Of a DNA stretch of 33,236 nt, positions 1-33,236 are shown one piece after another. The notes beneath the pieces are model-generated. The model was not told the origin of the DNA. It saw nothing but the letters and a program-made list of their open reading frames with translations, and did not search any database. The translations under genes and the position numbers were made by a program. The DNA comes from Actinomycetota bacterium (GTDB lineage: Bacteria > Actinomycetota > Acidimicrobiia > Acidimicrobiales > Ilumatobacteraceae), in contig JAFMJD010000010.1 in the NCBI GenBank assembly GCA_017853685.1, forward strand, positions 1-33,236. Direction: 5' to 3'. Each line of letters begins with the position of its first letter. Position 1 is the first letter of the stretch.

Positions 1-1
1 C

Positions 2-820
2 GACGCAGTGCGAACCGACGCAGTGCCGTCGAATCTCGTTCCACCACTCTCACGGAACTCCGCCGAATTACCGACACCGTATACCGATGACTGTTTGGGC
101 GATTCCGACGAGACCGAAGCCGGAGACTGTGCCTACGGCAAGATCGACTCCACCACCTCGATCGCGATCGTCGGTGATTCGCATTCGGCACAGTGGCAAC
201 CCGCGCTCGCCTCGATCGCCGAGCGGCGTGGCTGGAAGCTGCGTTTTTACGCAAAACGGCGTTGCGGTGCGGTGGCGTACCGAAGCGCGTACAACCCGAA
301 AGCACTCAACGATGAGTGCGACACGTGGCGAAACAACGTCATCGAGGAACTCACGCAGGATCCGGCCCAAGTCGTCATCCTCACTGCCTTGCGTTACCCC
401 ATCCTCGACGGACTCACCACCCGACGCTCCGCTCAGTGGCGCTCGGGGTTCGAGACCGTGCTCGACCGACTTGCTGCCACCGGCTCACGCCTCGTTCTGC
501 TTGGCGACCCGCCACTGCCACCGGACTGGCCGGGTGCATGTCTCGCCGATCACCTCAAGTCGGCCACGCGGTGCACCATCGATCGGAGCGACGGCGAACC
601 CGATGGGCTCGTACAGGCCGAGCAGGCCGCCGCCGAGTCCACAGGGGCCACCTACGTACGCACGGGCGACTGGTTCTGCTCCGGCGACCGCTGTGCCGTC
701 ATCATCGGCAACATCAACGTGTATCGGGACCCCAACCACATCAGCATCCCGGCCGCCATGTTCTTCATCCCGCTGCTCGAAGCAGTGCTCGGACCTCAAG
801 TGGCACTCGCCCGGGATTGA
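2..820 (+). CDS. SGNH-domain C-terminal part of a probable acyltransferase-3 family protein (5' truncated by window)
   Basis: The reading frame is open to the left edge, so the true start lies outside. The visible 272 codons form an SGNH-hydrolase-like domain: the block I motif GDSHSAQW (about residues 57-64) carries the nucleophile Ser, and DPNHIS near the C-terminus gives the Asp-x-x-His pair. This domain typically follows the ten-helix acyltransferase-3 module in OafA-type enzymes that O-acetylate surface polysaccharides; in that family the SGNH part is extracytoplasmic and helps transfer the acyl group. Cysteines (for example in DWFCSGDRC) fit an exported location. The membrane module is not visible here, so a free-standing SGNH esterase remains possible. 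The first 26 bases contain an 11-base direct repeat in frame (residues DAV-RT-DAV). The gene is followed 47 bases later by the molybdoenzyme gene on the same strand. Confidence 0.75.
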   Translation, partial: DAVRTDAVPSNLVPPLSRNSAELPTPYTDDCLGDSDETEAGDCAYGKIDSTTSIAIVGDSHSAQWQPALASIAERRGWKLRFYAKRRCGAVAYRSAYNPKALNDECDTWRNNVIEELTQDPAQVVILTALRYPILDGLTTRRSAQWRSGFETVLDRLAATGSRLVLLGDPPLPPDWPGACLADHLKSATRCTIDRSDGEPDGLVQAEQAAAESTGATYVRTGDWFCSGDRCAVIIGNINVYRDPNHISIPAAMFFIPLLEAVLGPQVALARD

Positions 821-867
821 ATATTCCGGGCGGCAACCGATCAACCGTCCGAGCCGTACGCCGAACC

Positions 868-2523
868 ATGAGCCACCGCAGCGACACCGAGACCGACTCG
901 TCTGACCCCTCGTGGGAACCCGTCGTCGCCGACGACGTCCCCGAAGTCCATCCCGATGCTCCACGGCGCCCCGCCGGTCGAATTGCTCCGTGGTACGTCG
1001 GGGCACTCTCCGGCACGGTTGCGGCCATCTTCGCAGTCGGTGTCGGGCTCGCCTCGGCACAGATGCTCACCACCACCTCCCCCACCGACGCAGTCGGTGG
1101 GGCCTTTGTCGATCGTGTTCCGAAATGGTTGAAGAACCTTGCCATCGACTGGTTCGGCACGTCTGACAAGACTGCCCTCAAAGTGGGCATGTTCATGGTG
1201 ATGGCCGCACTCGCCGTGGTGCTGGGTTGGCGGTCCTTGCGCCGACCCCTGACGGGCGCTGCGGGCTTCGCTCTCTTCGCACTGCTCGGTCTGCTCTGCG
1301 CACTCGATCGTCCGAACAGCGATGGCGCGATCGTGGTGCCGCCACTGCTCGCCGGACTCGCCGGCATCGCAGCGCTCCTGATCAGTCTGCGATCCTTCGA
1401 CCACCAATGGCGACGGGCAAACTCACCACAGCGATCACGCGCTCCGCTCGGATGGGATCGTCGGCGTTTCGTCGTGGCGTCGGGCGGCTTCGCGGCAGCC
1501 GGAGCAGCCTTGAGTGGCACTGCGGTTGCGCTCGAACAGCGTCGCGTGAACCGCCTGCGGGCGGCGGCGGGCGCCTCACTGCCGCCCCTCGCTACCGACA
1601 CCACCACCCCCACGGTCGACGACAACACAGGACCCATCAATCCGGTCACACCGTTCATCACGCCGAACAACGACTTCTATCGAATCGACACTGCGCTCTC
1701 GTTCCCGTTCATCGATCTGGATACGTGGCGCCTGCAGATCGGCGGACTCGTCGAGCGCGAGCGCGAGTTCAGCTTCGCCGAACTCCTGGAGATGGAACAG
1801 GTGGAACGCACCATCACCCTGTGCTGCGTCTCCAACGAAGTGGGCGGTGACCTCGTCGGCACGGCACGTTGGCGGGGCGTGCTCCTCGCCGACGTACTCC
1901 GAGCGTGCGGGGTCCAGTCGAGTGCAGAGCAGGTGTTCAGCACCAGCGCCGACGGCTGGACCTGTGGATTCCCGGTTGCAGCAGCGTTCGATGGACGCGA
2001 CGCCATGATCGCTCTCGGCATGAACAACGAGGGTCTACCGCTCGAACACGGATACCCCGCACGCTTGGTGATTCCCGGTCTCTACGGATACGTGTCGGCC
2101 ACGAAATGGCTTACGTCCATCCGCCTCACCACGTGGGCCGACGATGTCGGCTACTGGGTGCCACGGGGCTGGAGCCGCGAGGCTCCGGTGAAGACGCAAT
2201 CTCGCATCGACGTACCCAAGCGCGGCGCTCGGCTCGACGCCGGCACGGTTCCCGTAGCAGGAGTCGCGTGGGCGCAGGGGCGGGGCATCGCGCGGGTGGA
2301 GATCCAGATCGACGATGGACCGTGGGTGCAGGCCGAACTCGGGGCCGAGAACCTCGATGACGCGTGGCGACTCTGGCGATACACATGGGATGCGACACCC
2401 GGCGATCACCGGATCACCGTGCGCGCCACCGACGGCGAGGGCGTGGTGCAGACCGACGAAGTGGCGCCACCCGATCCCGACGGCGCCACGGGGCATCACT
2501 CCCGGCGCGTCACCGTACGCTGA
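868..2523 (+). CDS. Membrane-anchored molybdopterin-dependent oxidoreductase (sulfite oxidase/MsrP-like) with internal Tat-like motif
   Basis: 551 residues from ATG 868; the frame is open further upstream, but that stretch overlaps the preceding gene and looks like shadow. Four hydrophobic helices lie at about residues 42-66, 104-121, 128-146 and 154-174. A twin-arginine segment, DRRRFVV at about 197-203, precedes a fifth hydrophobic stretch ending near 222. The rest is a sulfite-oxidase-type molybdopterin domain, with TLCCVSNEVGG (Cys 319/320) matching the position of the molybdenum-ligating Cys, followed by a C-terminal beta-sandwich of the Mo-co dimerisation type. The cofactor domain should therefore sit outside the cytoplasm and be exported folded by Tat while the first helices are inserted by Sec. 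The substrate is unknown. The stop overlaps the convergent oxidoreductase gene by 14 bases. Confidence 0.87.
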   Translation: MSHRSDTETDSSDPSWEPVVADDVPEVHPDAPRRPAGRIAPWYVGALSGTVAAIFAVGVGLASAQMLTTTSPTDAVGGAFVDRVPKWLKNLAIDWFGTSDKTALKVGMFMVMAALAVVLGWRSLRRPLTGAAGFALFALLGLLCALDRPNSDGAIVVPPLLAGLAGIAALLISLRSFDHQWRRANSPQRSRAPLGWDRRRFVVASGGFAAAGAALSGTAVALEQRRVNRLRAAAGASLPPLATDTTTPTVDDNTGPINPVTPFITPNNDFYRIDTALSFPFIDLDTWRLQIGGLVEREREFSFAELLEMEQVERTITLCCVSNEVGGDLVGTARWRGVLLADVLRACGVQSSAEQVFSTSADGWTCGFPVAAAFDGRDAMIALGMNNEGLPLEHGYPARLVIPGLYGYVSATKWLTSIRLTTWADDVGYWVPRGWSREAPVKTQSRIDVPKRGARLDAGTVPVAGVAWAQGRGIARVEIQIDDGPWVQAELGAENLDDAWRLWRYTWDATPGDHRITVRATDGEGVVQTDEVAPPDPDGATGHHSRRVTVR

Positions 2524-5500
2524 CCGACGATCCGAAGCGCTCCAGACGCTCGGGCAACTCGGCGAGGAAGTGCTCGGCATGGCGGAGCTTGATGTCTTCG
2601 TAGCCGCGTACGTGCGAGGCGAGCGAAGCGATGGCGATCGCCTCGTCCATCGAGTCGGCATGCAGGTGATCGACGACCGTGTCGACCGCCTCGATGTATC
2701 GATCGATCAGCGCCCGCTCCACACGGCGCACCGCCGCGTGACCGAACGGATCGATCCAGCGGCCTCGTAACGGCCGCATGGCGCGCAGCAGCGAGAACAA
2801 CGGAGTTGCCCAGCGGCCGAGCCGGATCTTGCGATCCCAACCAAGTGCTCGCAGCAGCGGTGGGTGCAAGAGCCATTCCACTCGGGCACCGGGACCTCCC
2901 ACCGCTTCGGCCCGCGCCCGGGCCGAGGGGTCCAGCAGCAGGCGCGCCACTTCGTACTCGTCCTTGTACGCCATGAAGTGATGCAATTCGCGCGCGACTA
3001 TGTCCTGGAGCGCAGTCGATCCCGGGGCGACGAGCGCCTCGCGTTCGGCTACGCGTCGGACCACCGACATGAAACGCTCGGCGTAGGCAGCGTTCTGGTA
3101 GGCCACGAGGTCTTCGTAGAACACCTGCAACGGCGTCTGCTCCCCCGCAGTCGATGTCGGCACCACGTTGCGCGCTGCACTCTCGACATCTTCGGGACGC
3201 TGCGCCCACACCCGTCCGAGGCGCAGTGCGCGAATGTTCGTCTCGACTGCCACCCCGTTCAGTGCGATGGCCTGCTCCACCGCGCCGGTCGACAACGGGA
3301 TCACGCCGGACTGCAGGGCAACACCCAGTACCAATACATTCGCCGAGGCTGCATCCCCGAGAAATGTTCGGCACAACCATGCGGCATCCACGAAACGGTT
3401 GAGCGCTGCGCGGGAGACCTCGCCGACTCGCTGCTCCAGTGCAGTGTCGGTGGGATAGGGCATGTAGGGGTGAATCACCATGTTTCCGGTCGGCGTGGGC
3501 GACGACGAACCCACCACCACCGTGCGTTCGGGTGATGCGCCGGCGAGATGGGTGTCGCTCGCTGCAACGAGGAGGTCGAGCGCAAGGAGCACATCCACCA
3601 TCGCGGTGCCTGCCTTGTTGGAGGCCGGAACCGCCTGGCGCGAGATCCGAATGTCACTCACCACCGGTCCGGCCTTCTGGGACAGTCCGGTCTGGTCGAG
3701 GCCGCGCACCTCACAGCCGTCGAGCATGGCGGCCGTTCCGAGGATCTGGCTCACCGTCACCACACCCGTGCCACCGATGCCCGAGAGGCGCACCGCACAG
3801 TCGTCCCGGGGAACCACCGGAACCGGGGCACCAGGCAGGTCAGCGAGCAGACCCATGAGTACTGCCTCGGCCGCGGCTCGCGCGGGGGCGGCTCCCCTGC
3901 GGCGTGCGCGTCGCGAACCGACCCGAGCCGGTCGGATGTAGGCAAAACTCGGACAGTCGCCCTGCACACACGAGTAGTCGAAGTTGCACGAGGTCTGATC
4001 GATACGGGTCTTGCGGCCGAACACCGTGTGCACCGGCTGCACCGAGAGGCAGTTGCTCTTCTCGCCACAGTCGCCGCAGCCCTCGCACACCCGCTCGTTG
4101 ATGAGCACACGACGCTCGGGTTCGGGGACCCGACCCCGCTTGCGATCACGACGGAGTTCCGCCGCACAGCGCTGGTCGTGGATCAGCACTGTCGTACCGA
4201 GCACCGTCGAGAGACGTTCCTGGGCCTCGATCACGCGTGTGCGGTCCCACACATCTACTCCGGGCGGCAGCGTGGTACGCCGGTACCGGTCGGTGTCCTC
4301 GGTGGTGATGATTACCTGACGCACACCGTCGGCGAGCAGTACCTGCACCAACCTCGGGATGGTCATGACACCCACCGGATCCTGCCCTCCGGTCATCGCC
4401 ACTGCTCCGTTGAACAGGACCTTGTAGGTGATGTTCACCCCGGAGGCGACTGCCGCTCGAATCGCCAGCAGGCCCGAGTGGAACAGCGTTCCGTCGCCGA
4501 GGTTCTGCAGCAGGTGCGGACGATCCACGAACGGCGACATGCCGATCCACTGAGCGCCCTCGTTCCCCATCGCGGTGAGACTCGTGAGATGCCCCACCTG
4601 ATGTTCCTCCATGAACATCACCATCGAGTGGCAACCGATTCCTCCCCCCACGAGGGAGCCGTCCGGCACGCGGGTCGAGGTGTTGTGCGGACAGCCCGAG
4701 CAGAAGTACGGAGTACGAACGGTGTGCAACTCGATATTCGGGCGTCGCTTGTGTGGCAGTGGCGCAAGACGATCATCCCCGAGTCGCTGTGCGAGCCGGG
4801 AGCGGATCGGACCCAGAATCACATCTGCGTCGATTGCGCCAGAGAGGGGGATCAGTGCCACATCATCGGTGTCACGCTTGCCGGTGATGATGGGGCGGTT
4901 CGCGAGCGGGTACAGCGCGTCCTTCATCAACCACTCGAGCGTCGGATTCTTTTCCTCCACCACCAGGATCTCGGCGAGTCCGGAGGCGAACTCGCGCACG
5001 ATCGCCGGGTCGAGCGGGATCGGCATCGAGAGCTTCAGGAGTCGGATGCCCGAAGCGCGCAGCGCGTCTGGTGTCCCGAGGCCGAGACGGCCCAGCGCTT
5101 CGAGGGTCTCGTGGTACGTATGACCCGACGCGGCGATACCGATCCAGTCAGCGTCGGTACGTACTGTGATGGTGTTGAGATGATTCACCACGCCGTACTT
5201 CTGCGCGAGCGGCAGGCGGACCTCGAGGAACTCGCGTTCGCGCTCGACGGTGAAGGGGGTCACCAGACGACCGTCGGGGTGAGGGACAAAGGGCCGCCCA
5301 CCGAGGTCGAAATCAGGGATGTGCGGCACGATCCGATCGGGATGCAGGTCCACAGTTCCCGTGCCGTCGGCCACCGCGGCAACCACCTTGAGCGCCGACC
5401 ACAGGCCCGAAGCACGAGACACTGCGATGGCGTGACGCCCGAGGTCGAGGGCCTCTTGCACGTCGCCCGGGTACAGCAGAGGCAGGTGAAGGTCGACGAT

Positions 5501-6013
5501 GTTGGAGTCGGACGAACTCGGCAGCGTGGACGACTTCGCGGCGGGGTCATCCCCTACGAGCGCGATCGCACCGCCGCGCGGTGACACACCGGCAAACACA
5601 CCGTGACGCATGGCGTCGCTGGCACGATCCAGGCCGGGCGCCTTCCCGTACCACACACCGACCACCCCGTCGTACGAGCAGCCATCGACAGTCACCGCCA
5701 ACTGCGAGCCCATCACTGCCGTAGCGGCGAGTTCCTCGTTCAACGCCGGTTGGTGCACCAGATGCAGCCCATCGGCCCGAGCAGTTGCTGCTGCGGTCGC
5801 GATGTCGCCGTCGTACCCGGCGAGCGGTGAACCGGGATAACCCGAGACGAACGCAGCCGTGTGCCAGCCATGTCGCCGATCCACACGCAGTTGCTCGACA
5901 ACGAGTCGGGCGAGCGCCTGCGAACCCGACATGAAGACCCGACCCTCGTCCATCGCGTACCGATCGACGAGTCGATACCCATGCGCACCGATCGGGTCAT
6001 TCATCCCGATCAT
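2510..6013 (-). CDS. Indolepyruvate ferredoxin oxidoreductase-type fused 2-oxoacid oxidoreductase
   Basis: About 1167 residues, full length for the single-chain family. The order is: an N-terminal pyruvate-ferredoxin-oxidoreductase-like domain (FVSGYPGSPLAGYD), a thiamine-diphosphate-binding C-domain (GGGIGCHS then LGDGTLFHSG), a 4Fe-4S segment with the pattern C-x2-C-x2-C-x5-C encoded around 4050-4090, a gamma domain (SGIGGTGVVTVSQ) and a long C-terminal region of the type seen after the gamma domain in this family. The family decarboxylates aryl or branched 2-oxoacids to acyl-CoA and reduces ferredoxin; the actual substrate cannot be read here. Start: ATG 6013 (MIGMNDP) or ATG 6004 (MNDP); the conserved family N-terminus begins a few residues later, so either fits. 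A 3-codon mini-ORF behind a GAGGAG box ends in an ATGA overlap with ATG 6013. The gene is divergent from the quinone reductase-like pair. Confidence 0.9.
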   Translation of the reverse strand: MIGMNDPIGAHGYRLVDRYAMDEGRVFMSGSQALARLVVEQLRVDRRHGWHTAAFVSGYPGSPLAGYDGDIATAAATARADGLHLVHQPALNEELAATAVMGSQLAVTVDGCSYDGVVGVWYGKAPGLDRASDAMRHGVFAGVSPRGGAIALVGDDPAAKSSTLPSSSDSNIVDLHLPLLYPGDVQEALDLGRHAIAVSRASGLWSALKVVAAVADGTGTVDLHPDRIVPHIPDFDLGGRPFVPHPDGRLVTPFTVEREREFLEVRLPLAQKYGVVNHLNTITVRTDADWIGIAASGHTYHETLEALGRLGLGTPDALRASGIRLLKLSMPIPLDPAIVREFASGLAEILVVEEKNPTLEWLMKDALYPLANRPIITGKRDTDDVALIPLSGAIDADVILGPIRSRLAQRLGDDRLAPLPHKRRPNIELHTVRTPYFCSGCPHNTSTRVPDGSLVGGGIGCHSMVMFMEEHQVGHLTSLTAMGNEGAQWIGMSPFVDRPHLLQNLGDGTLFHSGLLAIRAAVASGVNITYKVLFNGAVAMTGGQDPVGVMTIPRLVQVLLADGVRQVIITTEDTDRYRRTTLPPGVDVWDRTRVIEAQERLSTVLGTTVLIHDQRCAAELRRDRKRGRVPEPERRVLINERVCEGCGDCGEKSNCLSVQPVHTVFGRKTRIDQTSCNFDYSCVQGDCPSFAYIRPARVGSRRARRRGAAPARAAAEAVLMGLLADLPGAPVPVVPRDDCAVRLSGIGGTGVVTVSQILGTAAMLDGCEVRGLDQTGLSQKAGPVVSDIRISRQAVPASNKAGTAMVDVLLALDLLVAASDTHLAGASPERTVVVGSSSPTPTGNMVIHPYMPYPTDTALEQRVGEVSRAALNRFVDAAWLCRTFLGDAASANVLVLGVALQSGVIPLSTGAVEQAIALNGVAVETNIRALRLGRVWAQRPEDVESAARNVVPTSTAGEQTPLQVFYEDLVAYQNAAYAERFMSVVRRVAEREALVAPGSTALQDIVARELHHFMAYKDEYEVARLLLDPSARARAEAVGGPGARVEWLLHPPLLRALGWDRKIRLGRWATPLFSLLRAMRPLRGRWIDPFGHAAVRRVERALIDRYIEAVDTVVDHLHADSMDEAIAIASLASHVRGYEDIKLRHAEHFLAELPERLERFGSSVSVR

Positions 6014-6067
6014 TCTCGCATGCAGACTCCTCACGCGGGTGACCGCTACCGTTGGTCGTAGCTCCAC

Positions 6068-6649
6068 ATGAACGTCACGGTGATCTTCTGCCTGCCCGAA
6101 TCGAACGGGTTTCTCGCTGCGTGCACACGCACGGTGATCGATGCGCTCGACTCGCACCACGTCGACCTGGTCGATCTCGTGGCCGATGGTTTCGTGCCGG
6201 CCATGACCGCTGAGGAGCGACAGGCGTATTTCACCGACACACCCATCTGTGATCCACTGATCGAGCGCTACGCCGAATACGTCAACCGTGCCGACGCGCT
6301 GGTGTTCGTCTACCACAGCACGTGGTACGGCCTACCCGCTCTCACGAAGGGCTGGCTCGAGAAGGTCATGGTGCCCGGCGTTGCATTCGGGTTCGACGAC
6401 AACGGCACGATCGAAGCACGTTTGCATCACGTGCGGCGGATCGCTGGCGTTGCCACACACGATGTGTCGGCCCGCGAGCTTCGCTCGGTGGTGGACGGGG
6501 GTCGGCGAACATTGCTGCGCGCGCTGCGCGTGTCTGCGGGATTGCGTACGCGCACCTCGTGGTTCGCGCTCTACAACTCCTCCACTTCCGATGTTCGCGG
6601 GCAGGAACGCTTTCTGGCCAGACTGCAGCGGGGGTTTGCTCGATGGTGA
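6068..6649 (+). CDS. Flavodoxin-fold NAD(P)H quinone reductase-like protein (first of a pair)
   Basis: 193 residues. The region HSTWYGLPALTKGWLEKV followed by GVAFGFDDNG (about residues 83-115) is the hallmark of the NQO1/KefF/MdaB flavodoxin-like family: the aromatic P-x-W-like segment contacts FMN/FAD and the G-W-L-E-K-V helix follows. The N-terminal phosphate-binding strand is altered: where relatives have H-P-x-P-x-S, this protein has CLPESNG. Such enzymes do two-electron reduction of quinones or related electrophiles with NAD(P)H. The protein has no signal peptide and should be cytoplasmic. Its stop codon overlaps the start of a paralogous gene (ATGGTGA), so the two are probably translated together and may form a heterodimer. 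The start ATG is only 54 bases from the divergent 2-oxoacid oxidoreductase start. Confidence 0.82.
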   Translation: MNVTVIFCLPESNGFLAACTRTVIDALDSHHVDLVDLVADGFVPAMTAEERQAYFTDTPICDPLIERYAEYVNRADALVFVYHSTWYGLPALTKGWLEKVMVPGVAFGFDDNGTIEARLHHVRRIAGVATHDVSARELRSVVDGGRRTLLRALRVSAGLRTRTSWFALYNSSTSDVRGQERFLARLQRGFARW

Positions 6650-7239
6650 CGGCACTCGTCGTACACAGCCACCCCTGCAACCCGAGTCTCGGCTCGACTC
6701 TGCGGGACACCGCAGTGGGCGCCCTCGGTGATGCCGGATACTCCGTGGATCTGTTGGATCTCTACGCCGAGCAGTTCGACCCGGTCGAACCCCGCCCGTC
6801 GACCGGCAGCACAGCAGCGGGATCCGGATCAGACACCCAACAACTCGCCGACCACATCGCGCGTCTACGTGCTTGCAAACTTCTCGTCCTCGTCTACCCC
6901 ACGTGGTGGGGGGCACAACCAGCGATGCTCACGGGCTGGCTGGATCGCGTCTGGAGAGACCCCGACGCCGTTGCGCCCACCGGACGACTGCGGCCGAACA
7001 AGACTGTCTTCGGCAACATCGATCGGGTGGTGGTCATCACCACACATGGGTCGCCCCGATGGATCAACGCACTGCAGGGCGAGAGCGGCAAGCGACTCCT
7101 GCAACGCGGAATGCGCCGGGCAGTCGGTTCGCACTGCAAGGTCGACTGGGTGGCCCTGTATGACCTCGACCACGTGAGACCGGGGCAGACAGACGCATTC
7201 ATCGGCAGGGTCAGGGAGCACCTCGCACGAATCGCGTGA
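6643..7239 (+). CDS. Flavodoxin-fold NAD(P)H quinone reductase-like protein (second of a pair)
   Basis: 198 residues from ATG 6643; the start lies inside the last codons of the upstream paralogue (7-base overlap), which fixes the frame and implies translational coupling. This copy keeps the canonical N-terminus ALVVHSHPCNPSLGSTLRD with the His-Pro and Ser of the FMN/FAD phosphate site, then YPTWWGAQPAMLTGWLDRVW, the standard NQO1/KefF/MdaB signature. It is therefore the more typical member of the pair. The likely role is flavin-dependent NAD(P)H:quinone (or similar) reduction in the cytoplasm. It lacks the G-x-A-F stretch that normally follows the Trp motif and has WRDPDAVAPTGRL instead, so substrate or cofactor geometry may differ. 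Its 3' end overlaps the convergent RNA methyltransferase gene by 29 bases. Confidence 0.82.
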   Translation: MVTALVVHSHPCNPSLGSTLRDTAVGALGDAGYSVDLLDLYAEQFDPVEPRPSTGSTAAGSGSDTQQLADHIARLRACKLLVLVYPTWWGAQPAMLTGWLDRVWRDPDAVAPTGRLRPNKTVFGNIDRVVVITTHGSPRWINALQGESGKRLLQRGMRRAVGSHCKVDWVALYDLDHVRPGQTDAFIGRVREHLARIA

Positions 7240-8407
7240 CCACCTCGACGTGTGGGGTGCCGGGAAACAGGTCGAGCACCGTCGAGCCTGCGTGCACGTA
7301 GCCGCTCGCAGCGAGCAGCGCGGTGTCACGACCGAGCGCCGCGGCATCACAGCTCACGAGCACCACCACCGGTGCGCTGGTTCCTGCCACGACGCGCACG
7401 CCGCGCGCACCGAGTCCACGCCGAGCGGGGTCGGCCACCACGGCATCGGCAAACTCCGGCGACCAGTCCTCCGCGTCACCTTCCACCACCACCGCCCGCC
7501 GGCCCGCGAGGTTGTGACGAGCATCGTCGCACGCCGATGCCGACTGCTCCACCGCCACCACCTCGCTCTCCGGAAGCAGCGAAGCGGCAAAGAGACCGAT
7601 GCCGGAGTACAGATCCACCCAACGCCGCACGGAACCCACCGGCCCGAGCGCCGCAGCCACTGCGTTCACCAAGAGCTCTGCGCTCTGTGCGGAACTCTGG
7701 AAGAACGAAGCAGCCGATACACGAAGGTCCACCCCTGCGACGCGCTCGGTGAGCGACGCACGCGCCCCTCTGCCCACGTCCGACGGCAGCTCCTCGATGC
7801 GCGGTCGAGGGACTGCCCGGCCTGCTGCGCCCGACTCACCGAGCAGCGCCGTTCGCTCACCGGTGTGTTCGCTCACCCGCACGGTGAGCTCGGCTCCCGG
7901 CGTGATGCGAGTGACCGGGAGCAGATCGGTAATGCCTCGATGAGTCACCAGACAATCGTCGAGACCCAGTACCGCATGGGAGGCGGCACGCCGGAAGCCA
8001 AGTCGCCCCTGCGCGTCGGCGCCGAAGCGGGCGGTGGTGCGATACCGCACGGCACCCACCGAGTGACCCGCGCTCACCTGTGCATCTGTTCGGCCACCCT
8101 GCCGGGCGAGCGCGTCACGAACGATGTCCATCTTGAGACCCAACTGGGCTGCAGGGTCGACATGCATCCACGAGCAACCGCCGCAGCCGCGCTCCACCTC
8201 GGGACACGGAGGCAGCACCCGCGAGCCGTGTGCCTCGATGACCTCCATCACATCAGCGCGCCAGAAGTCCCGCTTCTGCTGGGTGACCCGCACCCGCACT
8301 CGCTCACCGGGCAGCGCGCCCGTCACGAACACCACACGACCGTCGGAGGCTCGGGCGATGCCGTCGCCGCCCACCGCCATACGGTCGACGAGCAGTTCGG
8401 TCTCCAT
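7211..8407 (-). CDS. TrmA/RlmD-family RNA 5-methyluridine methyltransferase with TRAM domain and Fe-S cysteines
   Basis: 398 residues from ATG 8407. The first 60 residues form a TRAM RNA-binding domain (MAVGGDGIAR, GALPGERVRVRV). Cys 68, 75, 78 and 152 (PPCPEVERGCGGC and DDCLVTH) match the 4Fe-4S ligands of RlmD/RlmC-like enzymes. The C-terminal half is a Rossmann methyltransferase with DLYSGIGLFA for S-adenosylmethionine and VSCDAAALGRD holding the catalytic Cys that attacks uracil C6. The family makes m5U in rRNA or tRNA; which position is modified here cannot be decided, so no symbol is given. A TACGCT -10-like box ends 8 bases before the start, suggesting a leaderless mRNA. The start is divergent from rpe across 40 bases. 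Confidence 0.88.
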   Translation of the reverse strand: METELLVDRMAVGGDGIARASDGRVVFVTGALPGERVRVRVTQQKRDFWRADVMEVIEAHGSRVLPPCPEVERGCGGCSWMHVDPAAQLGLKMDIVRDALARQGGRTDAQVSAGHSVGAVRYRTTARFGADAQGRLGFRRAASHAVLGLDDCLVTHRGITDLLPVTRITPGAELTVRVSEHTGERTALLGESGAAGRAVPRPRIEELPSDVGRGARASLTERVAGVDLRVSAASFFQSSAQSAELLVNAVAAALGPVGSVRRWVDLYSGIGLFAASLLPESEVVAVEQSASACDDARHNLAGRRAVVVEGDAEDWSPEFADAVVADPARRGLGARGVRVVAGTSAPVVVLVSCDAAALGRDTALLAASGYVHAGSTVLDLFPGTPHVEVVTRFVRGAP

Positions 8408-8415
8408 GCCATCCG

Positions 8416-8421
8416 AGCGTA
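8416..8421 (-). promoter_or_regulatory. Candidate -10 box of the RNA methyltransferase gene (leaderless)
   Basis: TACGCT on the minus strand, 8 bases before ATG 8407. It fits the TANNNT consensus and the same spacing as other genes in this window; transcription would start at or a few bases before the start codon. No clear -35 was recognised. Confidence 0.4.
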
Positions 8422-8433
8422 GGTTCGTGGAAG

Positions 8434-8439
8434 TAGCGT
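8434..8439 (+). promoter_or_regulatory. Candidate -10 box of rpe (leaderless)
   Basis: TAGCGT, 8 bases before ATG 8448, in the 40-base divergent gap. The same hexamer sits 9 bases before ftsY. No Shine-Dalgarno sequence precedes rpe, which supports leaderless translation. Confidence 0.42.
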
Positions 8440-8447
8440 TCACGGTG

Positions 8448-9125
8448 ATGAGCCGACGAATCGAGATCGCCCCTTCGGTGCTGCCGTGCGACTTCTCGAG
8501 GCTCGGCGAGGAAGTCGCCGCGCTGGAGGCGGCGGGCGTCGACCGCATTCATTGGGACATCATGGATGGGCAGTTCGTTCCGAACCTCACCATCGGACCC
8601 GATGTCGTGGCAGCAGCCCGCACACACACCTCGCTGCCGTTCGAAGCACACCTCATGGTGCACACACCCGACCTGCTCGCTCCACGCTGGGTGGAGGCTG
8701 GTTGCGAGCGGCTCATCGTCCACGTCGAGGCATGCACGCACCTGCACCGCACGCTCGGGCACATTCGCAGCCTCGGCGCCAAAGCCGCAGTGGTGCTCAA
8801 CCCCGCAACGCCCATCTCCACGGTGGAGCACGTGCTCGATCTCGTGGACATGGTGCTCATCATGTCGGTGAACCCCGGCTTCGGCGGTCAGGCATACATA
8901 CCCACGATGGAGCCCAAGGTGCGAGCGCTGCGCGCCATGATCGACGACGGCGGTTACGACATCGACATCGAGATCGACGGCGGCATCAGCCCCAAAACCA
9001 TCGCCGGCGCAGCGAGCGCGGGGGCCAACGTTTTCGTCGCCGGCACCGCGCTCATCAAGCACGCCGACGGACTCCAGGGCGGCACGGCCGATCTTCGGGC
9101 CCGCGCTTCGGCCGCAGTCCGTTAG
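8448..9125 (+). CDS. rpe: Ribulose-phosphate 3-epimerase
   Basis: 225 residues, the usual length. It interconverts D-ribulose 5-phosphate and D-xylulose 5-phosphate in the pentose phosphate (or Calvin) pathway. The TIM-barrel signatures are all present: IAPSVLPCDFSRL at the N-terminus, HWDIMDGQFVPNLTIGP with the metal-binding His and Asp, FEAHLMV, VNPGFGGQ for phosphate binding, and IEIDGGISPKT with the second catalytic Asp, then VAGTALI. The start is ATG 8448; GTG 8445 directly before it is an alternative. There is no Shine-Dalgarno sequence but a TAGCGT -10 box lies close by. The stop is 6 bases from the convergent secreted-protein gene. Confidence 0.95.
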   Translation: MSRRIEIAPSVLPCDFSRLGEEVAALEAAGVDRIHWDIMDGQFVPNLTIGPDVVAAARTHTSLPFEAHLMVHTPDLLAPRWVEAGCERLIVHVEACTHLHRTLGHIRSLGAKAAVVLNPATPISTVEHVLDLVDMVLIMSVNPGFGGQAYIPTMEPKVRALRAMIDDGGYDIDIEIDGGISPKTIAGAASAGANVFVAGTALIKHADGLQGGTADLRARASAAVR

Positions 9126-9131
9126 CGACCG

Positions 9132-9866
9132 CTACACCGAACGCCGCAACGCCGAGCCGACCAGCCTGCGCAACGCCCACACGGCGACGAGCAACACCGC
9201 TACCGCAAGCACCGGGATCGCAACGGCCAGTGCAAGGCCGCGTTTGTCGTCGAAGAAGCCGTTGAGCACACCGGTGTCCACTGCAGAGCCGTCATCGTTG
9301 CGGACGACGATCGGGTCGGAGAGCGCAGGGCACTGCACACCGAAATCGTCTGCCCCAACCACCTGATCGCCGCCGAAGATCGCCTCGGGTCGGCGCACCT
9401 TCGAGCGCAGCGCGTTGTCGGGCGTATGGTCGGCCGCAACGAGGTAATCGTTCCCGTACACGAGGAACCGCAGGTCGTCTCCGATTCGCACATCGACGGG
9501 TCGGCCGATTGCAAGCAGTCCCGTGGGGTCGTTGCGAATGACTCGCACCACGAAACGACCCACCCCATTGGCGGCGTCCACGATGCGCCCCACGAACACC
9601 ACATCGGGTGCGTCGGGCGGATCGCACTCGGGTGGCAGTGTCGGCAGTGGATCCACCGCGGTCGTCGGCACCGCAGACGTGGGGGGCGCCACCACCGGCC
9701 CACCTTCGTCCACCGACGTGACGGGTGCGCTGTCGGGTGGTGAGCCGGGCACGGTGTCGGCTTCCAAGCCAGCGTGCGCAGGTGTCATCAACGCCGCAGA
9801 GGCACCTGCTGTGCAGAACGCGACAACCAACAGGCGACGCGCGCGTGGGACAACCAGTCGCAACAC
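9132..9866 (-). CDS. Secreted, C-terminally membrane-anchored protein of unknown function
   Basis: 244 residues from GTG 9866. I see a Sec signal peptide (PRARRLLVVAF core, probable cleavage after A-H-A), a Pro/Thr/Ser-rich linker, a beta-rich middle domain starting at ECDPPDAPDVVFVGRIVD, and a C-terminal transmembrane helix (ALAVAIPVLAVAVLLVAVWAL) followed by a basic tail. Only two Cys remain after processing (ECDPP and VQCPAL), which could form one disulfide. The middle domain vaguely recalls NTR/TIMP-like OB folds (DVVFVGRI and a LVYGNDYLVAA strand), but that is a weak impression. Start choice: the frame is open to a GTG at 9887, but that codon touches a terminator-like hairpin, while TAGGTT sits 7 bases before GTG 9866. 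I cannot name a function. Confidence 0.75.
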   Translation of the reverse strand: MLRLVVPRARRLLVVAFCTAGASAALMTPAHAGLEADTVPGSPPDSAPVTSVDEGGPVVAPPTSAVPTTAVDPLPTLPPECDPPDAPDVVFVGRIVDAANGVGRFVVRVIRNDPTGLLAIGRPVDVRIGDDLRFLVYGNDYLVAADHTPDNALRSKVRRPEAIFGGDQVVGADDFGVQCPALSDPIVVRNDDGSAVDTGVLNGFFDDKRGLALAVAIPVLAVAVLLVAVWALRRLVGSALRRSV

Positions 9867-9873
9867 ACCGAGG

Positions 9874-9879
9874 AACCTA
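9874..9879 (-). promoter_or_regulatory. Candidate -10 box of the secreted-protein gene (leaderless)
   Basis: TAGGTT, 7 bases before GTG 9866, located between the upstream terminator-like hairpin and the start. This spacing matches the other candidate leaderless promoters in the window. Confidence 0.38.
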
Positions 9880-9888
9880 ACGCTCACT

Positions 9889-9913
9889 GCGTCGGTGGTG
9901 TGGTCACCGACGC
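9889..9913 (-). terminator. Terminator-like hairpin downstream of the crotonase gene
   Basis: A perfect 9-base stem, GCGTCGGTG (9889-9897) with CACCGACGC (9905-9913), and a 7-base loop, 13 bases after the stop of the crotonase-family gene. There is no U-tract, as is common for hairpin terminators in high-GC actinobacteria. It separates the crotonase gene from the secreted-protein gene. Confidence 0.6.
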
Positions 9914-9926
9914 CTTGCGCCTGAAC

Positions 9927-10709
9927 TCAGCGACCGAGGAAAGTGGGGTTGCGCTTCTCGAGCCACGCCGCGATCGCCTCGGGCGTGTCCTTGGTGGAGA
10001 AGTTGATCGTCTGTGCGGCGCCCTCGTCCTCGAGTGCCTGCTCCAGCGTCACCGACGTGAAGTTGTTGAGCAGACGCTTGGTCTGCGACAGCGCCACCGG
10101 CGGCCCGCCGGCGAGCTTCTTGGACCAGTCGTCGACGAAGGCGTCGAGTTCGGCGTCGGCCACCACGCGGTTCACCAATCCGATGCGCTCCGCCTCGGCC
10201 GCCCCGACGATGTCGGCAAACAGCGCGAGTTCCTTGGCCTTGTGCAGTCCGACTCGCCGCGGCAGCAACCACGAAGCGCCACCGTCGAGCGTGAGGCCAC
10301 GCTTGGCAAAGATCTCGCTGAAGCGAGCGGTGTCCGAAGCGACGATGAGATCGCACACCATCGCGAAACTCATGCCCACACCCACCGCCACGCCGCGCAC
10401 TTTGGCCAGGGTCGGCTGGGGCAACTGATAGATGGCGAGGATGACATCGCGCACATCACGCATGGCGAACAACTGGTGGCGCGGGCGTTCGTTGCCGCTG
10501 CCGCCCACTGCAGACAGATCGGCCCCCGAGCAGAAGTCCCCACCGGCACCCGTGAGCACCACGCAACGATCGTCGGGATTCCCGCCGATCTCCTTGAGCG
10601 TGGCGAACAACTCGGACCACATCGTGGTGTTGACGGCGTTCTTGCGCTCGGGCCGGTTCAGGGTGATGGTGACCACTCCCTGATTGCGTTCCACGGTGAT
10701 GGTTTCCAC
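9927..10709 (-). CDS. Crotonase-superfamily enoyl-CoA isomerase-like enzyme (PaaG-type active site)
   Basis: 260 residues from GTG 10709, chosen because an AAGGGG Shine-Dalgarno sequence lies 6 bases upstream; a longer frame starts at ATG 10757. The oxyanion-hole segments are present (GAGGDFCSGADLSA and VRGVAVGVGMSFAM). Both catalytic Glu positions of rat-type enoyl-CoA hydratase are missing: alignment by eye puts Ser in the first (G-M-S-F-A-M) and Phe in the second (RFSEIFAKRG). Instead there is GLTLDGGASWLLPR, the Asp-containing pattern of PaaG and related isomerases. An acyl-CoA double-bond isomerase is therefore more likely than a hydratase. It is cytoplasmic with unknown substrate, and no other beta-oxidation gene is nearby. 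Confidence 0.85.
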   Translation of the reverse strand: METITVERNQGVVTITLNRPERKNAVNTTMWSELFATLKEIGGNPDDRCVVLTGAGGDFCSGADLSAVGGSGNERPRHQLFAMRDVRDVILAIYQLPQPTLAKVRGVAVGVGMSFAMVCDLIVASDTARFSEIFAKRGLTLDGGASWLLPRRVGLHKAKELALFADIVGAAEAERIGLVNRVVADAELDAFVDDWSKKLAGGPPVALSQTKRLLNNFTSVTLEQALEDEGAAQTINFSTKDTPEAIAAWLEKRNPTFLGR

Positions 10710-10715
10710 AGCGAT

Positions 10716-10721
10716 CCCCTT
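10716..10721 (-). promoter_or_regulatory. Shine-Dalgarno sequence deciding the crotonase-family start
   Basis: AAGGGG on the minus strand, 6 bases before GTG 10709. It supports this start over the ATG at 10757, which would overlap the divergent small gene. Confidence 0.5.
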
Positions 10722-10755
10722 CGTCGTCGTGACTCGCACCGACGATACTGAACCC

Positions 10756-10866
10756 ATGGGCTACAACCCGTACCGGAAGAAGGTCGTGAAGCCGGGCGAC
10801 AAGTGGATCTTCGTTGCCGTCGCGGTGGTGGCGGTGGCACTGGTGCTGTGGGGCTTCCTCGGCTGA
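10756..10866 (+). CDS. 36-residue single-helix membrane protein
   Basis: A very short gene: MGYNPYRKKVV, then KPGDKW, one hydrophobic helix at about residues 18-35 and a two-residue tail after it. The basic N-terminus (R-K-K, K, K) should stay in the cytoplasm by the positive-inside rule, so the C-terminus would face outward. It lies between the divergent crotonase-family gene and the convergent yraN. The sequence composition (aromatic/basic head, Val/Ala helix, Trp near the end) looks like a real small protein and not chance, but I do not recognise a family. A GATACT box 6 bases upstream of the ATG could be a -10 element. Confidence 0.6.
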   Translation: MGYNPYRKKVVKPGDKWIFVAVAVVAVALVLWGFLG

Positions 10867-10870
10867 CCCA

Positions 10871-10894
10871 CACGGCAGCGGCTCACAGGCCGTG
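10871..10894. terminator. Weak hairpin between convergent genes
   Basis: CACGGC (10871-10876) pairs with GCCGTG (10889-10894) across a 12-base loop, between the 36-residue gene and the last codons of yraN. It could be a bidirectional terminator, but it has no U-tract. Confidence 0.25.
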
Positions 10895-11230
10895 CAGGAT
10901 CTCGATGGTGCCGCCGAGCACGGCCGCGGCGTCGATGCGCACCTGTTCGCGCCCCCGACCGTGCTGCTCCATCCACGCAAGCGCCAAGCGCCGCATCCGC
11001 ACGAGCTTGTCGGGCCCGATGGCCTCCCACGGATGGCCGTACGCCGCCGAACTGCGGGTCTTCACCTCGCAGAACACCACCGTCCCGGGCTGATGCTGCA
11101 CCACGAGGTCGATCTCCCCCATCCGGCCGTTCCGCCAGTTCCGGTCCAGCACCCGATAGCCGCGTTGGAGGTACCACTCGGCAACCAGCGCTTCACCGGC
11201 TGCGCCCCGGGCTTGGTTGGCCCCGGGCAC
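10883..11230 (-). CDS. yraN: YraN/UPF0102 family nuclease-like protein
   Basis: 115 residues from GTG 11230, two bases after the DUF2469 stop. The restriction-endonuclease-like fold is recognisable: ARGAAGEALVAEWYLQRGYRVLDRNWR, then GEIDLVVQ and VVFCEVKTRSS, giving the Glu/Asp...Glu-x-Lys metal-site pattern of PD-(D/E)xK enzymes. The family is conserved and commonly sits near rplS in actinobacteria (beside DUF2469, as here); its cellular role is not firmly established, although nuclease activity in DNA processing is often proposed. It is the last gene of the long minus-strand cluster. In many actinobacteria comM and dprA follow; here they are absent. Confidence 0.9.
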   Translation of the reverse strand: MPGANQARGAAGEALVAEWYLQRGYRVLDRNWRNGRMGEIDLVVQHQPGTVVFCEVKTRSSAAYGHPWEAIGPDKLVRMRRLALAWMEQHGRGREQVRIDAAAVLGGTIEILHGL

Positions 11231-11232
11231 GG

Positions 11233-11526
11233 TCAGATCTCCGCCTGGGGCAACTCCTCCACGTTGACGTCTTTGAACGTCAAGACCCGCACGGCCGGCA
11301 CGAGGCGGCTCTTGCGGTACATGTCCCACACCCACGCATCGGTGAGACGCACCTCGATGAGGGGGCGTGGACCCTCGGCCAGCACGTTCACCTGCACATC
11401 GTTCGCGAGGTAGAAGCGGCGGTCGGTCTCCACTGCGTACCGGAACATCCCTGCGATGTCCTGATACTCCTGAGCGAGCTGCAACTCGCGATCAGCCTCG
11501 AAATTCTCGAGATCATCGGCGCTCAA
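11233..11526 (-). CDS. DUF2469 family protein
   Basis: 97 residues. The sequence SADDLENFEADRELQLAQEY, the middle YAVETDRRFYLAND and the closing LTDAWVWDMYR...VRVLTFKDVNVEEL are the typical pattern of this small, acidic, actinobacteria-restricted family. Its function is unknown. The start is TTG 11526, fixed by a perfect AGGAGG 6 bases upstream; longer readings run through rplS. It sits between rplS and yraN, the usual actinobacterial position (lepB and rnhB, often found here, are missing). Two bases separate its stop from the yraN start, so the two are co-translated. Confidence 0.9.
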   Translation of the reverse strand: MSADDLENFEADRELQLAQEYQDIAGMFRYAVETDRRFYLANDVQVNVLAEGPRPLIEVRLTDAWVWDMYRKSRLVPAVRVLTFKDVNVEELPQAEI

Positions 11527-11532
11527 TGAACG

Positions 11533-11538
11533 CCTCCT
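11533..11538 (-). promoter_or_regulatory. Consensus Shine-Dalgarno sequence of the DUF2469 gene
   Basis: AGGAGG 6 bases before TTG 11526; it decides this unusual start codon. It is the strongest ribosome binding site in the window. Confidence 0.7.
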
Positions 11539-11542
11539 GACA

Positions 11543-11890
11543 TCAGTTGTCGCGCTTTTCGCGGATCTTGGCGGCCTTGCCGGTGCGCTCGCGCAGGTAG
11601 TACAGCTTGGCGCGACGCACATCGCCACGACGCAGCACCTCGAGCTTGGCGATGATGGGCGAGTGCAGCGGGAACGTGCGCTCCACGCCGATGCCGAAGG
11701 AAACCTTGCGCACGGTGAACGCCTCTTGCACCCCGCCGCCGGTCATCGAGATGATGTTGCCCTGGAACACCTGCACACGCTCGCGGTTGCCCTCGACCAC
11801 CCGCACGTGCACCTTCACCTCGTCGCCGACGGCGAGCGTCGGACGATCGGACTTGAGGTACTGCTGATCGATGAAATCGGTGGTCTTCAT
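11543..11890 (-). CDS. rplS: 50S ribosomal protein L19
   Basis: 115 residues, full length for bL19. Landmarks: [72 protein letters not shown]. It lies at the 30S-50S interface and supports intersubunit bridges. The start is ATG 11890. The gene follows trmD by 49 bases, the near-universal trmD-rplS order. A small hairpin (11915-11929) lies in that gap and could adjust relative expression of trmD and rplS. Confidence 0.97.
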
Positions 11891-11914
11891 GAGCCAGAGG
11901 CTTCCTCGCGACGG

Positions 11915-11929
11915 CCGGCACGACGCCGG
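11915..11929 (-). other. Small hairpin in the trmD-rplS gap
   Basis: CCGGC (11915-11919) pairs with GCCGG (11925-11929) over a 5-base loop. Weak, possibly processing or attenuation; it may be chance in GC-rich DNA. Confidence 0.2.
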
Positions 11930-11939
11930 ATGGGAACGC

Positions 11940-12674
11940 TCAAGGATACGGGACTGCCGGGAACTCTTCCAACAGCCGCTGCTCGTCCGGTGAGACCCCA
12001 CCGCGGGCGGCGATGAGGTCGGGCCGGTGCGCGATGGTGCGGTGCAGGCGCTGCGCCAGACGCCACCGGGCGATGCGGGCATGGTCACCGGACCGCAGCA
12101 CGGCGGGCACCTCCCAGCCCCGGAACTCCGCCGGTCGGGTGTAGTTCGGCTCCTCGAGGAGGCCGTCGGCACCAAAACTCTCCGTGATCGGGCTCTCGGC
12201 GTTGCCCATCACCCCGGGCAGCAGGCGAGTCACCGCTTCGATCACGAGACATGCGGCCACCTCTCCCCCCGCCAGCACCACATCACCCACGCTCAGTTCG
12301 CCGTCCACGAGATGTTCACGGATCCGGTGGTCGATGCCCTCGTACCGCCCACACAGCAGGCTGAAGCCGCCCAGGCCTGCCAGTTCGGTGGCCATGGCCT
12401 GATCGAAACGGCGCCCACCCGGGCCGAGCAGGTACAGCGGTCGGGGGGCATCAGCGGCATCGATCGACGACGCGATCGGTTCGGGGCGCATCAGCATCCC
12501 TGCTCCACCGCCGAACGGAGCGTCGTCCACCGTGCGATGCACATCGGTGGTGTACTCACGCGGATCGTGACAGCGCAGATCCACCAACCCGTTCGCCCGA
12601 GCCCGACCCAGCAGCGCCTCGGAGCAGAAACGGTCCACCATGGTCGGGAAGATCGTGAAGACGTCGATGCGCAT
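11940..12674 (-). CDS. trmD: tRNA (guanine-N1)-methyltransferase
   Basis: 244 residues. It methylates G37 of tRNAs with G36-G37, preventing +1 frameshifting. The trefoil-knot SPOUT signatures are present: [10 protein letters not shown] start, [41 protein letters not shown] and [10 protein letters not shown], where the knot binds S-adenosylmethionine, then [27 protein letters not shown], with the catalytic Asp region. The start ATG 12674 lies two bases after the rimM stop, so translation is coupled. Longer in-frame readings run through rimM and are not used. Confidence 0.97.
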
Positions 12675-12676
12675 CG

Positions 12677-13141
12677 TCACTCCTCGAACAAGCCGTCCGG
12701 GGGATCGATCGTGGTGACACCGTCCACGCAGGACACGACGAACACCGACGGCACGAGGGCGCCGGACTCGAGCTCCAGGATGTCGTGCGCCGGATTGGCG
12801 ATCACCCCGACACACCGACCCCGATCGACTCCACTCACTTCCACCACCCGGGAGCCGATCACCTCGTGCACCCACACCGCTTCGGGATCGGCGATGGGCT
12901 CAGCGAGCAGTTCGCGGTTCGTGAGCGCCTCGGCGCCCGTGCGGTCGGTCACCTCACGGAACGACACCAACCAGCGAGTCTGCACGGGCTGGGAGGCCGC
13001 CACGGTGAGGGCGCGCTCGCCCACGAACAAGGTGCTGCCGGGGTCCAAACGCTCGTGGCGGTCGGTCACGAGGTCCACGTAGACCTCGCCGCGCAAGCCA
13101 TGGGGCTTGCCGATCTTGCCAATGACGAGCAGGCGGCTCAA
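12677..13141 (-). CDS. rimM: 16S rRNA processing protein RimM
   Basis: 154 residues. RimM assists maturation of the 30S head and binds S19. The N-terminal beta-barrel shows IGKIGKPHGLRGEVYV, the C-terminal PRC-barrel-like part shows LEAEP-type and VIANPAHDILELESG segments (here LLAEPIADPEAVWVHEVIG). The start is TTG 13141, overlapping the stop of the KH gene as TTGA, so it is probably translated by reinitiation. The order rpsP-khpA-rimM-trmD-rplS is the classic ribosomal cluster. Confidence 0.95.
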   Translation of the reverse strand: MSRLLVIGKIGKPHGLRGEVYVDLVTDRHERLDPGSTLFVGERALTVAASQPVQTRWLVSFREVTDRTGAEALTNRELLAEPIADPEAVWVHEVIGSRVVEVSGVDRGRCVGVIANPAHDILELESGALVPSVFVVSCVDGVTTIDPPDGLFEE

Positions 13142-13401
13142 TCGACGAAATCGACGTCGACCTCGACGCCGTCACGACTGGCCGCGGCGCGCACGAGGGT
13201 GCGGATCGCCTGCGCCGTCTTGCCCCGCTTGCCGATCACTCGGCCCAGATCGTTGGGGCCAACGCGCACTTCGAGACGCACGCGGTGACGCCCGTGGGAG
13301 GCATCGACGGCCACGGCATCGGGGTCATCAACGATGGAACGCACCACGTGCTCGAGTACCGCTGTGGCCACCGGAGCCGGGATCTGGTTGACGTCGGTCA
13401 C
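13138..13401 (-). CDS. khpA: KH-domain RNA-binding protein KhpA
   Basis: 87 residues from GTG 13401, which follows the rpsP stop by 4 bases. A single type II KH domain is visible: VRLEVRVGPNDLGRVIGKRGKTAQAIRTLV, with the GKRG loop that contacts RNA. The family (YlqC/KhpA) forms dimers or pairs with KhpB/Jag and acts in post-transcriptional control and cell elongation in Firmicutes. Its location between rpsP and rimM is diagnostic. Its stop overlaps the rimM start by 4 bases. Confidence 0.93.
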   Translation of the reverse strand: MTDVNQIPAPVATAVLEHVVRSIVDDPDAVAVDASHGRHRVRLEVRVGPNDLGRVIGKRGKTAQAIRTLVRAAASRDGVEVDVDFVD

Positions 13402-13405
13402 GGTG

Positions 13406-13675
13406 TTACTTCGACCGCGCAGCGGCGTACTCGCCCCACGCACCCGAGATCTCGAGCAACTTCTTCACACGCTCGGTGGGCTGGGCGCCCTCCATGAGCC
13501 ACTTCACGGCCTTTTCGTTGTTCACGGTCAACGTCGAGGGCTCTTGGCGCGGGTTGTAGTGACCGAGGATCTCGATGAAACGTCCATCGCGCGGCGACCG
13601 GCTGTCGGTGGCCACGATGCGGTACTGCGGTTGCTTGGTCTTGCCGATGCGAGTCAGTCGCAACTTCACGGACAT
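13406..13675 (-). CDS. rpsP: 30S ribosomal protein S16
   Basis: 89 residues, complete. [42 protein letters not shown] is the bS16 N-terminus, followed by the helix [21 protein letters not shown]16 stabilises the 5' domain of 16S rRNA during assembly. Nineteen bases separate it from the ffh stop, so both are likely on one transcript. Confidence 0.97.
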
Positions 13676-13694
13676 GTAGGTCTTGTTCCTCTCG

Positions 13695-15089
13695 TCAATT
13701 GATGCCCGGAAATCCGGGTGGGTTCATCCCCGGGAACCCGGGAGGCATCATCGGCATCCGCCGCTTGCCCTTCTTGCCACCAGCCATGCCACCGAATCGC
13801 TTCATCATCTTCTGCATTTCGCCGAATTGCTTCACGAGTCGGTTGACATCACCGGTGGTGGTGCCGCTGCCGTTGGCGATCCGCAGGCGTCGGCTTCCGT
13901 TGATGATCTCTGGCTTTCGGCGCTCAGCCGGGGTCATGGACCGGATGATCGCCTCCACCCGCTTGAGCTGATCGTCCTCGATCTGGGCGCCCTTCAGCTC
14001 CTTGGGCATTCCGGGCATCATACCGATCAGGTTCGAGATCGGGCCCATCTTCTTGACCGCCTGCATCTGCTCGAGGAAGTCGTCGAGGGTGAATTCTCCC
14101 TCCATGAGGCGGGTGGCAGCCTGTTCGGCCTGCTCCTGATCCAGTGCCGCCTCGGCCTTCTCGATAAGGCTCAGCACATCGCCCATGCCGAGGATGCGAC
14201 TCGCCATCCGGTCGGGGTGGAACTGTTCGAAGGCGTCCAGTTTCTCGCCGGTGCTGGCAAAGGCGATCGGGCGTCCGATCACCTCTTTGACGCTCAGCGC
14301 CGCACCACCGCGGGCGTCGCCGTCGAGCTTGGAGAGGATCACCCCGTCGATGGCGAGCGCCTCATGGAACCGCTCGGCGGTGTCCACTGCGTCCTGACCG
14401 GTCATCGCGTCGATCACGAGGAACGTGTAGTGCGGTTCGGTGGAGGCCGAGATCTGGCGCACCTGCTCCATGAGTTCTTCATCGATGGCCAGACGGCCGG
14501 CGGTGTCGATGATGAGCACGTCCTTGCCGAGGCGACGGGCCTCCTGCAGGCCGCGCTGGGCGACGGCAACTGGGTCCCCGGCGCCCGAGCGAACGACCTC
14601 GTCGCTGTCGGAGTACACCGGGACGTCGATCTGGCGCCCGAGCGTGCGCAACTGCTCCACCGCGGCGGGACGCTGCAGGTCGGCGCCCACGAGGAGCGGC
14701 TGTCGACCCTGACTCTTGAACCAGCGCGCCAACTTGCCCGATGCAGTGGTCTTGCCCGAACCCTGCAGGCCGGCCATCAGTACCACGGTGGGCGGACGAC
14801 TCGAGTACGTGATCTTCAGGGTCTCGCCGCCCAACATGGCGGTGAGTTCCTGGTTCACGATCTTGATGACCTGCTGGCCCGGATCGAGCGCCTTGGACAA
14901 CTCGATACCGATCGCCTGCTCCCGGATGCGGGCCACCACGCCGCGCACCACACGCACGTTGACGTCGGCCTCGAGCAGCGCAGTGCGGATCTCGCCGAGC
15001 ACTTCATCGACATCGGCCTCGGTGAGTCGGCCCTTGCCCCGGAGGCGCTTGAAGATGCCGTCGAAACGGTCGGAGAGTCGGTCGAACAT
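13695..15089 (-). CDS. ffh: Signal recognition particle protein Ffh (SRP54)
   Basis: 464 residues from ATG 15089. Order: N-domain helical bundle ([19 protein letters not shown]...), G-domain with P-loop GLQGSGKTT at about 107-115, [15 protein letters not shown], then the methionine-rich M-domain that binds 4.5S RNA and signal sequences ([29 protein letters not shown]). The extreme C-terminus carries two copies of an 8-residue unit, PPGFPGMN and PPGFPGIN. Ffh delivers nascent membrane proteins to FtsY, encoded 1.5 kb upstream. An own promoter is likely: a strong terminator ends the previous gene and a TAGCCT box lies 10 bases before the start. Confidence 0.97.
13698..13745 (-). repeat. Two tandem 24-base units encoding the Ffh C-terminus
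   Basis: Two consecutive 24-base units (13722-13745 and 13698-13721) encode PPGFPGMN and PPGFPGIN at the very end of Ffh. They differ at several synonymous sites, so the duplication is not recent. Confidence 0.75.
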
Positions 15090-15099
15090 GAGACACAAA

Positions 15100-15105
15100 A
15101 GGCTA
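15100..15105 (-). promoter_or_regulatory. Candidate -10 box of ffh (leaderless)
   Basis: TAGCCT, 10 bases before ATG 15089, directly adjoining the terminator hairpin of the upstream lipoprotein gene. Its last T is the first base of the terminator T-run. The -35 region would fall in the hairpin and shows no consensus. Confidence 0.4.
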
Positions 15106-15129
15106 GCGGCGGCCCGTACGGGCCGCCGC
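15106..15129 (-). terminator. Intrinsic terminator of the lipoprotein gene
   Basis: A perfect palindrome with 10-base arms, GCGGCGGCCC (15106-15115) and GGGCCGCCGC (15120-15129), around GTAC. On the minus strand it is followed by CTAGCC-type... specifically TAGCC and then TTTT. It lies 29 bases after the lipoprotein stop and before ffh, so it should stop or reduce read-through into ffh. Confidence 0.8.
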
Positions 15130-15158
15130 CAGTTTGTCCACCCGGTTCGAGCGCCGGA

Positions 15159-16613
15159 TCAGTTCTCCTTGGTTGCCTCGTCCACCGGCGGGGCCTCGAC
15201 CGTTGCGGTCGAGCCGCCATCCACCTCGCTGCTCGGTGCCGGCTCGATCTCGGCCGGCATCGGCACCACATCGGGCTGGGCGAACTCGATGAACTCATCC
15301 GCGAGGGCTAACACCGAGTACTCGCCCTGATCCTTGGTGGAGAACACATACGACGGCAGCAGCCAGACCGTTCCATCGGTGTCCCAGACCTGGGTCAGCT
15401 CCACCCGCACCTTGGTGAGGGTGACGGTGACTTCCTCCACGGGCACTGTGGTGGCGATGACTGTGGTCTCCACCGGGTCCACCAGTTCGCCGGGAACCGT
15501 GGACGGCTCGGTCATGTCGTCCGACTCGTCGGGGGGCAACGTCGGGGGCACGGGATCTTCCTCGACTGCGACCGGCGCCGTCGGCGAATCGGCTCCACCA
15601 CTCGCGGCGGTGGCCGTCACGGCGCCGGTGTCCACGGCGGCTGACCGCACGTTCGGGGCCCCGTAGCCACCGAACCACGTGCCCGACTGATCGTTGAGGC
15701 GCTTCACCGCAACATCGAGGTCCACCAACTCGTACTCATCGGCACGCTCGGGCTGAGCAAGGAACCCGCCCGCACCGGTGATGATTCCCTCGGCGCCGTA
15801 GCTCACGTAGATCGCCAACTGGCTGCGCTGACCGTCGAGCAGCAGCCACGCCGTCGTCCACGAACCCCACTGGTCACCGGCAGCCTCGAGCGAGAAGTTG
15901 TCGGTGTCGTAACCGAGCTCGTCGAGCAGCGTCAGCGTACGTGCCTTGGCCTGATCGGCGGTGAGCACGCCCTCGGGCGGTGCGGGGACTGCACACGGCT
16001 CGGGCCTGAGCACTTCGCTCGTGCTCACCGTGCCGTCCGTGGAGCCTGCTGAACCGGAGCCTGAGGCCTCACCCGTTTCGGAGCGGTCTGCGGGCAGGGG
16101 CTCACTCACGGCCACACCGGGTTCGGCGCAACCGACCTGGGCGGGGAACTTGGTCCAGTCCGGCGAGTACCACCAGTTCTGCATGGCGTCGCTCCCGATG
16201 AAGAGCGATGCACCACCTTCGGTGGGTGCGAGGGTCTCGCCACCGCCCTGATCGGCGGGGATCGCCTTCCACGAACCGACGAGACCGAATGCCTTGGCAA
16301 GCGAGTCCTTGCGGGCCTGGCTCACGGGCTCGGGCTTGGCGGGGAAGCGCCACGCACGGAACTTGCCCTCAGGCTTGGAGAGCCCGTCAGCGAGTTCGAA
16401 CACCGTGCGAACCTGCGGATACAGCCCCGGTGCGATCATGCGATCGCCGGCGGCCTCCGAGGTGGCGGCCAACTTTCCGTCGTTGGCGCCCGACGGAGCC
16501 GAGCCGATGCGGATCTTGGCGGGAGCGGCCGAATCGCCCGAGCCGCACGCGGCGAGCAGCGACATGGCGGCGAGGATCGGAACGGAGTACCTGAGGACAG
16601 AGCGTCGATTCAT
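15159..16613 (-). CDS. Lipoprotein of unknown function with Tat-like signal
   Basis: 484 residues from ATG 16613. The N-terminus MNRRSVLRYS carries a twin-arginine pattern followed by a hydrophobic core and the lipobox LLAAC, with Cys 23 as the lipidated residue; the mature protein should be anchored to the outer face of the membrane. The rest is acidic, with two Pro/Thr/Ser-rich linkers (around residues 165-190 and 320-385) flanking a globular stretch (LTADQAKARTLTLLDELGYDTDNF...WLLLDGQRSQLAIYVSYGAEG) and a final beta-rich segment. I do not recognise a family. It is inserted between ftsY and ffh, 37 bases after ftsY, and closed by a strong terminator. Its base composition is not obviously different from its neighbours. 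Confidence 0.82.
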   Translation of the reverse strand: MNRRSVLRYSVPILAAMSLLAACGSGDSAAPAKIRIGSAPSGANDGKLAATSEAAGDRMIAPGLYPQVRTVFELADGLSKPEGKFRAWRFPAKPEPVSQARKDSLAKAFGLVGSWKAIPADQGGGETLAPTEGGASLFIGSDAMQNWWYSPDWTKFPAQVGCAEPGVAVSEPLPADRSETGEASGSGSAGSTDGTVSTSEVLRPEPCAVPAPPEGVLTADQAKARTLTLLDELGYDTDNFSLEAAGDQWGSWTTAWLLLDGQRSQLAIYVSYGAEGIITGAGGFLAQPERADEYELVDLDVAVKRLNDQSGTWFGGYGAPNVRSAAVDTGAVTATAASGGADSPTAPVAVEEDPVPPTLPPDESDDMTEPSTVPGELVDPVETTVIATTVPVEEVTVTLTKVRVELTQVWDTDGTVWLLPSYVFSTKDQGEYSVLALADEFIEFAQPDVVPMPAEIEPAPSSEVDGGSTATVEAPPVDEATKEN

Positions 16614-16650
16614 GCCGCCTGTGACGAGGCGGACGCCAAGTTGGTTCCCG

Positions 16651-17877
16651 TCAGTCGGAGAAAAGTGCGTCGACGAACTCATCGGGATCGAACGGCACCA
16701 GATCGCCGATGCTCTCCCCCAGCCCCACGAGCTTCACCGGGATGCCGAGTTCGGTCTCGATTGCGAACACGATGCCGCCCTTGGCAGAGCCATCCAGTTT
16801 GGTGAGTACCACACCGGTTACCTCAGTGACGTCACCGAACTCCTTCGCCTGCACCAGCCCGTTCTGTCCGGTCGTTGCGTCGATGACGAGCAGTACCTCG
16901 GTGACCCGACCCGGGTCACGGTCGGCTACGCGACGCACCTTGCGCAGTTCCTCCATGAGGTTCGACTTGTTCTGCAACCGGCCAGCGGTGTCGCCGAGCA
17001 CGAGATCGCAACCGCGTGGCTGCGCCGCCTGCACACCATCGAAGATCACCGAACTCGGGTCACCGCCTTCGTTGCCGCGCACGAACTCGGCGCCCGAACG
17101 CTGGGCCCACGTCTGCAATTGTTCGGCCGCAGCGGCACGGAACGTGTCGCCCGCCGCCAACAGCACTCGCCGCCCTGCGCTGCGCTGCTGGGCCGCAACC
17201 TTGCCGATCGTGGTGGTCTTTCCCACACCATTCACGCCCACGAACAGCCACACGTTCGGGCCGGCACCTGCGCGATCCTCGAATCGCAGGCTTCGATCGG
17301 CATCCCGCAGGCGCTGCTTCATGTCGTCACGCAGTGCATTCACGAGCGACTCGGGATCGCCGATCTCTCTGGACTTCACCTTGGCGCGCAGGGGATCCAG
17401 CAACGCTTCGGTCACGCGCAACCCGACATCGGCACGCAGCAACGCCTCCTCGAGGTCGTCCCACGAGTCCTGGGTGATACCGGCGCGGGCACGCACTCCG
17501 GTGATGGCACCTGCCAGCGCTGCGCGAGCCTTGCCAATGCGGTCACGAAAGCGCGGACGCTCGAGCGCTTCGGCCTCGGCATCGGCATCAGCATCGGCAT
17601 CAACAGTCTCGTCGTCGGCCGTCTCGGCAACAGCGAGGACTTCCTCAGCATCGACTGATTCCTCGTCGAGGGCAAGCGCTGCTTCGGCTTCCAACTCGAA
17701 CACCGCATCCTCGACGAGCGCTGTCTCGCTCTCGGGTGGGTGCTCGGGCGCCTCGACCGGTATCGCCCGTTCGCGGGCACCGGCGAGCGGACGTGCAGCG
17801 CGGCGGCGGTTGACGACGATGACCCCGATCCCGAAGACCAGGACCACCGCAACGAGAATGAGCAGAACGATCGGCAT
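16651..17877 (-). CDS. ftsY: Signal recognition particle receptor FtsY
   Basis: 408 residues. Residues 2-22 form an N-terminal transmembrane helix followed by RRRAAR, then an acidic A-region (including a DADADADAEAEA run at about 93-104), and the NG domain: N-bundle, P-loop GVNGVGKTT at 214-222, GDTFRAAAAEQL, DTAGRLQNKSNLMEEL, TKLDGSAKGG and GLGESIGDLVPFDPDEFVDALF. It is the membrane docking site for Ffh-ribosome complexes; the real helix replaces the amphipathic anchor of E. coli FtsY. It starts 28 bases after smc, and a TAGCGT box 9 bases before the ATG suggests an additional leaderless promoter. Confidence 0.97.
   Translation of the reverse strand: MPIVLLILVAVVLVFGIGVIVVNRRRAARPLAGARERAIPVEAPEHPPESETALVEDAVFELEAEAALALDEESVDAEEVLAVAETADDETVDADADADAEAEALERPRFRDRIGKARAALAGAITGVRARAGITQDSWDDLEEALLRADVGLRVTEALLDPLRAKVKSREIGDPESLVNALRDDMKQRLRDADRSLRFEDRAGAGPNVWLFVGVNGVGKTTTIGKVAAQQRSAGRRVLLAAGDTFRAAAAEQLQTWAQRSGAEFVRGNEGGDPSSVIFDGVQAAQPRGCDLVLGDTAGRLQNKSNLMEELRKVRRVADRDPGRVTEVLLVIDATTGQNGLVQAKEFGDVTEVTGVVLTKLDGSAKGGIVFAIETELGIPVKLVGLGESIGDLVPFDPDEFVDALFSD
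17566..17601 (-). repeat. Hexanucleotide-like repeat in ftsY (Asp-Ala/Glu-Ala run)
   Basis: Near-identical 6-base units of GATGCC/GATGCT type on the minus strand encode alternating acidic residue and Ala at about residues 93-104 of FtsY. The repeat keeps frame when units are gained or lost, so only linker length would vary. Confidence 0.6.
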
Positions 17878-17886
17878 GCGCCGATC

Positions 17887-17892
17887 ACGCTA
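17887..17892 (-). promoter_or_regulatory. Candidate -10 box of ftsY (leaderless)
   Basis: TAGCGT, 9 bases before ATG 17877 in the 28-base smc-ftsY gap; the same hexamer precedes rpe. No Shine-Dalgarno sequence is visible for ftsY. Confidence 0.42.
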
Positions 17893-17905
17893 GCGAGGCC
17901 GAGCC

Positions 17906-20900
17906 TCAGGCAGAGGAGCCGACTCGCTCCGAGACCACCTTGGAGGAGCCACCCGGCTGCATGCTCACGCCCAGCAGTACGTCGCCGGCCTCCATCGTGC
18001 GCTTCTGGTGGCTCACGATGATGAGCTGGGCGTCGTTGCGGAACTCATGGATGAGGCCGAGGAACCGGTGCAGGTTCACATCGTCGAGGGCGGCCTCGAC
18101 TTCGTCCATCACGTAGAACGGGGACGGCCGCGAACGGAACACGGCAAAGAGATACGCCAACGCCGTGAGGCTGCGCTCGCCGCCCGACAACAGCGACAGT
18201 TTCTTCACGTTCTTGCCACTGGGCTTGGCCTCGACCTCGATACCGGTGTCGAGCAGATTGTCGGGATCCGTGAGCACCAACTTGCCCTGACCACCCGGGA
18301 AGAGCAGCGAGAACAACGCGGTGAAGTGCGTGGACACGTCGGCGAACGCGTCGGCGAACACCGACTGAATCTCCTGGTCGATCGCCGAGATCACGCGCGA
18401 CAGTTCCCGACGCGTCTCTTTCACATCCTCGAGCTGTTCCTCGAGGAACTTGTGGCGCTCCTGCAGCGCGTTGAACTCCTCGAGTGCAAGCGGGTTGATG
18501 GGGCCGAGCAGTCGGATCTCGCGTTCGAGATCCTTGAGGCGCGTCGGCGCATCGATGCCCTCGGGCAACGGAGGTTCTGCAGTCGCCACCGCCACATCAG
18601 GCTCGCTGACGAGTTCCCGCCGCACGCTGTCCTCGAGCGCCTCGAGCCGCAGGCGTGCCTCTGACTCGTCCAGATCCACCCGGTGAGCCCCGTCTCGGCA
18701 GGCCTCCAACTCCTTGTCGGCAGCCACACGCCGCCGACGCGCATTGTCGAGACCCTGTGTGATGGCTCGCACCTCGTCGGTCTGACGACGCCGCGCCTCG
18801 TGCAGCGCCACCAGTTCGGCCTCGATCACCACGCGGCGCGTGTCCACCAATGCAGCCAGACGATCGATCGCTCCGATGGCCGCCTCGATCTGTTCGCGTC
18901 GCCCCGCCGCTTCTTCGCGCGCAACCTGATCGGCCTGCAGACGACGCTCGGTCTCCTCGAGGCGACGCTCGAGGAACTGCTGTCGCTCGATCAACCCGGC
19001 GTTGCGCACTTCGAGATCCTTGCGCCGCCCACCGAGCACTGCTGCCCGCGCGTCCAACTGGGCACGAACCTCGCCTCGCCGCCGCGCGGCTTCGAGTTCG
19101 GCCGCCTCATCGGCCTCCAATGCCGGGAGCAGGGCCTCCAGCTCGGCGATGCGCGCCTGTTCACGCTCGGCTCGCTCGTGATGTTCACGCGCCGATTGCG
19201 ACACCAGTTCGAGTTCGGCCTGTGCCTCGCGACGTTGGGCCTGCACCCGCCCCAACGTGTCGGTCGCTGCGGTGAACCGCGCGTCGTTGGCCTCGAGTCG
19301 CTTCGACAGTTCGCGTTCGGCCTCACGGGCGTCATCCAGTGCTCGACGGGCAGCGGTCATCACGGCCTCGCGCTCCACCACCTCGCGCTGGGCCTCCACC
19401 GCCCTCGCCTGCGCCTCCTCGAGCGCAGCGGCAGTTGCTCCACTGCCGGCCGTTCCATATCGCCAGCCGACTCGCGAGAATCGGTGACCGTCACGGGTGA
19501 CGACCACCGCATCGGGGTGTGCGAGCGAAACGTCCAGCGCGGACTCCCAGCCACCGGCAACACAGCCACAGCGAGCGAGTAACGCATCCAGCAGTGGCTC
19601 CACACGTGGGTCGCGTCCGCGCACATGATTCCGGATCGCAGTGGTGCCACTCGGCACCGCGGAGGCAACGGCGGCTCCGGCAGCAGGCAGAGCAAGCACT
19701 GCACCCACTGCGTTTCCTGACTCCAGGTGCTTCAGTGCCGCGCGGGCGGCACGTGGGTCATCTACGAGTACGGAGAGCACCGCATCGCCGAGAGCGGCCT
19801 CCAGTGCCACCTCCCACCCATCGTCCACACGCACGAGATCGAGCAGCGTGCCGAGCACACCGGGCACATCGGCGAGACGTTGGGCGCCAGCGCGCGAGCG
19901 CGCGTTGTCGAGTGCCAGTGCTAGGGCGTCGGCGCGCGCCTGCCAGCGTGATGCCTCCGAGAGCGCCTCTTGATGCGCAGCCACTGCGGCGTGCGATGCA
20001 GCATCGGCCTCGAGACGACGGTTCTCGGCCGATTCGAGTTCTGCAACGAGCGGAGTCTCCGCCGATTCCGCTCCCTCGCACTCGACCCGGAGGCGTTCGG
20101 CCTCATCGGTCAGGCGATCGACTCGGGCGGTGAGATCGAGCACGCGCTGGTCGGCACGGCGCATTTCGGAGCCAGCACGATCGACTCCCGATCGAAGGGT
20201 GCGCAACTCGCCACGCAACTCGGCTGCGGCGCTGGACGCCGATGACGACGGTTCCACCGACGCAGAGTCGATGGCTTGCAGCGTGGTCTCTCGCTCGGCA
20301 GCGAAGGCACGTTCGTCCTCGGCCAAGGTTTCCGCCTCGGGGGCCACCGCAGCAAGGCCACGAGCGACGTCGTCCAGTTCGGCCTGCAGACGAGCGGCCT
20401 CGGCCTCGAGGTTCGCCACCACCCCGCCGTCCATGAGTTGACCGCGGTCGCGTTCGAGCGAGCGTCGACGCTCGTGGAGCACAGCCGCCAACCCGCGTGC
20501 GCGCTCGCGCAACTGCTCCACCGTCACGAGGCGATCGCTCACATCGGTATCGCCACGGGCTGCCAACTCGGCCTCGGCCGATGCGATCGAGCGGTCCAGT
20601 TCGCCCATCTCGTCACGGATCGCGCGCTCACTTGTCGCAAGCGTCACCCGCTCAGCAGCAAGTGCTACCAGTCGCTCACGCTGGGACGCGATGTCACGGC
20701 CGGTGAGGTACAACCGCAATGCGGTGAACTCCGCCTGCAGATCACCGTGGCGCCTCGCTGCCTCGGCCTGTCGCTCCAGCGGGCGCAACTGACGACGCAC
20801 TTCTCGCAGAAGGTCCTGCACACGGGTGAGGTTGCCCTCGGTGGCATCGAGGCGACGCTCGGCTTTCTCCTTGCGGCGCCGGAACTTGAGGACGCCGGCC

Positions 20901-21391
20901 GCCTCTTCGATGATGGCGCGACGATCTTCGGGTCGGGCGTTGAGCACCGCGTCGATCTGCCCCTGGCTCACGATCACGTGCTGCTGACGACCCACGCCGG
21001 CATCGCTCAGCAGTTCCTGGATGTCGAGCAGGCGACACGTCACGCCGTTGAGCGCGTACTCGCTCTCGCCGCTTCGGAACAGCGTGCGCTTGATCGTCAC
21101 CTCGGTGAACTCCAGGGGCAGTACGCCGTTGGAGTTGTCGATCGTCAGCGCAACCTCGGCTCGACCGAGCGCAGGCCGCTTGTCGGTGCCGTTGAAGATG
21201 ACGTCGTCCATCTTCTGGCTGCGAACGGCACTCGGTGCCTGAGCGCCGAGAACCCACGCGATCGCATCGACCACATTGGACTTTCCCGAGCCGTTCGGAC
21301 CGACCACAACGGTCACCCCAGGCTCGAACTCCATGGTGGTGGCGTCGGCGAACGACTTGAAGCCTTTGAGGGAAAGCGACTTGAGGAACAC
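17906..21391 (-). CDS. smc: Chromosome segregation ATPase SMC
   Basis: 1161 residues from GTG 21391; longer readings run upstream through the gap into mutM and are shadow. N-terminal FLKSLSLKGFKSFADATT and the Walker A GPNGSGKSNVVDAI at 31-44; two long coiled coils rich in Glu/Arg/Ala; a hinge around residues 500-650 (GVLGTLLDLVRVDDGWEVALEAALGD...); and the C-terminal head with the signature LLSGGERSLTALAYLFA and Walker B FYVMDEVEAALDD. SMC dimers organise and resolve chromosomes with ScpA/ScpB, which are not in this window. The order rnc-(mutM)-smc-ftsY is widely conserved. TAGGGT lies 11 bases before the GTG. Confidence 0.97.
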   Translation of the reverse strand: MFLKSLSLKGFKSFADATTMEFEPGVTVVVGPNGSGKSNVVDAIAWVLGAQAPSAVRSQKMDDVIFNGTDKRPALGRAEVALTIDNSNGVLPLEFTEVTIKRTLFRSGESEYALNGVTCRLLDIQELLSDAGVGRQQHVIVSQGQIDAVLNARPEDRRAIIEEAAGVLKFRRRKEKAERRLDATEGNLTRVQDLLREVRRQLRPLERQAEAARRHGDLQAEFTALRLYLTGRDIASQRERLVALAAERVTLATSERAIRDEMGELDRSIASAEAELAARGDTDVSDRLVTVEQLRERARGLAAVLHERRRSLERDRGQLMDGGVVANLEAEAARLQAELDDVARGLAAVAPEAETLAEDERAFAAERETTLQAIDSASVEPSSSASSAAAELRGELRTLRSGVDRAGSEMRRADQRVLDLTARVDRLTDEAERLRVECEGAESAETPLVAELESAENRRLEADAASHAAVAAHQEALSEASRWQARADALALALDNARSRAGAQRLADVPGVLGTLLDLVRVDDGWEVALEAALGDAVLSVLVDDPRAARAALKHLESGNAVGAVLALPAAGAAVASAVPSGTTAIRNHVRGRDPRVEPLLDALLARCGCVAGGWESALDVSLAHPDAVVVTRDGHRFSRVGWRYGTAGSGATAAALEEAQARAVEAQREVVEREAVMTAARRALDDAREAERELSKRLEANDARFTAATDTLGRVQAQRREAQAELELVSQSAREHHERAEREQARIAELEALLPALEADEAAELEAARRRGEVRAQLDARAAVLGGRRKDLEVRNAGLIERQQFLERRLEETERRLQADQVAREEAAGRREQIEAAIGAIDRLAALVDTRRVVIEAELVALHEARRRQTDEVRAITQGLDNARRRRVAADKELEACRDGAHRVDLDESEARLRLEALEDSVRRELVSEPDVAVATAEPPLPEGIDAPTRLKDLEREIRLLGPINPLALEEFNALQERHKFLEEQLEDVKETRRELSRVISAIDQEIQSVFADAFADVSTHFTALFSLLFPGGQGKLVLTDPDNLLDTGIEVEAKPSGKNVKKLSLLSGGERSLTALAYLFAVFRSRPSPFYVMDEVEAALDDVNLHRFLGLIHEFRNDAQLIIVSHQKRTMEAGDVLLGVSMQPGGSSKVVSERVGSSA

Positions 21392-21402
21392 GGCGGTTCC
21401 CG

Positions 21403-21408
21403 ACCCTA
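21403..21408 (-). promoter_or_regulatory. Candidate -10 box of smc (leaderless)
   Basis: TAGGGT, 11 bases before GTG 21391 in the 91-base mutM-smc gap. No Shine-Dalgarno sequence is visible between it and the start. Confidence 0.4.
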
Positions 21409-21431
21409 GCCGAGGACCCGGCGACCCCCAC

Positions 21432-21455
21432 GACCCGGCCGAGCGGGCCGCGGTC
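21432..21455 (-). terminator. Hairpin in the mutM-smc gap
   Basis: GACC-CGGCC (21432-21440) pairs with GGCCG and GGTC (21446-21455) with one bulged C and a 5-base loop. It lies 27 bases after the mutM stop and upstream of the candidate smc promoter. No U-tract follows, so it may be a partial terminator. Confidence 0.4.
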
Positions 21456-21482
21456 CCGGGCGCGAATCTGCCTGCAGAGGGC

Positions 21483-22316
21483 CTATTTCTGGCAGCGGGG
21501 ACAGAAAAACGTGGACCGCCCGGACACCACTGCACGCCGGATCGTCGACCTCCCGCATGTGAGACACGGCTCGTCTCTACGGGCGTACACCAGATGCGAT
21601 TCCTGGAACGATCCGGTGCGTCCCTCCATGTCCACGTATTGGGTATCGGCGAGCGTGGATCCTCCGGCATCGATGGCCGCAGTGAGCACCTCGGTGATCG
21701 CCTCGGCGAGCCGGCCGATGTCGCTGCGGCGCAGTGCATCAGCGGGTCGGTCGTAGCGAAGTCGAGCGCGGTGCAACACCTCGTCGGTGTAGATGTTGCC
21801 CAGACCGGCCACTCGGGTCTGATCGAGCAGCACCGACTTGATGCCCCGCGTAGTACCCGCCAACGCTGCAGCGAGCACGCGTTGGTCGAACGGGTCAGCG
21901 ATGGGGTCCACGCCGAGTCGCTGCAGTTCGGGCACCTGGTCGGCCGTGCGCTCGGGATCGAACACCACCACCTCGCCGAAGGTACGCGGGTCCACGAAGC
22001 GCACCTCGATGTCCTGCATGCCCATCACCACGTGCGAATGCGGTGGTCGGGGCGAGCCTCGTTGGGCGAGCAGGAGTCGACCGCTCATGCGCAGGTGAAT
22101 CATCACCGAATCCCCCGAGTCGAGATCGGCGATCAAGTACTTGCCGCGCCGCCAAGTGCGCACGATGGCTGTGTTCTGCAGGCCGGCTATGAGCGCTTCT
22201 CGCGAGGTACGTCGAACCGTGCGCTCCCGGCCAACCTCTACCCGGTCGATGCGACGACCGAGCACCGCGGCGTCGAGTCCGCGACGAACGGTCTCGACCT
22301 CAGGCAGTTCCGGCAT
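21483..22316 (-). CDS. mutM: Formamidopyrimidine-DNA glycosylase
   Basis: 277 residues. MPELPEVETVRRGL provides the catalytic Pro2 and Glu3 (Met removed), WRRGKYLI the conserved Lys, then MIHLRMSGRL, DPRTFGEV, LLDQTRVAGLGNIYTDEVLHRA (helix-two-turn-helix) and a zinc finger C-x2-C-x17-C-x2-C with GRSTFFCPRCQ. The spacing between the Cys pairs is one residue longer than the common 16. It removes oxidised purines (8-oxoG, Fapy) and cuts the DNA backbone. The start overlaps the end of rnc by 17 bases, so the two are tightly coupled. Confidence 0.96.
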   Translation of the reverse strand: MPELPEVETVRRGLDAAVLGRRIDRVEVGRERTVRRTSREALIAGLQNTAIVRTWRRGKYLIADLDSGDSVMIHLRMSGRLLLAQRGSPRPPHSHVVMGMQDIEVRFVDPRTFGEVVVFDPERTADQVPELQRLGVDPIADPFDQRVLAAALAGTTRGIKSVLLDQTRVAGLGNIYTDEVLHRARLRYDRPADALRRSDIGRLAEAITEVLTAAIDAGGSTLADTQYVDMEGRTGSFQESHLVYARRDEPCLTCGRSTIRRAVVSGRSTFFCPRCQK

Positions 22317-23031
22317 CGGGCACTACTGCGGTGGGCACCGCATCGAGGTGGCGCACCGCCTGGTGTGCCGCCTGCTGCTCTGCCTGCTTCTTCGACGGAC
22401 CGTCTCCCTCGCCGAGCGCCGAACCGGACACGAGCACCACCGCATGGAAGCGCTTGGCGTGGTCGGGCCCTTCCTCGCTCAACACGTACACCGGCGCAGC
22501 GTCGAAACGATGCGCACAGAGTTCCTGCAGCATCGTCTTGTAGTCGGTGAAGGGCGGCAGGAGCGACGAGTCGTCGAGCCGCTCGCCGAGGAGCCGGAAG
22601 ATGAGTTGATACGCAGCCTCGGCACCGCCGTCGAGGTACACCGCCCCCAGAATCGCCTCGAGTGCATCCGACAGGATCGACGGCTTGTCCCTGCCGCCCG
22701 CAGCGTCCTCGCCACGACCGAGAAAGAGATGCGCACCCACACCGAGCTCGCGTGCGATCCCCGCCAACGCGTGCGCATTCACCACGCTCTTGCGCAGATC
22801 GGTGAGCCTGCCCTCACGTGACTCGGCGTGACGCCGATACACGAGATCGGCGACCACCCAGCCCAACACTGCGTCGCCGAGGAACTCGAGGCGTTCGTTG
22901 CTCTCGTGCCCCGGATGCTCGGCACACCACGAGCGATGGCGTAGCGCCTGCTCGAGCAGCGATGGCTCCACGAAATCGTGGCCGAGGCGACTGGCGAGTC
23001 CCTCTGGTCCGATCCCGTCCGACGCGCCCAT
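22300..23031 (-). CDS. rnc: Ribonuclease III
   Basis: 243 residues. The RNase III signature NERLEFLGDAVLGWVVADLVY carries the catalytic Glu/Asp, with a second metal-site set in DALEAILGAVYLDGG. The C-terminal double-stranded RNA-binding domain spans about residues 160-230 (DYKTMLQEL, PVYVLSEEGPDHAKRF, GEGDGPSKKQAEQQAA). It processes rRNA precursors and structured mRNAs. It lies 11 bases after acpP; acpP-rnc-smc order is conserved in many bacteria, here with mutM inserted. ATG 23031 is the only plausible start. Confidence 0.96.
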   Translation of the reverse strand: MGASDGIGPEGLASRLGHDFVEPSLLEQALRHRSWCAEHPGHESNERLEFLGDAVLGWVVADLVYRRHAESREGRLTDLRKSVVNAHALAGIARELGVGAHLFLGRGEDAAGGRDKPSILSDALEAILGAVYLDGGAEAAYQLIFRLLGERLDDSSLLPPFTDYKTMLQELCAHRFDAAPVYVLSEEGPDHAKRFHAVVLVSGSALGEGDGPSKKQAEQQAAHQAVRHLDAVPTAVVPDAGTA

Positions 23032-23042
23032 CGCTGCGTCGC

Positions 23043-23342
23043 TCAGTTGCCCTGCGAGATCCGGCCGAAGACGTAGTCCACCGCGTCGCGCACGGTCTTG
23101 AGATCCTCGAGGTCCTCGTCGGCGATACGGAAGCCGACCGAACGCTCCCCGAACTCTTCTTCGAGCGCGTCGACGAGTTCGATCAAGGCGAGGGAATCGG
23201 CGCCGAGATCGTCCACGAAGGACTGACCCTCGGTGATCGACGAGGGGTCCACCTCGATGATGTCAGCCAGGCGGTCACGGACGATCTCGAACACTGCGTG
23301 GCGGTCCAGGGGACCGTGTTCGACGTGGGTCTCAGCGGGCAC
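23043..23342 (-). CDS. acpP: Acyl carrier protein
   Basis: 99 residues from GTG 23342. The phosphopantetheine site is GADSLALIELVDALEEEF, with Ser as attachment residue; the acidic helices and RDRLADIIEVDPSSITEGQSFVDDL complete the four-helix ACP fold. It carries growing fatty-acyl chains and supplies acyl-ACP to PlsX, whose gene is just upstream. The start is chosen because AAGGAG lies 5 bases before GTG 23342; an in-frame ATG at 23366 (MSHSEGAV) is the alternative and would give 107 residues. The C-terminus is slightly extended relative to E. coli ACP. Confidence 0.94.
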   Translation of the reverse strand: MPAETHVEHGPLDRHAVFEIVRDRLADIIEVDPSSITEGQSFVDDLGADSLALIELVDALEEEFGERSVGFRIADEDLEDLKTVRDAVDYVFGRISQGN

Positions 23343-23347
23343 AACTG

Positions 23348-23353
23348 CTCCTT
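23348..23353 (-). promoter_or_regulatory. Shine-Dalgarno sequence deciding the acpP start
   Basis: AAGGAG, 5 bases before GTG 23342. The competing ATG 23366 has only a G-run directly adjoining it. Confidence 0.5.
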
Positions 23354-23407
23354 CGGAATGGGACATCCCCGATGCTACGACCACGGCCACCGCACGCGCG
23401 GGAGCGG

Positions 23408-24382
23408 TCAGGCGTCGGTGCGGGCCACTGCTGCGCGGAGTTCGCCCACGAAGTCGGCTTCCACGAGTTCCTTGGCCACCCGGAGCGCATTCACGATGGC
23501 ACGGCTGCTCGACGAGCCGTGGCTGATGATGCACACACCGTCGATGCCGAGCAGCATCGCGCCCCCGGTTGCTTCGGGGTCGAACAGTTCGTAGAGCGGG
23601 AGCAGCGCCGGCATCAACGCATCGGCATGCGCCTTGTACTCCGGAGTGGAGCTGAAAGCGTCGAGCAGCGCAGCGATGACCGTGCGGAGCGATCCCTCGA
23701 GGAGCTTGAGCACCACGTTGCCCGTGAACCCATCGGTGACCACCACATCCACGGTGTCGGTCATCACATCGCGCCCCTCGACGTTGCCGATGAAGTTGAT
23801 GCCGGGGGCGCCAAGGAGGAGTTGGTGTGTCTCTTTGACGAGCGGCGTGCCCTTGGTGGGCTCCTCACCGATCGAGAGCAGACCCACGCGGGGGTGCTCG
23901 ATGCCGTAACGATGCCGTGCGTACACGCTGCCCATCTGGGCGAATTGCACGAGCCATTCGGGTTGCACCTCGGCGTTCGCGCCCGAGTCGAGCAGCACCG
24001 TGGGAGTGGACCCGGGAACCGGGATGGCCGTGGCGATCGCCGGACGACTCACACCGCGCAGCCGCCCCATTCGCAACAGCGCCGACGCCATGGTTGCGCC
24101 CGTGTTGCCCGCAGACACCATGGCCGAGGCCTTGCCGTCACGGACGGCCTCGGCGGCGCGCACCAAGGTGGAATCCTTCTTGCGCCGCACACCTTGGGCG
24201 GCGTCTTCGTCCATCCCGATGAACTCGGAGGCCTCGATCAGCGGCAGGTCCCCGTAGCCGTCGAGGCCCGCGGGGCCCACGAGCACGACGGGAATGCCGG
24301 CTGCGACTGCCTGATGTGCGCCAGCCAGGATCTCGCCCGGGGCGCGATCACCGCCGAGAACATCGAGCGCAATCGGCAGCAT
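23408..24382 (-). CDS. plsX: Phosphate acyltransferase PlsX
   Basis: 324 residues. PlsX converts acyl-ACP and phosphate to acyl-phosphate, the acyl donor for PlsY in phospholipid synthesis; it is a peripheral membrane enzyme. Landmarks: IALDVLGGDRAPGEIL at the start (Gly/Asp loop), VSAGNTGATMASALLRMGRLRGVSRPAIA, LLDSGANAEVQPEWLVQFAQMG, GLLSIGEEPTKGT, FIGNVEGRD, VTDGFTGNVVLKLLEG. The first motif reads LDVLGGD where many relatives have MDAMGGD. The gene lies between rpmF (11 bases upstream) and acpP, a conserved rpmF-plsX-acpP arrangement. Confidence 0.96.
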   Translation of the reverse strand: MLPIALDVLGGDRAPGEILAGAHQAVAAGIPVVLVGPAGLDGYGDLPLIEASEFIGMDEDAAQGVRRKKDSTLVRAAEAVRDGKASAMVSAGNTGATMASALLRMGRLRGVSRPAIATAIPVPGSTPTVLLDSGANAEVQPEWLVQFAQMGSVYARHRYGIEHPRVGLLSIGEEPTKGTPLVKETHQLLLGAPGINFIGNVEGRDVMTDTVDVVVTDGFTGNVVLKLLEGSLRTVIAALLDAFSSTPEYKAHADALMPALLPLYELFDPEATGGAMLLGIDGVCIISHGSSSSRAIVNALRVAKELVEADFVGELRAAVARTDA

Positions 24383-24393
24383 GGTGTCAGGAG

Positions 24394-24573
24394 TTACTCG
24401 ACGTCGATGACAACGCGGTCACGGTAGAAGCCACACGACGGACACACCGTGTGCGGCAACTTCGCGTTGTTGCAGCGCGGGCAGAGGCTCCGAGCAGGCT
24501 TGCCCAACTTCCAGGCGCCCGCGCGGTTGCTGCGCGACTTCGACTTCGACTTCTTCTTCTTGGGAACGGGCAC
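24394..24573 (-). CDS. rpmF: 50S ribosomal protein L32 (zinc-binding form)
   Basis: 59 residues from GTG 24573, with GAGGGAG as Shine-Dalgarno sequence 6 bases upstream (24580-24586). MPVPKKKKSKSKSRSNRAG is the bL32 N-terminus. Two CxxC pairs (SLCPRCNN and HTVCPSCG) make this the zinc-containing version, which in many actinobacteria is swapped for a Cys-free paralogue under zinc starvation. It follows DUF177 by 40 bases, the usual pairing. Confidence 0.95.
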   Translation of the reverse strand: MPVPKKKKSKSKSRSNRAGAWKLGKPARSLCPRCNNAKLPHTVCPSCGFYRDRVVIDVE

Positions 24574-24613
24574 GACGAACTCCCTCAGGAATGGCCCAGA
24601 TGGCCGGGCAAGG

Positions 24614-25117
24614 TTATCGGGAATCGTCCCGAAGCGCGTCCAGGGCGGCCCACCGATCATCCCGGACCGAGGTGTCGCAGGCACAGGGCGCTGCGTTGCG
24701 GTCGGCCCCGCAGAGCGCACAGATCCCTGCGCAGTCGGCCCGGCACAGCGGTGACGAGGGGGTATCGAGGAGCAGCGCCTCACGCAGCATGGGGCCCAGA
24801 TCCAACTGGTCGTGCTCGATCGGGAAGGCCTCGGGATCACTCACCCGCACCTGGTACAGCTCATGGACCGGCACCGCCACTTCGCCGCCCACCGGCGACA
24901 GGCACCTCCGGCACTCCCCCACCCAACGGGCCCGAACCTCGCCGCTCACGACGATCCCGTCGCTCAGCACCTCGAGCCGAGCCCGGAAGCTCACTGGCCC
25001 GTCGGGGAGCCGGGCATCGACGATTCCGAGCGACGAAATCGTGGTCTCGAAGGTTTCGGAGCGCTCCGTCCCGGGGCGACGCAGCAGTTCGACTGCGTTG
25101 ACGAGCAGTTCGTTCAC
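24614..25117 (-). CDS. DUF177/YceD family protein
   Basis: 167 residues from GTG 25117, overlapping the stop of the upstream gene as GTGA. The family is almost always encoded beside rpmF and is linked to large-subunit rRNA maturation in bacteria and plants. Recognisable parts: VSGEVRARWVGECRRCLSPV (first CxxC) and a Cys-rich C-terminus CRADCAGICALCGADRNAAPCAC, possibly metal-binding. The middle segment between them is acidic (DLGPMLREALLLDTPSSPLC). It is cytoplasmic. Confidence 0.92.
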   Translation of the reverse strand: MNELLVNAVELLRRPGTERSETFETTISSLGIVDARLPDGPVSFRARLEVLSDGIVVSGEVRARWVGECRRCLSPVGGEVAVPVHELYQVRVSDPEAFPIEHDQLDLGPMLREALLLDTPSSPLCRADCAGICALCGADRNAAPCACDTSVRDDRWAALDALRDDSR

Positions 25118-25716
25118 GACTGTTCCTGGTCGAAGAACCCCTTGCTGTGATCTTCGTCCTCGACGGTCTCAGCCGCTCGGCTGGAACCGAGGTTCAAGTT
25201 GTTGCGGCCGGCCGCAACGGCGCGGCTCAGTCGATCGAGCAGGATCTCGAACCGGGCGAGGCGCTGATCGATGAAGTCCTCGGTCTCGTTCCGCAAACGC
25301 CGCGCATCGCTCTCCGCGGCATCCATCACCTGACGCGCCCGGGCCTCCGCAGCACGCGCCACTTCGGTGCGCTGCACCATGCGCTCGGCCTGCTGGCGAC
25401 CTGCCTCGAGGATCTCGTCGGCCTCGCGGCGGGTCTTTGCGATGAAATCCTGACGCTCACGGAGCATCCAACGGGCCGTGCGCAGGTCCTCGGGCAGGCG
25501 GTCGAGGGCGTCCTCGAGCAATTGGATGATCTCGTCCCGGTCGATACGCGGTGTGGACGACAGCGGGAACGTGGGTGCCGTGGCGATGATGTCGATCACG
25601 CGCCGCAGCAGGGTCTCTGAATCTGCCGCTGCGGTGCGAGCCGGTTGGGGCGCCTCGTACTGACCATCGTCGAATTCGTCGTCGTACTCATCGTCGTATC
25701 CATCGTCGTAGGTCAT
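25114..25716 (-). CDS. SepIVA-like DivIVA-family coiled-coil protein
   Basis: 200 residues from ATG 25716, with GGGAGG 8 bases upstream and an ATGA overlap with the coaD stop. It starts with an acidic repeat of four (Y/F)DD(G/E) units, continues with a short ordered part (ETLLRRVIDIIATAPTFPLSS...DEIIQLLEDALDRLPEDL) and a long coiled coil (about residues 80-170, rich in Arg/Glu/Ala) of DivIVA type, and ends in a polar tail. The position between coaD and DUF177 and this architecture resemble mycobacterial SepIVA, an essential septation and envelope-growth factor; identification is by architecture and context. The Asp-rich head is unusual. Confidence 0.8.
   Translation of the reverse strand: MTYDDGYDDEYDDEFDDGQYEAPQPARTAAADSETLLRRVIDIIATAPTFPLSSTPRIDRDEIIQLLEDALDRLPEDLRTARWMLRERQDFIAKTRREADEILEAGRQQAERMVQRTEVARAAEARARQVMDAAESDARRLRNETEDFIDQRLARFEILLDRLSRAVAAGRNNLNLGSSRAAETVEDEDHSKGFFDQEQS
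25663..25710 (-). repeat. Four 12-base units encoding the acidic head of the SepIVA-like protein
   Basis: Four consecutive 12-base units encode YDDG, YDDE, YDDE and FDDG right after the start Met-Thr. Units differ at third positions only slightly, so copy number could vary between strains without changing frame. Confidence 0.75.
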
Positions 25717-26204
25717 GACGGACGCCTCCCAGCAGCAAGTTGAGCGAGTCGTGCAGCAACCGGGGCGGGCACCAGACCGCTGAGGTCCCGTCCGTACAGC
25801 GCGATCTCGCGGATGTAGCGAGATGAGATGAACGACAGCGCCGGATTCGCGGCCACGAACACCGTTCGGACGCCGCCGACCGAGTGGTTCATGAGCGACA
25901 TCTGCTGCTCCACGTCGAAATCCGAGGCGCTCCGGAGGCCCTTGATGATGACATCGGCCCCGAAAGCGGCCGCAGCATCGATCGCCAGCCCCGGGAATGC
26001 CTCGACACGGACGTTGTCCCAACCCGACAGAGACTCCCGGATCATGGCCTGGCGCTCGTCGAGGGCGAACGCTCCCGACGGCTTACCCGGGTTGTGCATG
26101 GTGACGACCACGACCGAGCCGAACAGCTCGAGGCCCTGTTCGATCACATCGAGATGCCCGAGGTGGATCGGGTCGAAACTCCCTGGGTAACAGGCAACAG
26201 GCAT
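25713..26204 (-). CDS. coaD: Phosphopantetheine adenylyltransferase
   Basis: 163 residues, standard length. CoaD transfers AMP from ATP to 4'-phosphopantetheine, the penultimate step of coenzyme A synthesis. Signatures: YPGSFDPIHLGHLDVIEQG with the HxGH nucleotidyltransferase motif (H-L-G-H), VVVVTMHNPGKPSGAF, DVIIKGLRSASDFDVEQQMSLMN and ISSRYIREIA (the ISSTxIR-like motif). It follows rsmD by 5 bases, the conserved rsmD-coaD pair, and overlaps the next start by 4 bases. Confidence 0.97.
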   Translation of the reverse strand: MPVACYPGSFDPIHLGHLDVIEQGLELFGSVVVVTMHNPGKPSGAFALDERQAMIRESLSGWDNVRVEAFPGLAIDAAAAFGADVIIKGLRSASDFDVEQQMSLMNHSVGGVRTVFVAANPALSFISSRYIREIALYGRDLSGLVPAPVAARLAQLAAGRRPS

Positions 26205-26209
26205 TCCAT

Positions 26210-26728
26210 TCAGGCTATCCGGGCCAGCCAGGTGATGAACGTGCGCCCGTAGCGGCGGGTGCGCAGCACCTCCCAGCCTGCAACGGCAGCGACCTCACGG
26301 TCGCTCTCGGCCACCACGAGGTCGGCGGGCAGCACCGCCAACAGGTCCGCCCAGCCGTCGAATCGGTACGGCGGATCCACCACGGCAACGTCGACGTGAC
26401 CCAACTGACCGATCGTCGAGGCGACATCGCCAGCCACGATGCGGGCGGCAGCCACCAGTCCGAGCATCTCGACATTGCTGCGCAGAACACTCAGTGCGGT
26501 CCGGTCCCGCTCCACGAAGGTGCAGTGTGCGGCCCCACGTGACAGTGCCTCGATGCCCATCGCACCCGATCCGGCGAACAGGTCGGCGAAGGTGGCGCCG
26601 TCGACCAGACCCGCGCTCTCGAGCGCGTTGAACACCGCTTGGCGAACCTTGTCCGAGGTGGGCCGGGTGTCGGTGCCCGGGGGCGCTTCGATGCGTCGGC
26701 CACCCAATGAACCCGCCACGACCCGCAT
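26210..26728 (-). CDS. rsmD: 16S rRNA (guanine966-N2)-methyltransferase RsmD
   Basis: 172 residues. MRVVAGSLGGRRIEAPPGTDTRPTSDKVRQAVFNAL is the family N-terminus; FADLFAGSGAMGIEALSRGA binds S-adenosylmethionine and VVDPPYRFDGW is the catalytic DPPY motif of N-methyltransferases. It methylates G966 of 16S rRNA near the P site. The start ATG 26728 has a TATCCT -10 box 7 bases upstream and no Shine-Dalgarno sequence, so it probably heads a leaderless operon rsmD-coaD-sepIVA-like-DUF177. It is divergent from the zinc-ribbon gene. Confidence 0.96.
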   Translation of the reverse strand: MRVVAGSLGGRRIEAPPGTDTRPTSDKVRQAVFNALESAGLVDGATFADLFAGSGAMGIEALSRGAAHCTFVERDRTALSVLRSNVEMLGLVAAARIVAGDVASTIGQLGHVDVAVVDPPYRFDGWADLLAVLPADLVVAESDREVAAVAGWEVLRTRRYGRTFITWLARIA

Positions 26729-26735
26729 CGCTGGA

Positions 26736-26741
26736 AGGATA
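26736..26741 (-). promoter_or_regulatory. Candidate -10 box of the rsmD operon (leaderless)
   Basis: TATCCT, 7 bases before ATG 26728. The opposite strand of the same bases holds the GGAAGG ribosome-binding-like site of the divergent zinc-ribbon gene, so the 18-base gap serves both directions. Confidence 0.42.
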
Positions 26742-26746
26742 CGAAG

Positions 26747-26959
26747 GTGCCCCCGTCGTCCGCGTCACCACAGCCCGAACCCACCATCGTGTGCGTGGAC
26801 TGCGGCGGCACCTGCCACCTCATCACCCCGCCGAACGAGGACAGCACGTGGTTTCCCGGTGACCTCGTGACGTATCGCTGCGAGGACTGCAGGGACCGCT
26901 GGGATCTACTCCTGCCCGACGACTGGGCGAGCAACGACGATCCACGCGACTCCGTGTGA
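26747..26959 (+). CDS. Small zinc-ribbon-like protein
   Basis: 70 residues from GTG 26747, with GGAAGG (26733-26738) 8 bases upstream. Two Cys pairs, VCVDCGGTC (C-x2-C-x3-C) and YRCEDCRDRW (C-x2-C), about 25 residues apart, suggest one bound zinc; the tail is acidic (DDWASNDDPRDSV). It may bind nucleic acid or a protein partner. I do not recognise a named family. With the PAP2 gene that follows (GTGA overlap) it forms a plus-strand pair inserted between rsmD and recG on the opposite strand. Confidence 0.7.
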   Translation: MPPSSASPQPEPTIVCVDCGGTCHLITPPNEDSTWFPGDLVTYRCEDCRDRWDLLLPDDWASNDDPRDSV

Positions 26960-28116
26960 TCGAGCGGAGTCGACCGAAACATCACGACACGGCCGGTTCT
27001 GTAGCCTCCTGCGACGTGAATCTCCCCAGCGACGGCGACACCGAGGCGCAAGCCGTCGCAGAGTCCGTCACCGGAGGGCGGGTGTCGCCCGAACAGTGGG
27101 CAACGCTGCGTCTCGTCGGCTTCGCCGCGTACGCATTGCTGCTGCTGGCCCAATTGACCGTTGGCCTCCCGGGCCTCGAACGCGGACTCCCGCTCAGCCC
27201 GTTCATCATCATGGGTTGGCTCGGTCTGGCGAGTGCCGTGTGGTCCATCGGCCGTGATCGCCGCGAGGTCTTCTATGCGCTGATCGGCTGGGGGTCGCTG
27301 GCCGTGGCCATTCAGGTGTACGCCATGACCCGATCGGTGGTGGACAACTGGTGGGGCAACCCGGCATCGGTGCCCGGGCACCCTCGCACCATCCCGCAAC
27401 AGTCGCTCACCAACGCAGAGTGGGTCACCAAGGTGGAGCGCGTCATCGGCTTCGGCCACGATCCCACCACCTGGCTCCAGCAACACCTCTACATCCGCAA
27501 CGACGAAGACGCCGCTCACTGGGAGATCTTCACGGCGCTCGTCTACCTCTCGCACTTCTTCGTGGTCTATGTGGTGGCCATCGTGCAGTGGATCCGCAAT
27601 CGCACCGAGTGGCTGCGCTGGGTGCTCACGCTCTCCACGCTCCTCGTGTTCGGTGTCTCGCTGTATCTGCTCGTGCCGCTCGCCCCGCCCTGGCTCGCAT
27701 CGCCGGCCGGGCTCGTCGGCCCGGTCGATCGAGTAGGCACACGAGCACTGCAGTACATCCAGCTCGACGCCGCCAGCAAGATCTGGGAGAAGGGTGCTGC
27801 GAGCAGCAACGAAGTTGCGGCCTTCCCCTCGCTGCACCTCGGGTTCACGGTGCTCGTGAGCGCGTACTTCTGGGGACGGGCGAAACTCTGGGTGCGAGTC
27901 CTGCTCGTTGCCTATCCCCTCGCCATGGCGTTTGCGCTCGTGTACAGCGGCGAGCACTACATCGTCGACTGCATCGCCGGCGCTCTGCTCGCCATCTTCG
28001 TGGTGTGGTTCACGAGGCGCATCACACCGTGGATCACGTCACGTCAGTTCTTGAACAAGAACTCCTCGTCCTCGGCGGTGAACAGCAGCGCAAGCTCGTC
28101 GGCCAGCATCGACTGA
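26956..28116 (+). CDS. PAP2-superfamily membrane phosphatase/transferase
   Basis: 386 residues from GTG 26956, which overlaps the previous stop as GTGA; GTG 27016 (NLPSDGD...) is an alternative. About seven hydrophobic helices are visible. Towards the C-terminus lie the PAP2 motifs: AAFPSLHLGFTV (PSLH, motif 2) and YSGEHYIVDCIAG (motif 3, catalytic His and Asp). The PAP2_3-like arrangement resembles inositol-phosphoceramide-synthase-type enzymes that move phospho-alcohol groups between lipids. The last 24 residues, a Ser/Asn/Ala-rich tail, are encoded antisense to the end of recG (73-base overlap) and look like read-through into non-homologous sequence. Confidence 0.82.
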   Translation: MIERSRPKHHDTAGSVASCDVNLPSDGDTEAQAVAESVTGGRVSPEQWATLRLVGFAAYALLLLAQLTVGLPGLERGLPLSPFIIMGWLGLASAVWSIGRDRREVFYALIGWGSLAVAIQVYAMTRSVVDNWWGNPASVPGHPRTIPQQSLTNAEWVTKVERVIGFGHDPTTWLQQHLYIRNDEDAAHWEIFTALVYLSHFFVVYVVAIVQWIRNRTEWLRWVLTLSTLLVFGVSLYLLVPLAPPWLASPAGLVGPVDRVGTRALQYIQLDAASKIWEKGAASSNEVAAFPSLHLGFTVLVSAYFWGRAKLWVRVLLVAYPLAMAFALVYSGEHYIVDCIAGALLAIFVVWFTRRITPWITSRQFLNKNSSSSAVNSSASSSASID

Positions 28117-30179
28117 CTCGACAGGGTCGGATCAGCGTCCACCACGTCGAACGCCGCTTTCCGGGCAAGCGCAACCAGCTCCTTGTCACGCCGCAGCGAG
28201 GCAAGACGGAGGTCACTGCGACCCTTCTGCGCGGTGTTCATGATGGTGCCCTCGCCGCGCAGCTCCAGATCTGCCTCGGCGAGTTCGAAGCCGTCCGTGG
28301 AAGCCACGAGCGCCTCCACACGAGGATTCACGCCTTCCTGCAACCCAGTAACGAGCCAACAGCGCGACGCGTGTTCACCTCTGCCGACTCGCCCGCGCAA
28401 CTGGTGCAACTGGGCGATACCGAAACGATCTGCATCGAGGATCACCATCACCGTTGCGTTGGGCACGTCCACACCCACCTCGATCACCGTGGTGGCAACG
28501 AGTACATCGAGTTCACCACGACGGAACGCATCCATCACGGACTCTTTGTCCGCAGCACTCATCCGGCCGTGCAGGAGTCCGAGCCGCAGTCCCCGCAACT
28601 CCCCCGAGCGCAGCCGCTCGAAGGTCTGTTCGGCCGATGCCACCTCGATCTTCTCGCTCTCGTCGATCAGCGGGCACACCACATAGGCCTGTCGACCCGC
28701 AGCCACCTCGGCGCGCACATCGCCCCACACCGCCATCTCGTCGAGTTCGCCGTTCGCCCAATGGGTGACGATCTCGGTGCGCCCCGCCGGCTTTGCGTCG
28801 AGCACGCTCACGTCCAGATCGCCGTAGACCGTCATGGCCGCCGTGCGCGGAATCGGCGTTGCGGTCATCACGAGCACATCGGGCACCGTGCCGTCGGGGT
28901 TGTCGGACTCGCCCTTGGTGCGCAGCATCGCCCGTTGTTCCACGCCGAAACGATGCTGTTCGTCCACCACCACCACACCGAGGTGCCGGAAGCGAACCCC
29001 TTCCTGGATGAGCGCGTGTGTGCCGATCACGAGATCCACCGAGCCGTCGGCAAGTCCGGCGAGCACCTCGCGCCGTTCTGCTCCTGCGACCCGGTTGGTG
29101 AGCAGTTCCACACGCAGTGGTCGCGACCCGAACAGATTGCTCGCATCGCTCACCTGCAGGCCGTCGAGCAGTCGGCGGATGCCGGCGAAATGCTGTTCCG
29201 CGAGCACTTCGGTCGGCGCCATCAACGCCGCTTGATGTCTCCCCTGTACGGCCACGAGCATCGTGGCCACAGCCACCACCGTCTTGCCCGCACCGACATC
29301 GCCCTGCAGCAGACGATGCATAGGTTGTGGCGCGGCGAGGTCTGCCGAGATCTCCTCGATCGCTCGTTGCTGTGCAGAGGTGAGCGAGTAGGGCAGGCGC
29401 TCCACGAACGACTGCACCAACGTGCCGCTCACGTCGTGACGGATACCGAGCGAGTTGCGTTCGAGTGCCCGCTTGCGCATCACCAACACCACCTGCACCC
29501 GGAACAATTCGTCGAACGCGAGTCGACGGCGCGCTAGGTCCTTGTCCCGGAGCGTGTCGGGCTGATGAATGGAGCGGAAGGCGACCTCGCGTGACACGAG
29601 CCCGAGCGGGCCGGTGACGGACTCGGGCACCGGATCGGCGATGCCCCGCTCACGACAACGGTCCAATGCGTTCTCGACCCAACCAGCCATCTCCCACGTG
29701 GTGAGTTGCGCCTTCTCGCTCTGCGGATAGATCGGCACGATGCGGCCGGTTCGATCGCCGATCAGGTCGACGATCGGGTTCGTCATCTGCAACCCGCCCC
29801 GGTAACTCTCGGCCCGACCGAAGAGCGCAACAGTCAGTCCCTCGCGCAGTTGGCGCTCACGCCACGGTTGGTTGAAGAACACCGCATGCAGTCGTCCCGT
29901 GCCGTCGCCCACGGTTGCGGTCACGATGGTTCGCTTGTTGCGCGTGCTGCGCTTCACCACATCGCGCACGGTCACGAGTACCAACGCTTCGGCTCCCGCC
30001 TCGAGATCACCGATGCGCGCCTCGTTCGTGCGATCCACCCAGCGACGCGGGTACGTGGTGATGAGATCGAGTACCGAGTCGATCCCTAGGTCGTGCAGTG
30101 CCGCCCGCCGCTTCTCACCCACGCCCTTGATGCGTTCGACACCGATCTCGGACAGGTCGCGGAACGTGAGGCCCGCCAC
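28044..30179 (-). CDS. recG: ATP-dependent DNA helicase RecG
   Basis: 711 residues from GTG 30179. RecG reverses stalled replication forks and processes Holliday junctions. N-terminal wedge/OB domain (GVGEKRRAALHDLGIDSVLDLITTYPRRWVDR, then VRDVVKRSTRNKRTIVTATVGDGTG), Walker A LLQGDVGAGKTVVA, VVVDEQHRFGVEQR (DExH box), MTATPIPRTAAM, VEVGVDVPNATVMVI and the motif VI QLRGRVGRGEHAS; the C-terminal TRG region follows. It lies 3 bases after the DAK2-type gene, the usual pair. The end overlaps the convergent PAP2 gene. Confidence 0.97.
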   Translation of the reverse strand: MAGLTFRDLSEIGVERIKGVGEKRRAALHDLGIDSVLDLITTYPRRWVDRTNEARIGDLEAGAEALVLVTVRDVVKRSTRNKRTIVTATVGDGTGRLHAVFFNQPWRERQLREGLTVALFGRAESYRGGLQMTNPIVDLIGDRTGRIVPIYPQSEKAQLTTWEMAGWVENALDRCRERGIADPVPESVTGPLGLVSREVAFRSIHQPDTLRDKDLARRRLAFDELFRVQVVLVMRKRALERNSLGIRHDVSGTLVQSFVERLPYSLTSAQQRAIEEISADLAAPQPMHRLLQGDVGAGKTVVAVATMLVAVQGRHQAALMAPTEVLAEQHFAGIRRLLDGLQVSDASNLFGSRPLRVELLTNRVAGAERREVLAGLADGSVDLVIGTHALIQEGVRFRHLGVVVVDEQHRFGVEQRAMLRTKGESDNPDGTVPDVLVMTATPIPRTAAMTVYGDLDVSVLDAKPAGRTEIVTHWANGELDEMAVWGDVRAEVAAGRQAYVVCPLIDESEKIEVASAEQTFERLRSGELRGLRLGLLHGRMSAADKESVMDAFRRGELDVLVATTVIEVGVDVPNATVMVILDADRFGIAQLHQLRGRVGRGEHASRCWLVTGLQEGVNPRVEALVASTDGFELAEADLELRGEGTIMNTAQKGRSDLRLASLRRDKELVALARKAAFDVVDADPTLSSQSMLADELALLFTAEDEEFLFKN

Positions 30180-30182
30180 CGC

Positions 30183-31853
30183 TTATTCGACCCCGATGAG
30201 ATACGGGTAGAGCGGTTGCCCGCCTCGGTGCACCTCGACCTCGGCGCCGGGTCGATGTTCACTCAGCCACGCCGTGAGTCCTTGTGTGGTCTCTGCCACC
30301 GCTTCGGCCCCCTCGACGATGGTGACGATCTCGGCGCGCTCGGCCACGATGTGTTCGAGGAGCGCGATAGTTGCGCCTTCGAGGCTGCCGGACACGGCAA
30401 CGATGCCGTCGCCCCGCACGAGGCCGATCCAGTCGCCAGCAGTCACCTGCCGCCCTGCGCTCTGCACATCTCGTACGGCCTGGGTGACCTCGCCGGTGAC
30501 CACGCTCGACGCTGCGTCGCCCATCTCGTCGGCATTCGAGGCGGCGTCGGCCACGGGGTCATACACCACGAGCGCGGCAAGCGCTTCGGGCATCGACTGT
30601 GTCGGCACCACGCGCACGGTCTTGTGGCTGAGCGCGTCCACCTGCTCGGCAACCGGGATGATGTTCTTGTTGTTCGGCAGGATCACGACTTCGTCGGCGT
30701 TCACGTGATCCACGGCCTCGAGCAGTTCGGCGGTGGACGGGTTCATGGTCTGGCCGCCCGTCACGATGGCCTGCACACCCAACTGCCAGAACAACTCGGC
30801 CAGACCGTCGCCGCTGCACACGGCCACGACGGCAGTGGTGACTGGCGGGAGACCGATGGCCGGCGGCTCGTGAGCGGCGCCTGACCCACCGTGCAGTGCG
30901 GCCTCGCGGGCGGCGTGTTCCTCGTTCACTTCCTCGAACAGATCCGTCACCCGGATCGTGCGTGGGCGACCGCCCAGCTCGAGGGCAACCTCCACTGCGG
31001 CACCGATGTCGTTGGTGTGCACGTGACAGTTCCAGATGCCGTCGCCGCCCACCACCACGATCGAGCCGCCGATCTCGCCCCAGCCCTGCTTGAACGCTTC
31101 GATCCGGTCGTCGTCGAGATCCAGGAAATACATCACCTCATAACGGAGGTTCGACACATCGTCCTCGCCGCGGTGCCCCACGTGCTCGAGCACCTCGGGT
31201 GACGGGCCGTCGATCTCCTCGGGCTCGGGAATCGGCTCACCGGCCACCACGTGCAGGGCCGCGTCGAGCAGCAGCATGAAACCGGCACCACCGGCGTCCA
31301 CCACACCGGCCTCTTTGAGTACGGGCAACTGGTTCGGTGTGTCGGCGAGCGCGGCCTTGCCGGCGCGCCGCGCCTCGCGCAGCACGTCGACGAGTCGGTC
31401 GCCACGGTCGGCCGATCGACGAGCGCCAGCAGCAGCCTCCCGGGTCACGGTGAGGATGGTTCCCTCGATGGGCTTGAGCACCGCTTTGTATGCGGCAGCC
31501 GAGGCGGCCTCGAAGGCATCAGCCAGACGGGTGGCGGTCACCTGACCGTTGCCGCCCACTTTGTCCACCACACCCACGAATCCCCGCAGGATCTGACTGA
31601 GGATCACCCCGGAGTTGCCTCGGGCACCCATGAGCGAGCCGTGTGCGATCGCTTTGCAGGTGGCCTCCAGATCGCCGGTTGCACCGTCGACCTCGGCCAC
31701 CACCGCCTCGAGGGTCCGGGCCATGTTGGTGCCGGTGTCACCGTCGGGCACCGGGTACACGTTGAGCCGGTTGATCCCGGCCTGGTGGGCTCGCACGGCG
31801 TCCCGGAAATTCGTCATGATCTCCCGCAGACCATCGACACCGAGCTGCTCCAT
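30183..31853 (-). CDS. DAK2-domain protein, fatty acid kinase FakA-like
   Basis: 556 residues from ATG 31853; GTG 31856 or 31862 are alternatives, with a TACGAT box at 31869-31874. The N-terminal DhaL-type kinase domain shows NVYPVPDGDTGTNM (Mg/ATP-binding Asp cluster) and HGSLMGARGNSGVILSQILRGF; a middle domain (about residues 220-330) and a C-terminal FakA-type domain with LPNNKNIIPVAEQV follow. In Firmicutes FakA with FakB phosphorylates fatty acids to acyl-phosphate, the same product as PlsX, encoded 6 kb away in the same cluster. No FakB/DegV gene is visible here. The gene starts the minus-strand cluster and is divergent from rpmB. Confidence 0.9.
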   Translation of the reverse strand: MEQLGVDGLREIMTNFRDAVRAHQAGINRLNVYPVPDGDTGTNMARTLEAVVAEVDGATGDLEATCKAIAHGSLMGARGNSGVILSQILRGFVGVVDKVGGNGQVTATRLADAFEAASAAAYKAVLKPIEGTILTVTREAAAGARRSADRGDRLVDVLREARRAGKAALADTPNQLPVLKEAGVVDAGGAGFMLLLDAALHVVAGEPIPEPEEIDGPSPEVLEHVGHRGEDDVSNLRYEVMYFLDLDDDRIEAFKQGWGEIGGSIVVVGGDGIWNCHVHTNDIGAAVEVALELGGRPRTIRVTDLFEEVNEEHAAREAALHGGSGAAHEPPAIGLPPVTTAVVAVCSGDGLAELFWQLGVQAIVTGGQTMNPSTAELLEAVDHVNADEVVILPNNKNIIPVAEQVDALSHKTVRVVPTQSMPEALAALVVYDPVADAASNADEMGDAASSVVTGEVTQAVRDVQSAGRQVTAGDWIGLVRGDGIVAVSGSLEGATIALLEHIVAERAEIVTIVEGAEAVAETTQGLTAWLSEHRPGAEVEVHRGGQPLYPYLIGVE

Positions 31854-31960
31854 CACGGCCACGACCCGATCGTACCGATGCCGACCCGGCCGCCCGACGA
31901 CCCCGTCGGCCGTCTGCCCCAGGGGTTCGCAGCCATCTGCCTCGCCGATCAGGGCCATAC

Positions 31961-31970
31961 GAGATATCTC
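31961..31970. promoter_or_regulatory. Palindromic site in the DAK2/rpmB divergent region
   Basis: GAGATATCTC, a perfect 10-base palindrome directly followed by CCGCGG, midway between the two divergent genes. It could be an operator, but there is no further evidence. Confidence 0.2.
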
Positions 31971-32002
31971 CCGCGGCAACTTGGGGGGATCGCGAATGGC
32001 GC

Positions 32003-32011
32003 TGGTAGATT
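32003..32011 (+). promoter_or_regulatory. Extended -10 promoter of rpmB (leaderless)
   Basis: TGGTAGATT (TG-N plus TAGATT), 9 bases before ATG 32021. A possible -35, TTGGGG, lies at 31981-31986 with a 19-base spacer. No Shine-Dalgarno sequence separates it from the start. Besides this and the palindrome, the 167-base divergent gap shows nothing I can name. Confidence 0.5.
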
Positions 32012-32020
32012 TGCCGAACT

Positions 32021-32215
32021 ATGGCAGCTGTCTGCGAAATCTGTGGCAAGCACCCGTCGTGGGGCATGACGGTGTCGCACTCCCACCGTCGCACCAAGCG
32101 CCGGTGGAATCCGAACATCCAACGAGTCCGTGCACTGGTCAACGGGGCCACCAAGCGTGTGTACGTCTGCACGGGCTGCATCAAGTCCGGCAAGATCGTC
32201 AAGGCCGGCCGCTGA
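32021..32215 (+). CDS. rpmB: 50S ribosomal protein L28 (zinc-binding form)
   Basis: 64 residues. [37 protein letters not shown] is the bL28 N-terminus, and the C-terminal [17 protein letters not shown] completes it. CxxC pairs in both halves mark the zinc-binding version. Divergent rpmB/DAK2-recG is the common arrangement in actinobacteria and Firmicutes. It is followed by a cold-shock-like gene 7 bases downstream. Confidence 0.97.
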
Positions 32216-32222
32216 GTCCGCC

Positions 32223-32444
32223 ATGCAGGGCGTGATCAAGGCCTATGACCCGGTCACCAAGGACGGCGTCGTCCTCAGTGATTCCACGCTCACCGAGTTC
32301 GATCTCGCCCACAACGCCCTCGACGGTTCGGTGTTCCGCATGCTGCGGCCCGGCCAGCGCGTGATCTTCGACATCGACGACTCCGGCCTCGCCACGCGCC
32401 TGCGCCTCGGATCTGAGGTCGACATGGGGACGCCCGGCTTCTGA
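32223..32444 (+). CDS. Cold-shock-domain-like protein
   Basis: 73 residues from ATG 32223, 7 bases after rpmB. The sequence [50 protein letters not shown] has the spacing of a cold-shock (CSD, OB-fold) domain: a strand-turn with K-x-G, a hydrophobic strand, and the late L-x-P-G-Q-x-V-x-F-D segment. The aromatic RNP1/RNP2 motifs of classical CspA (K-G-F-G-F and V-F-V-H) are largely absent, so RNA binding may be weak or different. It is probably cotranscribed with rpmB. The stop codon sits in the loop/stem of a strong hairpin. Confidence 0.7.
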
Positions 32445-32457
32445 GCCGGAGGTCCCC
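32426..32457 (+). terminator. Terminator-like hairpin spanning the stop of the cold-shock-like gene
   Basis: Outer arms GGGGAC (32426-32431) and GTCCCC (32452-32457) and inner arms CCGGCT (32434-32439) and AGCCGG (32444-32449) form a 12-base-pair stem with a 2x2 internal loop and a TCTG loop. The TGA stop (32442-32444) lies at the loop. No long U-tract follows (only TTC), so it is terminator-like by structure and position. Confidence 0.6.
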
Positions 32458-32474
32458 TTCCCATCCCCCACCGA

Positions 32475-32500
32475 ATACTCGTGTCCCCACCGAGGAGTAT
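32475..32500 (+). promoter_or_regulatory. Inverted repeat before pckG covering a Shine-Dalgarno-like sequence
   Basis: ATACTC (32475-32480) pairs with GAGTAT (32495-32500) over a 14-base loop. The right arm overlaps GAGGAG (32492-32497), a ribosome-binding-like sequence 12 bases before ATG 32510. Two copies of CCCCACCGA (32466-32474 and 32485-32493) also lie here. This may be an operator or an RNA switch; the evidence is only positional. Confidence 0.3.
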
Positions 32501-32509
32501 CCGAACATC

Positions 32510-33236
32510 ATGAGCGCCACCACGAACCACGCCCGCCTCCAACAGTGGGTGTCGGACTGGGCAGCAGTCTTTGAGCCCACGAACATCGTGTGGTGCGACG
32601 GATCGGCCGAGGAGTACGACCGCCTGTGCGGTGAACTCGTGGCCGCGGGCACCTTTGCGAAACTCGATGACGCCAAGCGCCCCAACAGCTACTGGGCGCA
32701 CTCCGATCCGGGCGATGTGGCACGCGTGGAGGACCGCACGTTCATCTGCACCACCGACCCCGACGACGCCGGCCCCAACAACAACTGGCGTGAGCCCACG
32801 CTGATGCGTGAGGACATGCGCAAGTTGTACGCAGGGTGCATGCGTGGTCGCACCATGTACGTGGTGCCGTTCTCGATGGGTCCGCTCGGTTCGCCGATCG
32901 CCCATATCGGCGTGCAGCTCACCGACTCGGCGTACGTCGCCGTCAGCATGCGCATCATGACCCGCATGGGCCAGGGTGCGCTCGATGTGCTCGGCAGCAA
33001 CGGCGATTGGGTGCCGTGCCTGCACTCGGTGGGAGCGCCCCTCGCTCCCGGCCAGAAGGATTCGGCCTGGCCGTGCAACCCGGACAACAAGTTCATCGTG
33101 CACTTCCCCGAGACGCGCGAGATCTGGTCGTACGGTTCGGGCTACGGCGGCAATGCACTGCTGGGCAAGAAGTGCTTCGCGCTGCGCATCGCCTCGGTGA
33201 TGGCACGTGACAACGGCTGGCTGGCCGAGCACATGC
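32510..33236 (+). CDS. pckG: Phosphoenolpyruvate carboxykinase (GTP), 3' truncated by window
   Basis: The first 242 codons from ATG 32510 run off the right edge. GTP-PEPCK converts oxaloacetate to phosphoenolpyruvate in gluconeogenesis. Recognisable parts: [70 protein letters not shown], and [31 protein letters not shown], the substrate-binding region of the GTP family. The P-loop and the kinase-2 motif lie beyond the window. The actinobacterial GTP-type enzyme fits the inferred lineage. The region between the preceding hairpin and the ATG carries an inverted repeat. Confidence 0.95.

Follow-up and report, generated by a model that had tools for sequence, protein, structure and literature searches.

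A second five-helix molybdoenzyme family of Actinomycetota, predicted to be assembled by Sec and Tat around a four-helix domain without conserved heme ligands

The closest described counterpart of the protein analyzed here is Sco3746, which Tooke et al. (2017, eLife, PMC5449189) present as a five-transmembrane-domain (TMD) molybdenum cofactor (Moco) protein that uses both Sec and Tat and carries a twin-arginine (RR) pair before TMD5. They predict histidines in TMDs 2, 3, and 4 to be the ligands of two b hemes; three of these residues are conserved, whereas a fourth, where TMD3 begins, is not. Sec release is described as promoted by a weakly hydrophobic last helix and the positive charges after it. 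The actinobacterial Rieske protein (QcrA/Sco2149) also appears there as a dual Sec/Tat protein with RR before its last helix. It usually has three helices and an Fe–S domain, unlike the protein described here, to which it is likened by architecture and not by sequence. The initial annotation of this locus supposed that five-helix molybdoenzymes had already been noted in actinobacteria, and that paper bears this out: the dual Sec/Tat layout and routing principle is not new, having been published for Sco3746 (Tooke et al., 2017).

The window (the whole stretch of DNA analyzed, 33,236 nucleotides) is one entire contig, C220, of a 2.8 Mb draft genome that is 85.7% complete and 6.8% contaminated and whose relatives mark it as actinobacterial. 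A five-helix molybdopterin oxidoreductase gene runs from ATG to stop at 868..2523 on the forward strand, as do all its features below, and encodes a 551-residue protein, here named P0001. Its AlphaFold2 model (mean pLDDT 89.8, pTM 0.85; 64-row alignment), which cannot discriminate inside from outside, has helices at residues 42–66, 72–83, 86–123, 127–146, 153–185, and 198–236. The first corresponds to TM1 (991..1065), predicted to be Sec-inserted and N-in. The first predicted outside loop (1081..1173, residues 72–102) contains the one extra helix, 72–83, and carries the family signature from about residue 75. TM2 (1174..1236, about residues 103–123) is the membrane part of helix 86–123; TM3 lies at 1246..1305 (helix 127–146) and TM4 at 1324..1422 (helix 153–185, membrane part about 153–175). 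The twin-arginine motif D-R-R-R-F-V (1456..1473, residues 197–202), assigned from the sequence and the homologue alignment, falls within GWDRRRFVVASGG (residues 195–207), where the RR stretch reads GWDRRRFVV. It leads into TM5 (1459..1575, helix 198–236), the predicted uncleaved Tat signal helix, which ends in a basic EQRRVNRLR. A molybdopterin-binding domain follows (PF00174, residues 279–424, 1702..2139; Pfam E 3.9e-43) with Cys320 (1825..1827), aligned with SorA Cys104, as predicted molybdenum ligand, and then a C-terminal Mo-co dimerisation-type domain (PF03404, residues 443–530, 2194..2457) whose match is marginal (22.8 bits; cut-off 22.7). The architecture proposed in the initial annotation, four hydrophobic helices, an RR motif, a fifth helix, and a sulfite-oxidase-fold domain, was confirmed and correctly placed.

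Homologues were collected with two catalytic-domain patterns, neither of which includes the RR pair. At least 592 stretches matched these patterns and at least 590 were confirmed as relatives, of which the best 80 were used (the named loci); by title these are mostly Actinomycetota, with three Chloroflexi records and one Acidobacteria record. L097, broken at its 5′ end, enters with its downstream part only. All of the best 80 of at least 590 relatives contain the RR pair (81/81 with the window), which at two loci is displaced by a single column of the alignment; since the loci were collected by patterns without RR, this conservation is more than chance. Loss of RR in close homologues had been named as grounds for abandoning the Sec/Tat reading, and no such loss was found among these 80. 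R198 and R199 are likewise invariant in a smaller set (n = 23, including the window), and Cys320 is kept in 80/80 of the best 80. Within that same selection of at least 590, the residue at F201 is F in 60/80 and position 202 is L in 58/80; F followed by L at these positions matches the Tat consensus. One homologue, L007 (G012:C3), has an in-frame TAG before TM1 that may be upstream of the true start. In the tree, the gene of L034, from a record titled Bifidobacterium breve (MAG), is nested within the group of sequences closely related to the window's, and it probably sits on a mis-binned contig. The genome's second PF00174 protein, on G000:C5 (L002, L124), has a 218-aa frame in which no membrane helix or RR signal was seen.

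Lysine and arginine are denser in predicted inside loops than in outside loops in 78/81 sequences (the window plus the best 80 of at least 590), a bias that places the N-terminus inside and the catalytic domain outside. In P0001, the 19-residue Kyte–Doolittle maxima of TM1 to TM4 are 1.98, 2.03, 2.20, and 2.42, and that of TM5 is the lowest at 1.47; four K/R occur in the 25 residues after it. Across the window and the best 80 of at least 590, TM5 is weaker than TM1 in 54/81, TM2 in 80/81, TM3 in 63/81, and TM4 in 63/81, and median residue-sum hydrophobicities of TM1 and TM5 are nearly equal (2.46 and 2.43; 81 sequences); all these hydrophobicity values were obtained by a method different from the server of Tooke et al. 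In this same set, 54/81 sequences carry a net charge of at least +2 behind TM5. By prediction, P0001 has the class features of dual Sec/Tat polytopic proteins, namely N-in helices in even number ahead of an RR motif, then a single further helix that leads to a cofactor domain; the class feature of a last helix of low hydrophobicity with positive charges is present in P0001 and only partly in the family.

Sco3746 and the window family share a plan of four TMDs, RR right before TMD5, and a weak TMD5 followed by positive charges, as well as a homologous sulfite-oxidase-type Moco domain and a variable loop between TM4 and RR. From RR onward, the window family is homologous to the Sco3746 type (hhalign 99.8%, E 9.5e-29), and the catalytic domain alone gives 99.7%; the four-helix domains, however, yield no alignment (hhalign 0.05%, E 0.8, with a shallow Sco3746-type profile of 18 sequences, Neff ~3). 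In those 18 proteins from other genomes, taken as Sco3746-type by histidine pattern alone and not including Sco3746 itself, His84, His156, and His170 occur in 18/18 and His117 in 15/18. By contrast, histidine is found in TM1 of 15/81, TM2 of 1/81, TM3 of 2/81, and TM4 of 11/81 aligned sequences of the window family (window plus best 80 of at least 590), which lacks the conserved TMD2–4 histidines of Sco3746. No histidine falls within the membrane-spanning portions of the P0001 helices; the one nearby, His179, sits where helix 4 continues on the inside. The window family further differs in its FGTxDK loop motif and in an extra C-terminal PF03404-like domain, the Sco3746-type proteins L126 and L132 being shorter (377 and 393 aa). 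On sequence grounds, the window protein represents a second five-helix family distinct from the Sco3746 type, because the heme histidines are absent and the four-helix domains not detectably related by profile, while the catalytic domains are homologous. A search of the best-ranked open-licence literature returned no description of this family beyond Tooke et al. (2017), whose online scan table, outside that search, may include members.

The hallmark of the family lies in the first outside loop and reads SPxxxVGxxxIDxxPxxxKxxAIxxFGTxDK; D100 is invariant and K101 at least 90% conserved in one alignment (A2), and K101 is invariant in another (A3). Of 148 genomes drawn from across the phylum, 49 are matched by a profile of the four-helix domain, counting the window's own. 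Nearly all of these matches lie in open frames of at least 496 residues, leaving room for a catalytic domain. Three candidate stand-alone copies were rejected: the frame in G068 ends at an assembly gap (L176), that in G088 continues beyond RR as far as the first part of a catalytic domain (L177), and that in G109 is at a contig end. The short-frame match G015:C62 is weak and partial (E 1.6e-4). Pfam returned only weak matches to the four-helix domain (46 members, best E 0.0017; the window's single match under cut-off), and comparison with solved structures gave no clear fold match (Foldseek best E 1.9; VIA-align best Z 5.1).

The best structure and sequence matches of P0001 are SorA chains (2blf: Foldseek 7.5e-25; profile 7.9e-44), with sulfite oxidases also matched. 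SorA, SoxC, and chicken sulfite oxidase have the fold and the Moco cysteine in common with P0001; however, their matched chains have no membrane domain, and key active-site residues differ by alignment. Trp435 aligns with SorA Tyr236, and SorA Arg109 falls in a stretch absent from the family in the sequence alignment; these SorA residues are the catalytic tyrosine and one substrate arginine, beside the cysteine loop, respectively. When wild-type SorA is aligned, Arg272 is paired with Arg55 and Asp274 with His57; both pairs are uncertain, since mutant chains align otherwise there. MsrP (E. coli YedY), a Tat-exported Moco domain with a membrane protein as partner, is homologous by profile (98.1%, E 8.6e-14), but it is a separate soluble protein, and its partner MsrQ (YedZ), a heme protein, does not resemble the four-helix domain (0.08%).

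Two other assignments of P0001 must be weighed against a second family. The first would make it a plain Sco3746 member whose two b hemes exchange electrons with Moco, much as MsrQ and MsrP might if joined in one chain. The shared five-helix plan, RR before TM5, and the homology from RR onward fit such a protein, and the shallow Sco3746-type profile leaves room for a very remote four-helix relation; yet the four-helix domains fail to align, and histidines held in 15–18 of 18 Sco3746-type proteins face counts of 1, 2, and 11 of 81 in TM2, TM3, and TM4 (window plus best 80 of at least 590). We therefore ruled out membership on the missing histidines and undetectable four-helix relation, and regard the heme-based reading as highly improbable. 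That P0001 is a SorA/SoxC-type sulfite dehydrogenase, an identity compatible with Sec/Tat routing, draws on the SorA chains as top structural and sequence matches and on hits to the NCBIfam SoxC and SorA models. These hits score 119.6 and 118.5 bits, however, far under cut-offs of 420 and 600, and Trp435 in place of Tyr236 and the missing Arg109 stretch also tell against it; we consider this identity unlikely. P0001 scores 41.1 bits with NCBIfam MsrP (cut-off 207) and is also far under the cut-off for SorT. Given the low SoxC, SorA, SorT, and MsrP scores and the differing active-site residues, we think that P0001 is probably not a standard sulfite dehydrogenase.

Five relatives (L139, L140, L181, L183, and L184) carry the catalytic domain, 50–66% identical to that of P0001, behind a single RR signal and have no four-helix domain; the four-helix profile search found no match in any of them. 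In L139, L140, and L181, the hydrophobic stretch ends in a lipobox-like cysteine, which L183 and L184 do not have. L139 and L140 are Tat-lipoprotein-like paralogues in two congeneric genomes (65–66% identical), and the tree places them beside P0001 (fork 94/65) within a starred clade of 15 rows; L181 groups with L183, and L184 with L041, both away from the P0001 group. A single clade for the five lone-signal rows is rejected (p-AU 0.00039), and the tree needs three architecture switches, counted without direction for five rows against 56, leaving out L186, L191, L192, and L193 (no confirmed four-helix match) and three Sco3746-type rows. The swap to a lone RR signal suggests that a Tat-type unit needs no more than the RR helix and the catalytic domain, and, as far as sequences can tell, nothing else in this analysis speaks as strongly for the five-helix form being routed by Tat. 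In the more distant L191 and L192, the catalytic domain comes after an RR helix together with several further helices, a region with a four-helix match of E 0.026 in the former and none in the latter; these regions may be additional membrane domains of different kinds.

We consider it quite probable that P0001 is a membrane molybdoenzyme built by Sec and then Tat, with a heme-ligand-free four-helix anchor and electrons passing via a separate carrier or quinone. Sec would insert helices 1–4 co-translationally and release TM5 on the inner face, on account of its low hydrophobicity and the arginines behind it. The C-terminal domain would take up Moco and fold in the cytoplasm; Tat would then recognise the RR pair and carry the folded domain outside, TM5 staying as a transmembrane anchor. 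Once mature, the enzyme, of sulfite-oxidase fold, would sit on the outer side of the membrane, anchored by a four-helix domain that is presumably free of heme. As that domain has no conserved heme ligands, the enzyme would exchange electrons either with quinone itself or with some separate carrier. The same genome encodes TatC (contig C46, E 4.9e-64) and MoaA (contig C143, E 6.8e-38). The division of labor foreseen in the initial annotation, Sec for helices 1–4, Tat for the fifth, and a cofactor domain outside, is thus supported as a prediction by the sequence features and by RR kept in 80/80 of the best 80 of at least 590.

A simpler routing would take the whole protein through Sec alone, with RR kept merely as an inside-positive topology signal. 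A generally basic loop 4 would suit it, as would a TM5 weaker than TM1 in just 54/81 (window plus best 80 of at least 590). But topology calls for positive charge, not for an invariant RR pair; five relatives use RR as a lone signal; and periplasmic molybdopterin proteins are termed obligately Tat-dependent in a further paper (PMC10924467). Together these make Sec alone very unlikely. It is also conceivable that TM5 never spans the membrane, which would leave the catalytic domain in the cytoplasm, given the weak hydrophobicity of TM5 in P0001 and a model blind to inside and outside. A cytoplasmic domain, however, leaves RR conservation in 80/80 of the best 80 of at least 590 unexplained, and in L139, L140, and L181 the domain looks like a lipoprotein-like Tat substrate, which would put it outside; we find this arrangement scarcely credible and retain Sec insertion followed by Tat export.

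The gene neighborhood offers some indication of role. Within 2.5 kb, genes for a SigK-like sigma factor (15/80), an anti-sigma factor (15/80), and a fasciclin-like lipoprotein (11/80) occur, in 21 different loci together, with counts of 0, 0, and 0 at 5–7.5 kb (best 80 of at least 590, of which 52/80 have 7.5 kb on both sides and 66/80 have 2.5 kb). Moco-synthesis genes are near in 8/80 of these best loci, all from Arthrobacter, Pseudarthrobacter, Specibacter, Microbacterium, or Leifsonia, with near versus far counts of 7/0 for moeA, 7/0 for moaE, 7/2 for moaC, 7/2 for mog, and 6/2 for moaA; all near counts, those of the sigma, anti-sigma, and fasciclin genes included, are favored because families were chosen for recurring within 6 kb. 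Neighbor labels rest on one representative per family: the anti-sigma, MoaC, and MoaA representatives score above NCBIfam cut-offs, MoeA and MoaE below, and the sigma factor, at 201.6 bits, falls short of the SigK cut-off (226), while the fasciclin label is our own reading, NCBIfam giving no match. None of the SigK-like, anti-sigma, fasciclin, or Moco genes was found in window positions 1–4020 or in the 19 window ORFs scanned, and ten close-relative loci gave only one fasciclin match (L121) and one weak sigma match (L117). The SigK–RskA pair is reportedly redox-sensitive in M. tuberculosis; no paper that connects an enzyme of this kind with SigK or RskA was found in the best-ranked open-licence literature. 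An envelope redox or repair role is a guess from this neighborhood in some lineages, and it draws mainly on other lineages since such neighbors are near-absent from the window and its close relatives.

In the window itself, an SGNH-domain gene (8–820, forward) lies just upstream of the molybdoenzyme, and a 2-oxoacid:ferredoxin oxidoreductase-type gene (2510–6316, reverse) separates it from a downstream flavodoxin-fold gene (PF02525; 6322–7239, forward). Housekeeping genes of TrmD, FtsY, SMC, Fpg, RNase III, PlsX-type, RecG, and FakA-type, assigned by Pfam, follow at 11940–31979 on the reverse strand. SGNH and flavodoxin-like sequences directly flank the gene in both congeners (L114, L115), where two overlapping flavodoxin matches in different frames suggest tandem genes. 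As general partners, SGNH and flavodoxin were rejected, with 0/80 of the best 80 of at least 590 at E 1e-6.

Taken together, we somewhat favor the view that this is an independently built second family, in which a new type of heme-less four-helix domain was placed on the same Tat-routed module, so that the handover architecture would have arisen more than once, with at least three switches between lone and five-helix forms. Nothing is overturned, the routing principle having already been published. If correct, dual Sec/Tat assembly would extend to a common actinobacterial enzyme family, its four-helix domain being present in 49 of 148 sampled genomes. The family would also provide a natural experiment, with the same kind of catalytic domain occurring with and without a Sec-inserted half, and it raises the question of how electrons pass in a membrane molybdoenzyme without heme ligands.
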